Part shown: piece by piece, positions 1-64,000 of the stretch
Layout of the letters: each line of letters opens with the position of its first letter
How positions within the stretch are numbered: the stretch's first letter is position 1
Source: Owenia fusiformis
Lineage: Eukaryota > Annelida > Polychaeta > Sabellida > Oweniidae
Direction of reading: 5' to 3'
NCBI GenBank assembly: GCA_903813345.2
Contig: CAIIXF020000002.1
Location: 24,070,455 to 24,134,454 of the forward strand
Length of the DNA stretch: 64,000 nucleotides
Position numbers and translations under genes: made by a program
Notes under the pieces: generated by a model
What the model was told of the DNA's origin: nothing
What the model saw: only the letters and a program-made list of their open reading frames with translations
The model's database searches: none

Positions 1-672
1 ATGTGACTGAGGGCTAAACTGGCAAAATCAGCTGTTTTAGTCAGAGGCTTGTGTGACCAAAATGTAAATTCAGGGTAAGTCCTATTGCTTATAAGGTAGA
101 GTATGTTATAGGTTTGATACACCCATGGGGAGTCTATTAGGGACTTTTTATCAGTGTGGGAGAACTCAGAGACATAAACATTTTGATAACCTATGAGAAG
201 ATTTAGGAATGTGATAAGACATAATTCTCACTCTAATTTTCCCCTCTACTTCCCTCACAACATTTAATCTAAAAACCTCAGGTATTTTTAGGAGTAATCA
301 AATGTATTTTCTTAAACCACGGGTAATTTATGCATAATCGAGAGTTTAATCTCAAACTAAAGGTAATTCAGGCTAAATGTAATATGTTCAATGGAAATTT
401 TACATTGCATTTATTATCTATTCATCATTATGGCTGATTTCTTCAAACCAAGGCAGAAGTAGTATAATTGTTGAAGGGGGCACACATGGACAGATAGGAG
501 GGACAGGTAGATGGACAGACAGACAGACAGAGGGACAAGTTAGTGATTCCAAAGGCTCACAATGTGAGCTCAAAATATGAAGCTTAAAACCCTGTAAGCA
601 CACAGGGACCTAGTAATTCTAGCGTGATTCAGGTATAATTGGATGGGAAAAGTATACATTACAAGAATTTAC
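1..672. other. Non-coding stretch with repeat end
   Basis: I see no exon here. The first ~30 bases resemble the right flank of the fold-back element at 11.5-11.66 kb (shared ATGTGACTGAGG), so the window probably opens inside another copy of that dispersed family. A short ACAG-type microsatellite lies at about 485-536. The rest is AT-rich sequence without recognisable structure. Confidence 0.4.
485..536. repeat. (ACAG/AGAC)n microsatellite
   Basis: Imperfect tetranucleotide tract built on GACA, flanked by GGACAGGTAGAT-type variants. It is a simple repeat with no function implied. Confidence 0.8.
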
Positions 673-709
673 CTGGCAAACTAACACATTAACCTCAGCT
701 CCCCAGTTC
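673..709 (-). CDS. Candidate internal exon, gene A
   Basis: On the minus strand a 37 nt segment is bounded by an AG acceptor (ending AAACCAG) and a GTAAAT donor. It reads NWGAEVNVLVCQ after one leading nucleotide, so it enters in phase 2 and leaves in phase 0. The preceding candidate exon at 2,685-2,821 ends with two spare nucleotides (AG). The junction therefore completes an Arg codon and gives ...VNSLE-R-NWGAEV.... The phase match is the main support. The acceptor has only a moderate pyrimidine tract, and the exon is short enough to occur by chance. The product is not recognised; transcription would continue to the left, outside the window. Confidence 0.4.
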
Positions 710-2684
710 CTGGTTTACAACACTAAATATCTCACCCATACCAAATATATTATGCTCTTTTCTATTAAATGGTATGAGTAATTGAGTAATTTTCAAGTAG
801 TTCTGTATCATTTAGTGTGAGGATGCGTGCCAAATTGTTTTTTTTTTCTTGGCAATTTCTTGATGTCTATATGGAAAAAAGAAATATGGTTACATTTTGT
901 TCCATGGTTCTCATGCTTCAAAATAAATGTTTGTACACCTGTCATCTCAGTACACAAGTTAGTAGAAATAGAACTTTCTGTAAAACTTGTTTTCTTCATC
1001 CTGGTTGCCACATGAAGAAAAACAGGAACAGACATGAAAACCAAGAAAAGAGGGACCAAAGTCTAAAAATTTAGACTTAAAATCTAAAAATTTGAACCCA
1101 ATTTCAGAAAAATAAACCCAAATCTAAAAATTAATACCCAGTAAGGCCATTTTGTTAGCAACATTGCCCAGTTTATGGTGGGAGAAGCAGATTTTCTTCA
1201 CCCCCCCACCATATCAACAACTGAAGAACCAAAAAGGTACTTGTGCTTCACAAGATCTAATAATTCCATGGAAAAAACATCAAATGGACAAAAAGAAGAG
1301 CAATCATAACAGAACAAACTGCAAAATGAATATACAATCCAAAAATCTATGAAAAAAAACACTAAAGCATGACCCTGCATGTACAGATATATTTTATTCA
1401 ATGATATCTGAGTTCTAGAAAGTGGTACTTATGAAGAACAACTTAGTTCCACTTTATGCTTTTCCGTATAAAAAGCCACTCTGTTCTCATTTATTTCACA
1501 CAATTCCTCTCTAAATCTACAAAAATTGGTAATTTCCATGCATTTCTGTATAAATTAAAGTGTCAACTTAATGGCTATATATATAATTCGTTGTTTATTT
1601 CATTATTCTGAACAGAATATCACAATTCATCTAATTTTTTACCTAAGGGATTCTTCTAGCTTGCAAGAACTATAAATATTTATAAGAATGCCCTTGCTCC
1701 TTTTTTGCTAGCTGAAATAGTAAGATTGGCCTCCATTACTCCCCCAGGAGTTGATATTTTCTGCCCTACTCCCTGAGGGGTTGACGTTTTCTGAATCTAA
1801 AATTGAATTATTATATTTTGGCAAATCATGTTATTTTATGTTTGAGTGATATTCAATAAATCAATTTTTCATGTAAGATAGCACAAAGGGGAACATTTGA
1901 AAAAATAAAACAACACGAAAGCTGTTCAAAGGCAGTTATCAGGGCTTAACAAACTATACTCCATGAACAAAGAAAAGGTCTTTGTCTGACAATTTCAAGG
2001 TATCAATCCTACATTGATAAACATCTACTAATCTGATAATCAGCTAACATACCCAATGGCCTGTCCAAGACCCCCACCCCCCACCCCTCTCCCTATGACA
2101 TTACACACATTGATGCAAAAATGTAGATTTAAAAAATGGGTTCAAACACCTCTGAGGGCATGATAACTTCATTTTTAAAAGGTATTTGAGTGCATTCTCA
2201 GTGTTTCCCAGTGCAATTTTCAATATTCAAAAGTAATTCAACTTTTTAATTATTTATCAGAAAACTGAATGAGCATTGTCTCAAGAATTGAATTAAAAAT
2301 CTTAATTTTTGTTTTGACACACCTTAATCTTAAGTTATTATTAGTTATTGTAAATTGCTGAGCCAACACCTGGTAAATTCTAAATTAACAAGTATTTAAG
2401 TGGATTTTTAATTGCTATTTGAGTTTTGCATGAAAACATTAATACTGTAATATTAACTGTGGTTTTAAAAATACTTTTTGGAGAAAAAAACTTAATTGGC
2501 ATTCATGACATCACAAAATGCATTTAAATATAAGTGGACGGAGACCCTAAAGTGAAGTTCACCCTAAAATATCAAATATTTGATTTTAAAGGAATACGTA
2601 TATATTCTTTTCTCTCTGTTAGACATGATAAATGTTTAAAAATGTTTGTGAATTTTGACTCTCCAAGTAATATAAGCCCATTAC

Positions 2685-2821
2685 CTTTCAAGTGAATTAA
2701 CCATTGATTCCAATTTTAATGCTTCAATTGCATCCATTAATTCATCAATCGTGTGTTCCATCTGAGGCTCTGCGACTTCATTGTTATTATCTTTGTCGCC
2801 ATGGTCAACGCAACATGCCAT
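2685..2821 (-). CDS. First coding exon of an acidic protein (gene A)
   Basis: Reading down from 2,821, an ATG opens 45 codons beginning MACCVDHGDKDNNNEVAEP and ending in a Glu/Leu-rich, helix-like stretch (DELMDAIEALKLESMV). A clear donor, AAG|GTAATG, follows. An in-frame TGA lies a few codons upstream with no AG between it and the ATG, so this ATG is the likely start rather than a spliced entry. The protein begins acidic and polar and then becomes amphipathic. The exon ends in phase 2 and is phase-compatible with the candidate exon at 673-709. I do not recognise the family. Coding-like bias and a good donor make a real exon likely. Confidence 0.55.
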
Positions 2822-3668
2822 CGTGTCATACAGTCCCACAAATTGTCAGTTCGCACAGGAGAACAGTTTGTATTAAACATGAAGTTATGGGACTCTAAGC
2901 TGCTTTATGATGCAATTGATTTTTGGATTCGGTTGTCAGCTTCCCTAAGTATTTATTTTAAATCTCGTTGGTTTCTTAAGCAATTATGTTGAATCTCAGT
3001 TGGGCTTCCCAGACATTTCTTTTAAATCCTGGTAATGTTTCTCGATCAACTGCAAGCATTAACAATGTTACATCTGTAGCTTGTCATCAATGTTTTTTCA
3101 TGTTACATAAACAGGTGATGCTGCATTTGCCTTCTGTGGTTGGAATTGTCTGAAGTGTTTGAACTGTAAGCCTGTCATCAATGTTTTACATAAGCCATTT
3201 TACTCTTGTAATCTATCTCCAACATTCAGACTGAGTGAGTCTCCCATATGTCATGAATACATTTATGTATTCATTTATCCTAATTAGTCAATTTCCTCAT
3301 CTATTGCCCCATCAAACAAATCTGTTAGATATAAAGTTAGTCTGATATTGATGTATCATTCATCCGAATTGTTAAATTTCTTATTAATATAAGTTTATCT
3401 GCAATCTGTATGATTATTGACAAACTGTTCCCATGGAAACCAAATCGTAGTCCTTGATTCATGAACCGATTAGGCTTAAACAGCTTCTAATGATCCACTT
3501 TGATTCAGCCCTACTACTTCACTTGTAGTTGATTTTTCAAGATCAGGTTTTGAGTTGGTGAGTCACCCCTCTTCCAATTTCCAATTACTTATCACAAATA
3601 TCTCCTAACTTAGTTTTTTGGTTCCAATAACTCAAATATTTTGTCTAATCCCAGATGCTTCTTCTTAC

Positions 3669-3783
3669 ATGTCGCTTCTATCATTTAGTGTTGCTATGGC
3701 AACCGATAAATCAGAATTTAATGCTGGGATATTTTTTCCAGGTGTGACTGTTTCTGAGATAATGTTCTCATCACTATGGTTAC
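3669..3783 (-). CDS. Candidate exon, polar Ser/Thr/Asn-rich segment
   Basis: A 115 nt minus-strand segment has acceptor CTACAG and donor AT|GTAAGAAG, both good matches. In the only open frame it encodes 37 residues (NHSDENIISETVTPGKNIP...), enters in phase 1 and leaves in phase 2. The composition looks like a disordered linker. Between it and 2.8 kb other short coding-like strings occur on the same strand (for example TTSEVVGLNQSGSLEA near 3.5 kb and LLMLAVDRETLPGFKRNVW near 3.05 kb), but stops and missing splice sites interrupt them. This could be an alternatively spliced or decaying part of a gene. The product is unknown. Confidence 0.45.
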
Positions 3784-3829
3784 CTGTAGATCAGATCATG
3801 AATCAGAGAGATACATAACCCAGGTGTCT

Positions 3830-6670
3830 GTGATGCAACTTCCAGATCAAAAAATTCCGTCTGCTCTTGTTATTTCGCAAATTTTCTCTCAAAAATTTCA
3901 AAGAACTACCAAATTTTCTTGCATTTCTTTAGAATTTAGAGTCTTAGCTACAATGATATCATGTTAATTCCTTGTCTTTTCCCTTATTTTCTCTGAATTT
4001 TACAAATTAAATGCAACCACCGCTCTAGTGTGAGTAATACTGACACCCTTGTAGCCACTCCGCCTTATACTGTTTATCTCCATAAGCTTGTTTTATTTCA
4101 AGCCTGGATTCTATCACAGTGTGGAACTGACTCTGATCACCTTAGAGGTCTTCTACATTAATACACAATGAAATATTTAGTATTGCACCAAGATTTGTCT
4201 TCTATGTTAGTACACAATAAATTTTTCTTTAGGAATGTCTTCTACAGGCCATGCATGATGATGGTTTAAATTATTGTTATCTCATACTTTTCTTTCAAGT
4301 GGGAAAGAGATGACCAGTGACATATATCTGTTAGTTTGACCAAAAGTAAACATATTGTCAATTATTGTAAATCAGTTAACCCTCTTAGACAGACACTGTT
4401 TCATAGCATGATCACGATTATATCCACATGGGTCTAATGACAAATATAAATAATCAACTTAATTGAGAAATTATGGTCTACAATGGAAGACTTGCGAGCA
4501 AAATAAATGGGTTATAGATGGCAATAGTAGTTCTGGTCAGCCTGGCATACTGTTTCTTTAAATGGAAAACTGACAAAGGTTACTTTATTGCTTAATAAAA
4601 TATGATGTTGTTAACATGTAACAGATCTGCATTATATTGTCAAGTCAGCAAAAATAAAAATGACTAAATTAACAAATATTGACACATTAGAAGAATGTGT
4701 GTTTTTTAGAGGCACGATGATGAATACTTGCAATAGAAGTCCTCCTACAAACAATGCTTTATTTATACCCAAAATCTCCATCTTGTTAATGCCAATTTCA
4801 CACGATTTCTCTCTAGAATTTCAATTTCAATGAACTATACAATTTTCTTGCATTTCTATACAATTAACAATGTCAACTTCCTGTCTGTTTAGTTTATTCC
4901 TTCATAATTCTACTTATTTCAACTCAAATTTTATATTTTGCATTATCTGCTTGGCAAGATATTTTACTGCTAGGAATCTACTATACAGACAGCTATCATC
5001 ACTGGCTTCATCAACAGTTTAGCAGTGTTACCCTGAAACAAAATATCTTGAGTCAAGATTCTTTTTAACTCCCCCCTCCCATTCCTATTGTCTTCCTCAA
5101 ATAAATTGGATGAAATCAAGAAAATATTGAAGGACGATGGTATAATTTTGGGGCTTATTTTCAAAACAGGGCTAATTTTTAGGTAGCTTTAGAAAGTGGG
5201 CCTAGTTTGGAAAAATAGGTCTAGATTTTTTCAAATATGGAAACTGGAAAGTTTCAAGAGTCTTAGCTTGTCAATTTCAAAAATCAAAAAATCTTGTCAA
5301 AAAGTAGTAGGAAAGAGTGATTTGAAAATAAATATATGAAAATTGTAATTCAAACACAGAACATGATACTTCAGGAAATCAAAAAAATCAAAAAGCCTAT
5401 CATTTGCAATAGCAAATCTAAGCAATAATGACTATATTTTAACTGAAGGATATTTTCTTGAGGGAAATGGTTATTTTCCCCATGTTTCTAAAAATGATGT
5501 TTATATTCTAGTTTAAGTTATGGAAATGCTCGTTAAACTGCCAATTGCTATGTTTAATTAGACATTCTGCTACTGACCATTTCGCCACTAGATAAATCAT
5601 CTCTGACCTTTAAACGATCTGAAAATTGCTAGACTAAAACAAAAATTCATGCAATTTTGGCTAAATACCATCCCAATGGTCAGGGTTTTTATTCTATTGA
5701 ATTTTCTGTCTTTGACTAACAGTATTCTACTTAGTACACCCACATATAAATCTTATACTCAAAATTGACGGACATTGAATTTTATATTTTATTTGATCAT
5801 ATATTCTTAATTAGTTAATCTAGATCATGTGACATAACACATTTATTCCTCGACTCCTATTTTCTATTTCTCTGTATTTTACATGAAATTGCAACTTTAA
5901 GTGTACATTCATAAATGGGTCAGTTTTATGTCAGACAAAGTGTAAGAGTCAAGGATTTGCAGGTTTAATTTTTCTTGCTGCTATCAATTTTCTCCATTTC
6001 CACAGTCAGTACTGGAATAATCAAATTAGGCCAAGATAAAAACAAAATTCCTTTCTCCCCTATAACATTCCAACTTTCTAAGGATGTTCCCTTTCCTATC
6101 AAATACCTTGGACTTTTGATTCTTTTACTTTTGGATTATCTTGTATAAATGGGAACATGATTATATTCTGATTACAGAATCCTTTATCATAATGCGAACC
6201 TGAGAATTAATTAATTTGGCCTAATGCAAGGATATCCAAATTACACTTCTAAGTGAACATATGTTTTAAAAGCACCTGTGGTTTCTCTGACTGCTATAAT
6301 ATCCCAAGACAGTGACCTAATTTCATTCTTATTCCATACTTTCTCTCTAAAACATGTAAACGAGTCTGATTCATCATCAGTTCAATAAAATATATATTTT
6401 TGCCCCCATCATGTCATTCCTCCCTAATTTCTAGCTATTTACTTCATTTTCCAGAGGAAAAGAGAGACATGATACTTATAAGTGTGCCTTTTGTGAGAGG
6501 GGTCACTCTTTGAATTATTGATAGCCTCTGAACTCACCAAGCCAATCAGAGTTTTTAAATACTGTCCTGTAAAATGCTGTCATAGTAAGAGTATATAGTA
6601 CACTAACCTGAATTAGTTCAGGGTAAAATTTAGGGACTGGATCCCACCTTTCTCAAATTACTCAAAGTTT
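3830..6670. other. Non-coding stretch with dispersed repeat copies
   Basis: I found no supportable exon. Two or three degenerate copies of a ~160 bp T-rich family lie here in the same orientation (about 3,858-3,975, 4,780-4,940 and a weaker one near 5,835). They share strings such as TTTTCTTGCATTTCT. Other copies are at about 1,478 and 23,622. The remainder is AT-rich intronic or intergenic DNA. Confidence 0.45.
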
Positions 6671-6672
6671 AC

Positions 6673-6719
6673 CTGAATGTCAGAAAAAATTCTAGCAATT
6701 TATTCTGAGTGATGACCAT
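6673..6719 (-). CDS. Candidate internal exon, gene B
   Basis: This 47 nt exon lies between a strong acceptor (TTTCTTCTACAG) and the donor TTCAG|GTAAAC. Only one frame is open; it gives MVITQNKLLEFFLTF plus two nucleotides, entering in phase 0 and leaving in phase 2. The preceding candidate exon at 12,352-12,409 ends in phase 0, so the two join cleanly. The alternation of hydrophobic residues is strand-like, and VITQNKLLEFF resembles a blade of a beta-propeller in style only. The exon belongs to the minus-strand chain 22.9-15.4-12.4-6.7 kb. The gene is not identified. Confidence 0.55.
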
Positions 6720-7437
6720 CTGTAGAAGAAATCTTGATTGGAAAAATAAGGTCACCTACTTAATGTTTTTTTTGCTTATATGAGGTATACAGATGGGAGA
6801 AAAAAATAATTGAAAAAATTGAAACAAGAAAATAAGGTCACCTAAATAAAGGATTTTTTGCATTTATCTGCAGAGTTTGTGAAGAATAACAGGAAAATGA
6901 TGTTTTATATTAGAACCAAGCTGTAAGATGATGTATGTTCATTTCGAATGCATGTTCAAGTTGGAGGGGGGGGGGTATAATCGAACTTGGTTTTAGTGTT
7001 ACACTGTATATAACAAAATGAATTGAATCTAAAGTCTCTAAAAGAAAAGGTAACATGGCAAATATGGGATCATGCTCAACCATTCAGATCATATTTAAAT
7101 ATATCAAGACACACACAAACAGTCATCTTTCTCATGGCATTATCAACGCTACCCCAGGCCTAATCAAAACTTCAGTTTCTGTTTCTCGTTATGTTTTAAT
7201 TCAGTTAGATGCTGTTTGCTACAGACGTGCACCTGTCAGATGTCAGCTATGACTTCCAAAACAACAGAAATCTAAATTACACCTTTAAAAATATATTATT
7301 TTTAGAATGAAATTGAGAGGTTCGGATGGGAATAGAAAAAAAAAAGTACAACTAAAGTTAATAGTCTTGTCACATGTCAGAAAGAACAACCTATTAACAA
7401 TCCTATCCCTGAGTTGGGTCTAAGGACAGTTTAACTA

Positions 7438-7750
7438 CACTGGCGGATCAAAGGGGGGGGGGGGGGGGTTGGTGGCCCTAGAAAATCTTTTTGAAGGGCC
7501 TCAATTAGTGGGCCTTTTTGAGCATTACTTGACCTTTTTGGGCTTTTTTAGGCCAAATTATCAAAAAATGAGCCTTAAATTTTCAATTCCCTGTGAGCTA
7601 TTTCCTATTTTTGTAAATAAAATAGAGCCTACATTTTTTAGATTTCTTTCCGACAGAAAAGCTCTCTGAAATTGAGCAAAAAATGAAAAAATTGGCCCAT
7701 TTTTGAATTTAAATCCCCTACCTAAAAATTCCCATGTCTACCATTTGTGC
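7438..7750. mobile_element. hAT-like MITE copy (CACTGGCGGATC family)
   Basis: Starts with CACTGGCGGATC and a long G tract, followed by characteristic GGCC-rich lines (GGGCC, GGCCTTTTTGGG-like). The same family is at 13,641-13,899 and, inverted, at about 24,520-24,703. The right terminus here is eroded, so its limit is approximate. It has no coding capacity. Confidence 0.55.
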
Positions 7751-8758
7751 ATCCAGGTATCACCCACATATTTAAACAATATTCTGTTTGAAACACCTGT
7801 TGGACAGACTCACTATAAATCCAGACAGTGAAGACATGTTTTCACTTATCTTGTTAAAATGAATGTCACCACCAATGAAATTCAAGATGCAACTTCAAAA
7901 AGTAAAATTGAAAAAATGAGGTTAAATCAGTTTTGTGGTGATCTGGAGAGTGAGAGCCATTGGGGACAAGATCAATATATCAAAGGATATATGCTTTAAA
8001 ACATAATGTTCTTTACATACATATTTTAAAAATCTTCTAATGCTATATCAATTCACACCTACATTTTAGTTGATTTTTAAATATCAATTAGTTTTTGTTT
8101 GCCTATATCATTGATTTAAAGGGGTAGATTTTTTAATTTAAAAAATTCATGAATGCTAAATTTTATTTTGGGGGAAAGGCTTCAACCTAAATATTTTTGA
8201 ATCAATAACTAGAACTTAGAAAAAACAAAGCACAAAGCTTAGACACATTTTTTCTGGTTCACATCTTTCAGAATTACCCCTAGCAGTCACAGGACGGAAC
8301 CATATGACATATGATATCAAAACCAAGTTCAAAATAAATTTTTTCCTTTTTATGCCGAAAAATAGATGTTGTAAAGATATTCTTTCAGTCTCTCCGCAGT
8401 AGTAGAGTTAACAAGTGCTGTACTAAGTTTAGCACCTAAAATTCGAAATGTCCTTGAATCCAGATACAAAAGTGTAAAACCATGTCTAATAAGCTTCATT
8501 ATCAAATCACATCAGGAATGAATCAGAATACAGAAAAAGTTTCTCCATGATGCATCATTATTTATGGAAATAATTTGACTGTGATTTTCACGAAGTTGCT
8601 GTTTTTGTCTATCAATACTTCAAACATTCAGATTCTTTGTTCTCGCTAAAGCATATTTTGCAATTCTGTTTTTAACCACATCAATTAACCATTTTGTCTT
8701 TATCAATTACCTCACTTAGGAAAATCCATTTTTTAAGTCAGAAACACAAAAAACTTAC
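7751..8758. other. Stretch with one ambiguous coding-like segment
   Basis: Mostly AT-rich. Around 8,350-8,500 both strands are open. The minus strand gives an ATG ORF of ~48 residues (containing LLYLDSRTFRILGAKL) ending in TAA. The plus strand gives VVELTSAVLSLAPKIRN... directly after a strong acceptor (TTTCAGTCTCTCCGCAG). I cannot decide the strand, so no exon is called. Confidence 0.3.
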
Positions 8759-8788
8759 CCTGGAAATAAAACCACTTAAGAACCTTGA
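8759..8788 (-). CDS. Candidate 30 nt exon
   Basis: A very short segment lies between a pyrimidine-rich acceptor (TTTTCTTTTTACTTAAAG) and a consensus donor (AGG|GTAAGT). Entered in phase 1, it reads KVLKWFYFQ plus one nucleotide. That phase fits the exon at 14,088-14,181, giving ...DKRGS-V-KVLKWFYFQ. Both splice sites are good, but 30 nt is too short for coding bias to help. It may belong to the transcript that starts at 14,433 rather than to gene B, whose phases it does not fit. Confidence 0.4.
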
Positions 8789-9487
8789 CTTTAAGTAAAA
8801 AGAAAACAGAGAAAATAAACCAAAATTAGGATAAACTAAGTAAACGGGATGAAATGACATTTTTCACCGTAGAAAAAGCAAGAAAAACTGTCACTCCATG
8901 GAAAAAGAATGGAAAAAGATAAATGAGTGAAAAAGTTTAAATGTGTGAAAATGTCTAGGTTGTTAATACTGAAGGATACTGACATGTGTTTTGATTTAGC
9001 TAATCCATTTGGCAAATCCTGTTTTACCTTTTTTACTCCCAACCCCAAAAAGTTCCCATGATTAAAGAATTCTGGCAAGTTTCTTAAATTTTCTAATTTG
9101 TTTTGAAAAATTAACAAGTAATTTAATCATATTCCTACTGTAGTGGTGTCTTTGGATATCTTTTATTTGTTTGCGACCTTCAATGTTAAAAATAGCCAAC
9201 TGTCATTTTGATTTTAAAGGTAATCTGTTCCATATGTAACTTGAACTAATGAGAAAAAACTTCAAGGATCATATAATTAAATCAAACACAGTCTTTGAAC
9301 TGTCAAAGTGTCACTGCTAAATGTCAGGTGAAACGGTTTTAATTGGAGTTCCATGATTTTTTAGATCTCCTGTACTTTTGGGGGTTTATACTTTGTAAAT
9401 TATTTCCATAACCCAACCTCTTTTTGAAGAGGCCTGGAGATGATGTGAATTGTGGTATCCTAAAGAAAAACAAGCATCATCTTGTCG

Positions 9488-9752
9488 CCCTAGGGAGATT
9501 CTGAACGGTTGGGTCTCCTAAGGGAGAAGTTTAACACTTGAGTCTCCTGGGGGAGAAACTAAATACCTGAGTTTCCAAAGGGAGAAGCTAAAGACCCAAA
9601 TCTCCTAATAGAGAAGCTAAATACGAGAGTTAGTCTTGCTTATGAGACCTGGATCCTTTCAATTTTGATCAACAAAGTGACAAAGGGGGGGGGGGCTACA
9701 AATCCCCTGGGGGAGAATCTAACTACTTGGGTCTCCTTGTGAGAAAAAGCTG
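9488..9752. repeat. Minisatellite, ~32-36 bp unit (GGGAGAAGCTAAA)
   Basis: About seven degenerate units carry the core CTCCTAAGGGAGAAG and a variable spacer ending in TTGAGT or similar. A poly-G tract and unique sequence (about 9,640-9,700) split the array. The CTCC...GGGAG core is a small inverted repeat, so each unit can form a short hairpin. Confidence 0.75.
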
Positions 9753-11095
9753 GCTGAATCATTGAAATAATGGTATCGATGTTATATCGAAATTAGGAAT
9801 CCTTTCTTTTCATTATTTAGCAATTTCTAACACTTTCCTAAACGTAATAAAAATAATAGATTTTTCTTAAAATCATTCCAAAGTATTGATATCTAGTTAT
9901 ATGTATCATATTTTTACAGTGATAGATTAGAGCCATAATTTCTGAGAGAGCCAGGAAATCATATTTCATTATTGAAATCCAGAGTTATTTAGCCATCATC
10001 AAAAACATGAGAATCCAATAATCACATTATTATTGATTACAAAAGTATTATTATCCCATACAAAATACTTCAGTTTTAACCAATCTACCTCATAGTTTCT
10101 GGAGGAAATCAAGCGTTTGCTTTTTGGGCAATTCTATATCATATTTAATGCACATCTTGTTATGTGTTAAAACCTTTGTTGTTTTCTATTTATACCGAGA
10201 TTTATTGCAAGAACTGAACAAAATATGTAATTTATTGGAAGTCTACATCATAGTAATAATTTTCAGATTACAAATCTAATAAGCTTAACCAATATCCAGT
10301 ACAAATATCCTTTTCGACAGAATTTTAAATACTGAATATTTTTTGACTCGAAAATAGAAGTTTAATACGAGAAAAACATTTGGAACTCTCATTTTTATTT
10401 TAAGGTCTAGTCGAATTGGTCTGATGAATAAAAAGATTTATGGAATCTAATAAATTAATACATCGATCTCATATGGAACATATCTGTCACATTTCAGATG
10501 AAACAAACCAAAATTGATTTACACGAGATAAGAGAAGCCAGCCATCAATATCACAATTTCTGTTTAGAGACTTAACCAACAGAGTATATTGTGTATTTTT
10601 TCATCTAAGTTCTTTTTATCCAACAAAAACAGCATTTTGAAGAAACTACAACCTTATTTTGCGCACCATGTCGACTGATAATTTTATTCAACCAAACTTT
10701 TTAAAAAGCTTAACCTTGAATGATATCAATGAGGCAAAGTTAGACAAATTAGGCAGTGTGCAAAAATTCCATCTTTCTTTACTCTAGCCTTAAACCTGTA
10801 AGTATGCAAAACATTTCATCTATTTGCCCTAGCCTTAACTATGTTAGACAAGACAGTATACTAAACGTTTCTCTATTTACATTAGCCTTAGACCTGTGTA
10901 AACTGACCATAAGCCACCAGATTCCAAATTGAAACTGATACTGTATCAGATACCATGGACCTTCTCCATACCTATTCATAAAATATGGGCCAGTGTCACT
11001 CTATAGAATTAGAGATCAAAAAGGGGAGGAAGGATTTTCACATGCATAACACAAACTAATCAAAATTGAACATAGGCCAATCATGATTTTTAAAA
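9753..11095. other. Non-coding stretch
   Basis: No exon with two good splice sites was found. Near 10.1 kb the minus strand is open for ~24 codons (KYDIELPKKQTLDFLQKL, then stop) without a convincing acceptor. Degenerate tandem copies of a CTAGCCTTAAACCTGT motif lie at about 10,775-10,905. Confidence 0.35.
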
Positions 11096-11152
11096 CAAAA
11101 GAGTGCAAACGAGTATAAACGAGTATAAATGAGTGTAAATGAGTGCAACAGA
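11096..11152. repeat. 10-bp tandem repeat (GAGTATAAAC)
   Basis: About five units of a decamer alternate GAGTRYAAAY. The segment just right of it (11,150-11,280) is open in several frames on both strands, so no gene can be assigned to it. Confidence 0.75.
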
Positions 11153-11498
11153 AATGTACAGATTCAGGAAGGTGGATTTCTGGGCCATCCAAGCACATCT
11201 TTGGAAGGTGACAAGTTCAAAGATGTGAATAATTAAGAGCACTTCATTGGCAATTCTTGCTAATTTATCTAGCAATTACTCTGGGTTTATGTCCCAATTA
11301 ATTACCATTTATTTACCACAATGGACATGGCTAAAGATTGATAGAACATGGATGGATCTACAGCATCATGTACCCTTTTCAATAGTGTGAATTTGCTTTT
11401 ATCTACTAGACTCTAACATTCAGGGTAAATTATCAGGGGGAACTGAAGAATCAACATTAACAGCTATATAGCAGCTAAACAAAGAACCCTAAAATCAT

Positions 11499-11655
11499 CA
11501 CATTTGATCTACGGCAACCTTATGGTGGCCGCAGCTTCACAAAATCATTATAGAAAATCTACATCATACTGCTTATACCTATATTTTATGGTGCATATTT
11601 CTTTCGATTTTGGGAAGCTATTTGGCCACCATGCAGTTGCCGGAGATCAAATGTG
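11499..11655. mobile_element. Fold-back MITE, 157 bp
   Basis: The whole segment is nearly an inverted repeat. The left arm begins CACATTTGATCTACGGCAAC; the right arm, read on the other strand, begins CACATTTGATCTCCGGCAAC. The arms stay similar almost to the centre. The right flank (GTGACTGAGG) also matches bases 3-12 of the window, so the family has more copies. No clear target duplication is seen. Confidence 0.75.
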
Positions 11656-12351
11656 ACTGAGGAGTAAATCGCCAACATTCTTTAGAAACACTTGGTACTC
11701 AAAATTTGGTCATATTTGGAAAATAAGAGGAAATTTTGGAAAAATAATTCTGAGTAACCCCCCCCCCCCCCTTGGTACTGCTACTTGATTTCAAACCAAG
11801 TTGTAGGAGGGAAAGCAACATCCCCAAACAAAAATTATTAGCTTATATTATACAAGTTCTTTAAATCCAATCTATTTCACTGAAAACCGTGAAAGTCAAC
11901 AACTGAACATTTTACCCAATCTCAAGGGTATTTGACTCACATAGTAATATGTGTTGTAAAACATAACTTCCAGACAAGATATCTTTATCTTATGCTAATT
12001 GCTTGAGAAATTGCGTTTCAGTACATTTCACTTGGGATGGAAATTATGTTTCTGCCGTATCTATTTTATACTTTCTACTTAGTCTTCAACCTTTCTAAAT
12101 ATCAGACAAAAATAACACGTAAAAATAGCTTGAAATGTCAATATCCTAAAACCTTTGTTATTTTAGCTTTAAAATGTATGAAAATGTGATATTTGGTTGG
12201 TTTTTGATTTTCTAAGTCAGGAGTAAAATTAGAATTTGGTATTTTGTTAAGGAACAGAACGCCAAGACCTGCTTTGCATCATAAAAAATCAGGTTGTAGT
12301 TTTACTGGTGTTGTTTATGTTGGCAATGGTTCAATGGTTTCTACAAATCAC

Positions 12352-12409
12352 ATCTGCCAAGAGCACTTGTCTTGTATCAACTGAACCATTCCTTGCTATG
12401 AGATAATAC
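12352..12409 (-). CDS. Candidate internal exon, gene B
   Basis: A 58 nt exon runs from acceptor GACCTGTTTTAG to donor GAT|GTGATT. After one leading nucleotide it encodes YYLIARNGSVDTRQVLLAD. It enters in phase 2, exactly what the exon at 15,399-15,525 supplies (its last two nucleotides, AG, complete an Arg codon), and leaves in phase 0, matching 6,673-6,719. The acceptor is good; the donor is weaker at positions 4-6. The translation is strand-rich with a GS-type turn, as in WD or other propeller blades, but I see no diagnostic motif. Confidence 0.5.
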
Positions 12410-12445
12410 CTAAAACAGGTCAGTGTGAAACTGTCCTTTGTTTAT

Positions 12446-12478
12446 TTGCTTGTTTGTTTGTTTGTTTGTTTATTTGAT
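12446..12478. repeat. (TTTG)n microsatellite
   Basis: Simple run of TTTG units with single TTTA interruptions. Confidence 0.85.
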
Positions 12479-12839
12479 GGGACAACATAGATTTACATAT
12501 ATTTTCATCAAGATAATATCATCCATAAGAAAGCATGCCAAAAAAGAATGTTCAAATAACTCGATAAGGAGAATGCTCCCTAAGGAGCAGGCATTCAAAG
12601 GAAGAAACCATCAAAGGAGACATCTCAAGTCTATTTTTATCATTTCGTATCATGTTTCATAAGTGCAAGAACTTCTAGAAAATATGAATCCTTAAGTTTC
12701 CAGAGGGATTACTTAACATGAATCTAATTTCTTCTTTTGCAACTTGATTATTGGTGAAAGAATTACAATAATTGGCTTGCTAGGAAACAAAACGTAAGTC
12801 CTTCATCAATAAACAGCTGTACCATTGCCCGTAGTTAGC

Positions 12840-12980
12840 TTTTATCAAGGGGAGGTTTTTTCAGGGAGGGGGGGTTGACAGTTTTGGCAAAAAATCATGT
12901 GAAAAGTGCTCAGAATGGTGAAAAACTGCATGATTTTGAAAGATTTTCTGGTCAACTCTCCCTAGCTACGGGCTGTGTAC
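12840..12980. mobile_element. MITE copy, family of 62.03 kb element
   Basis: Shares with 62,026-62,243, 62,545-62,755 and 37,660-37,815 the segment around CTCAGAATGGTGAAAAACTG and poly-G/C tracts near the ends. It is inverted relative to the 62 kb copies. The ends here are degraded (AGCTACGGGCTG). It is a non-autonomous DNA element. Confidence 0.6.
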
Positions 12981-13640
12981 CCCGATTCTTTCTAAAACAG
13001 GGACTTGTTAAGACTGGCATTATCCTAAGGGTCAGAATCCAATACATTAGGATAGATTAAACATCAAACTACATATTAGAAAAAGTATAACATGGGAACT
13101 TCATGGGCTGATACTATATAATATTACCCCATCTTATGAGGTGATATAATTCATACTTTCCAACCTATGTTTATGTTCTTAGAAAATGCTGACTGTCCTA
13201 GTGACCCAGAATAAAGAAAACATGGTGTTCAATGGGTTTATTTTCCCATGGCCCATATCATCAAATAAATAAACATGAGATAATTGACTTAAAGGGTATC
13301 TCTACCCAAATGGCTGATGAGCAAATTAAAGATGAGTGCAGTATATAGGTGCAACTGATTTTTAATGTGGGTAAAAAATTGTAATTGAATACAGGTTCTT
13401 CTTGCGTTGAATGATGGGGAGATCATTCTTAACTGTAATGAAAAAATGTTTTGACTCCCCCCCCCCCATCGCCTGTACAGGTATTTCTGTTCTCAGTAGT
13501 AAAGCAAAGGAGCACAAAGCACCTCCCCCTATTGCCCCTACACATATATTGACTGTTTCTTAAATCTATATAAAAAATAAAAGAAGAAGTTGCCTTGAAC
13601 CCTCACGAGCATAAGCAGCCACTACAAAATCTCATACCCT

Positions 13641-13899
13641 CACTGGCGGATCTGGGGGGAGGCTTGTGGGCCCACCCCCCCCCCCCTTTGGTGGACCCAG
13701 AAAAGAAAAATCGGGCCCACAAAAGGCCTTAAAGCCCCAAAATCTTGGCTCTTTTGGACATTACTGGGCCTTTTAAGGCCTTATTTTTTAATTTCAGGCC
13801 AAATTCTGAAGAAAATGTTTTTCCACACAAGCGCAGAATTTTTTTTCTCTGACCTGAAATTTGGGCCCCCCCCCTTGTTGGTTCCCAGATCCACCCCTG
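13641..13899. mobile_element. hAT-like MITE (CACTGGCGGATC family)
   Basis: Left end CACTGGCGGATCTGGGG; right end CCCAGATCCACCCC, its degenerate inverse. The interior repeats GGCCTTAAAG and GGGCC blocks, and C/G homopolymers lie just inside both ends. It is related to the copies at 7.44 kb and 24.5-24.7 kb. There is no ORF. Confidence 0.7.
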
Positions 13900-14087
13900 C
13901 CCTTTATAGTCTGATTTTGATTCTCCAAAAGGGAGCTTCATCTACAATTCACTCAAGCTCTTATGCTCATCGGTGAATCCTATATTTTCTTGGTTTTTGA
14001 AACCTCAAGCCAACAGTCAAAACCATCTTGATTCACAAGTTTCAATTTGCAAGCTTGTTCAAACCTTCTGTGCACATTCTGATTTAC

Positions 14088-14181
14088 CTGACCCCCTCTT
14101 ATCTATTGTTTGTACTTCGGAAGGATCATGACAAAGGGGTGCAGTTATCTTTATATGCTGTGCACCGACAAAAGATTCTGA
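14088..14181 (-). CDS. Candidate second exon of the 14.4 kb transcript
   Basis: A 94 nt minus-strand segment lies between acceptor CCAAAATTCAG and donor CAG|GTAAATC. It encodes 31 residues in its open frame (SESFVGAQHIKITAPLCHDP, then SEVQTIDKRGS), entering in phase 0 and leaving in phase 1. It is richer in G+C than the surroundings, has balanced codon use and has no stop. An ATG exon 150 bp upstream ends in phase 0, so the two join. The phase does not fit gene B (15.4 to 12.4 kb), within whose span it lies. That suggests an independent or alternative transcript. The product is not recognised. Confidence 0.6.
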
Positions 14182-14328
14182 CTGAATTTTGGAAATGAGA
14201 CAGAATTTGTTATTCTTCAACAGTTTCGAAGCAATGTAAACATAGCTACTCAGATAACAAATAAACTAAGGCCGCTAAATAACAGCAACTGTAAGCTAGT
14301 AAAATAAACTAATAGCACTAAAATAAAC

Positions 14329-14433
14329 TCTCAAATCCATAATGTCTGATGCTTCTTGATGAAATCCATATTTGTGTCTATGCTCTAAGCTTTCTTCATC
14401 TTCGTAAGCTTGCTCTTCATTGTGTTCAGACAT
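14329..14433 (-). CDS. Candidate first coding exon, acidic N-terminus
   Basis: ATG at 14,433 in context CCGTCATGT opens 35 codons, MSEHNEEQAYEDEESLEHRH and onward, strongly acidic like many intracellular N-termini. An in-frame TGA lies 11 codons upstream with no acceptor AG in between, so the ATG is the natural start. A local rise in CpG (GACGGGAGCCGAGTGAACG) just upstream fits a 5' UTR or promoter edge. The proposed donor AGA|GTTTAT is weak; without splicing the ORF ends ten codons later. Phase 0 at the donor matches the exon at 14,088-14,181, leaving an intron of ~147 bp. Confidence 0.5.
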
Positions 14434-15398
14434 GACGGGAGCCGAGTGAACGAAAATAGGTCATCTCATAATCATACATTATTTATTTGTCTGCAAAGAC
14501 TTATATTGGGTGTGATTGTAAGTGGGAGGGGGGATACATAAGTCTTATTCAGTGCAATCTGAGTCTCGGGTGCAATTTCTATCAAAATGTGAAAAATTTT
14601 AGTTCAACTAAAATTTAATCTAGTTCTTGCTGTTATAAAGCAAAACAACATCACCCTTTGATTTATCAAAGTCTCTATTTATCTAAAGCTTGTTCAAAGG
14701 GATATAGGAGCTGACTGTGGATCCCACAATCAATGCTGGTCAGTGTCTTTAATCAATTAAAAACATAGCAATAGAGACATCTATAATGATCATAACAAAC
14801 AGAAAAAATATGTAGGATGTTTAATCATGTTGGTATGTTGCTTCCATACTGCCATCTTTCTTAGAATTATGACATTACAGTAAACCCCAATAAGATGAAC
14901 ACCCTTGTAAAAATATTCACATATTATGGGGGATGATTTGGTACTTTCAAAAAATCATCCCCCTTTCTCATCTCCTCTTGTAACAGTATAATGAGTGGTA
15001 TATGCTAGCCATTGGCACGGCCAATATCCAAAAATAAATGAGGCCAATCTAAAAATGTGAGGCAAACTTTCATTAAAAGGTGTTATATGACAATGTGACA
15101 TATACAGTTTATGTCAACAAAAAACATTGAAAATAATACTTTTCTGTAAAGTTTTTTTATGAGGCCATTGGCTCAACTGCTTAATAGCTACATTCTCCCC
15201 CCCCCCAATGTTAATGAATTCCAGAAACCTGAATGGATTGAAATGCATACTAGGAAACCAGAAATGAGCAAACGTAGGCAAAAACAATTGGACAATTCAT
15301 GGTACTTATGGTCCTAGCCCCTGGACTTCAGAGTGGATTCCAGATATCACTTCAACCCTTTCAGGTGTTTTGTTCGGGGGAGTTGGGGTTCAACTTAC

Positions 15399-15525
15399 CT
15401 AATGCCATCTCTTATTGTATACACATTCCCTTTATCCATGGAGTAGCTGATGTCATGAAGTGACCCAACCATTGCAGCCTCCTTAATCTGGTAGTCTATA
15501 ATGGTGAACATGCCATCCAAGCCTC
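15399..15525 (-). CDS. Candidate internal exon, gene B (propeller-like)
   Basis: On the minus strand an open frame of ~42 codons ends at a consensus donor, TTAG|GTAAGT. It contains LDGMFTIIDYQIKEAAMVGS and HDISYSMDKGNVYTIRDGI. The 5' limit is uncertain: an in-frame TAA sits just before ATTAAG|GAGGCTTGG, and a second possible acceptor (CTACCAG) would start the exon at 15,487. With the longer form it enters in phase 1 and leaves in phase 2. That connects 22.9 kb (ends phase 1) to 12.4 kb (starts phase 2). The pattern of beta strands and DG/KG turns is typical of propeller proteins. The identity is unknown. The acceptor side lies at the edge of a minisatellite. Confidence 0.6.
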
Positions 15526-15760
15526 CTTAATATAATGATTTATTCTACTGAATCTCCTATTTAAGCCTCCTTGATATAATAATGTTTTATTCTTTTAAAT
15601 CCGCCATTTAAGCTTCCTTAATATAATGCTTTATTCTACTGAATCTCCAATTTAAGCCTCCTTAGTATAATAATGTTTTATTCTTTCAAATCCGCCATTT
15701 AAGTTTCCTTAATTAAATGATTTATTCTACTGAATCTGCCTTTGAAGCTTCCTAAGTATA
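15490..15760. repeat. Minisatellite (GCCTCCTTAATATAATG), two alternating unit types
   Basis: About five units of 40-50 bp alternate between a form ending TTTATTCTACTGAATCTCC and one ending GTTTTATTCTTTTAAATCC. The core TTAAGGAGGCT (minus strand) also occurs at the neighbouring exon edge. The array is interrupted at 15,760 by the split-repeat element and resumes, degenerate, after 21,120 (AATGTTTTATG, CCTCCTTATTAT). Confidence 0.75.
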
Positions 15761-15762
15761 AT

Positions 15763-15972
15763 GCAAATTTATATTCGTTTGAGCGAAGCGATTTAAGAAT
15801 ATAAATACTTTCTATATATGTGCAGTGAAGTGAAGAAAAGGCATGAATCATGTTTTGGTGATGTAGCATGCTGTTCGAGTTGAGCAACGATTTTTGTGTG
15901 TTAGGCCTTGTTTAGTGAGTGAGTTTTATGAATAGAGAAGTCATTCTGGGCTTGGTCGCCGAACAGTCAACT
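15763..15972 (+). repeat. Terminal repeat A1 of split-repeat element
   Basis: 210 bp identical by eye to 20,414-20,623. Begins GCAAATTTATATTCG and ends CGAACAGTCAACT. It is preceded by AAT, as is the second copy. It contains GCGAAGCGATTTAAG and a GTGAGTGAG motif. Confidence 0.9.
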
Positions 15973-17839
15973 ACTGTTATATTACGCGTTATCAACAGAG
16001 CGTCACTTCGAGAGGACACAAAGAGCCTGCATTTTCATTACAATCAAAGGTTTTAGGAAATCGCTGAAGGCAATAATCGCTCCGTACAACCACAGAGATA
16101 TGAATATTCAATTATAAAGACGAAAAGGTGATGACATTTCATTTCATAGAAATACATAAAAATTATTTTAAAACCTCGATATAAAGGAAAATACTGGCAT
16201 TTATGTATTGCAATTCTATCACAGGTTCGTTACGTATTATATTATAAAACATTGGTAACGCTATGTCAAATTAACCTTCATTTCGTGTTTTATAATAATG
16301 AATTTCTGATAAATAAGAAGAAATACTGCCATAGATCTTTTCATTTCAGAATTCAGCACGGGGAATTCAACACAACGGCCAACGTATGAACAACTAAACA
16401 ACATTAGTGATCCAAAGAACACAACATCAAACGAATTATGAGTCAACCTGAAACTCTAAGATCATGGAAGAAAACACCTCGGAACAATGTAAACTGACGA
16501 ATAAAGCAGTCATGATTTAAAGATAAGTATATTTGAACCGTGTAAGTTACAAAGTAAGAATAGGTATACCAATTGTATCTGTATAAAAGATCATAATAGA
16601 TACAACCGCAAGAGTAAAAGAGCATATATTAGATGAGAAAAGTAGTATACCAATTTATAAAGTTTATCAAATAAGAAACATTCAGTTTATATAACCAAGA
16701 AGATAAAGGTTTTAGAAAACTAACTAGAAATACATATACATTACTTACTTGATAAAGTAGTTAAGGTAGTTTGCTATTTAGAAAACATTTCATGCTAAGA
16801 CAAAATGGGATTGTTAATTTTACAAACACAGTAAAGATCATTTATAATTTCAAGATAAGAGATAGAAATCACTAGAATAACATGTTCATATCCGGTATTA
16901 CAAATATTTTGTCGAACACATAATAAATAAATCAATAAACAGAGTACAATATTAGGCAGAAATATTTTTTATACATATGCACACGACATAAATTTTCGCA
17001 CACAGTTCAAATTTCCAAATCACCTAAAATAAATAAAGATTATATTATATTTTATTTACTCAGTCATTAAAATAATGGCCATTTAGATTATCAATTAATT
17101 GTATTATAAAACCAGTCACAAGAGAAGAAAATGCTTTACAAAATTTTATTGAGCCATGTAGATTTTTGAAGAGTATGTATTCAGAAAATTAGTCCTGAGA
17201 TAGTTTCATTACTCCCGAGGATAGTGTACTAATACATAGTGCAGATAAACAAAACAGATTGCGACATTAAAGAGATATATCTTTGAAATGAAAGAGTTCC
17301 TCTATATTTTAAGAAATGCGTTGAAGTTCAAGATGGCTTTAAAATACTTTATTTAATTCTTGCTAGTTAATTTATCATTTTGGATATAGTCACAGGGCAA
17401 CTTAGTCAAAGGTTTACCAAACAGCATAATACATATTGCACATAAACGTTATAAATAGACAAAGGGAGATATTATATAATTCAATATGAGATATAAAGAA
17501 CGAAACCTATAGCAGATTTACGAAAGAGAAGTGACATAAATTAGAAATAAATGATCCACTGTAAGCATTGATTTAAATGAGTCACAAAGGGAAATACAGT
17601 TAATTAGCCATAGAATGCAAGCATGGCTAGTTGGCCATGGAAGGCATATACCACAAATGCACCCAATTGGAGTAAATGTGTAAATTTGATCTACTGAACT
17701 AAAAATAAGGCACTTAAGGCAGGTAGAAAAACTGATCAATTAATTCATTAATAAATAAATTAATACATAGCAAATTGTGACATGTTAACTAGCCAATTAT
17801 TGCAAAGACTAATGAGTCACCGAGGGTGAATACGAAACG

Positions 17840-18457
17840 AATAGCATATTAATAGGAAAAAAGCTTGGGCAGATATGCAAATATAGCATATTTGGGCAGA
17901 AAACTACCAAGGGCAGATATTAAAAATCTTGATAAAATTAGATAGATGCTTAAAGAGTCACTCAGGGCAAATTAGAAATAAATAGCAAATACTATTTTAG
18001 TTAATGAAACACCGAGTGCAGGTATGGAAACTATAGCCAATTAGGGTACATATAATTAACATATTCAGGTAGGGCAGACATGATTAGTGAACCAATGAGG
18101 TCAATTTGAAATTATAGCCAATTTAGGCAGATATGATTGTTAAGCCACCGGGGTAGATAAGAAAATTATAGCCAATCAGGGCAGACATGGTCAGTGGGCC
18201 ACGGAAGGCAGATTTGAAGAAAAATATAGCCAATTCAAGACAGATATGATCAGTGAGCCAAAAATATGTATACTGTATATTTATAGCCAATTAGGGCAGA
18301 TATGATTAGTGAGTCACCGAAGGCAGGTATAAAAATAAAGCCAATTAGGGCAGATATGATTAGTGGGTCACATATAAAAATATACCCAATCAGGGCAGAT
18401 ATGAATAATGAGCCGCCGAAGGCAGATACGAAAATTATTAATTACTACATCTATATA

Positions 18458-18491
<34 letters not shown>

Positions 18492-18920
18492 AAAAAAAAA
18501 AAATGGCCAATCAGGGCAGATATGATTAGTGAGTCACATATAAAAAAAAAAAAAAAAGGCAGAAAATTATAGCCAATCAGGGCATATATATATAGCCAAT
18601 CAGGGCAGATATGAATAATGAGCCACTGAAGGCAGATGTGAAAATTATTAATTATTACATATATATATAATCAGGGCAGATATGATTAATGAGTCACATA
18701 TAAAAATATGGCCAATCAGGGCAGATATGATTAGTGAGTCACATATAAAAAATATAGTCAATCAAGGCAGATATGAATAATGAGCCACCGAAGGCAGATA
18801 TGAAAATTATAGCCAATCAGGGCAGATATATATAGCCAATCAAGGCAGATATGAATAATGAGCCACCGAAGGCAGATGAAAATTATAGCCAATCTGGGCA
18901 GATATGATTAGATAGCCACT
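17840..18920 (+). repeat. ~55 bp satellite inside the split-repeat element
   Basis: About 15-20 degenerate units with the cores AGCCAATCAGGGCAGATATG and GAGCCACCGAAGGCAG. Units are ragged at the left, most regular between 18,240 and 18,900, and interrupted by A-runs at about 18,461-18,500 and 18,545. Fainter relatives of the motif extend back to about 17,600. The array makes up about a quarter of the element's interior. Confidence 0.85.
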
Positions 18921-20307
18921 CAAGACAGATATGACAATGGTAGGTATAAATCACCTTTATTTAAGTCAAACTTTTGCAGCATATACAAAAAATATTGCTA
19001 TTACAGTTCAAAAAAATAAAAAAATAAATAAAAAATGGAGCAATTATTTGCAGATCATGTAAAAGTAATAAACAAATGAGTACATATCAAATTATGATTT
19101 AAATTGAAAACAAATACAGTATGGGTAAAACAGACACATAAATACAAACTTAGCAGCAAAATAATGAAAGGTTAAAGGTTATTAAAGGGCAAGACTATAG
19201 TCTATAAAATTCAACGGTAAAGACAACCATTTCAGATTTTCTTATAACGAAAATTTGACTAAATAAGTACAACTCTCAAAGGAAAGGAACAAAAAGCTGT
19301 AAATAAATCCAGCAAGAACTATACTTCATGATCAAAATTCGACAACGTACTGTACCTTCAATAATTAACAAAGATCGTTATAATTTGATAAGTTTTACAA
19401 CATTGCTTAACAAAGATATACAGGGACGAAAAAAAAAAAAAAAATATTGTGCCAAATGTTTGAATAAATATGTACTATGAAAATCAAAATCAGGTTTTAA
19501 CTAGAAATGATAGTCATTTGTGGCGTATTCATACATAGGTATTGTTTTATTTAGTATTTTAACTATTTTCTGTTGATATTTGTGTTCCAAAGGTCATGAA
19601 CAAAAACAACATGGAAGTCTGTTAATTTTTATACGATACCTGTTTTCGCAGACACACTTTGCATTCGTAAAGAAAATTTTAGTCTACAATTATATATATT
19701 TAACATACGTTAATTAATGTTGGTATATTTCACATGTTATGCAGAGTAGAAAAAATTTATATATTTCAAGTTAATGTAAGACACAAAATGATGAAGTGAA
19801 AAATTAAAACGTTTTCGTCATTATTTCAGAACAAAAATACTGCTGCTACATGCATTTTCAGGATTTTTGGAACTGTGGACGTTTTAAAACGATTCGGGGT
19901 CGATGGAAGAATCAACAGTCGATACGAGAACCGACCAAAGACGATTTCTAGCGCTTATTATCATGGAATCGTCACCACGTCAGTCACATATGGACGGTAA
20001 GGCTCAACACCTGGCAGGACACTTCCAATGCTTTCTGCAGTCGCACAGATGTAATCTCCCACAGCGCATATATTTGGGATTCTCGACTTTGTATGTCATA
20101 TGGACAGTCGACAGATTAAAGGCAAAGATATACTCACTTTAATATGAGTAATTATATAATGACAACCACAATGATAGTCGTTTAATATACTAAACGATCG
20201 CATGGAGGTTTGATGGCAAAAACATATGGATATTTTGGCATTTAGAACAAAATATGACGGACAGTTATATGATTATAAGTTTCTACATTCCCGTTCTCTA
20301 GTGTTCT

Positions 20308-20413
20308 GTAGCGACCACAAGCCAAAGCTTGATCTAAATTAAACGAGTGTTGTGTTGTGTTGTGTTGTGTTGTGTAACATGCCGCGTACGTAACGTAACG
20401 TACAGAATAGAAT
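20308..20413 (+). repeat. Repeat B1 of split-repeat element
   Basis: 106 bp identical by eye to 21,014-21,119. Starts GTAGCGACCACAAGCC, contains a (TGTTG) pentanucleotide run, and ends in a CGTAACG-rich tail, CGTACAGAATAGAAT. It abuts A2 directly. A 20 bp partial copy of its start precedes B2 at 20,993-21,013. Confidence 0.9.
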
Positions 20414-21119
20414 GCAAATTTATATTCGTTTGAGCGAAGCGATTTAAGAATATAAATACTTTCTATATATGTGCAGTGAAGTGAAGAAAAGGCATGAATC
20501 ATGTTTTGGTGATGTAGCATGCTGTTCGAGTTGAGCAACGATTTTTGTGTGTTAGGCCTTGTTTAGTGAGTGAGTTTTATGAATAGAGAAGTCATTCTGG
20601 GCTTGGTCGCCGAACAGTCAACTCCAAAAAATTTTAAGCAAAATTTTTTAAAAAGCTATTTCTGCATTCAAACAGATTTTACCTATGATTGGGTCTGATG
20701 GGTTGAGAGGTGGGGTTATACCTTTCCATAGGGCATCGACTTCAGTCGAATAGCATCTTTGGTTTTAATGGTGATCAACCACCTTGATATCAATCAGGCA
20801 ACAATTAAACGTTGCATACAAACTGTTTTACTAATTGTACAATATACCCGACACAGTTTCTGCCATATGTACACGTACAATAGGATTTACAAATGAGCAG
20901 GCCATGCAAACAGTCTTACAAAACGATATCAATCAAAACAATTGTAAACATCTTGTCACATGTACACATATACTAGTATTTACAAATAAAGGGTAGCGAC
21001 CACAAGCAAAAGTGTAGCGACCACAAGCCAAAGCTTGATCTAAATTAAACGAGTGTTGTGTTGTGTTGTGTTGTGTTGTGTAACATGCCGCGTACGTAAC
21101 GTAACGTACAGAATAGAAT

Positions 21120-22929
21120 AATGTTTTATGTGTCATCTAGACCTCCTTATTATAATTATTATACAAGCTAATCTGAGCCTCTTAAGCATCTTTAATAAAT
21201 AAGTGATCTGTACATCATAGCCGCTTTAATAGTACTTTAACATGTATGTTCATATCCCCTCATGTACTGGCCTCCTTCAGTTTGATTACAGTATATAAGG
21301 GAACTGTCTCAATCAGTCTCCTTAATCTAGTGTTTGACAGATGTAGTTAACCAAACTAAAGCATCCACCTTAATATATTGTTTAATGATTGCAACTATCC
21401 AATGTTACAGCAGTGTCCCTTCATTGTTCAACCATGTCATTATAGAGGATCAACCATGTCAGCTTTCTTAGTGCAGTTTGATAGGTTCTGATATGCTGTA
21501 TATCAAATTAAGTTCTACAATAGTAATGCGATCTGAGAAATTTCGCTTTTGAAATCATTATTGTAACATTCCATGTTGTGTTCACTGAAAAGCTTTCCAA
21601 TGGTCTATTTAATGTCCCATGCTTTCCAATGGAATATCCAACTTTCTGATGTCATCAATATAAGTAAACTCCAGATTCTAGTACCTCGCTTGAATATCGA
21701 AAAATTAAATGCAAAGATGTTCTTTAATCTTGCTTTAAGACCCTGTTCCCCCACTCCCTTTGCTACGGTACACTAGATGTACTGAGTTAGCGAAGAAGGG
21801 AGGGGGCCCAGGGGGGGGGGGGGGGGTTACAGGGTCATTATACAAGACAAGCGCTTCTTCAGTTAATTCCTGAATAGAATGACATTAAAGTTGATAGATC
21901 AGAAAAGTGGAGACAGTACCTCAACAAGGATGAAAGTCGACAGGCATAAAATCAACGTTATTCTACATGTATCTATTATAATTATAAGGTATCATCTACT
22001 TTTGGTTTGCAAAAGCTCATAACCTCTCTGTAGGGAACACCTGTCTACAAGGAACAGTCTCGGTCAGTCTGAAGAGTGTTCCTTGCTCGCAGGTTTTACT
22101 ATATATTCATATAAATGATATATTGTATATTATACTATAATGTATATGGGCACAAGGCCTTAAATATATGAAATAAATACTAAATACATATAAACATACC
22201 CAAAGTGGCTCAATTTACAATATATCACAAATGCAAATTCAAAAATGACTTTACTCCACAAGATATCCACAAAGAATGTTTTCTGCAAGTGAAGTCTGCA
22301 AAGGGTAATGTATCTATTATTACATGTCAAACAGGACAGCCTACAGTCATAGAGTTGGAGAATTGAAGAATTAGGCGCCTTGGACAATTAAATCATGTCA
22401 GCTCAGATCACCATTATTTGTATCTCCTGCATTTCTATTTAAATTAGTCCCAATGGAGAAACAAATTGTAATGCTCGAGAAAATTTGATTTTTAACCAAA
22501 TGAGAAAATGTCTGAAAGATGTAATATGATGAAAAGCTGGTCAAAAATGTTATTTGTGGAATAATTTGTCATTATTGTACAAATATTTATCAACTGTCTT
22601 TAAAAAGCTGTTGTCATTTGACGTCAGGACAATTTATTCCTATCTGCGTCACATCCAAAATTTGAAGAAATTTACACCATTAGCAGAAAAATAACGAGGT
22701 AATATTTTAGCGTGGGTAAAATACAACAGAGAGGTTTTCTGATGAAGATAGATGCTCCTCTGAAACTCTAGGAAGACATTTAAATAAAAGCTTTAATCCT
22801 ATGAGACTTTAATACAATCAATTATAGATGATACAAAGAACCTAGATTTTGCTCATTCAATACTTTTTTACCGGGGAATTCCTCCTGATCATACGAAATC
22901 CTTGATGGATTGGATACATTCTGGCTTAC
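21120..22929. other. Stretch without a callable gene
   Basis: After the insertion the minisatellite fades out (to about 21,480). A poly-G tract at ~21,809 suggests another degraded CACTGGCGG-type element. Minus-strand ORFs here lack splice support, and I see no exon. Confidence 0.4.
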
Positions 22930-22989
22930 TTTTCCAAATATGGGGATACAGAATGTATCCATTCACTGAGGCTATTCTGCATTCTGTAT
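22930..22989 (-). CDS. Candidate internal exon, gene B
   Basis: Minus-strand segment ending at donor GGAAAA|GTAAGCC. Three AG dinucleotides (exon starts 22,989, 22,983 or 22,976) could act as acceptor, and two frames stay open. The reading TECRIASVNGYILYPHIWK enters in phase 1 and leaves in phase 1, which fits the exon at 15,399-15,525. The alternative is NSLSEWIHSVSPYLEK. The acceptors lack a good pyrimidine tract and the segment overlaps a short inverted repeat (GGATACATTCTG / CAGAATGTATCC). The call rests mostly on the donor and the phase match. Confidence 0.35.
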
Positions 22990-23959
22990 CTGGTGTTTAT
23001 GCCCTATCTCTAAATTTCTACTTAATGTCTAAAATGTTAATCATATATCCATGATATACTTTTGAAATGACTTTTATAACGAGAAAGCTTAAATTAACAG
23101 GTAAGGTACAAATCAACACAAACCCCTATAAAATATATGAACACATTAAAATATGTAGAGTCCGAAGTCAATATGTCTGTTTACTTTTAACCTTGACTAG
23201 TTCAGTATCTCCACCCTCTTACTTGTGTTTTGAGAATATGATTGTTATTCACTTATGCAGCAATCATTTGAAAACTTTGCATATCCTTAGCCAGTGTCAC
23301 TCCATGTTTTTAATTAATTCCTTGATGCATCATCAGCTATCAATTTTTGGGGTTTAAATCAAGATCCCTTGATGCACTTAGGCCTATCAGCTATTGAATT
23401 TTTTAACTTGTCATATTAGAACAAAGTCTTATAATGAACAATAGCAAACAACACTTTCCTTCTTTCATGTGGAATAGGAGAATACGAAATTATTCTGTGA
23501 TTGCTAGACATTATTCCAAATTAGCGATTCAATCCACAATGGGCCAATTATGGCATCAGACGTTCACTAAATCTCTCATTGAAGTCAGGCATGCTAAGCC
23601 TTCAATAGGATCAAAAACAATTCCGTCTGTTCACATTTATTTCACTTTTATCTCTGAAAAATTTGAATGAAGTATTTGTTTTTTTTGCACTTCTTTACAA
23701 TTTGCGATCTTAACATCATTCCTGTTTTTTTAATTCCTTGAAAATTCCTTTCCTTTTTATAAAATTTTACAATTTAAATCATGGTCTGCATGATATTTTA
23801 TACGCCAGCTGAGTCACCCTTCACTGCCAACTCACTGATACCTGCTCTGTATATCAATAATCTGGGTGCAATACAATTGTTTCCAATCTGGTCCCTTTCA
23901 AAAAGGAAATTCCACCTTTTTGAGCCAGAATAAATATTTTAAACAAATTCTGTAATACC

Positions 23960-24109
23960 TCAGTAAACTAAAGCTTGTTTTATACGTAGCACTTCCTTTG
24001 CAATTTCCTCTGTATCTAAGATGTAACTTAGGTAAGATAGAAAGGAGCTTTTAGGAGAATTAGGTGATTTATCAATTACCATTGTTAAGGGTATGGAATT
24101 ACATATATC
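23960..24109 (-). CDS. Candidate terminal exon, helical C-terminus
   Basis: An open frame of 49 codons runs from acceptor AATATATAATACAG to TGA. It contains IDKSPNSPKSSFLSYLSYIL and DTEEIAKEVLRIKQALVY. Entry is in phase 0. The composition (a Ser/Pro linker, then an amphipathic helix) looks like a genuine protein C-terminus. Alternatively the exon leaves early at C|GTATAA within EVLR. I could not link it in phase with gene B or gene D, and no AATAAA follows closely. It may be an alternative last exon. Confidence 0.5.
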   Translation of the reverse strand, partial: DICNSIPLTMVIDKSPNSPKSSFLSYLSYILDTEEIAKEVLRIKQALVY

Positions 24110-24519
24110 CTGTATTATATATTGCTCCCATACAAAAAGTAACAAAAGAATGTGACGATTAAACTACAAAATATAGTCATAGATAGACAAAAAGCAAAGA
24201 ATCAAATTGCAGATATATCATTCATACTAAATTACACTGTAATCAGAGAAAATTAAGAATGTTTTAAGGATGTACTCCAATACAGGACTGAATATTGGCA
24301 TGGCGTGAGAGAAAATTAAACCTTGGATTTATACCATATTTAATATAGATCCAAGATTACTTCATGTTATATTTATCATCCCCACTGTTTCATCAAATTG
24401 ATTTTTTATTCACTAATAAGAGCTCTTAAGGATTAAGTACATTGTACAAGGTCAAGGACGTGATCCTTCTTAGTCTTGCTTCAAGTTTCTTGATCCCCTT
24501 TTCTACCTTAGCTCCAGTC

Positions 24520-24703
24520 TTGCTTCATGGGGCCCATATTTCAAGTCTGATAAAAAACATTTGGGCCCCTAAAACTAATAATTGGACCAATATTTTGAAA
24601 ATTTAAGGCCAATTCTTTGATAATTTGGCCTAAAATTAAAAAAACAAGGCCTTTGGCGCCCAAAAAGGACCACCCCTGCCCCCCCCCCTCAGATCCGCCA
24701 GTG
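24520..24703. mobile_element. hAT-like MITE (CACTGGCGGATC family), inverted
   Basis: The right end, AGATCCGCCAGTG, is the inverse of the start of the 13.64 kb copy. Inside are GGGGCCC, GGCCAATTC and a C-tract in the matching order. The left limit is approximate because that end is eroded. Confidence 0.65.
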
Positions 24704-25684
24704 GTGTACACCCTATGTATATCATCTTCACCAATAAAACACATGGTAAAGTAGATACGGGGAGAGGGTTTAAGACTACCTTATCTCCTTGTAGTAGTGA
24801 AGTATGTAATAGGGAGGGGTTACAACGCATATTTTGAAAATTTAAGGCCCATTTTCTTGATTCAAGACTATAGAATTCTTAATCTTAGATGTATCAAATC
24901 TCAAGTCATTCTAATAATTTCTTTAACACTTTGTTAGAGAGAATGAAGACAATGTGACATCTAGCACGTCTCACGCTTCGCTTTAAGAGTAAGTCTAGCT
25001 ACCTCCCTAGCAACAAACCCCTGTTACCCCCCCCCCCTCCCACTACTTGACGACACACCTTCTCACACATTGGGACTTAATGCAAATTTTTGTTTAGTGG
25101 GAGTTCCCAACAAGGCATATTATGCAAAATGTCACCACCTGCCATTTCTTACAGATACCAACCACTGAACACCAGCCACCAAACACTGTGCACAAAAAAG
25201 TTTTACTGGTGGAAGCAGGGAGAAAGCTTGATTTTGTGCAACTATGGCAAATCAACAAATGATATGTCATAAAACATAACATCAACTTGAGAACAGTATT
25301 TTGTACCACTAATGTCCATGAGTTCTTTGCCTTGTGTGTGTGTGTTAGCTCATAGATTAACTGGGTACATAATTTATACCATATAACCATATGGGGTACT
25401 ATACTGATAATATATCATTTTAAAGCTTTAGAGGATTAATAATCCAGTAAGGAAATCAACATCAATGGTTCAATTTGTATTTTGGATTATCTAACATCAT
25501 GATTTCCCATGAATAAAATTTATAGCATTTTAGTCATGTCTTCCTTTTTATGACAAAAATCGAGAAAAAAGAGAAATTAACAAGGAATAAATCGAACAAG
25601 TGTGAAATAAAAGTGAACTTTTAATTAATTTAGTATAGCAAAAACCTGAACATGGCATTTGCATACAAGGCATAAACATGCAAA

Positions 25685-25795
25685 ATGTCACCACCTGCCA
25701 TTTGTAACAGATGCCCAACACCAACCTCCAAACACCAAAGGCTGAACACCATCCGCAAAAAAGAGACCATAACACTTGTGGTGGTGACATGAAAG
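25685..25795. mobile_element. MITE, TGTCACCACC family
   Basis: Terminal inverted repeats ATGTCACCACC and GGTGGTGACAT enclose ~110 bp. Related copies are at about 25,121-25,235 and 31,711-31,832. All three are preceded by ACAAGGCAT, so the true family unit is longer than the inverted repeats suggest. Non-coding. Confidence 0.65.
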
Positions 25796-26924
25796 CAGGA
25801 AATATTCAGAATCAATCATAACCAAGATGATATTTCGTTCCCAGGAATATATCTAAGATCTACAAAAAGATACCCTTATTAAACATCTGCCATATTTATT
25901 TCCAATATTTCATTTTTTACTTCCGAAGGTAAGATACAAGAGAAATTAACTGACTTTTGCATTCTAATCTTGCTAATTGCATGCTCATTCCTTGCAATTT
26001 CTTGGACTTCTTTTTTTACAGCAAACTTGTATGAATTTGATAGTCTCTAATAAAAAAAATGTCCCAATTAATGCAAGTCACATAATACACATAAAGCACC
26101 TGATAATTTCTTAACACTTTTGATTAATTCCCCCATTAGGCACCTGAGCTCAAACTTCTTTGACATCTTCTTTTAAAACATGAAACACCAAGAAATAAAG
26201 AGGACACCCAAGAAAGAGAGTAGACACATTTGGAGCTAAAACCCCAAATTCTGTAAAAATGCAATAAAATCAGATTGTTCTTTCAAATTTTAGGGAGAAA
26301 TGAGAGAAATAAGCATGAGCAGACGGAGATTTCAAAAGACGTATTGATCAGCCATGGAATGTAAGATAATAGCCATTCATTAATTAATGAATGGTTAAGC
26401 ATTGAGGCTAATTATATTCACCATTTAAGTCCCCCATAAATAACTGGAGGCAAAGTAAAAACTTCATAAAACTCTGAATTGTGAATTACCCATTGTAAAA
26501 ATAAAAAATATACTCAGACCAGACTGGATAAGATCAGACAAAGACATGAGGCAGGTCATGAAACAGTAATAAAGTCTAATGAACGCGATATCCCCTTGAA
26601 CTCAAATCTACCTCACCTATTCAAAAATTTGCCTCACATATTTAAACATTTACCTCAACTATTTAGATCTTGAATACATACCCCTGAAGATAATAAAAAA
26701 ACGTAAGTCAGTGAGTCTATAAAATGCAAGAACAATTTAGGCTATAGCTATATATTAGGGTATCTGAACAGAAGGCTTATCTGCATCTAAGACCTTTTAA
26801 TTTGTAATAACCTAATAGACTGGGCAGTTGATTAATCCATAATATTATGGAAACAGAAGAGCTTTTAATTTGTACTACTGTAGACTGGACAAATGAATCA
26901 TGTAACAGTATGGTTCAACGCATT

Positions 26925-27085
26925 CATGATTGGTAGTAGACATTTATGACTGGCACTAGGAATCACATTATAGGCACTATAAATTCATAATTGGCACTAT
27001 ACATTTATGAATGGCACTATAAATTCATGATTGGCACTATAAATTCATGATTGGCACAAGGAATCTATGATTAGCACAAAGAATG
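26925..27085. repeat. ~25 bp minisatellite (TTCATGATTGGCACTATAAA)
   Basis: Seven or so units, most regular at 26,975-27,060, with GGCACTA as the invariant core. Confidence 0.85.
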
Positions 27086-27173
27086 CATGAAATCATACAA
27101 GTCAGTGTCTGAACCAATGATACTGCAGTTTTTTCAATGTCAAACGTCCAAATATAAAATGATTAAAATGTTT

Positions 27174-27247
27174 CTAATCTAACTGCTGCAAGCCCTGGAA
27201 TTGTTCATTTGGCAGAAGACCCAACTGGGAAATTAACTTGACCAAAA
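27174..27247 (-). CDS. Terminal coding exon of gene D
   Basis: A 74 nt segment runs from acceptor CAACAATTTCAG to a TAG stop at 27,174-27,176. Entered in phase 1 it reads LVKLISQLGLLPNEQFQGLQ, then QLD and stop. The preceding exon (31,955-32,009) leaves in phase 1, so the join gives ...KYAVTNT-V-LVKLISQLG.... Gene D ends here. The intron upstream is ~4.7 kb and encloses the ankyrin-repeat gene. The plus strand of this G+C-richer stretch is also open, which is why I do not score it higher. No obvious AATAAA is close by. Confidence 0.6.
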
Positions 27248-28079
27248 CTGAAATTGTTGATGAAGTAATTGAATGGAAACACAAGATTTCAATGTTAACA
27301 GAGGCCATGAATTCAAGGCTTCTTTTTCAATAATCATGGTGAATTATGCAGGCAGAATCATGACACAAAAAAGCAGTCTTTGATGTAACATTGATGTATT
27401 TCATTCCATCTGTGCTGCCATCTTTAAAACAGAGGAAAAATAAAAGTATCAAATTGATTCAGGCAGTGTTGGATAAGATGCTATAGACTGGATCCTTGTG
27501 CAATCTATATTCACGACTTGGTTGCCTCAAAGATAGATTTCTACATTTGCATTTTAAATGATTTGATACTTTTAGATCATGCCTGAATGGAAAGCGTGTT
27601 GACAAACTCATAAAGCAAGTACTGTACTCATCTGATTCAGTCAATTAACTGGTTTTTATATTTTTAATATGAGTAAGGGATGGTGGTTCATTGTCAACAG
27701 TACTATTGTTGAAGAACAAAGTAGTTTTGGTTGGGGGAGTAGTAAGTGATGATTTCATTTGTGAGGAATGTTTATTTTTGAAATATTAATGATAAATCAA
27801 CATTTTCAAGTGTTATTACAGCGGAGGGGGGTGGAGGTTAAACAAAACTGAAACTAATTTTATTTTCTATAACAGATGACATCTAGACACCCTCCCTAAT
27901 ATGTATTTCCGTAAATGCCACTCCAGAAATTAAAAATTAATGCCGTGCACTCTTTCAAAGTCAGATCAACTTGTAACCCTTATGTAGTTATATTTTTTGA
28001 ATATGCTAAGAAAGGCTCATATCAGCTGTTCATATACATTTAAAAATGCAGATTTCAAAGTTTTCCAAATTTTTGAATT

Positions 28080-29240
28080 TCACAGGATATGATGGTCTTG
28101 TGTTTCTAAATTAACTGTTTGACCAATCATTAGTGAAGTTCTCTTAAATGCATCATCTACATCTGCCCCATTATCAACCAACATCCTCACAAACTCAGTT
28201 CTATTTTTCTCAACAGCATACATTAACGCAGTCTTCCCCTTTTGGTCAGCAGCATTAATGTCAGCACCATCATCAATCAACATTTTCATAAACTCAGTTG
28301 TATTTCTTTCAAGCGCAAACATTAATGTAGTTTTTCCATATTTGTTAGTTTTATTCACCTCAGCCCCACTGTCAAGAAGCATCTCAACAAAATCAATTGT
28401 GCTTTTCTCAATTGCATACATCAATGCAGTCTCCCCAAATTTGTCAGAAGCATTTATATCTGCACCATTGTCAATTAATATCTTTACGAAGTCAGCTCTG
28501 CTTTTCTGTAGTGCATACTTCAATGCAGAACCATATTTGTCCGAGGCATTAACATCCGCTCCATTGTCGATCAACATCTTCATAAATACAGATGACTGTC
28601 TCCCGAGTGAATATATCAATACAGTCGTCCCATCCTTGTTGCCGGCATTAACATCCGCTCCACTATCAATCAAAATCTTCGCAAACTCTGGTGTATTTCT
28701 CCACAACGCAAGCATTAATGGCGTATTTCCATCTCTATCAGCAGCATTTACATCAGCTCCATTATCAATTAACATCTTCACAAACTCAATTGTATTTTTC
28801 CATAACGCAAGCATCAATGCTGTATTTCCATCATCGTCTGTGGCATTTATATCAGCACCATTGTTGATCAACATTGGTACAAAGTCAGCTCTATTTTTCT
28901 CAACAGCATATATTAATGCGGTCATCCCATCTTTCTCAGCCACATTTACATTTGCCCCATTATCAATTAGTGTCTTTATAATGTCTATTGTATTTGCATT
29001 CATTAATGCCGTCATTCCATATTTGTCAACAGCATTCACATCTGCGCCAGAATCAATCAGCAGCTGTAGTATTCCACAGTCTACATCCACATTCTGCAAA
29101 CTAGAACTTTCACATGCCCACAGCAGTAATTCTGAATGTGGAAAGTAAGAGTGTGAACTTTGTAAAATCTCTCCCAATTTTTCTCGGTTTCCAGCTAATA
29201 TTGCCTTTTCAGCATCTTGTCTAGAGTAAGTCAGACCCAT
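28080..29240 (-). CDS. Ankyrin-repeat protein, apparently single exon
   Basis: An uninterrupted frame encodes 386 residues from the first ATG (29,240; MGLTYSRQDAEKAILAG). The open frame extends seven more codons upstream, where TTGCTCAG could instead be an acceptor. After a ~45-residue helical cap, about nine or ten 33-residue ankyrin repeats follow, each with the LLIDNGADVNAxDxxGxTAL signature. One repeat (DKYGSALKYAL) has lost one residue. The last repeat runs into a short tail ending HHIL. Ankyrin stacks bind partner proteins; no other domain, signal peptide or membrane segment is visible, so a soluble intracellular protein is likely. The repeats are very similar to each other, pointing to recent tandem duplication. 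The 5' side abuts a palindromic MITE, and the gene lies in the last intron of gene D, same strand. Confidence 0.85.
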   Translation of the reverse strand: MGLTYSRQDAEKAILAGNREKLGEILQSSHSYFPHSELLLWACESSSLQNVDVDCGILQLLIDSGADVNAVDKYGMTALMNANTIDIIKTLIDNGANVNVAEKDGMTALIYAVEKNRADFVPMLINNGADINATDDDGNTALMLALWKNTIEFVKMLIDNGADVNAADRDGNTPLMLALWRNTPEFAKILIDSGADVNAGNKDGTTVLIYSLGRQSSVFMKMLIDNGADVNASDKYGSALKYALQKSRADFVKILIDNGADINASDKFGETALMYAIEKSTIDFVEMLLDSGAEVNKTNKYGKTTLMFALERNTTEFMKMLIDDGADINAADQKGKTALMYAVEKNRTEFVRMLVDNGADVDDAFKRTSLMIGQTVNLETQDHHIL

Positions 29241-29293
29241 ATTGTTCAGCTGAGCAATCAATGTAGCCAGTTATATATATGAATCTCCTACTA

Positions 29294-29759
29294 CTGTATT
29301 CTCTCTAATAAATGCACAGTGCGTCTCCCAAATTCTCCTTGAAGAGATCTCTCAAATGACAAAATCCCTGGGGATTTTTGAAAAATTAATATATGGGCGA
29401 TAATAGGGTACTTCATGATTTTCCTGTTTAAAACTGGACTAACACCGACTAGATAACATAGAATCATACCTCGATGTTTTACTACATAATTACTACATTG
29501 AGGGACACCTAGAATACCACTGGCGATTGTGTCCCTCATGTATGATGGCAATAAAATCTCTTGATCAAAAAAACAAAACACTGAGTTATGACATTATGTT
29601 ATCTAGTCAGAGTGAGTTCAGTTTTAATAGGAAAATCATGAAACCCCTCATTATCGCCCATATAATGTACAGTTAAAAAAACTGGGGATTTTTTAATTTG
29701 AAAATCTCCTCCAGGAGAATTTGGGAGGTACACTGTGCATTAATTAGAGCGAATACGGT
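29294..29759. mobile_element. Palindromic MITE, TA-flanked, 466 bp
   Basis: Nearly the whole element is one inverted repeat. The left side starts CTGTATTCTCTCTAATAAAT; the right side, inverted, starts CCGTATTCGCTCTAATTAAT. The arms stay alignable for ~180 bp, through ATATGGGCGATAAT and CTAGATAACATA. The centre holds a small hairpin, GAGGGACAC/GTGTCCCTC. TA flanks both ends (29,292-29,293 and 29,760-29,761), as in Tc1/mariner-type elements. It sits ~50 bp upstream of the ankyrin ATG, so it occupies the likely promoter position. Confidence 0.85.
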
Positions 29760-29761
29760 AT

Positions 29762-31954
29762 GTGCACCTAGTCGCTAGGAATTGAATGATCCGAATTCCC
29801 AAGTGGTTCCTCCTTGTCAACTTTTCCTATGAACAATAGCAAATCACATATTCTCCATTGAAATGAGACCTCCTTTGCTCCTGATCGGTCAAGAAAAGTT
29901 TCTACAATGATTTTAAATCCATCAATATTCTTGTAGAAATCAATCTAGATATCATAAAGTTGAGACCAATATAAAAACCACACTGCAACGTTTCTTCTTC
30001 CTTCTACATAAATTTGTTTTAAAAATATTTTTCTTTTTTTTATTAGTTTATTGCAATCACTTTTAGATCAGTGGCACATAGTTAAACTAGTGCAGAAGTT
30101 AAAACATACAATACATGTGTACAAGCACAATTCTAAAGCAATTCTAAAATAATATGACCCATCTCCTCGCTCTTAGTCTAAGTGCCGGTATTGCAGGTCG
30201 CACTAACCAGTGTCAAGTGAATCTTTCAATGTGAGTGAACATGAAAGAACCTATATATTTTGTAGTTATCAGTGTATAGAAAGGTCATAACAAAGTAAAG
30301 AAAAAAATAAACAATGATGCTTCTGCACCATTCAATAGTTTGCATGAGACCCCCCAACTCGGGCTGCCTCCCAGGAATTTGATGGAGAATTTGTCTGGGA
30401 GTGAGGAATTTGATTTGCATGTGTCAGGACAATCATTATCAAGTGATTTGGATGGAATTTTCTGACATTCTACTTGAAGATATCATGTAGAATACCTCAT
30501 TAGAATGGGCTTTATTCTCATTGGCTTTAAATTACGAGGGCATATGCTTCATTTTTAAAGTCGCTTCTCCCCACCCTTGTAATCTTATTTGAGAACTTGA
30601 CAAACCCACAAAAAAGTTTTAAACAATCCTAATATTTATGTGACCTAAAAGTTGTCAACTTTTGGTTTAATACAGGGATGGTGTCTAATTCAGTTGTAGA
30701 TTAAAGAAGTTTATATATTTCCTAAGGGTTAGACACCTCATCAAATGAAATTTTTGAAATGTTGATTTGTCTTTCACCTGATTATTGAAATGATCAACAC
30801 TATTCGCAACTGTTGATAATTGGACATCGTCCCTTACTAATGTACATCTTGGAACCAAATCAATGCAAACTATGCATAAAATAATACTCACTTTCCTGTA
30901 AGCTAGTTAAGTTTTAGAACAATGTGAAAAATATTTTGAACAGCAGTATAATCATAACACTCCATTTCCATGGGGAAATAAGACAAGATTCACAAATATG
31001 AGATAATATTTTGAGATTTCCATGGCAATTTTTCAAGGGTATATTTATTAGAGAGCATAAGGCACTAAGTAAGAGGAGGGAAAACCCCATGATTCAATTG
31101 ATGACATACGATTTCCTCCTTCGCGCAACTCCTTTCCCGGAAGTAGGTATATTTGTTTACCCTCCATCTTGGTTTTCAAAGTTTTCAAATTGACCTATTT
31201 TAAACCAATCAATTATCGACTCGCTAAACAAATCAGTGACGATGTCATTTCAATACAGATTTACATTATAAGCGTATGTCATCTTTGAACCCTGGGGTTT
31301 CTCCCCCTCTTGCACTAAGTGTATTGATAATCCAGGGATTATCTATAACTTCAAGGTATTGTACAACTCAGCGAGAATCGTATATTAGCATTTGAGACAC
31401 TATTCTATGACATTTAGTAATGATTTTTTGCTTTTTAAGGCTTTTTTCCTGTATAATAAAACATGTCTGATAGAACACAACATAGCCTCTTTATATGGAA
31501 TATCTTTCAAAAGAACCAAGATCCATTGATTAATATCTTTATGAAGCCTCTCTATAAGGAACACATCTCTTCAATGAACAATTTTGTCAAGTACTGAAGT
31601 ATTACATAAACATAGATTTTACTGCATTAACTTTCATTTAATCTTCACTTGTATTTATTTAGCAATAATATGTGGAACTAAAATAAAAACAAGACAAGGC
31701 ATTAAAATGCAAAATGTCACTACTATTCATTACAGACGCCAACCACCGATCACCAACCGCAGACCACAGACAGCTATCACAAAAAATGGAGACCGTAACA
31801 ATAATATGTCACCACTTTTTGGTGGTGACATAAAAAGTGAGACGCCGTTGACCAGTCTGCCGTCTGCCAGCCTGCTACCCACCCGCCAAGTTGATAACAA
31901 TATCGTACCTTTTTAAGGTATGATAATAAATAGTTTATCTGAAATGGATCATAC
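29762..31954. other. Stretch without callable exon
   Basis: Intronic to gene D if that model holds. It includes a possible promoter-like cluster at 31,137-31,172 (CCGGAAGTA, an ETS-type core, and CCATCTTGG, an inverted YY1-type core) and a third copy of the TGTCACCACC MITE near 31,711-31,832, whose right end forms a perfect hairpin. No exon passes the splice and frame test. Confidence 0.4.
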
Positions 31955-32009
31955 CTGTATTTGTGACAGCATACTTTAATAGATGCATAGTTGTTCCCCA
32001 TAGTTTCGG
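31955..32009 (-). CDS. Internal exon of gene D
   Basis: A 55 nt exon runs from acceptor GATCTAATAG to donor ACAG|GTATGA. Entered in phase 0 it reads PKLWGTTMHLLKYAVTNT and leaves in phase 1. A second frame (ETMGNNYASIKVCC...) is also open but does not match the neighbours. The phase 0 reading joins the 63 nt exon at 32,468-32,530, which ends in phase 0, and the terminal exon at 27.2 kb. The result is amphipathic and helix-like, compatible with an ARM/HEAT-type solenoid. That is inference from composition only. Confidence 0.55.
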
Positions 32010-32035
32010 CTATTAGATCCATTGAACACATTTAA

Positions 32036-32330
32036 TCCAAATCTTTAATATATCCAAGTCTTGAACATGTATTCAAACTTTTAATGTATCCACATTGAAA
32101 ATGTATCCAAACCTTTAATGTATCCACATTGAAAATGTATCCAAATCTTTAATTAATCCTGATCATTCAACATATATCCATGTCTTCATTATATCCAGAT
32201 CATTCAAAACATTGAAAATATATTCATCCCTAAAAGATATCCAGACCATTCAACATCTATCTAAATCTTTGATACATCCATAAATATTGAATATCCAAAA
32301 CTTCAATATACATCCTGATCATATATCACA
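32036..32330. repeat. ~33 bp minisatellite (TATCCAAATCTTTAATG)
   Basis: Roughly nine degenerate units sharing TATCCA(A/C)A(T/C)CTTTAAT and CATTGAAAATGTATCC. It directly adjoins the exon at 31,955-32,009 on its upstream side, so that exon's acceptor is next to tandem repeats. Confidence 0.75.
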
Positions 32331-32467
32331 AGTTCATGTTAGTTATACTGTGAATCATTCCCGTTTTGTAAACTAATTAAATTCAATCTCAATGTTGATA
32401 TATTTCAATAACAATTTCATTGCACTGTTGCTAAGTCCATATCCTATCAACAAGTCTTGCTACTTAC

Positions 32468-32530
32468 TAACACATTTCTTTCAACAACTGAATGAAAAAT
32501 TAACTTCCGATAAGTCAGCGATTTTTGTAT
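32468..32530 (-). CDS. Internal exon of gene D
   Basis: A 63 nt exon lies between a strong acceptor (TTTGTTTTTCTTGAATAG) and a consensus donor (TTA|GTAAGT). One open frame gives 21 residues, IQKSLTYRKLIFHSVVERNV plus a final L, entering and leaving in phase 0. The upstream partner at 33,465-33,511 ends in phase 0 (…LTLEKY). An in-frame TAG immediately before the acceptor shows the frame is closed in the intron. This is one of the best-supported exons of gene D. Confidence 0.7.
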
Positions 32531-33464
32531 CTATTCAAGAAAAACAAATTGTGTCCGAATCAGCATACTTATTTTCCAGACCTCTCTTATCTTATACTCT
32601 TTGTTGAAAAGAACGAGAAATTGATATAAACTCAATGCTGAAACGGTACGCCAGTAATATCAACATTTCTTAATATTTTTTGTAAGTTGTTGATTATGTG
32701 GTATCACATGATGGAATGATATTATCTTTAACTTTAGTGTTTTGGTTGAGTAATACTAATAGATTGGGTGTGAAAAGTATGCGAATTGGTTTCTTGTTAA
32801 TGAGAAAATGTTCATTGTTCAATACATTACCATCAAATAAAATGCCCAATTGAGTAGTTTATAGATGTGAAATAGAACATTTTTGTAAGGAATGGAGAAG
32901 AAACCACGTTGAGAAATAATTACTCTTATATGCATGGAATCCAAAAACAGATGATCATTCAAAATGTTAAAGGGTTTGCACGGAATCAAAGTGGACAATG
33001 TGACTTTTTATGTTTGGGTCTATTGTCTTATTGGACCACCCAGCAACTAAGTCTTAACCTAATTTTTCACAACGCTGTCACCATCGTATTCCCAATAACA
33101 CATTTTTCATTATTTCTTTGTGAAATCAATCCCACTAGCGATAGTAAAGATATATCTTAAAATCTCTGGTCGCTAATTTGGTTATTCATGCACGTCTTGT
33201 TATGCTAGACTTTGATTGATTGCTTACTCATGGTTATGGTAAGGTTTATCCCTAATATTTATGTTGTATGTGTAGTTGTTTTTGCGCTCTCTGGCTAAAT
33301 CGAAAACTCTGTGGCGCAGCATCTCTAATTAATCCCACACTCACCGATTCGCTCCTCCAATAAAATTTCAAAATTTCTATAATGATCTACAAAAATTGCT
33401 AAATCTTAAAATACAGCACTAAAACTTAAAATATTATACTAAAAGATTTCTCTGTATACATTAC

Positions 33465-33511
33465 ATATTTTTCAAGGGTAAGATACAGGACTCCATTAGA
33501 CAGTATCCTAA
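33465..33511 (-). CDS. Internal exon of gene D
   Basis: A 47 nt exon with an excellent acceptor (CATCCTTTTTATTACAG) and donor TAT|GTAATG. Entered in phase 1 it reads RILSNGVLYLTLEKY and leaves in phase 0. It is exactly the phase connector needed between 34,884-34,915 (ends phase 1) and 32,468-32,530 (starts phase 0). A second open frame (LGYCLMESCILPLKN) does not match the neighbours. Confidence 0.6.
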
Positions 33512-34883
33512 CTGTAATAAAAAGGATGAATCTAATAAAAAGCATCACAAGGTCACTCCCAGAGAAAATAACTTGAATAAGTTAAATTGATATGATAAAT
33601 TGATATAATATAAAATTATATATGTCTTATCTATGTATAGTATTCTACAATGTCACAATGCATATCACCCATATCAGCCTTATGAATGAGGAAAGTATTT
33701 GTATATCAAACCTATTTTGGTAATGTTCACTATATGCAAAAATGTGTCGTATGCAAAAGAAAAAATGACGATATAAATCATTTTATAATGCATGATGAGA
33801 AATTTGAAGAACAATACTTTCTAGTAAATGTAATCTCGGGATTGCTTTTGGGATTCAATTGTTTGTGATTCCCAAAATCATTTTCTAATCTCATTACCAA
33901 GGCCCTTCCATTGATAAAATGGTGAAGTAATATGATTGATATGATGAAGAATAAGAAAGGAATAGAGAAATAACAGACATGGGGATATATCCAAGAGAAA
34001 AGCGAAAGAAAATGAAGCCATTTAAAATCCAGAGGGAAATCACTGTTGAGATGTACCCCCATCCCCCCCCAAAAAGAGGTGAAAGATTATTGTTTGAATA
34101 GCAAATATTCATATGATTTTTCAAATGGCATGCCATATTCGATTTGAATGAAATATTCAATCAATAAATGTTCAAATACATTTTTAGTAAGTGAGGAAGA
34201 GGTTTAATATGAAATGTTTAGAAAGCACTGAAATACTGACATGACCCTTTCAATTACATTTCAAGAAATGTGAAAAACATATGCACTAAGAACAACATAT
34301 GTTAATTCACTATGTATAATGTATATAAAAAATGCAACAGACAAAACCACAAAACAATTTCCTTCAATGTACCCTGAAGGCATGTTTCTCCTCTTTCCGA
34401 TGTTATATCATTTATTCCCATGCAGTCGTGATCGGAGCTGAATAATCACTTCTTTTGAAGAATGTGCCAAAGTAGGCGTGGGACCAAGTTTTAGACTTTT
34501 TGCATGGGGACAGGTGCTATTTGAAGATCTTCTGACCTTGTTTTACTTTCGAAAAATCCTAAACTTCCTTATATCATCTGTCTTGATTAATTCATGACTG
34601 ATGTGTCAAAAAGTAGTTTTCACCAGACAAATACTTTTCTAATTAAGAAATACTTCATTCATCATGGGAATGTTGGTATAAAAAGAACTGCCAATGACTG
34701 AGTGATTTGCCAATACGAGAAAGTCCTCTTGGGATATCCATGGTCTAATGAAGAAATCTAACTAAATCTATATGGATGAAATATATGTCCATTTAGATAA
34801 TGACTTAGTTATTACTGTATACATAATTTGAAACATAATAAGTCTTAAAATAAAAATTTCTGGATGCAGAATCAAGAAAATAC

Positions 34884-34915
34884 CTGTAATGAGGTAACAA
34901 ATGTCAATTTTTTGT
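34884..34915 (-). CDS. Internal 32 nt exon of gene D
   Basis: Lies between acceptor AAAATGTTTTAG and donor ACAG|GTATTT. Entered in phase 2 it encodes QKIDICYLIT and leaves in phase 1. The preceding exon contributes AT, so the junction codon is Ile: ...RRKVQS-I-QKIDICYLIT. It is too short to score alone; support comes from fitting both neighbours. Confidence 0.5.
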
Positions 34916-35380
34916 CTAAAACATTTTCAAAATGACATGTTCATTGACATTCAGTTTACAACTCAAAAACAAGGAAACATGTTTTATAGCTTGTATTCAA
35001 AACCATCATTTCTCTAACTACTCATTTGATTCTACCTATAAAATATTGAGTCCTCCACAGAATTCTGTTATTGTAAATATGGGCGATGTTACCAAACACC
35101 TCAAGAAGTGTTCAGTTTAAAATGATTCATTACATAAGAAACTTTATCATTGCCTAATTGATGTTATGAAATACATGTACGTACATACAGTTATGTTATA
35201 TACTGTATCTGAAATTGCACTAATGCAGTCGTGTTTAACTACAATATGTCATTTGAAACACACATTCTCATTTGAAATCACATTCCTTTTTGAAAACACA
35301 CTCTTATCTGAAAACACATTCTCACATGAAAACACATTCTCATTTGAGGCATGAAAACACATTCCTATTCTTCTACTCAC

Positions 35381-35501
35381 ATTGACTGCACCTTGCGCCG
35401 TTGTTCTAACCGTTCCCGTTTGGCACGGACATTAGCTCCAAGAGTAGCTGATCCCAGAAGGTTGTACTTATCCATTATGGTCTTAATCAACTTCAAAGTA
35501 A
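35381..35501 (-). CDS. Internal exon of gene D, basic coiled segment
   Basis: A 121 nt exon is entered after ATTAAGCCAG and leaves at a textbook donor, AAT|GTGAGTAG. It encodes TLKLIKTIMDKYNLLGSATL followed by GANVRAKRERLEQRRKVQS, ending in a highly charged helix. G+C and CpG are clearly raised over the flanks, and codon use looks like protein-coding sequence. Entry is phase 1 (matching 38,149-38,198) and exit phase 2 (matching 34,884-34,915). This is the most convincing exon of gene D. I do not recognise the family. Confidence 0.75.
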
Positions 35502-36452
35502 CTGGCTTAATAGTAAATATACTAAATACAGTATGTGCCACCTTGTATTACCTTGGTTTAGAAATGCATCAAAAATGTCTGGGGATAATTAGGACGTAAC
35601 CATGTAACCATGTTCAAACTCTGTAATTTCTCAAAACTAGAGAGAAATCTCAAAATGTGAGGAATTAGCAGGAAAAAACACTGTCTTGGTATGTCATTAC
35701 ATGGATGAATAGTTAATTTGATGTTCTGAGAGATAATATGTGTTAATTTTTATTTAATGATAACAATCAGATTTTTTGTAGAGGCGACCCTTCCAAAAAG
35801 TAACACTCTTCTTATTAGTTTAATCTTTTCTAAGAAAACTAGGAGTAATTCATATTTTTTCTATTTTTTTTATCAAGAACCTTTTTTTATGAGACAACTT
35901 ATACCATGTTATCACAATTCCTTGGTTTTTCCTCTGCAGTATTTCAAGGAAATGCATGACCAAATATATTTTAAGGGGAGATTACTTACCTATGAAATCA
36001 TGGTTCTTATATAAGGGCTAATCTCAATCTCATTTTCAATTAAACTTTGCATACTGCTGAAATTATTGCTGAAGAATTCTAGAATCTAATAACCAGATAA
36101 ATGTACAAAATTTAATAAAGAAAAAAACAACTACAAAAACAAGGTATGTGCGGCAAACATGTAAATGTGTCATGATTGTAGTATAAAAGAGTCAATTCAT
36201 TTATTAAACTCTATGAGAACCTTTGAAACTTTCCCTAAGACAGAAATAGCCTCATCCCTCGGAAAATCAAATAAAGTCATATTTTCTCCAGCATATAAAT
36301 TATATTCTTAATCAATTTGCAATTATGTAACATTTCACATAAATAGATGAGAGATTCTTTCAACCACATCATGATATCATAATACAAATGAACATATATA
36401 TCCTGTATATATGAAATGTAAGCCTACACATCATCTTTTGTTTTATTTTAAG

Positions 36453-36600
36453 GGCTAGTTTATATGTGAGCGGCATGTTCCCCCATGGATACAGCAGCAG
36501 CTTCAAAACATTAGATGCAGATACCAGGAACCTGGTTACCATGGCAACTAGAAGATACCAACATCTTGAGGAAATGTCAAGGCTTCAGATAGCAGTCTAA
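36453..36600 (+). CDS. Candidate terminal exon on the plus strand
   Basis: A strong acceptor (TTTTGTTTTATTTTAAG) is followed by an open frame of 48 codons and TAA. The translation includes LYVSGMFPHGYSSSFKTLDA and NLVTMATRRYQHLEEMSRLQ. A polyadenylation signal AATAAA follows at 36,627-36,632, 26 bp after the stop. Entry is in phase 2. Local G+C is higher than the flanks. Upstream plus-strand exons were not found, so the gene is unknown. It lies inside an intron of minus-strand gene D, so the two would overlap in opposite directions. Confidence 0.6.
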
Positions 36601-37659
36601 CAGGGGCAGTTGTTTAATATCCAGATAATAAAGGTGCATCTATTTTGACCCTCCAGAAGTAAATTCAAAGATTTGGAAATCCAAAGTACATCATGGGAAG
36701 CATTAGGACTGTGGATGAGAAATGAGGGGCTGCTTCGACTTAACTCAAAATTATTGGAAATTGTGCAGTTTTTCATAATTTGTGGCAATAGTTTTTCTAC
36801 TTTCACAAACTCCATGTATGTGTTTAGAACAGATATCAAAAAATAATATAGTATAACATATGTATGTGTTCAGAAAATTTTAAAAATAACATAGCATTAA
36901 GGAAAATTTGGCAAGGAACAACACCATAATATTTATTTATATATGAAATAACATCAAGCATCACTTTCTCATATCTCCCATTCTAGTAAGATTAGGAATG
37001 TAAACACAGCTGTTATAGTGAATATAATCTTTGGCAACAAAATCAAGTAATTTACACTTACCAACAGCTCATGTGCATCAATCTGTTACAATTTTAGTTC
37101 ACTATTTAGTATTATCAATTTAGTAGCTAGAATTCTACCCTGGACAATATACTATTACACTGACCTCATATTTACCCTTAAAACAAGAAACAATTCTTAG
37201 ATTCACTTGTACTGAACCAAAATATATCACTACGTCATTCCTATAAAGTAACCAAGTTTATTTTCATAGTCAAACTTTAATGAAAAGCTTTTAGATTGTT
37301 AAGATCTGATCAATATAAAAATTGTTAAAACCAGCTGTAAAAGTAAGAGGGTTGATTTGGGTGGCAAGCAAAATGGGGTAAAGGGTAAATAGTATTCTAC
37401 CAGAAATTAACCTGTAATTCACACTTTCCAATATTTTGATTTTGCTTCTTTGACAAAGAGCTTTATCTACTTCATGTATTAAAAGCTCTCATCTTCAGGC
37501 CAACCCAAAAACAGAACATAGCTGATTTCAGTTTGTCATATTTGTATGCAATACTAATAGTATATAAGACCTTGACTTTTAGTCTCCTCTTTTTACCTTG
37601 TCCTTATCCATTACATGTCCCTTTACTACTCTTATTTCAAAAACATCTTAAATGTTGGT

Positions 37660-37815
37660 TGAAGCATCATGTTTTTAAAAAAACTAGGGTGCTACTTTTG
37701 ACAAATTTGGCACAAAAATGGCCAAAATCACTCAAAAACTGCTCAGAATGGTGATAAACTACATGATTTTTAAAGATTATTTGGCCAAGGAGGTTCCCCC
37801 CACTGGCTACAGACC
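37660..37815. mobile_element. MITE copy, family of the 62.03 kb element
   Basis: Shares CTCAGAATGGTGA, GCCAAAATCACTC and a C-tract near one end with the 62,026-62,243 element. Its termini (GGTGCTACTTTTG and CACTGGCTACAGACC) are degraded. Confidence 0.55.
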
Positions 37816-38148
37816 TGAAAGTGGGTCTCAATTGTCGTATTTACAAACATAGGAGGATGGGATATAGAGATTACTTGTACTGGATAATTCCGATATCCTG
37901 AACCTCAGATAGTATCATAAATAGTTACCATCAACCACAATCGATACCAACATGCAAACACATATTATGATTCAAAAGAATTAAATAATCTGAAAAGAAT
38001 ATTGTTATCCTCAAAAATATTTATGACATGTATACCATGCAAGAAAAAAAGTAGTAATTAGATGGATCATTTTATTCCTTTTAGCAAAGGATGTACTTTT
38101 TCATCAAAACCTTTTTAAGATTATTTTTTAAAGAAACAAGAAACTTAC

Positions 38149-38198
38149 CTGGCAGCTGTAGAGCTACATCAAGAGATGATTCCAACAGTAGAGAGTGT
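38149..38198 (-). CDS. Internal exon of gene D
   Basis: A 50 nt exon lies between a strong acceptor (CATGCTTTCTGTTCTAG) and a consensus donor (CCAG|GTAAGT). Only one frame is open; it encodes HSLLLESSLDVALQLP, entering in phase 2 and leaving in phase 1. The exit fits 35,381-35,501 (…QLP-V-TLKLIK…), and the entry fits the 23 nt candidate at 40,500-40,522. The Leu-rich amphipathic pattern indicates helix. Confidence 0.7.
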
Positions 38199-38786
38199 CT
38201 AGAACAGAAAGCATGAGAAAATATACTCTCAAGTCTTACAAAGACTATCTACCAGTGATACCCCCCTTATCAGCAAGCTGAAGACAATATCGTAACTTTT
38301 TAGGTACACAAGGAAAAAACATCCCAAATTGCTGTTTATCTGCAGCAGAATAACCAGTTTTGAAAATGTGTAGAATTTGATTTTTTGACCAGAATTGTAA
38401 TTTCTATGAATTTATAAAATCAAAGCAAAATAAGATACAGTTCTAATGAAGTTCTTTTGCGAAATACTGACAAGAATTCAGCAAAGTTACATAGCTATAA
38501 ATTAGTGGTGCAGAAAATAGTCATAGGGTCGCGTTATCGACACAATGAGGGTTTCGAATGATTGTGTGGACTCCAAGATCCATAATCACGACTTATATAA
38601 GTCTATTTTAAGTAGCTACCTTGTAACAACAAATTTTAGATGTGAATTGTTATATGGAGTTCCATTTGATTATTTAAATCATAAGTTGAAATTTACAATC
38701 TCGAATTAACTACAAGTATTTCTAAATAATTTAATTTCATCAGCACAATTCTGGACAAAATTATTTGTATCTATTTCCCTATACAA

Positions 38787-38981
38787 AGATCTCCCCAGGA
38801 TTTTTTCTAAGGTGGGTGCAAAATTCTCATTTTCACAATTTACAGACCAAAATTGGTGCAAATTTTTCATGATTTTTTCTCATTTTCTAGTTGGTTCAAA
38901 TGGATTTTCAGGTGGGTGCAAGCTTATTTTCAAAATCTCAGGTGGGTGCTGCGCCTACTTGCTTTAATGCTGGGGAGATCA
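38787..38981. mobile_element. MITE, 195 bp (AGATCTCCCCAG ends)
   Basis: Terminal inverted repeats GATCTCCCCAG and CTGGGGAGATC. The interior repeats GGTGGGTGCAA three times. No ORF. Confidence 0.7.
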
Positions 38982-38983
38982 CT

Positions 38984-39782
38984 AGACTGTATCCTTCGTC
39001 TGAATAAATTCAGACTGTAAGTCACCTATTGTAAAATGTGGTGTTGTATAAATGTTACAAATAAGTTTGTTTAATGATAAAATGATTACCTTATAAAAAA
39101 CTTACAATATTATTTTTTCGTATATTGTCCTCTTACTGAAGATATTCATAAAATGTACAGACGCTTCTTGTAGCGAAGCCATTGAATAGGTCAAGCCATT
39201 TTGGCAATGCCAATTCTCACGATAAACGAGATTTAGCCATTGACGTCAGTCTATTTGTAAACAAATAACACGTGGAGCGTACGGAGCAACATTACGGAAG
39301 CGTATTGATAAATTCCATTTGTGCGGGAATTTATTAGATCTAGTCATTTATTATTATTATCCTGATTAATTTTCGTCATTTGTAGTAAATAGAGCGGAAA
39401 TATTCATGAAGAAGGCCAAGGTAATCAAGTGGTCATGTGTTTGAAGTTAAAAGTCAAAGTTTCAAAATTTGCATATCTCGTTTGGATCTCGTGAACTCAA
39501 ACGTCCTTGACATTGATTTCGCGATCTACTTATGAACACATCCTGAAGTTTTGGTGAGTCTGAACATTTCATTATTTTATATCAACTTGTACCCGCCTTA
39601 TACAAATATTTTTGCTTCTAGTTTAAGATGAACATCTCTTCAACATATTCACCAATTTTTAAGGTGAACATTCTTGTAATAAACGAGAAATTTATGTGCA
39701 CAAAATATCGCCGAGATTTCCATGCCAAGGGTATCAATCATAACAGACCGAAAATTATATTCGGTCTGTTGGATACATACTA
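38984..39782. mobile_element. Possible ~800 bp TIR element with 10 bp flanking repeats
   Basis: Ends TAGACTGTATCC and GGATACATACTA are inverted with two mismatches, and GGGAGATCAC stands on both outer sides. Two internal hairpins occur near the ends (TCTGAATAAATTCAGA and CAGACCGAAAA...TTCGGTCTG). A 10 bp duplication would suit a Mutator-type element. However, the left copy of the flank is also the end of the adjacent 195 bp MITE, so the pairing could be coincidental. The interior holds a cluster of transcription-factor-like sites at 39,241-39,274. Confidence 0.4.
39241..39274. promoter_or_regulatory. CRE / forkhead / E-box cluster
   Basis: Within 34 bp lie TGACGTCA (palindromic CRE core), TTTGTAAACAAA (palindromic forkhead-type core) and CACGTG (E-box). 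The surrounding 300 bp is richer in CpG than neighbouring DNA, and a consensus donor (TTTG|GTGAGT) on the plus strand follows at about 39,555. A plus-strand promoter and untranslated first exon is one possibility. Chance or transposon cargo is another. Confidence 0.3.
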
Positions 39783-40499
39783 GGGAGATCACTGCTATAT
39801 ATTATGCTACTATGTCTTATATCGTACCTTCATGTGCGCAAGATATTCAAATAATCTGATTGGTTTTAACTTAAGGTCTCATGGAAGTTAACAGGAAATG
39901 ACAAAACAAAAAATGACAAAGCCATGCTGGATTTTGAAAATTTTTTGAACCAAGATAAATGAGTTCTGTTTGGACCTCCAGTCAGTTTAACTAGTTCCAC
40001 GTATCATTTACATGACCGGGAACACAATTGAAATGGTCAGAATGACCATAAACATGATAGAATAACCTTTTCAGCCTTCTGAAAATGTGACTAAAAAATA
40101 GCTAAGAGTCTGTGCTCAGGAAAGGTCACTGGACAGAATCTTTTGACTTTTTCAGAAAATGTGCCCAATATATTGCTCTAAATGACACAATATGGACCTA
40201 ATATACATATACATATATGGACCTAACCAACCAACCTACACAAGTCTGAAATTTCAACATACTATCCAACACATACTTGGGAATATGCAAATAAAATTCT
40301 ATAAAGTTCATTTTATCCAGACGACCAAAAATGCACAGCGCTGTCTATGTCCCGTTTGAAAATAAAATCAAATGAATTCAATTTCAATTGAAAAATTATT
40401 GTTCAATTATTACGGACGTGATTCTGATGTCAGTTGGAATCATAATTTCTTGATTTTCAATTCATGAGTCAATTAAAGTCTCTATAAATTCTTCCTTAC

Positions 40500-40522
40500 C
40501 TTCTTTGAGTTAATACTGATGT
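40500..40522 (-). CDS. Candidate 23 nt exon of gene D
   Basis: Lies between acceptor AGTGATTGCAG and donor GAAG|GTAAGG. In phase 0 it reads TSVLTQR plus AG, and exits in phase 2 into 38,149-38,198. An upstream alternative acceptor with a better pyrimidine tract (TATTTCTTTTTAG) would give a different frame (RFLVIADISINSKK) that does not match the next exon. A CCAAT-type GATTGGTCAAT (40,621) and an ETS-like CTTCCGC (about 40,587) lie just upstream. A 5' UTR exon is therefore also possible. Confidence 0.35.
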
Positions 40523-41008
40523 CTGCAATCACTAAAAATCGAACTAAAAAGAAATAAAAATTCAGAAAAGTTTGGAAACTTCCAACTTCCGCTCTGTGAA
40601 CTGAATATATCGAGCTATTCGATTGGTCAATAGATCTGAGTATTGTTTTTATTTCGCTGATTCGACTTTTATTCTAGCTAAAAGTTATTCTTTTGTTGGA
40701 GATTTGAAAATAAAAGTAGCATGTTATTTGAGATGTGAGACATGATCAAAAGACACATCAAGAAGAGTGTGGCAATCACTTCATACAATCAACATATTGC
40801 TGGTCTCTTTTTCGTCCAAGTTCAGACAATCTCAGGATTGACAGGAATCAGTATGAAGGTGAGTTTGGCTTACCTACAAAATGTATGTCAAAGCATGGAC
40901 TTCTAATCACCCAGTCATTTGAAGTCCATGGTCAAAGAGACATCAGAGGATAGAGGTCTCACAGCCACACAATGCGCAATATGCATTGTGGAATCCACAG
41001 CCTGTACT

Positions 41009-41565
41009 CAATGGCGTAGCGTCATATACGCAAAAAACGCCATTGCGTACTCTCAAATTTGAGAGAAAAATGATTTTTATAATGAATTGTCCCGCACTTT
41101 AAAAATACTGGATAGATCTTAAATAGTAAGATAATAGTAACAGTAACAATCATATATGAAAAAAAAAATAAATGATTTGTTCTAATCCTGTGTTGTTTGT
41201 TTTTTAATTGTGTTGTAATAATCTAAATTTTCTCTCTGAAATACATATATTTTTGTACGGCTGCGAGCTTCTTTACGTTCGTTGGCGTACGAGTTTGGGA
41301 TGTTCGTACTTTTTTTGTAGATCATACTGGCGGCACAAATGAATGATAACATGATTAGGTTCATATTTTACCCAACTTTCACCTTGTGGTTGAATCATAA
41401 AATATTGGATAAAAATGACTAATAATTTATATTTAATTGGTCCAGATTAGTTGGAATTTTGTATTTCAAACCGACCCAGGACGCTTCAAATGCAAACCCC
41501 CCTCGAACTCGTTCGCGTCGCTCACTTGTGGCGTACTCTCACAAAATACCCATGCTACGCATCTG
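41009..41565. mobile_element. hAT-like non-autonomous element
   Basis: Ends CAATGGCGTAGCG and, inverted, CAGATGCGTAGC match the common hAT-type terminus CAGTGGCGTAGC. GTACT flanks both sides. The subterminal GCGTACTCTCA is repeated inverted near both ends. The interior resembles the second copy ending at 44,522 (shared AATATTGGATAAAAATG). No transposase. Confidence 0.65.
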
Positions 41566-41597
41566 GTACTACTATCCACCGTAATATGATACATGTA

Positions 41598-43338
41598 CAG
41601 GGTGGTCCAAAAAAGGGACACTCATATTTCAAAATAGATGTTGATTTTATTTGTGAAAACATGTCATATTATATAACAGTAGATAGGGAATTTACTTATT
41701 TTTAATCTGGTATATCATAAGTTCAAATTTATTATAATATCTGTCAACCAGCATCCATAAAATAAATGATGTCATTTAGATTCATCCCCCTAATCACTGC
41801 CTCCCCCATATCACCCAATCACCCAACTTCTGCGACTACCATGCATTGGGAGAACTCTACAGAATTTGATTACCATGAACCCCTTACATCTACTCAGTCC
41901 CTTATTATCCCACCGAACGAAGTTCGAGAGGGATATAGGAAAACCAAAAGAGATTTTCAAGATGGCCGCTAATTAATTGCAAAGTGGTGGCCATTTTTCA
42001 TAAAAATATGTAATCTTTGATAACTCAAATACCAGTGAACGGATTTGGTTCAAATTTTATATGATGATGCTTAGGGACACAGTAGCTATGTTCGACAAAA
42101 TATTTTCAAGATGGCCACTGAATTTTAAAATGGCGGCAATTTTTCGTAAAAAACGTAATCTTTGATAACTCAAGTACCAGTGAACAGATTTGGTTGAAAT
42201 TTTATATGGTTATGCCTAGGGACACAGTAGCTTTGTTCAAGAAATAATTTTCAAGATGGCGGCTGAATTTCAAGATGGCGGCCAATTTTCGTAAAAAACG
42301 TAATCTTTGATAACTCATATACCAGTGAACGGATTTGGTTCAAATTTTATATGATGATGCCTAGGGACACAGTTGCTATGTTCGACAAAGAATTTTCAAG
42401 ATGGCCGCTTTATTGCAAAATGACGGCAATTTTTCATTAAAAAACATAATCTTTGATAACTCAAATACCAGTGAACGGATTTGGTTCAAATTTTATATGA
42501 TGATGGCTTGGGACACAGTTGCTTTGTTCAAAAATGAATTTTCAAGATGGCCACTGAATTTCAAAATGGTGGCCATTTTTCGTAAAAAAAACCATAAAAT
42601 TTTGATAACTCTAATACCACAGACACAGTAGGGACACAGTAGCTCTGTTCGAGGAAGAATTTTCAAAATGGCAGCTGAATTTCAAAATGGTTGCCATTTT
42701 TCTTAATTCAAATTTGATATGCTGATACCTAGGGACACTACAGCTCTGTTCGAAAAAGATTTTTCAAAATGATTGCAGAATTGGCCGCAAATTTTTAGTA
42801 AAAAAGAATGTAATCTTTGATAACTCAAATTTTAATTTATGGCTATGGTTTACATTTAATATGTTGATGCTTAGGGACAAACAAGCTCTGCTCAAGAAGG
42901 AATTTTCAAGATGGCCACTAATAATCTAAATATGTTTTGTTGGGTGGGATTTGCTACTCCGTGGAGTTGCTGTTTTTCTAGTTAAGGATAGAATTGAGAC
43001 ATGTGAGAAGTGGAATTCATTGTCTCAGCAGCATATCAATGTTGTTTGAGCAATTTATGCCAAAATTGAGGGCTATATAATTGATCAAAATGGTGGACAT
43101 GTTGAACTCTGTTTATGTACATAAAGTTGACAAAAAACTTGGTTTTTGCAATTTTTTGAAAACCCATTTTGAAACGAAAATGATGTCATTCATAAATTGG
43201 ACGCTGGTTGACAGCCATTAATTAATTTGAACTTATGATATACCAAATTGAAAATAAGCTAATTCCCTATCCACATGTTTTCAAGAAAATCAATATTTAT
43301 TTTTGAAATACGAGTTCCCATTTTTTTGGACCACCTTG
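41598..43338. mobile_element. Tc1/mariner-type non-autonomous element, 1,741 bp
   Basis: TA flanks both ends. The left end is CAGGGTGGTCCAAAAAA and the right end, inverted, is CAAGGTGGTCCAAAAAAA. The arms stay alignable for about 190 bp (both contain GGTATATCATAAGTTCAAAT and a GTCAACCAGC block). Between the arms is a tandem array of ~145 bp units rather than a transposase gene. TA duplication and long inverted arms place it with Tc1/mariner-type elements; the exact family is not certain. Confidence 0.8.
41958..42925. repeat. ~145 bp tandem repeat with YY1-like cores
   Basis: Eight units start with CAAGATGGCCGCT or a variant at 41,958, 42,107, 42,252, 42,397, 42,543, 42,664, 42,765 and 42,907. 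Spacings are 149, 145, 145, 146, 121, 101 and 142. Each unit has a second core (AAAATGGCGGC-like), then CGTAATCTTTGATAACTCAA, ACCAGTGAACGGATTTGG and TAGGGACACAGTAGC. Units 1-5 are regular; units 6-7 carry deletions. Perfect CAAGATGGCGGC occurs at 42,252 and 42,271. Confidence 0.85.
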
Positions 43339-43464
43339 TATACTAGAGGGCTCTGCTAACAGTGAGAACTGCCAAGAGCATGCATATGAAATTAAACATG
43401 AAGAACTTCATCATATTCCTAAGATAAATCTTTTAAAACCCACATCACAAATTTTGCTTCAAAC

Positions 43465-43812
43465 ACATACCTGCCAACCTAAGACCAAAAATTTAGCAAA
43501 TTTTTTTAAATTTCGTTTTTTTTGCAGAAGATTTAGAAAAATGCAGTCATTTATGATGCAGATTTTTTAAAAATGGTAGATTTTCGGAAGATTTTGAAAA
43601 TTTTGGTAGCTTTATGGTCGATTTTGAAAAATCCTGTAGTTTTTGCTGTACATTTTTGAAGATTTTGAAAAATGTGGTAGTTTGAAGGTCGATTTTGAAT
43701 TAATGCACTAGTTTTTCTTGTAGATTTAAAAAAACTGATTTTGTAAAGGGAAAAAAATGGTAAATTTTTTACGGTAGATTTCCGTTAAAATATGGTAGGT
43801 TGGCAGGTATGC
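43465..43812. mobile_element. MITE with CATACCTGCCAACC ends
   Basis: Left CATACCTGCCAACCTA and right TAGGTTGGCAGGTATG are perfect inverses over 14-16 bp. The interior is A/T-rich and repeats GATTTTGAAAAAT. AAACA stands outside both ends and may be a target duplication. Non-coding. Confidence 0.8.
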
Positions 43813-44219
43813 GAAACATGACAACGTACAGCTAAAGTGTACACCCGTATATTTTGTCACTGTATGTTATTGATGGTTAGGCATGATAATGATTGCAACA
43901 AATTGCTGTAATTTTTTCATGACAATACGTTGTTTCTATCTTATTTCCCAATTAATATGATCAAACAAAAATATATTTTTTTATAATTAAGTTTTTATTT
44001 ACATGTACATGGCATGTGACCAGTGACCTGGACACGCCAGATATATAATAGCTACATAGTTTTTTAATATACTTCATCACACAAATTATAGAAAATAATT
44101 TTACATTACACTATTAGAACACAATACAACATTTCCCGTAAATGACAAATACATATACTGTACATAATAGGTAATAAAGTAACAATACAGTAAGTAAAAG
44201 TAAAATTATAAAGAACACT

Positions 44220-44522
44220 TGCGTGCCATGGTGTACTCCCAAATTTAGAGAAAAGTTGACTTTTTATAAATTATTATTAGAAACGATAAAATGAAGATTG
44301 CAAATGAGATTTATTTCCAAGAAGCTCCTATTTTGTCATCCAATTAAATATTGGATAAAAATGGCCAATTATTTACATTTTATTAGTCAGAATTTCATAT
44401 TTTAAAACACCATAGAATGCTTCAAATTCAATCTCATTTTCAAAGCTTTGTAGGACCCAAACCCCCTCAAAGCTTCACTCACTCATGGCGTACACTCACA
44501 AAATACCTACGCTACACCACTG
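44220..44522. mobile_element. Degraded hAT-like element, second copy
   Basis: The right end GCTACACCACTG is the inverse of CAGTGGTGTAGC. The interior shares ATATTGGATAAAAATG and ACTCACTCATGGCGTAC with the 41.0 kb copy. The left end is not recognisable. Confidence 0.6.
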
Positions 44523-44672
44523 ATGAATATTAATGTGTTTGTGCCATACGAAAACTATAATTACTAATGCTGGTTAATAAATTGATTTATCTATAAAACA
44601 ATACAATGAAGGTGATGATCAACTGAGTTGTCTAAATCTTAATTACACATATTTATTTTTCTTCATCTTCAG

Positions 44673-44842
44673 AAATGAAGTCCTGCCTTGGCTATCTAGA
44701 GTATTTAGGCGTTGGTGTAATATGGTTAAGTCCAATATACAGCTCTCATATGGCAGACTTTGGATATGATATTGCTGACTTCAACATTAAGGATATTGAT
44801 CCAATCTTTGGTAACATGGAGGATTTCCAGAATAGAATATGA
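44673..44842 (+). pseudogene. Orphan exon of an alpha-glucosidase/SLC3A-type protein
   Basis: A good acceptor (TTTTTCTTCATCTTCAG) precedes a frame reading [20 protein letters not shown], then [16 protein letters not shown] and [12 protein letters not shown]. This is the conserved GH13 stretch around beta-strand 3 ([11 protein letters not shown]...DFGYD), as in maltases, oligo-1,6-glucosidases and the SLC3A amino-acid-transport heavy chains. Homology stops after EDFQ. TGA follows three codons later and there is no donor where the family would continue. The repeated AGAAT AGAAT at that point suggests a small duplication. No other exon of the gene was found. It is a truncated relic or an exon with an unusual 3' border. 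Confidence 0.65.
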
Positions 44843-44928
44843 TAGAGGGAACACATTCAAAAGGTATTTACAATGATATACAGAATAATATATTTATTTC
44901 AGGTATGTGAGTTGTGCATAACCCCTAT

Positions 44929-45645
44929 TTACATGTAATATACAACGAAACAAACCACATATGCATTTCTTTCTATATTGCTTATCTCTAGTATGAATGA
45001 GATAGTGTCTTTTAACTGAGATTTCTGTGTAAATGGTTTAGAACAAATGTCACATTTTAACATTTCTCCAGTATGAATGAGGTTGTAACTTACTAAGTGG
45101 CCCTTATGTGCAAATGTTTTTGAGCAAATGTCACATTTAAATTGCTTTTCTCCAGTATGGATGACAATGTGACTTGCTAAGTCAAATTTCCTTGAAATCA
45201 GAAGACTTGTCTCCATTTGGAGAATGAAGTTCATTAGTCTACTGCATATTACGCCTGCTTTGGACAATTTTGATATTTTTACATATTGTAGATTTAAATA
45301 TCCTTTTTTAAATATCCATAATTTAATTTGAGTGATATTTCTATATTTTTCATAAGAAAATTATTAGCACAGCGAGACTTATTTTTTATTGAATCAGTCT
45401 ACTACACGTTAAGCCTGCTTCGGGCAATTTTGACATCTTATAGATTTAAATGTCCTCTATTGAATATTTATAATTTAATTTGGGTGATATTTCTATATTT
45501 TCCATAAAAAAATATACGCCCAGAAGACAGTTCACCAAACTGAGACTTGTCCTTTCTTAGAACAAATGTCAGTCTTAAACTTTTTTCTCCAGTATGGATG
45601 AGATTGTGTGATACTACTTTCTGTGCAAATGTTTCAGAACAAAAT
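44929..45645 (-). pseudogene. C2H2 zinc-finger relics
   Basis: Minus-strand remnants of fingers closely related to the 49-51 kb array. They include one intact finger (KQFKCDICSKTFAHKGHL), a partial one (LKCDICSKPFTQKSQL), then loss of frame. A second patch at 45,540-45,645 has SETFAQK and HTGEKKFK with a damaged Cys. Between them a ~170 bp block containing CAAAATTGTCC(A/C)AAGCAGGC and GTGATATTTCTATAT is duplicated in tandem. A relative of that block is on the plus strand at 48.1-48.25 kb. There is no intact gene. Confidence 0.75.
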
Positions 45646-45982
45646 ACATGGGCATTTGGGAGAATGTCTATGTATACTTTTTTGCAATTTTTGAAGTCTC
45701 TTATTTTTTAGGTTGAGCCACATATAAGTCACTTTTTGGCGTAAAAACCAAGTTGATTGGGAGTAGAGGGACAAAGTTAGGATAGTTGGAACTTGATGCC
45801 AATAAAACTGAAATTCATAAAATATTGATTGATGCCTTGTTTCTAGTATTTTAGAAAATAGTAAAGATGATTATTGATCTGTTTGATAGATTATCATTTA
45901 GTATATTGAATTCCCTTTCCAGTATGCTTTATTTCATGAAAATCGACCCACTATTGACTATGTTATGATTTTTTAATGTCCA

Positions 45983-46063
45983 GAATATGATCATCGGAGA
46001 CAGCACATTCAAAAGTTACAGTTCAATCATCCTGCATTCAAAGGACTTGAAAAAAAGTGAAAT
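45983..46063 (+). other. Short coding-like relic echoing 44.83 kb
   Basis: After TTTTTAATGTCCAG the plus strand reads EYDHRRQHIQKLQFNHPAFK, then stops within an A-run. Beyond that a neighbouring frame continues (KVKYPWTNDAVHVMF). The nucleotide string AGAATATGAT...CACATTCAAAAG also follows the glucosidase-like exon at 44.83 kb. The two sites are therefore related pieces of one sequence, but I cannot assign the family. Confidence 0.35.
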
Positions 46064-46101
46064 ACCCTTGGACCAACGATGCAGTTCATGTCATGTTTAT
46101 T

Positions 46102-46148
46102 TCAGTTGTGTACAATGTACAATGTGTACAATGTACAATGTATACAAT
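46102..46148. repeat. (GTACAAT)n palindromic repeat
   Basis: Repeated TACAATGTACAATG units; because TTGTACAA is palindromic the tract can fold on itself. Confidence 0.75.
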
Positions 46149-46455
46149 GACATATTGTTTAGCTGAACAAACTATGTTTCTTTCCTAATGTACAGATACA
46201 AAATATGATAAAGGGTGAAAGAAACAGAAAATGAACCTAATCTAGCATTCCATCTTATAAGACATGTTTTGCCATAAAATTTCCAAAAAGGATCGAAAAT
46301 ATTTTTTACAGAGGTTGACAATAACATCTTGAATAGAGGTTTCACTAAAATTAATCTTATGATTTTAAAATAGCTGCATGTTTGTTTTCAGTTATGTTTC
46401 ATTAATTTGTTCAAAAATCTACAAAGATAGCTCATATATAATAAGACTTGTTTAA

Positions 46456-47149
46456 CCTTTACCATGCTGCCTTATTTCAGCAAATATATCCCACGCAACT
46501 GGCTTATTTTTCAAAGAGTGCAAAAAATGATATACCTGGACTAAATAATTAATATCTCAATAACTACTGAATGAATCTGGATAACATTTTCACAAAGGGA
46601 AGATACAGTGGCCTGGTTCATGAAAAAAATGTTCTCATGAATTTTTTCGTACATTAACACGACTGGGCATAAATATACCATGAATACTCCTCCGGAATCC
46701 GCCGCTCCGCCTCTTCGTCTGGTCAGAATCCAAATCTGAATTTGCAGCGATCGAATGTTCAATTTTTCAATTCAGAAAATATTCTAGTTTCTATTTTCGA
46801 TGACCGTTATCGGCTTCCAAGAGCCTAAAGAGCTCGAAATCGTAATCTATTTCCTCCACATTTTCGTTGTGATCGTATTTGTCCACCATTTTGTACGATC
46901 CGTTCACTAAAAACGACTAAAACACTGTTTAAATTGATGAATTGAGAATCATTTTTCGAAATATCGCCATTTCTAGGTCAACAGGAAGTCATGTTAGGCA
47001 CTGAATAAATCGGGCAATCTAATTGGACAATACGAATGGCGCGAAAAAGTAAAGTTTTTAAAAGTTTGAAATCGGGCGTACGGGTCCGCCGGCAGTTGTG
47101 AGAGACATTTTAGTCTCGGCGGACGAGTCCGCCGGCAGCACGCTAAAGG
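46456..47149. mobile_element. piggyBac-like MITE, 694 bp
   Basis: TTAA flanks both ends (46,452-46,455 and 47,150-47,153). The right end, inverted, is CCTTTAGCGTGCTGCC and the left end is CCTTTACCATGCTGCC. The CCYTTT start and TTAA target site are diagnostic of piggyBac. A subterminal GC-rich hairpin (GTCTCGGCGGACGAGTCCGCC) is present only at the right. No transposase ORF, so it is non-autonomous. Confidence 0.85.
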
Positions 47150-48296
47150 TTAAATAACTTCTCCATGGCAATTTTTCTTTATCCTTTTGAATTTTTAACA
47201 CCATAACATCAACTAACTACTCAATACACAACTTTTCACCACATAGAATTTTAAAATGTTTATTTTGAAAATTCCATTTTTATAATGGATCCCAACAGGA
47301 ATTGACAGATATAATGAGTAATAGTAAGATAAAACTTATGAATTGTTTGAAGTGAAATAAAAAACAATTTACCATCCTGATTTTGCAAGATGTTAAAAAT
47401 CAAGAAATAATCCTAAAAACCAGTAAGAATAGATTGAAGGAGGTGATTTTCATTTTTTCATCTGTCTTTCAATATTACAGGGTAACCAAAGTTTTGGTAA
47501 GGGTTTTATTTTCAAAAAGGATAATACTTCTACCCTGTGCATAAGTGTATGATTGCGTATAAGAAAGACTGTACAATCAGTGATCTATTCTGTCATTATG
47601 ATTTATAAAAATGGTTTTTGTTTTAATTTTTTGAACACGCTTCAGAAAGATATTTTATTTCATTCTCAAGAAATGGTAAAAAGGAACAAAAAACAATTGC
47701 ACTAAAAAATGAAATATGTTAACAAAAACATATATATATATAAATTATTTTCGCATTGAATTGTTGTCAATCAGTCAACATTACATAAAGGACCTTGTTT
47801 TTTACAGAATGTTTTCAATAATTGGTTTAAGAGAAAAACATTGTTGAATTCAGTTCTCCATATCTATACCAATCCTTTGTCTAAAATGTTTACCTTATGA
47901 AGTTTAGGAAAACCATCAATCAGGTCGAAAATTTGTGATGTTGATTTTGCAAAACTTCTAAAGTCCTGACAGAAAATAAAACATAAGTGAACTTTTTGTT
48001 AATACTCCAAGACATCAGTGATTTGAGATTCCACACTCTCTTATAATGTCTAGAAAGATACACGTAACATTCACTCATCTGTATTTCCTTGTATGCAGCT
48101 TCATTACAGTCAAATTAAAAAATTATGAATGTCTCAAAAGAGGACATTTAAATCGACAAGATGTAAAAATATCAAAATTGTCCAAAGCAGGCGAAACATG
48201 TAGTAGACTGATGAACTTCATTCTCCAAACCAAGACTAGTCTTTTAAGAACAAAAAATATGTCCAAGCAAATTTTAGAACAAATATGTCAAATAAA

Positions 48297-49218
48297 CTAC
48301 TTTTCTCCAGTATGGATAAGATTGTGACTGACTAAGTTACATCTATTTGCAAATGCTTTATGACAAATGTGACATTCACATTTCTTTTCTCTCGTATGGA
48401 TGAAAGTGTGACTTAGTAAATTAGATTTCCTTGCAAATCTTTTGAAACAGATAACACATATTTTCTCCAGTGTGGATGAGATTATGACTTAATAAATCAG
48501 ATTTTGTTGCAAACATCTTGGAACAAATGTAACATTTAAATTTCTTTTCTCCAGTATATATGAGATTGTGCCTATTTAAATGAGATTTCTGTGCAAATTT
48601 TTTTAAACAAATGTCACATTTAAACTGTTTTTCTCCAGTATGAATGCGATTGTGCTTTAGTAAGCTGGACTTGAGTGCAAATGCTTTAAAACAAATGTCA
48701 CATTTAAACTGCTTTTCTCCAGTGTGGATGAAAAGGTGACCTTCTAAGTTAGATTTCCATTCAAATGTTTTTGAACAAATGTGACATTCAAATTTCTTCT
48801 CTCCAGTATGAATGAGATTGTGACATACTAAGTGAGAATTATGTGCAAATACTTTATGACAAATTTCACATTTAAATTTCTTATCTCTAGTATGGATGAG
48901 AGTGTGACTTAGTAAATGAGATTTCTTTGGAAAGGTTTTTGAACAAATGTCACATTTAAATTTCTTTTCACCAGTAAGGATGAGATTGTGGCTTACTAAG
49001 TGAAATTTCTGTGCAAATGTTTTAGAACAAATGTCACATTTAAATTTCTTTTCACCAGTATGGATGAGATTGTGAATTGCTATTTCTGACTTCCTTGCAA
49101 ATGTTTTAGAACAAATGTCACATTCAAATTTCTTCTCTCCAGTATGAATGAGATTGTGATATACTAAGTAAGAGTTATGTGCAAATACTTTATGACAAAT
49201 TTCACATTTAAATTTCTT
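48297..49218 (-). pseudogene. Decayed extension of the zinc-finger array
   Basis: Immediately after the stop codon of the 22-finger ORF the same frame continues for nine more C2H2 fingers (e.g. KKFKCEICHKVFAHNSYL, KQFKCDICLKKFAQKSHL). A small deletion in a linker (about 48,465) then shifts the frame. In the new frame two further fingers follow (CVICFKRFARKSNLLSH, CECHICHKAFANRCNLVSH) up to TAG at 48,297-48,299. Beyond that a twelfth is barely recognisable. The stop that separates this block is in a linker: GGAGAA elsewhere, GGTTAA here. Confidence 0.85.
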
Positions 49219-51120
49219 TTAACCAGTATGGATGAGTTTGTGGTTTACTAAATGAGATTTCCTTGTAAATGTTTTTGAACAAATGTGACATTTAAACTGC
49301 TTTTCTCCAGTGTGGATAAGATTATGACTTACTAAATGAGATTTCTTAGCAAATGTTTTGGAGCAAATGTCACATTTAAATTTCTTTTCTCCAGTATGGA
49401 TGAGATTGTGACTTGCTACCTCAGATTTGCTTGCAAATGTTTTGAAACAAACGTCACATTTAAACTGGCTTTCTTCAGTGTGATTGTGATTGTGCTTTAC
49501 TAAGCTAGACTTCCAGGCAAAAGTTTTATAACATATGTCACATTTAAACTTCCTTTCCCTCGTATGGATGATATTGTGTTTTACTAAGTAAGATTTCAAA
49601 GCAAATGTTTTTGAACAAATGTCACATTTAAACTGCTTTTTTCCAGTATGAATGAGATTGTGTGTTACCAATGTAGCTTTCTGTGAAAATTCTTTAAAAC
49701 AAATGTCACATTTAAACTGCTTTTCTCCAGTATGAATGAGATTGTGAGATACTAAATGAGATTTATGTACAAATGTTTTAGAACAAATGTCACATTTAAA
49801 TTTCTTTTCACCAGTATGGATGAGATTGTGAATTCCTATATCTGACTTCCTTGCAAATGCTTTAGAACAAATGTTGCATTTAAACTGCTTAATTCCAGTA
49901 TGAATGAGATTGTGAGATACTAAATAAGATTTCTGTGCAAATGTTTTAGAACAAATATCACATTTAAATTTCTTTTCTCCAGTATGGATGAGATTGTGTA
50001 ACCCTAAGTTGAATTTCCGTGCAAATGTTTTAGAACAAATGTCACATTTAAATTGTTTTTCTCCAGTATGAATGAGATTGTGACTTACTAAGGCAGATTT
50101 CCATGTAAACGTTTTAGAGCAAGTGTCACATTTAAACTTCCTTTCTCTTGTATGGACAATATTGTGTATTACTAAGTTAGATTTCAAAGCAAATGTTTTT
50201 GAACAAACGTCACATTTAAACTGTTTTTCTCCAGTATGGATGAGGTTGTGATGTACTAAGTTGCCCTTACGTGCAAAGGTTTTTGAGCAAATGTCACATT
50301 TAAACTGCTTTTCTCCAGTATGAATGATATTGTGTGTTACCAATGTATCTTTCCTTGCAAATTCTTTAAAACAAATGTCACATTTAAATTGCTTTTTTCC
50401 AGTATGGATGAGATTGTGACTTACTAAGTAAGATTTTCTTGCAAATGTTTTACTACAAATGTCACATTTAAACTGCTTTTCTCCAGTATGGATAAGATTG
50501 TGGCTTACTAAGTGAAATTTTCTTGCAAATGTTTTACTACAAATGTCACATTTAAATTGCTTTTCTCCAGTATGGATGAGATTGTGACTTACTAAGTGAA
50601 ATTTTCTTGCAAATGTTTTACTACAAATGTCACATTTAAATTGCTTTTCTCCAATATGGATGAGATTGTGACTTACTAAGTAAGATTTTCTTGCAAATGT
50701 TTTACTACAAATGTCACATTTAAACTGCTTTTCTCCAGTATGGATAAGATTGTGGCTTACTAAGTGAAATTTTCTTGCAAATGTTTTACTACAAATGTCA
50801 CATTTAAATTGCTTTTCTCCAGTATGGATAAGATTGTGGCTTACTAATTGAGATTTTCTTGCAAATGTTTTAGAACAAATGTCACATTTAAACTGCTTTT
50901 CTCCAGTATGGATAAGATTGTGACTTGCTAAGTGAGATTTTCTTGCAAATGTTTTAGAACAAATGTCACATTTAAATTGCTTTTCTCCAGTATGTATGAG
51001 ATTGTGCCTCTTTAAACAAGATTTCTGTGCAAATGTTTTAGAACAAATGTCACATTTAAATTGCTTTACTGCAGTTTGGATGAGATTGTGATTAGACATT
51101 ATACATGTATCTGTACTCAT
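49219..51120 (-). CDS. C2H2 zinc-finger protein, 22 tandem fingers
   Basis: 633 residues from ATG at 51,120. After 18 residues that look like the end of a decayed finger come 22 consecutive 28-residue fingers (FKCDIC-x12-H-x3-H with HTGEKQ linkers) and nothing else. There is no KRAB, ZAD, BTB, SET or other effector domain. The zinc ligands are intact in all 22. The role would be nuclear DNA or RNA binding. Helix position 1 is almost always Lys and -1 mostly Arg, so base-contact diversity is low; position 3 varies most (H, Q, Y, N, T, A, D, E). Fingers 4-8 are near-identical, a recent internal amplification. Upstream an in-frame TGA closes the frame, so any N-terminal domain would need a spliced exon I cannot see. 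The C-terminus is cut by a stop inside a linker. Confidence 0.8.
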   Translation of the reverse strand: MSTDTCIMSNHNLIQTAVKQFKCDICSKTFAQKSCLKRHNLIHTGEKQFKCDICSKTFARKSHLASHNLIHTGEKQFKCDICSKTFARKSQLVSHNLIHTGEKQFKCDICSKTFARKFHLVSHNLIHTGEKQFKCDICSKTFARKSYLVSHNLIHIGEKQFKCDICSKTFARKFHLVSHNLIHTGEKQFKCDICSKTFARKFHLVSHNLIHTGEKQFKCDICSKTFARKSYLVSHNLIHTGKKQFKCDICFKEFARKDTLVTHNIIHTGEKQFKCDICSKTFARKGNLVHHNLIHTGEKQFKCDVCSKTFALKSNLVIHNIVHTRERKFKCDTCSKTFTWKSALVSHNLIHTGEKQFKCDICSKTFARKFNLGLHNLIHTGEKKFKCDICSKTFAQKSYLVSHNLIHTGIKQFKCNICSKAFARKSDIGIHNLIHTGEKKFKCDICSKTFVHKSHLVSHNLIHTGEKQFKCDICFKEFSQKATLVTHNLIHTGKKQFKCDICSKTFALKSYLVKHNIIHTRERKFKCDICYKTFAWKSSLVKHNHNHTEESQFKCDVCFKTFASKSEVASHNLIHTGEKKFKCDICSKTFAKKSHLVSHNLIHTGEKQFKCHICSKTFTRKSHLVNHKLIHTG

Positions 51121-51249
51121 GCCGATTCATTTAAAATCTCATTGAACAGGAACAATATTTTTTCAGTATATTTGGGGTAATTCAGTCTGGTATATGATGC
51201 TTGTAATTTAGGGTTGTAGGTATCTGTGACCTGAATATCTAGGTTTATA

Positions 51250-51790
51250 TATAAATGATGATAAAGCAATGTCAGCATGTAACCTGTAACCATAAATGTG
51301 TTTCATTAATTATCAATAATAATTCTGCACCTAATATATGATTTATATGATTGGTAATTCAGCAATGTGCTGAATATGTAGCATATTACCACAATATGCT
51401 TAGTGTTATCAGTGGTAATTCAGTGGTTATATTGTTAACACTGTCAATATTAATGATATAGCTTCATTTTGGTTGAAGTTTATACATTGATGCTGATTCA
51501 ACTTATTGAACATCTAGTATGCACTATTCAGCCTCAATATGTTTTGCATTAAACTCACTCAACTCTATCAATATGTATGATAGCTTCAACTTCAATTTGC
51601 TTGAAGTTTTATCAATTGATGCTAGTAGGCAACCTCAATATGCTTTGGATTATATATAAATGGTAATTCAGCACTGTCTAAATTTAGTATATAGCCTCAG
51701 TATGCTTGTGGTTGGATGTAATTCAAGAATATCAATGTCTAGTATACATAGAATAGTTTCTATTTGTTTAGGATTATATCACAGGAACTT
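51250..51790. repeat. Degenerate minisatellite (CCTCAATATGCTT / GGTAATTCAG)
   Basis: Four or five ragged units of 55-110 bp, each with some of GGTAATTCAGCA, CTAGTATGCA, CCTCAATATG and GATTATAT. The array lies upstream (5') of the zinc-finger ORF. Confidence 0.6.
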
Positions 51791-51933
51791 GACAGCTGAC
51801 ATCCACAGTGGCCGACCTGCAAGAACAAGGGAAAAATCAATACCTGGTGATTTCACGATTAGTTTCGTTTCGTTTAGTAGATGAACTGCATGCACACGCA
51901 TATATAGAGGATATCCTATTATTTTTGAGGGAT

Positions 51934-52031
51934 ACTATTTTTATCCATGAGTGGATATCACTCATCTCCACGAGTGAGCGCAGCGAATGAGTGGAGATCG
52001 GCGATATCCAAGAGTGGATAAAAATGATAGC
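51934..52031. repeat. Hairpin: 98 bp imperfect inverted repeat
   Basis: The left arm CTATTTTTATCCATGAGTGG and the right arm, inverted, CTATCATTTTTATCCACTC pair around a GAGTGAGCGCAGCGAATGAG loop that itself contains TCCAC/GTGGA. It marks the left edge of a fold-back-rich region. Confidence 0.7.
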
Positions 52032-52157
52032 CTAGAAAATCATAAGATATCATATTTATCCGATGGTTGCTATTTTTGTATGGACTTCAAATAATTTAAC
52101 CTAAAGTTGTTGTTTTCTATTTTTATTCTATAGTCAAAACAGTAATGTTTGAGAGTA

Positions 52158-52508
52158 CTTTGAATTTAAAAAATAAGCAATCAAATAACCAAATTGAAAC
52201 AATTTATCTAAAAATAGAAACAATTTATCTAAAAATAGAAACATTTATATTTATCCTCACTTTTGTATATTTTAGTTTGTTTTCTAGTTTAGCTATCATA
52301 TCTGTGTCCTTTTATATTTTGATACTTCTCTGCCATGTTATTTTCGGAAAAATTAACATGGCTGAAACTCCCTAAATTACAAAGGCCACAGCTTTACTTC
52401 ACATTTTACATTACTATCTGAAATATACAAAAGTTAGGATAAATATAAATGTTTCTATTTTTACATAAGCTGTTTCAATATGGTCATTTGATTGCTTATT
52501 TTTTTAAT
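52158..52508. repeat. Long inverted repeat, ~100 bp arms
   Basis: The left arm contains ATAAGCAATCAAATAACCAA and ATAGAAACATTTATATTTATCC; the right arm carries their inverse with few mismatches, extending inward through CACTTTTGTATATTT. The loop is ~160 bp. The left arm also has a tandem 18-mer, ATTTATCTAAAAATAGAAAC. This is consistent with a fold-back element. Confidence 0.75.
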
Positions 52509-52942
52509 TGACTGTATTTTTTCATTTTTTTCTATGACCTTATTTTTATAAAATGATTGGATGAAAAAATGTAACTCAGTTTTACTGATCATATAAACAT
52601 GTAACTTTTCAATTTTTTCCAAATATTTTTTCAATTTTTTTTTCATTTTCTTTATTTCTATAATTTCATTTTCAAATTTTTTTCTGAATTAATTTTCAAT
52701 TTTTTTTTTCAAAATTTTTTTCAATTTTTTCAAAACTTTTTTTTCAATTTCTTTTTCAAAAGTTCAAATTTCTTCAATTTTTTCAAAATATTTTTAAAAT
52801 ATTATCTGTCGGATACGATTGGATATCACGTCATATGGATCAGATACGATTTTAGTGGCGCATACGAAAATTATCTGTGTTGGTATCCCCATATATATTT
52901 AGTATCCATCGGATAAATAGAGATTATCCTATATGACCAATT

Positions 52943-53880
52943 GGCCAATATAATATATTTTCCCTCGGGACCTGCGGCCCTCGGGCAAATATATTATATT
53001 TGCCTCGGGATAATCACAATATCCTGAACCGACTATAGGATAATATGTTTATCCCATACCAATCTTGGTCATCTGGTTCACATTGTTCAGTCGTGGAAAT
53101 ATTTTAGAATATTCATGTCCAGTTTTGTTTTCTTGGCCGTGGGCAGATTTTCCTGTTCTCTGAAATATTCCCATATTTATTTTCTTGAATTTTTGATTGA
53201 TTAAGTGGATGTTCCTTCCTTTTTTAAACCATCAAACAGATCCCGATTGTCTTTGTTTTCTCCATTGTCATTTACAGTCATTACACAAACGTTACAAATT
53301 GTGAACAAATATGCGAGCAACGATTATGACGTAGCGGGCAGATATACTATATCTGCCCGCTCAAAGCGGGACGTAAAGCTATATCTGCCCGCTGATAAAA
53401 ATATGTAGAGATTATCCTATATGAGGTTCAGGATATTGGGATTATCCCGAGGCCAATATAATATATTTGCCCGAGGGCCGCAGGTCCCGAGGGAAAATAT
53501 ATTATATTGGCCAAGAGATACTCCCAATATCCTGAACCGACCATAGGATAATATGTTTATCCCATACCAATCTTGGTCATCTGGTTTACATTGTTCAATC
53601 GTGGAAATATTTTAGAATATTCATGTCCAGTTTTGTTGTCTTGGCCGTGGGCGGATTTTCCTGTTCTCTCAAATATTCCCATATTTATTTTCTCGAATTT
53701 TTGATTGATTAAGTGGATGCTCTTTCCCTTTTTTAAACCATCAAACAGATCCCGATTGTCTGTGTTTTCTCCATTGTAGTTTACAGTCATTACGCGAACG
53801 TTACAAATTATGAACAAGTATGCGAGCGGCGATTATGACGTAGCGGGAAGATATACTATATCTGCCAGCTCGGAGCTGGA
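52943..53880. repeat. Duplicated block containing an inverted palindromic segment
   Basis: About 350 bp (from ATAATATGTTTATCCCATAC to the AGATATACTATATCTGCC palindrome) occurs twice in direct orientation, starting near 53,040 and 53,548. The ~100 bp in front (TATAATATATTTTCCCTCGG ... CCTCGGGATAAT) occurs once forward (52,943-53,045) and once reversed (53,412-53,512). Each is itself quasi-palindromic, with CCCTCGGGACCTGCGGCCC at the centre. The minus-strand ORF of 86 codons here is fortuitous. Confidence 0.75.
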
Positions 53881-54239
53881 ACACATAGATACTCAAATGA
53901 TGTTGATTGAACATCAGGCTGCAGAGAAATCGTAATTTTACTGAGTGGCTTCACGAAAAAATAAGCAGCACTTTAGGCCACCTTAGTAGGCTATATGGCA
54001 ACATTTGCCTCAATTTATATAGCATAATCGATGGATAGAAAACTACACCCAATGCTCACAAGCTACCTCTTTATTACCTGAGAAAGTTTAGGGCAGTGAC
54101 CTGCAGAGGGCACTATCACAAACAAGCACTGCACAAATCGATAAATTCCCGGGTATTGTAACGGCCTTGCAAGAACAGCGGCAGCATGTAACCTGAGGAC
54201 TTTACGGATTGGATTCACTATTTTCTCAGGAAGAAGTTA

Positions 54240-54420
54240 TTTGGACAATTATGTTCAATAATGTCACTGACAATGTTCTCAATGTTTCTGTATATTCTGG
54301 TTGTTCATTCTGCAGTTAGATAATTATGTTCATTCATTACTGAAACTGTTCTCTATGGCTCTGTATATTCTAGTTGTTCATTGTTCACTTCAATAGTTGG
54401 GTTCATTTAGGTTTCTCATG
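54240..54420. repeat. Two-copy ~105 bp tandem repeat
   Basis: TAATTATGTTCA, ACTGTTCTC and CTGTATATTCTGGTTGTTCA occur twice in the same order. Confidence 0.6.
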
Positions 54421-55018
54421 GGGTTCTCCTTGACTTTGTGTAACAGTATTATATGGTTTCAACTTTGGTTGTTCAGTCTCTTTGTTGAATTCTCATATAG
54501 GTATTTGTCCATTCCCTGTGAAGAATCGAGGAAGAATCACAGCTTTGCTACTATGCATCAGTATATGTTTATAGATATTCCATTTGTATTAGAGTCTTTT
54601 ATGTAATTATTTACAAATGTACATGTCCTTTTCTGCGCACTTCACTGTCCATGCTTCTATGAAGGAACTGGTATAAGACCTCCAATTTACACTTAACATA
54701 GATGCTCCTGTGCTTATAATGTCATGGTGATTTGGTTTATTATTCAACAAAACATATTGAAAGGAGTAAAATGAGCAATTAATAATAAAGACCCAATGCT
54801 TACATTTGCCATAGTTTGTTTGTGAACTCATAAGAGAAGGAATAGCGAAGATTAACATGACCTGGAAGAGTGAATTTTAGCACAGGGTTATTGCTGTTTC
54901 ATGTTACTTCCGTATGTAAAAAGGGAAGAACCATTAGTTTGTATGTGGGTATTTGAGGGAACGTCAGTGCATACTTTTTTGCAATTTTTTTTATGTCTTT
55001 ATTATTTTTTAGCTTGAG

Positions 55019-55208
55019 CACAGGGTGTGTACCCAATTAAGCGTGACAGTTGTGACAATGCACGGGGTAAGGTACACCACAAGGGTGATGAAATTTTAGC
55101 AAAGTGATGTTTTCATATTTTCAGAAAGATCTAGAAACTAGACCAAATCTTGTTGTACCTTACCCCCCATGTTCAACTATCACACTTAATTTGGTACACA
55201 CCCAGTGT
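55019..55208. mobile_element. MITE with CAGGGTGTGTACC ends and TTGAGC duplication
   Basis: Left end ACAGGGTGTGTACCCAATTA; right end, inverted, CACTGGGTGTGTACCAAATT. The subterminal ACCTTACCCC is also inverted. TTGAGC stands on both sides. A related locus at about 45,640-45,850 has the same flanks (GAGCCACA, TTGGCNTAAAAACCAAG) without the insertion, so the empty site confirms both the limits and the duplication. Confidence 0.8.
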
Positions 55209-55329
55209 TGAGCCACAGATATAAGATACCTTTTGGCATAAAAACCAAGGTGATAAGGGGTAGAGGGCAAAGTTATGAATACTTGATGCCAATATCACTG
55301 AAATTCTTAAAATATTGAGTGAAGATATC

Positions 55330-56558
55330 GATATCCATGAACGGATATAATTGATATTTTTGAAAAACCATAGGATTGTCCATTTATCCTATGGGAAATC
55401 ATCATCAGCGAAAGGAATGTTGAGGAATGTTGAATAAAAATTTTGAAAAATTAGACCATTTTGAAAAATAGAGATGTTAGAAAAAAAAGTTGAATATATT
55501 TTGAAAAAAAATTAAAAAGAAGGAGGAAAGTATCGCAACAGATTTCGGACAGTCATTTGTTAGATTTTGGCTATTTTAAATAGGTGCATATTTAAGACCA
55601 ATGCATTACTTCGACAGGAAAAGCACTCATAAAAAAGCACCCATTGCTTTCAGCTAATTTTGGTCACCCATAATGGATATCTTTAAAAACCCCAAAGGAA
55701 TCACTTATTTCTTTAAAGGGTTCTACCGTGTCTCAAAATGAAACGTATTGATGCAAAAAAAGTTGAAAAAGTGGTGGTGGAAGGGGTTGAAAAATAGAAC
55801 AACATTTCAGAAAAAACATGTGGGTGGGGTGTTTGCATATTCCCTATCTCAAAGTCGAGGCGAGGGCACTTTTGAAGATAAGTTGGAGCAAATGGTGGTG
55901 AGATAAATGATGTTATTTGTTCTAGGGTTTGAATACACCATTAGAAAGATGAAAATTTCATGATTAACTTTATATAACATTACAGAATGCTGCTTCTTAC
56001 AAAGTTGATTGAATAGTACTTTTCATATATTTTTAAAATGAATAGACACAAGGAGCACACACGTCTGGAAATTCCAACTTTGTGGCTACGGCACCTACTC
56101 GCCTAGTTTGAACGTGCTGGCGCTGAAGCCCTTTAAAAATCGATAAATGCTCAAAAGATTGAGAAATTTTGCTTGAATGATTTATTTTTTAATAAAATAA
56201 ATTTTAAAATCTATTTTTTTCAAAATGACCTTTGACTTCAAGTGACCTTCACAGAATTAAAAATCAATATAATATTCAATCAAGACACATGATTCGAAAC
56301 TAGAATTAAAGAGACCAAGAGGAAATTTTAAATATAATATTACAAAAGACCAAAATTAAATTTTGACCTTTACTATCACACCCAATTCTTTCGTCCTCCA
56401 TCCTTGAATTAAAAAAAAATTTGAATGACTGAATCACACAGAAATCAGGTTACATAAAAAAGAGAAATGTGAAATACCTATCTTCTCTCCCATAAAATAA
56501 TTCTCCTGATTATGTTCTGTAGAATGTAATAAGGCACTATGTGTTCCTTTTGAAATGT
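55330..56558. other. Non-coding stretch
   Basis: Contains a TATCGATATCC...GGATATAATTGATAT inverted repeat at about 55,325 and A-rich low-complexity sequence. No exon or further element is visible. Confidence 0.4.
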
Positions 56559-57174
56559 TCAACTATATTTTGCTGCATTTTCAATAGTTTGTGTATCAAG
56601 TCCCATGAGAGTGTGGCCAGCATACTGTATGATACAGGCCCCATTCATCATCGAAGCATCATCAGATGCAACAAACGCAATCAGTTTTGCAACATCATTG
56701 GGAGTTCCTACCTTTTTCAATGGAACCACCACTGATTTTTTCACATATGATGCTTCCCATTCTTCCACTGTTTTAAAACGTCCAGATTTTAACCCTATGG
56801 GTGTTTTTATGTAACCTGGACAAATGGTGTTCACTCTGACCCCTTCAGAACCATACTCAATTCCTCCACATTGAGTAAATTGGTTGAGGCCAGCCTTTGC
56901 AATCGTAAAGATGTCAATTCTACCGAATTCTGCGATTGCAGTCTCATGAATTTTTTTTGATTATCCCATCTTCTTCAAATCTTCCTTGGACCATTGGAAA
57001 CTTTGCAGTTTCATTGCCAATTTCCTTACATTCTTTTACTGTGCTTTTGAAAGTTTCTATATTACGTCCATGTATCAGCACACTAGCGCCCTCTTTTGCA
57101 AACATTAAGGCAGTAGCTTTCCCAATTCCACTGTTAGATCCAGTTACTATAATACATTTGTTGAGGAAACGCAT
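56559..57174 (-). pseudogene. Short-chain dehydrogenase/reductase pseudogene
   Basis: The frame starts MRFLNKCIIVTGSNSGIGKA with the SDR cofactor motif TGxxxGIG and continues to GRFEEDGIIKK. An eight-A run then adds one base and shifts the frame to a stop. In the next frame the protein resumes (HETAIAEFGRIDI) but jumps straight to AKAGLNQFTQCGGIEYG. The ~70-residue middle part, with the NNAG motif, catalytic Ser and the Tyr of YxxxK, is missing. The C-terminal part is intact (VRVNTICPGYIKTP ... GHTLMGLDTQ) and ends in TAA. SDRs are NAD(P)-dependent oxidoreductases; this copy could not be active. The lack of introns suggests a retrocopy, though no poly-A tail or target duplication is evident. 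Confidence 0.85.
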
Positions 57175-57854
57175 TTTCTCTCAATTTGTATAGCTTCCTA
57201 TAAAATTTATGTAGTCCAAAATGTAATCAGGGGATTCTATCATAGACATGTATTTCTGATCTGTTTTGATCATGTAGCATTTACTGTTGTTGATTTTGGT
57301 GTTTATTCCTCTGTTCAACTATGGCTCAGACTTCTATGTGAGAATACATTTTATGTATGTACAACAGTATGTCTGTATTATATTCTTATCTGTTTTATAG
57401 TAGGCATATGTATTTCAACCAGTGATTATCTATGCTATTTACTGAAAGAGTAAATTTAAGTACAGGTATTGCAAGATTCTGTTTCTTGCAAAAGGGAAGG
57501 ACCATTCGACGTTTCGTACATTACACATGTTATATACTCAGTAGGCCAAAAATGAGACACTCAGATATTTCGCTTTGAGTGGATTTGAACCAAATGTAAT
57601 GGAACTTATAAGGGTCAGAATCATTTAATGTGTATGTAGAAGTCAAATGAGGAAGAAACTGCACAATTCCAAGGGACTTTGCTCATTTAAATAAAAGATG
57701 CTCATGAATATAAGGTTATATTTTTTTTTTTTTTTATTTATTTATTGGAAACGCTTTTATTACAGCGGAACACAAATGGTTCTTCCAGACATTGGCAAAA
57801 CATTTAAAAGCATATATCAGTTTACAGGCATTATATATAAGAAACTAAAACATG

Positions 57855-60800
57855 TTATTGGGTCTGGGGTTTATATACACATTTTAAAAGACCCTTTACA
57901 CATTTATCGAACTTAAAAGCTTCTTCTTGTCCCCACAATGTAAAAATGTCCTCACCTAAGGCCCAACATGTTTTAATTTGCACACTGGCTGATAGAAGAC
58001 CCGACGATAGTGCTGGATTACATTTTTGAATAACATTTTTATAAAAAGTATTTCTATCATTACCAAAGAAAGGGCATACAAAAAGTCTATGTTGGATGGT
58101 GTCTTTTACATTTTTATCACATAACGTACATATTCCATTTCCCTGTCCCCATTTTTCGTATTCTGTTTTTAAGCCAAAACACCCTGATCTAGCTTTGAAC
58201 TTTAATTTTTGCCCATAGAAGTCAAAATCTGTGGTCAGGTAGTTTTTTAAGAAGGGATGGGGATTTAGACATCGATACAGTGAGAGTGAAGACTTTTCAT
58301 TCAATGCAGATTTAAAATTATTAAGCCTTTCTTGATCTGATATTTTGATAAGGGCCTGATACCAGTCAATATCATCTCTGTAGATAACATCATCCAGTCC
58401 ATATTTTGTTAGGATGGATTTTATGTTTGAAAAGTAAGGGAATGCTTTGCTTTCATCATTAGCACAGAAGCCATCATACATAGAATTAAATATCTTTTTG
58501 TGTAATGACCCTTCTTTGATATTACATTTTAGATATATAAAGTAATCTATTTGCCTTTTTTCAATGGCATCAACAAGAGGTCTCCAGCCTAAATCACCTA
58601 AAAGTGCTTCTCTGGCTGGGCAACACCTAATTTGGAGAATTGATCTCCCAATATTATATTGCATTGATTTCATTTTATCCGTGTTAGTTTTGTTTAACGT
58701 GAATATAGGACAGCCATGAAGAATGGCAGGGACAAACATTGAATTGTACATTTTCTCCCCAAATTTGAGACGCATGACATTACAGTGTTTTGTCAAAGTG
58801 GAGACTATCATACCTTGAATTCGTTTAGATTTTTCAGCAAGGAAGTCAATGTGGCCAGAGTCTTTTAGAGACCGATCAAAATATATCCCTAGATACTTAT
58901 AACTTTTAACCTCAAATAATTCATGGCTGCCTAAGATCCATTTTTTATTTTTGTCAAGTCTTTTCCCAATGACCATAACCTTTGATTTTTTAGGGCTAAA
59001 ATTGAACCCCCATTTAATAGAAAAGATGTCAGCAATTTTCAACATTCTGTTCATTGTAGATTCATTTTCGGCAAGTAAAACAACATCATCGGCGAACATA
59101 AGAACTGGGACCTTTTCATTTTCAAAAGGTAACCCTATATCTTCATTGTTGAACATTTCAACAAGGTCGCTCATAACAAGGGAAAACAGAGTCGGGGAGA
59201 GGCAGCAACCCTGTTTTAGGCTATAGACAGGGTTGCACTCTTCCCACTCTGTTGAAATTGTTCCAAAAATCACTTTGCTTTTAACTCCCATATATAACTT
59301 CCTCAAAATGCGCCAGACTTTGCCTTGAATCCCCTTTTCCCATAATCGTAAAAATAAAAGGTCCCTGTTGACCACGTCGAAGGCTTTAGAGATGTCCAAA
59401 AAAGATAAATAGGTCTTAAGGTTGTTGTTTTTCCTCATGCTACTGATACCTTTAAGGGCAAAGATATGATTTTCTAATCTCAAACCTGATCTAAAGGCGC
59501 CTTGCAAGTCACCCAAAACGTTATTAACTTCGAAAAACTTCAAGATCTTAGATTCCATAATAGAGGTGAAAAGCTTGTAAATGTTAGAGTTTATTGTTAT
59601 GCCTCTATAGTTGTCAAGTATTTCCTTATCTGAATTCTTGTGAATGGGAAATAAAAGACCTTCTTTCCATTCTTTTGGCATTTGTTCTCTAATCTTCACT
59701 TGATAAAATATTTCAGATATTGATTTAATTATAATAGGCCCCCCTTGCTTCAGAAATTCATTTGGAATTTGATCTGTTCCACATGCTTTACCATTACTTA
59801 ACCCTTTGATACATTCGGAAACTTCACCTTCATCAAATGTAACATCAAATAAAGCATTGTCTGAAAATGCAGATGACATATGAAGCTCTCTAAGTTGCTG
59901 AGACAAGTCTGTTTTTACTGAACGATCATTTACATTGTTGGGACCAACATTTTTCCAGTATTTAGCAATTGACTGAGATACTTTCCGAGGGTCAGTTATT
60001 ATACATTTTGGGTCATCTGGGTCTTTTATTTGTATTGGGTGTCCTGCTTTTGCATTAAACATTTTTAATGTTTTCCAAAAAGATTTTGAATTAGATTTCT
60101 TTGAGGCATTCTTTGTGATAGTCTTAATATGGTTTTGAATGTGTACTTGTTTAATCTTATCACGAACTTGCTCTTTTCTTTGAATATATAAATCCCACAT
60201 TTCTTGCAGCACATTGGGGTCGCATGTTTTGGCGCGTTTCCAATACCTAAAGAAACGACATGCTTCCCTTCTATTTTTGATTAATTGTTTGATTTCTTCA
60301 TTCCAGAATGATACATGGTTGGGGGAGATTACCTTAGTTCCCACAGACTCATAGGCTGCCTCTTTGACTTTACCCTTCCAAACTGCCCATGCTTCCTCAA
60401 TATTAGAGTATAATGAAATATCCCAGGAATTAAATTGTTTTGTTATAAGTTGCTGGAACTTTGTCCAGTCTGTATTTTCTGAGATTTTCCAACTTGGTGT
60501 TTTAATTACTTCATTTGACATTTTATTTTTAGATTTGGATTTAGAATCTGACCCGCAACAAGAGCCTTCAACAACAAGAAAAGCGTGGCTGCTGCCAATA
60601 GACACATCGTGATTTTCATGAATAACCATTTTATCATAAATACTCATAAATCTGTCATTGACCAAAATATAATCAAGTGTGGATGACTGGTTGTTGCGGG
60701 CCCATGTTACCTCACCTTCACATTCTTCAGTTAAATTAAGTATAGTACAATTGGTTGCCTCACTGAGGACTTCTATGAATTTACCATTGTGACTGCTTTG

Positions 60801-61331
60801 ACCACTATTGAATTCTTTTATGCGTCCATTAAAGTCACCCATAAGGAGGGTACATTCGTTGCTATTATCAAATTGAGAAATGTCTTTGATTAGTTCCTCA
60901 GTAAGGGCTTCTGTAAGAGCAGGATTCTTCCCATCATTTGGAAAGTATGCAACTCCAACATTAAGAATTACATTGACTATCTTTACCTTTAACCAATATC
61001 TTTCAAATTCATCATTAAGTGAATCTAAGTGGTTTTCTTTTAAAATAGTAACTTTATCTCTTTTTATGAAAAAACCAACACCACCACCAGATCTATTGAC
61101 TCTGTTCTTACCAAACCATTCATATTCCTTATTACTGACAGTAGGGGTATTCGAGTCTTTGAAAAATGTTTCACACACTCCTACAATGTCAAACTGTTTC
61201 ATTGACAGAAGATTATCAAGTTCGTGTTGTTTTGCTAATCCTAAGTATTCTACATTGTTGAATGCGATACTTAAAGGAAAATTGGCATTGTTCTTGCGTT
61301 TGTGTGCACCCCTTCGTGAACGTTTATGCAA
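57855..61331 (-). CDS. LINE ORF2: endonuclease and reverse transcriptase
   Basis: Up to 1,158 codons with no stop. Endonuclease of the APE type at about residues 20-250: VGVCETF, GDFNGR (~164), TLDYILVN (~219) and SHAFLVVEG (~242). Reverse transcriptase at about 540-830: LSFLDISKAFDVV (~642), LKQGCCLSPTLF and the catalytic FADDVVLL (~745), with Phe for the usual Tyr. The C-terminus has a Cys/His cluster, CTLCDKNVKDTIQHRLFVCP (~1,065), typical of this LINE type. The first codon listed is TTG; the first ATG is ~44 codons in, after the endonuclease has begun, and the frame is open back to the TAG that ends ORF1. The ORF is full length at its 3' end and catalytic motifs are intact. Confidence 0.93.
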   Translation of the reverse strand: MHKRSRRGAHKRKNNANFPLSIAFNNVEYLGLAKQHELDNLLSMKQFDIVGVCETFFKDSNTPTVSNKEYEWFGKNRVNRSGGGVGFFIKRDKVTILKENHLDSLNDEFERYWLKVKIVNVILNVGVAYFPNDGKNPALTEALTEELIKDISQFDNSNECTLLMGDFNGRIKEFNSGQSSHNGKFIEVLSEATNCTILNLTEECEGEVTWARNNQSSTLDYILVNDRFMSIYDKMVIHENHDVSIGSSHAFLVVEGSCCGSDSKSKSKNKMSNEVIKTPSWKISENTDWTKFQQLITKQFNSWDISLYSNIEEAWAVWKGKVKEAAYESVGTKVISPNHVSFWNEEIKQLIKNRREACRFFRYWKRAKTCDPNVLQEMWDLYIQRKEQVRDKIKQVHIQNHIKTITKNASKKSNSKSFWKTLKMFNAKAGHPIQIKDPDDPKCIITDPRKVSQSIAKYWKNVGPNNVNDRSVKTDLSQQLRELHMSSAFSDNALFDVTFDEGEVSECIKGLSNGKACGTDQIPNEFLKQGGPIIIKSISEIFYQVKIREQMPKEWKEGLLFPIHKNSDKEILDNYRGITINSNIYKLFTSIMESKILKFFEVNNVLGDLQGAFRSGLRLENHIFALKGISSMRKNNNLKTYLSFLDISKAFDVVNRDLLFLRLWEKGIQGKVWRILRKLYMGVKSKVIFGTISTEWEECNPVYSLKQGCCLSPTLFSLVMSDLVEMFNNEDIGLPFENEKVPVLMFADDVVLLAENESTMNRMLKIADIFSIKWGFNFSPKKSKVMVIGKRLDKNKKWILGSHELFEVKSYKYLGIYFDRSLKDSGHIDFLAEKSKRIQGMIVSTLTKHCNVMRLKFGEKMYNSMFVPAILHGCPIFTLNKTNTDKMKSMQYNIGRSILQIRCCPAREALLGDLGWRPLVDAIEKRQIDYFIYLKCNIKEGSLHKKIFNSMYDGFCANDESKAFPYFSNIKSILTKYGLDDVIYRDDIDWYQALIKISDQERLNNFKSALNEKSSLSLYRCLNPHPFLKNYLTTDFDFYGQKLKFKARSGCFGLKTEYEKWGQGNGICTLCDKNVKDTIQHRLFVCPFFGNDRNTFYKNVIQKCNPALSSGLLSASVQIKTCWALGEDIFTLWGQEEAFKFDKCVKGLLKCVYKPQTQ

Positions 61332-61406
61332 TTTACGAGGCTTTGTGTGTGATCTAGGGACATTATCTTTGCATTGTGGGGATGGGGCGATAACTTCACC
61401 AAGAAT

Positions 61407-62025
61407 CTAGAACCGGTTGAAATCTTGGTGCCCTTGGTCCACCATCCTGTTTGCAGGACATCTTGAGACTTTGTGTCCAAGCTGATTGCACCCACGGCAA
61501 CGTACGGTGGCAGGGTGCCAACATGAGCTAGTGAGGTGGCTGGCCTCCCCACATTTGATGCATCTTAAGGAGTGTCCTTGTTGAGGTTTAGATTGTTCGT
61601 GAGTTGTCGCATCTGTTTGATTATTGGGAGATTGGCGAGCATTATTTCTATGTTTCTTGTTCACTGTTGTCCAGTCATTGGTTCCATGATTGGGGTCATC
61701 ATTATTGTTATTATTATCTTGGTTCTGTTGATTCTGTTTGTTGAAGGCATTCTTGTTACGGTTATAGTACGGTTTGGTAATGTCCTTGCCTTTCGTTTTG
61801 AGCTTCATATTGATAGCCAGTCGGTTTGTTCCTGGTTTCGATAAATGGAGGCCATCACCATGTAAAAACCCATCATTAATGGAATTGTCTTGGAGCTTAA
61901 ACGAGAGGTCATTGTTTATGAAAGTGACACTTGCATCTTCATCAGAGCAGATGCCTTGTAGTGTGGCATTGACAGTGTCAACTGTAAATAAGGTATATCT
62001 GGCTAGAATATTTAAAAGGGAACAC
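61407..62025 (-). CDS. LINE ORF1, 3' part: esterase-like tail and zinc knuckles
   Basis: The frame is open from the truncation point to TAG at 61,407-61,409. The upstream part contains DLSFKLQDNSINDGF, then HGDGLHLSKPGTNRLA. That resembles the last block of SGNH/GDSL hydrolase folds, where the D-x-x-H pair supplies two catalytic residues; such esterase domains are known in ORF1 of several LINE clades. An Asn/Gln-rich linker follows, then two CX2CX4HX4C zinc knuckles (CIKCGEASHLTSSC and CRGCNQLGHKVSRC). The product would bind element RNA in a ribonucleoprotein. The N-terminus is missing. The esterase assignment rests on one motif and is less sure than the knuckles. Confidence 0.75.
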
Positions 62026-62243
62026 CAGGCCCGAAGCCAGGGTGGGGGGGGGGTTCGATGGGTTCAAGTGACCCCCCCCCCCCGCCCCGGCCACAAAATC
62101 TTTCAAAATAATGCAGTTTTTCACCATTCTGAGCACTTTTTGAGTGATTTTGGCAATTTTTGAACCAAAATTGTCCCAAGTGAAGACCCCCCCTGGAATT
62201 TTTCTAAAAGTGACCCCCTTGGCAAATCCTGGTTAAGGGCCTG
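62026..62243. mobile_element. hAT-like MITE, 218 bp
   Basis: Left end CAGGCCCGAAGCCAGG; right end, inverted, CAGGCCCTTAACCAGG. Long G and C runs lie just inside. The interior (TTTTTCACCATTCTGAGCAC) is shared with 62,545-62,755, 37.7 kb and 12.85 kb. It directly abuts the truncated LINE end. Confidence 0.75.
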
Positions 62244-64000
62244 ACATCCCCTATTTAATTCAATATATACATTTCTGTATATCCTAATCATCAAAAAGGT
62301 AGTTCCATTGATCAGACATCTAGAATCTAGAAAACTAGAATCTCAAAGTAAACATAGGGAAGATTTTTAAAAATAAATTGTTTCCAACTGATATTCATTC
62401 AAACCTATACTCGTATCAAAGTAATTCTAAGAATATCTACAGATGTCACCCTTAGAATCAGGTATTTTTATTTAATTAGCATAGATTGAGGATGATTCCT
62501 ATTTTGGAAGAATGCTCGTGTTTTGTAACATTCAAAATCTACAGTTAAATAAGGGTTTTTGAGGTTCGATGCTCAACCCCCTTGACCAAAAATTCTTTCA
62601 AAATCATGCAGTTTTTCACCATTTTAATCACTTTTCTGGTAATATAGGTCATTTCTGGGCCAAGATGTCAAAAATGAATCCCCATGGAATTTTTTAAAAA
62701 CTGACCCCCCCCCCCCCCCCCCCCCTTGGCAAATCCTTGCTACAAGCCTTAAAGATTCCGATAAATCGGGCTACGTATACCGCCGTATTTAAATAAGGGG
62801 ATTAGAAGGGTTTATTTTTTATTTAGGTATGCAAGCTATATAAAATTAGGCCTTCTAGCATGCATGTACTCGTGTGTACAATCAGCATGCCCTTCAATAT
62901 TATATAAACACGATGTTACTATACCAGGCTATTCAATATGTACTACATAATGTACACTATTTATGTGTGTACTATATGGGAATACGATTCCCCGTGAAAC
63001 AAAAGACAAATACTTTTTATATGTCCAAAATGAGACATTTGATTGATACATACACTAAATAGTTTTATAAATAACATCTTCGAAGTATATGTAATAGTAA
63101 TTTTCAATTTCAATGGTGAAACTTTCCTGGTTACGATGTATACGGGAAATCATCACGAGACGAAGATTGTTCGCCTTCCTGGCTTACCTCTGAATCGTGT
63201 ACCTGGTAATCTCTTTATATAGTTTAGCGAGAGCGGTGCGACTGCGCAGTTTTAAACTTTGGCGCACAGTTTAAGAGGGTTTATTTCTCTGTTTGTTCAT
63301 GTGATTAAAGCTGTTCAAAACCTTATTAGGTAGATACCAATGCTTTTTGTCAATCAACTTTTGGTAATTAAAAGTCTGTGCCTGCATTTAATAGTTATAT
63401 ATTGTCCTGTGCATCATTTTGAAACCATATCCTAATTTCTTTCACAAACCTTTTGTTGATTCTGCAATAATATCCAATTTGTAAACATTATTTAGCCTTT
63501 TAAAGACAGACTTTCTGAACCACCTGGTTGCTCATTAGACCTTATAAGGCAAGTCACATCCATTAGGCTTGTCAATCAAATCCTTATCCAATCAGCTAAT
63601 AGTGATGCTTTGGGGGATAATATTTATGTTCATATAAACATAACAAAAGCACATGTTATAATTTCATACTTTACAGTCAGTGAACATGAACTGAATTATA
63701 GCAATTGACCAACATTTTTTTAACCAAGAGTCTTCATACATTTTGTTATGCTTGCTACATAGATTTTCCAGTTAATATATGTAAAGTAAATGTAGGTCTC
63801 CTTTAGGTAAATTGATTCATGTTCTAATAATCACTAACATCTAAATTTGATATCATAAAGCAATTGCTTTTGGGGTCATTTCAAGAATTAAATGCAGATA
63901 CCAGCACAAAAGCTTGAAATGTATGGGAAATTCTGTACAAATTGAAAACTTGTATTGGTTCTTTCATCTGGTCCCTACCTACCACAAAGGGTTGCACTAA
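62244..64000. other. Stretch without callable gene
   Basis: A second copy of the CAGGCCC MITE family (62,545-62,755, with a C-run of about 22) is the only clear element. Near 63,120-63,260 there is a CpG-richer patch (GAGAGCGGTGCG, CGCAGTTTTAAAC) that might be promoter-like, with nothing to anchor it. No exon passes the frame and splice test. Confidence 0.4.

What the first reader, a model, noticed from the sequence alone, without database searches (positions are those of the whole stretch)
15763..21119. A coding-free element with split direct repeats (A1-B1-A2-B2)
Two different repeats, 210 bp and 106 bp, are arranged A1 - 4.3 kb - B1A2 - 390 bp - B2. Both pairs are identical by eye, so the insertion is recent. 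This order is the signature of PAT/Ngaro-type tyrosine-recombinase retrotransposons, yet no RT, RNase H or recombinase frame is present. Non-autonomous members of this group are poorly described, and a young one implies an active autonomous partner supplying enzymes in trans.
Basis: partly seen in the sequence, partly recalled or inferred. Interest (0 to 1): 0.8.

Follow-up and report, generated by a model that had tools for sequence, protein, structure and literature searches.

The report
Gene-free hitchhiking jumping element
This 5.4-kb stretch of DNA is a recently inserted jumping element that carries no genes of its own but keeps end signals of gene-bearing relatives in the same genome, so it most likely moves by borrowing their enzymes; comparing the two also exposes a folded RNA signal that they share.

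Summary
A1 and A2, and B1 and B2, are 100% identical in the order A1 - 4.33 kb (I) - B1A2 - 389 bp (C) - B2, boundaries 15762-21118, with no RT, RNase H or recombinase frame. The two flanks joined match a neighbouring repeat unit gap-free (117/131): no target duplication.

Two more copies elsewhere have the same order and gene-free interior. The genome also holds coding relatives (Gag, RT-RNase H with a weak Dam-like match, Cre-like recombinase) with the same layout: 'echinoderm-form Pat1-like' rather than Ngaro. One coding locus, L003, shares the window element's ends (blocks at 87-96%) and an exact 12-base array motif that, of 63 loci, only L003 and the gene-free copies have. Best reading: a non-autonomous, trans-mobilised Pat1-like element.

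Further: (1) C holds a ~110-nt RNA, kept in gene-free members and part of the coding ones, with 9 of 16 pairs changed on both sides (0 of 500 shuffles) and no credible Rfam match. (2) 'Half elements' exist: A-C-B (at least 12 in the window family, 4 in a coding family) and A-I-B (L003, L025). A-C-B is to this family what SIRE is to VIPER in trypanosomes; whether halves form by simple recombination or recombinase-resolved circles is open.

The parts
15762..15972 (+). A1, left split direct repeat; first base of the element is T15762
15767..15806 (.). 10-bp perfect inverted repeat ATTTATATTC ... GAATATAAAT (15767-15776 / 15797-15806) at the left terminus; same place in L003, L024, L025, L028, and as ATTTATGTTC ... 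GAACATAAAT in L022/L023; not found in L027
   Evidence: (3 of 1000 single-base shuffles reach a 10-bp stem)
15973..20306 (+). I, gene-free interior; 3 full copies found in the genome (window, L001, L002) plus fragments
18032..18934 (+). Irregular tandem array (TRF periods 23-78 bp) with motif GCCACCGAAGGC; coding elements L022-L025, L027, L028 carry an array of other sequence between RT and YR
20290..20308 (+). Box CCCGTTCTCTAGTGTTCTG at the I/B1 border; same word in L003, similar box just before B1 in L022-L028
20307..20412 (+). B1
20413..20623 (+). A2
20624..21012 (+). C, segment between A2 and B2
20691..20804 (+). Conserved, covarying structured RNA in C
21013..21118 (+). B2, right end of the element (...ATAGAA)
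15512..15761 (.). Target: a local 91-bp minisatellite; its neighbouring unit serves as the empty site

Best explanation
A non-autonomous, protein-less retrotransposon of the Pat1-like (PAT, order DIRS) group, copied and integrated by proteins of coding Pat1-like relatives. Inferred steps: an RNA of the element is recognised through cis signals it shares with coding members, reverse transcribed, closed to a circle using the internal B1A2 junction as guide, and inserted by the relatives' Cre-like tyrosine recombinase at a BA junction without target duplication. Shown: architecture, identical repeat pairs, three copies at separate places, zero-bp target duplication at the window site, coding relatives with the same layout, shared cis sequences. 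Inferred: packaging, copying and recombination in trans; L003's lineage as the partner.
For: Identical repeat pairs in order. Empty-site match 117/131, no gap at the junction. Over 23 independent left ends the element begins with T in 22 (G in L025, whose relatives L026/L028 have G at the internal junction too) and the target has A two bases outside in 20 of 23; the base after ATAGAA varies (18 right ends: T 10, A 5, C 2, G 1) (counted by me). Coding loci in the same genome: of 15 fetched with 7.2-7.7 kb, 9 show A1/A2 pairs, 11 show B1/B2 pairs, 8 show both, at 94-100% identity (lowest 93.9%, L033). L003: three frames (268, 759, 344 aa stop to stop), RVT_1, RVT_3 (RNase H type) and Phage_integrase over cut-off, nearest solved structure Cre (E 1.3e-5). 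L003 shares A 4-73 (96%), A 179-209 (87%), B 1-35 (94%), B 85-107 (96%) and exact GCCACCGAAGGC, found in L001, L002 and L003 and none of the other 60 loci then held; in the window 6 matches at up to 1 mismatch, all inside the array, 0.04 expected. Shared box before B1 and terminal inverted repeat, shared C RNA.
Against: No expression, protein or transposition data. L003 lacks A2-C-B2 and its YR is single copy (next best 67% identical), so a working partner is not demonstrated. The interior has no detectable coding remnant, so descent by internal deletion is not shown; the interior could have been acquired. The Dam-like and CCHC matches are below Pfam cut-offs. No phylogeny of the coding relatives was run.
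Confidence: 0.88

Rival explanations
1. Dead remnant: a formerly coding Pat1-like element that lost its genes by decay, with no trans-mobilisation.
For: The coding relatives have similar ends; no enzyme frames remain.
Against: No residue of RT, Gag or YR detectable although repeat pairs are 100% identical; three copies share the same gene-free interior (window and L001 97-99% outside the array, L002 about 90-91%), so the gene-free form itself was copied.
Confidence: 0.07
2. Tandem satellite or tandem duplication rather than a mobile element.
For: There are repeats, and an internal minisatellite.
Against: Separate copies with different flanks, constant ends and order, precise empty site.
Confidence: 0.01
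3. On the A-C-B copies: they are only solo-type scars left where A1 and A2 recombined in place, as solo LTRs form, and do not move.
For: Both complementary products exist: A-C-B and A-I-B; L015 (A-C-B) matches L003 (A-I-B) at 99.5% in A and 100% in B. A coding family has 7 full copies and 4 A-C-B. In the tree of A2-C-B2 blocks the full copies do not form one group.
Against: Window family has 12 A-C-B to 3 full copies against 4 to 7 in the coding family (Fisher p 0.043, small numbers). L009, L012, L013 differ by only 0.6-0.9% from each other but 1.9-2.3% from the nearest full copy; a lost common parent would also explain this.
Confidence: 0.55
4. On the A-C-B copies: the recombinase resolves a replicated circle at its two BA junctions into an I circle and a C circle, each of which can insert, giving A-I-B and A-C-B.
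For: A circle of A1-I-B1A2-C-B2 necessarily has two identical BA junctions; constant ends of A-C-B in three lineages; cluster of young A-C-B copies.
Against: The same sequences result from in-place recombination; no circles were observed.
Confidence: 0.3

Closest known systems
Pat1-like elements, echinoderm form (SpPat1; PMC4157794, passages read)
   Same: [quoted passage not shown] coding relatives here have Gag, RT-RNase H, a weak Dam-like tail and forward YR
   Different: The window element has no genes; no sequence comparison with SpPat1 itself (not held)
SIRE of Trypanosoma cruzi, short partner of VIPER (PMC6681497 and PMC12278014, passages read)
   Same: SIRE corresponds to the region spanning A2 and B2, as the A-C-B copies here do; its origin and mobility are stated as open
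   Different: VIPER is another superfamily in a very distant host; here the full-length gene-free form also exists, and the complementary A-I-B form is seen
Ngaro elements (PMC9210276 and PMC4157794, passages read)
   Same: Split direct repeats in the same order
   Different: Ngaro lacks the methyltransferase-like domain; the coding relatives here show a weak Dam match
LARD / Dasheng-type gene-free LTR retrotransposons (recalled; Dasheng seen only as a reference title)
   Same: Large gene-free element with complete terminal signals, moved in trans
   Different: Split direct repeats and YR-type insertion instead of LTRs and integrase

Membership tests
PAT / Pat1-like retrotransposon | Split direct repeats A1-B1-A2-B2, internal pair downstream of YR | tested here: met
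   Window order: (it has no YR). Coding relatives:
PAT / Pat1-like retrotransposon | RT, RNase H and tyrosine recombinase genes | tested here: not met
   Absent from the window element; present in coding relatives. Hence filed as a non-autonomous derivative, not as a coding member
PAT / Pat1-like retrotransposon | Methyltransferase (MT/Dam-like) domain after RNase H | tested here: inconclusive
   Four coding RT proteins scanned: PF05869 E 1.7e-5 to 2.7e-4, all below the curated cut-off
PAT / Pat1-like retrotransposon | Gag with zinc finger | tested here: inconclusive
   P0003 of L003: zf-CCHC E 0.0085, below cut-off; the motif is visible by eye
PAT / Pat1-like retrotransposon | Insertion without target duplication (stated for VIPER/TATE in PMC12278014; for PAT recalled) | tested here: met
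   Window site; ends compared over 23 left and 18 right junctions
PAT / Pat1-like retrotransposon | RT/YR phylogenetic position with PAT | not tested
   Reference protein sequences were not held
Ngaro | No MT domain | tested here: inconclusive
   Weak Dam-like match in all four coding RT proteins scanned argues against Ngaro
SIRE-type short derivative | Consists of the A2..B2 region only | tested here: met
   Met by the A-C-B copies, not by the window copy, which is full length
Tandem satellite | Head-to-tail arrays of the A..B unit | tested here: not met
   No such array in the copies read

The most novel reading that the evidence does not exclude
Pat1-like elements of this genome carry an undescribed folded RNA signal in the A2-B2 segment that is the key cis element for replication, and their Cre-like recombinase splits replicated circles at the two BA junctions into an I circle and a C circle, so that a gene-free full element and a mobile A-C-B half element (an animal counterpart of SIRE) both spread as parasites of coding elements.
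Probability: 0.25. Interest if true: 0.78.

Novelty: new variant of a known kind. Interest (0 to 1): 0.62.

Why it matters
The signals that split-direct-repeat retrotransposons need in cis are not defined in the passages I read. A gene-free element that was still copied is a natural deletion map: what it shares with coding relatives of unrelated interior (terminal inverted repeat, box before B1, B end, C RNA, array motif) is the candidate list. The paired half elements also bear on the question left open for SIRE/VIPER: whether the A2-B2 short form is a remnant or a mobile element.

Tried and rejected
Hairpin arrays: several coding elements carry tandem arrays whose units look like small hairpins. 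Tested four ways. Loop-anchored stem pairing against shuffled partners in 12 arrays: all 1000 shuffles exceeded in L027 and in the window array (71 of 120 against a mean of 61.6), not in the other ten; the window result rests on A/T pairs around AATTA words, with stems of 1-3 bp. Folding of 11 repeat units against unit shuffles: combined p 0.045. Hairpins against dinucleotide shuffles in 14 regions: distinct stems in clear excess in L030, L031 and L033, total hairpins in L027; the window array is not enriched. Pooled distinct L027/L037/L038 units: 137 of 185 pairs against 110 by shuffling, 0 of 5000. So a hairpin role for the window array is rejected here and kept only as an aside for those families.

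Rfam: three matches at E 1.3-2.5, all far below gathering scores. Allelic empty site: none found. RNA-model matches in L020 (E 0.0033) and window 6157-6263 minus (E 0.0058) were inspected and lack the conserved words; dropped. The word TTTTATTGGTG in L029, L032, L039 and L045 lacks the other words and was dropped. Pseudoknot AGGT/ACCT in the C RNA: considered, nearly invariant, not counted. Host identity: one paper search on a guessed species gave nothing usable. Literature: (listings); one search's phrase search returned unrelated papers; no listing showed gene-free PAT elements or a structured RNA in DIRS-order elements, in this open-access library only. PMC3266345 (passages): the term non-autonomous does not occur in it.

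Rows dropped before counts: in the tree L006, L018, L019, L060, L061 and the C47 copy were left out (truncated, with inserts, partial, or not fetched); L004/L005 share flanks and count as one insertion. L014 (no B), L061 (about 91%) and L060 (A only) are outside the count of 12. The RNA model was run over the window and 41 of the 63 loci then held.
Full report
WHAT IS THERE. The window holds two perfect direct-repeat pairs in the order A1 - I (4,334 bp) - B1A2 - C (389 bp) - B2. Comparing junctions of many insertions fixes the element at 15762-21118: it starts T-GCAAATTTATATTC and ends ATAGAA. The longest frame is 106 aa; four of the six frames printed were submitted to Pfam without a match; the Gag, RT and YR proteins of L003 find nothing credible in it (best E 0.10 in the window).

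IT IS MOBILE. Two other places, L001 and L002, both on contig C6 and 8 Mb apart, carry the same order and the same interior; in L002 A1 and B1 are interrupted. Outside the array the interior of L001 is 99% (5' part) and 97% (3' part) identical, that of L002 about 90-91%; L001 lacks about 220 bp of I. Fragments of I occur at two more places (L020 and C102). The window's flanks find no match in L001-L020. The insertion sits in a 91-bp minisatellite, and the two flanks joined match the neighbouring unit over 131 bases (117 identical) with no gap at the junction: no base gained or lost. That is what tyrosine-recombinase insertion gives and what integrases or target-primed reverse transcription normally do not (established knowledge). 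Over the 23 independent left ends printed (L004/L005 counted once), the first base is T in 22 and G in L025, whose relatives L026 and L028 have G at the internal junction too; the target has A two bases outside the element in 20 of 23 (not in L008, L019, L023). Repeat pairs without a difference over about 320 bp mean a young insertion (my bound: under about 0.9% divergence at 95%).

WHO SUPPLIES THE ENZYMES. The recombinase family PF00589 gives 94 matches in the genome (144 of 154 candidates scored), one of them inside L003, a locus found through A and B. L003 has three frames without a stop: Gag-like (268 aa with a CCHC-type motif), RT-RNase H with a Dam-like tail (759 aa) and YR (344 aa). 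Its YR is closest to Cre among solved structures (E 1.3e-5). With that YR as query 117 matches were scored of 241 candidates. Fifteen loci with long flanks were fetched (L022-L036): A1/A2 pairs show in 9, B1/B2 pairs in 11 and both in 8, at 93.9-100% identity. These are coding elements with the window's architecture and the internal pair downstream of a forward YR, which the nematode survey PMC4157794 (passages read) calls echinoderm-form Pat1-like. The Dam-like match (E 1.7e-5 to 2.7e-4 in four proteins, below the curated cut-off) speaks for PAT and against Ngaro, but weakly.

THE CLOSEST PARTNER. L003 matches the window element at A 4-73 (96%), A 179-209 (87%), B 1-35 (94%) and B 85-107 (96%), and hardly elsewhere. 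The array inside the window's I carries GCCACCGAAGGC; among the 63 loci then held the exact 12-mer is in L001, L002 and L003 only, and in the window six matches with at most one mismatch all lie in the array (0.04 expected). Just before B1 the window has CCCGTTCTCTAGTGTTCTG; L003 has the same word and L022-L028 a similar box. The left 50 bases of A contain a 10-bp inverted repeat at the same place in the window, L003, L024, L025 and L028, and as a doubly changed version in L022/L023 (ATTTATGTTC/GAACATAAAT); it was not found in L027. Against this reading: L003's YR is a single copy, L003 lacks A2-C-B2, and nothing shows that it is expressed.

A NEW RNA FEATURE. C shares about 100 bases at 89-92% with C of the L003 lineage (L015-L017) although its surroundings do not align, and the same words (CGATAGGT, ATACCTTT, GGTTTTAATGGTG, ATCAATCG) recur in C of coding elements L022, L023, L024, L026 and L028. 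On an alignment of 12 rows with a three-helix structure that I proposed after inspecting these sequences, 92.7% of cells pair and 9 of 16 pairs have changes on both sides; no shuffle of 500 reaches either, nor the covariation score, but the number of further pair types is reached by 41 of 500; sliding the partners by 1-3 columns leaves 1-3 such pairs. RNAalifold finds helices 1 and 2 by itself. Helix 3 never changes on both sides and is untested. The structure was derived from the same sequences, which favours it, and related rows are not independent. The single window sequence folds better than shuffles (z -3.8). Rfam has no match near a gathering score. A model of it, run over the window and 41 of 63 loci, finds the training rows by construction and, outside the training set, L001, L002, L023, L026, L056, L059 and L061; L027 has the words but does not score, and in the second coding subgroup (L029-L036) the only match is L029 at E 0.98. 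Likely role (inference): a cis signal for reverse transcription, circle formation or packaging; a self-cleaving RNA is possible but untested.

HALF ELEMENTS. Twelve window-family insertions (L004 with its duplicate L005, L006-L013, L018, L019 and a copy on C47 read only) consist of A-C-B without I and B1; A and C are 93-100% identical to the window's, B 82-90%. Some are not clean: L006 has lost most of C, and L012, L018 and L019 carry inserts. The L003 lineage shows both halves: L003 is A-I-B and L015 is A-C-B, with A 99.5% (187 bp) and B 100% (90 bp) identical. L025 is another A-I-B. The coding family of L023 has 7 copies with both A repeats at full-length spacing (two of them fetched), 4 clean A-C-B copies (L064-L067) and one broken copy. 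The excess of A-C-B in the window family (12 to 3 against 4 to 7) is only nominally significant (p 0.043; 0.022 if the broken copy counts as full). In a tree of 13 A2-C-B2 rows the full copies do not group together, and L009, L012 and L013 are 0.6-0.9% apart but 1.9-2.3% from the nearest full copy. In T. cruzi, SIRE is the A2-B2 region of VIPER, and its origin and mobility are stated as open (PMC6681497; PMC12278014; passages read). The half elements here are the same kind of object. They can come from A1 x A2 or B1 x B2 recombination in place, or from recombinase acting on the two BA junctions of a circle; sequence alone cannot decide.

VERDICT. It is a large gene-free Pat1-like element, a new variant of a known kind; the C RNA and the paired half elements are what make it interesting.

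Noticed in passing
L027 3965-4520, L037 548-1109, L038 599-1067 (reverse-complement orientation for L027 and L038): Tandem units of small hairpins (GCACA-loop-TGTGC and GCACC-loop-GGTGC) between RT and YR; stems covary between two unit types.
   Followed up: partly
L030 4540-4850 (reverse complement) and L031 4470-4760: Several 5-7 bp hairpins with different stems and a shared GACGATGAT-like loop in the RT-YR spacer, in excess of shuffles.
   Followed up: partly
L032, L033, L034, L035, L036: In these coding loci a repeat array lies downstream of YR (between B1 and B2 in L032, L033, L035) instead of between RT and YR.
   Followed up: no
L033 C segment, about 6287-6600 in reading orientation: GTCAGTTTC ... 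GAAACTGAC could close another structured RNA in C (seen output).
   Followed up: no
L018 962-5802: A-C-B copy interrupted inside C by about 4.8 kb with 162-bp terminal direct repeats (98%) and a 5-bp overlap of C at both ends: looks like a nested LTR-type insertion.
   Followed up: no
L004 and L005: Two A-C-B copies 62 kb apart with the same flanks: a segmental duplication, not two insertions.
   Followed up: partly
L048 2511-2929, L049 2534-2985 (reading orientation): More distant YR loci (26-28% identical) with a 100% direct-repeat pair (116 and 93 bp) after YR and no tandem array reported: probably another YR group.
   Followed up: no
window 57855-62063 minus: Long frame of 1183 aa that reads like endonuclease plus reverse transcriptase, preceded by a 218-aa frame with zinc-knuckle motifs: looks like a non-LTR retrotransposon (by eye).
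   Followed up: no
window 28080-29270 minus; 48421-51126 minus: Uninterrupted 396-aa ankyrin-repeat frame, and two long C2H2 zinc-finger array frames (by eye).
   Followed up: no
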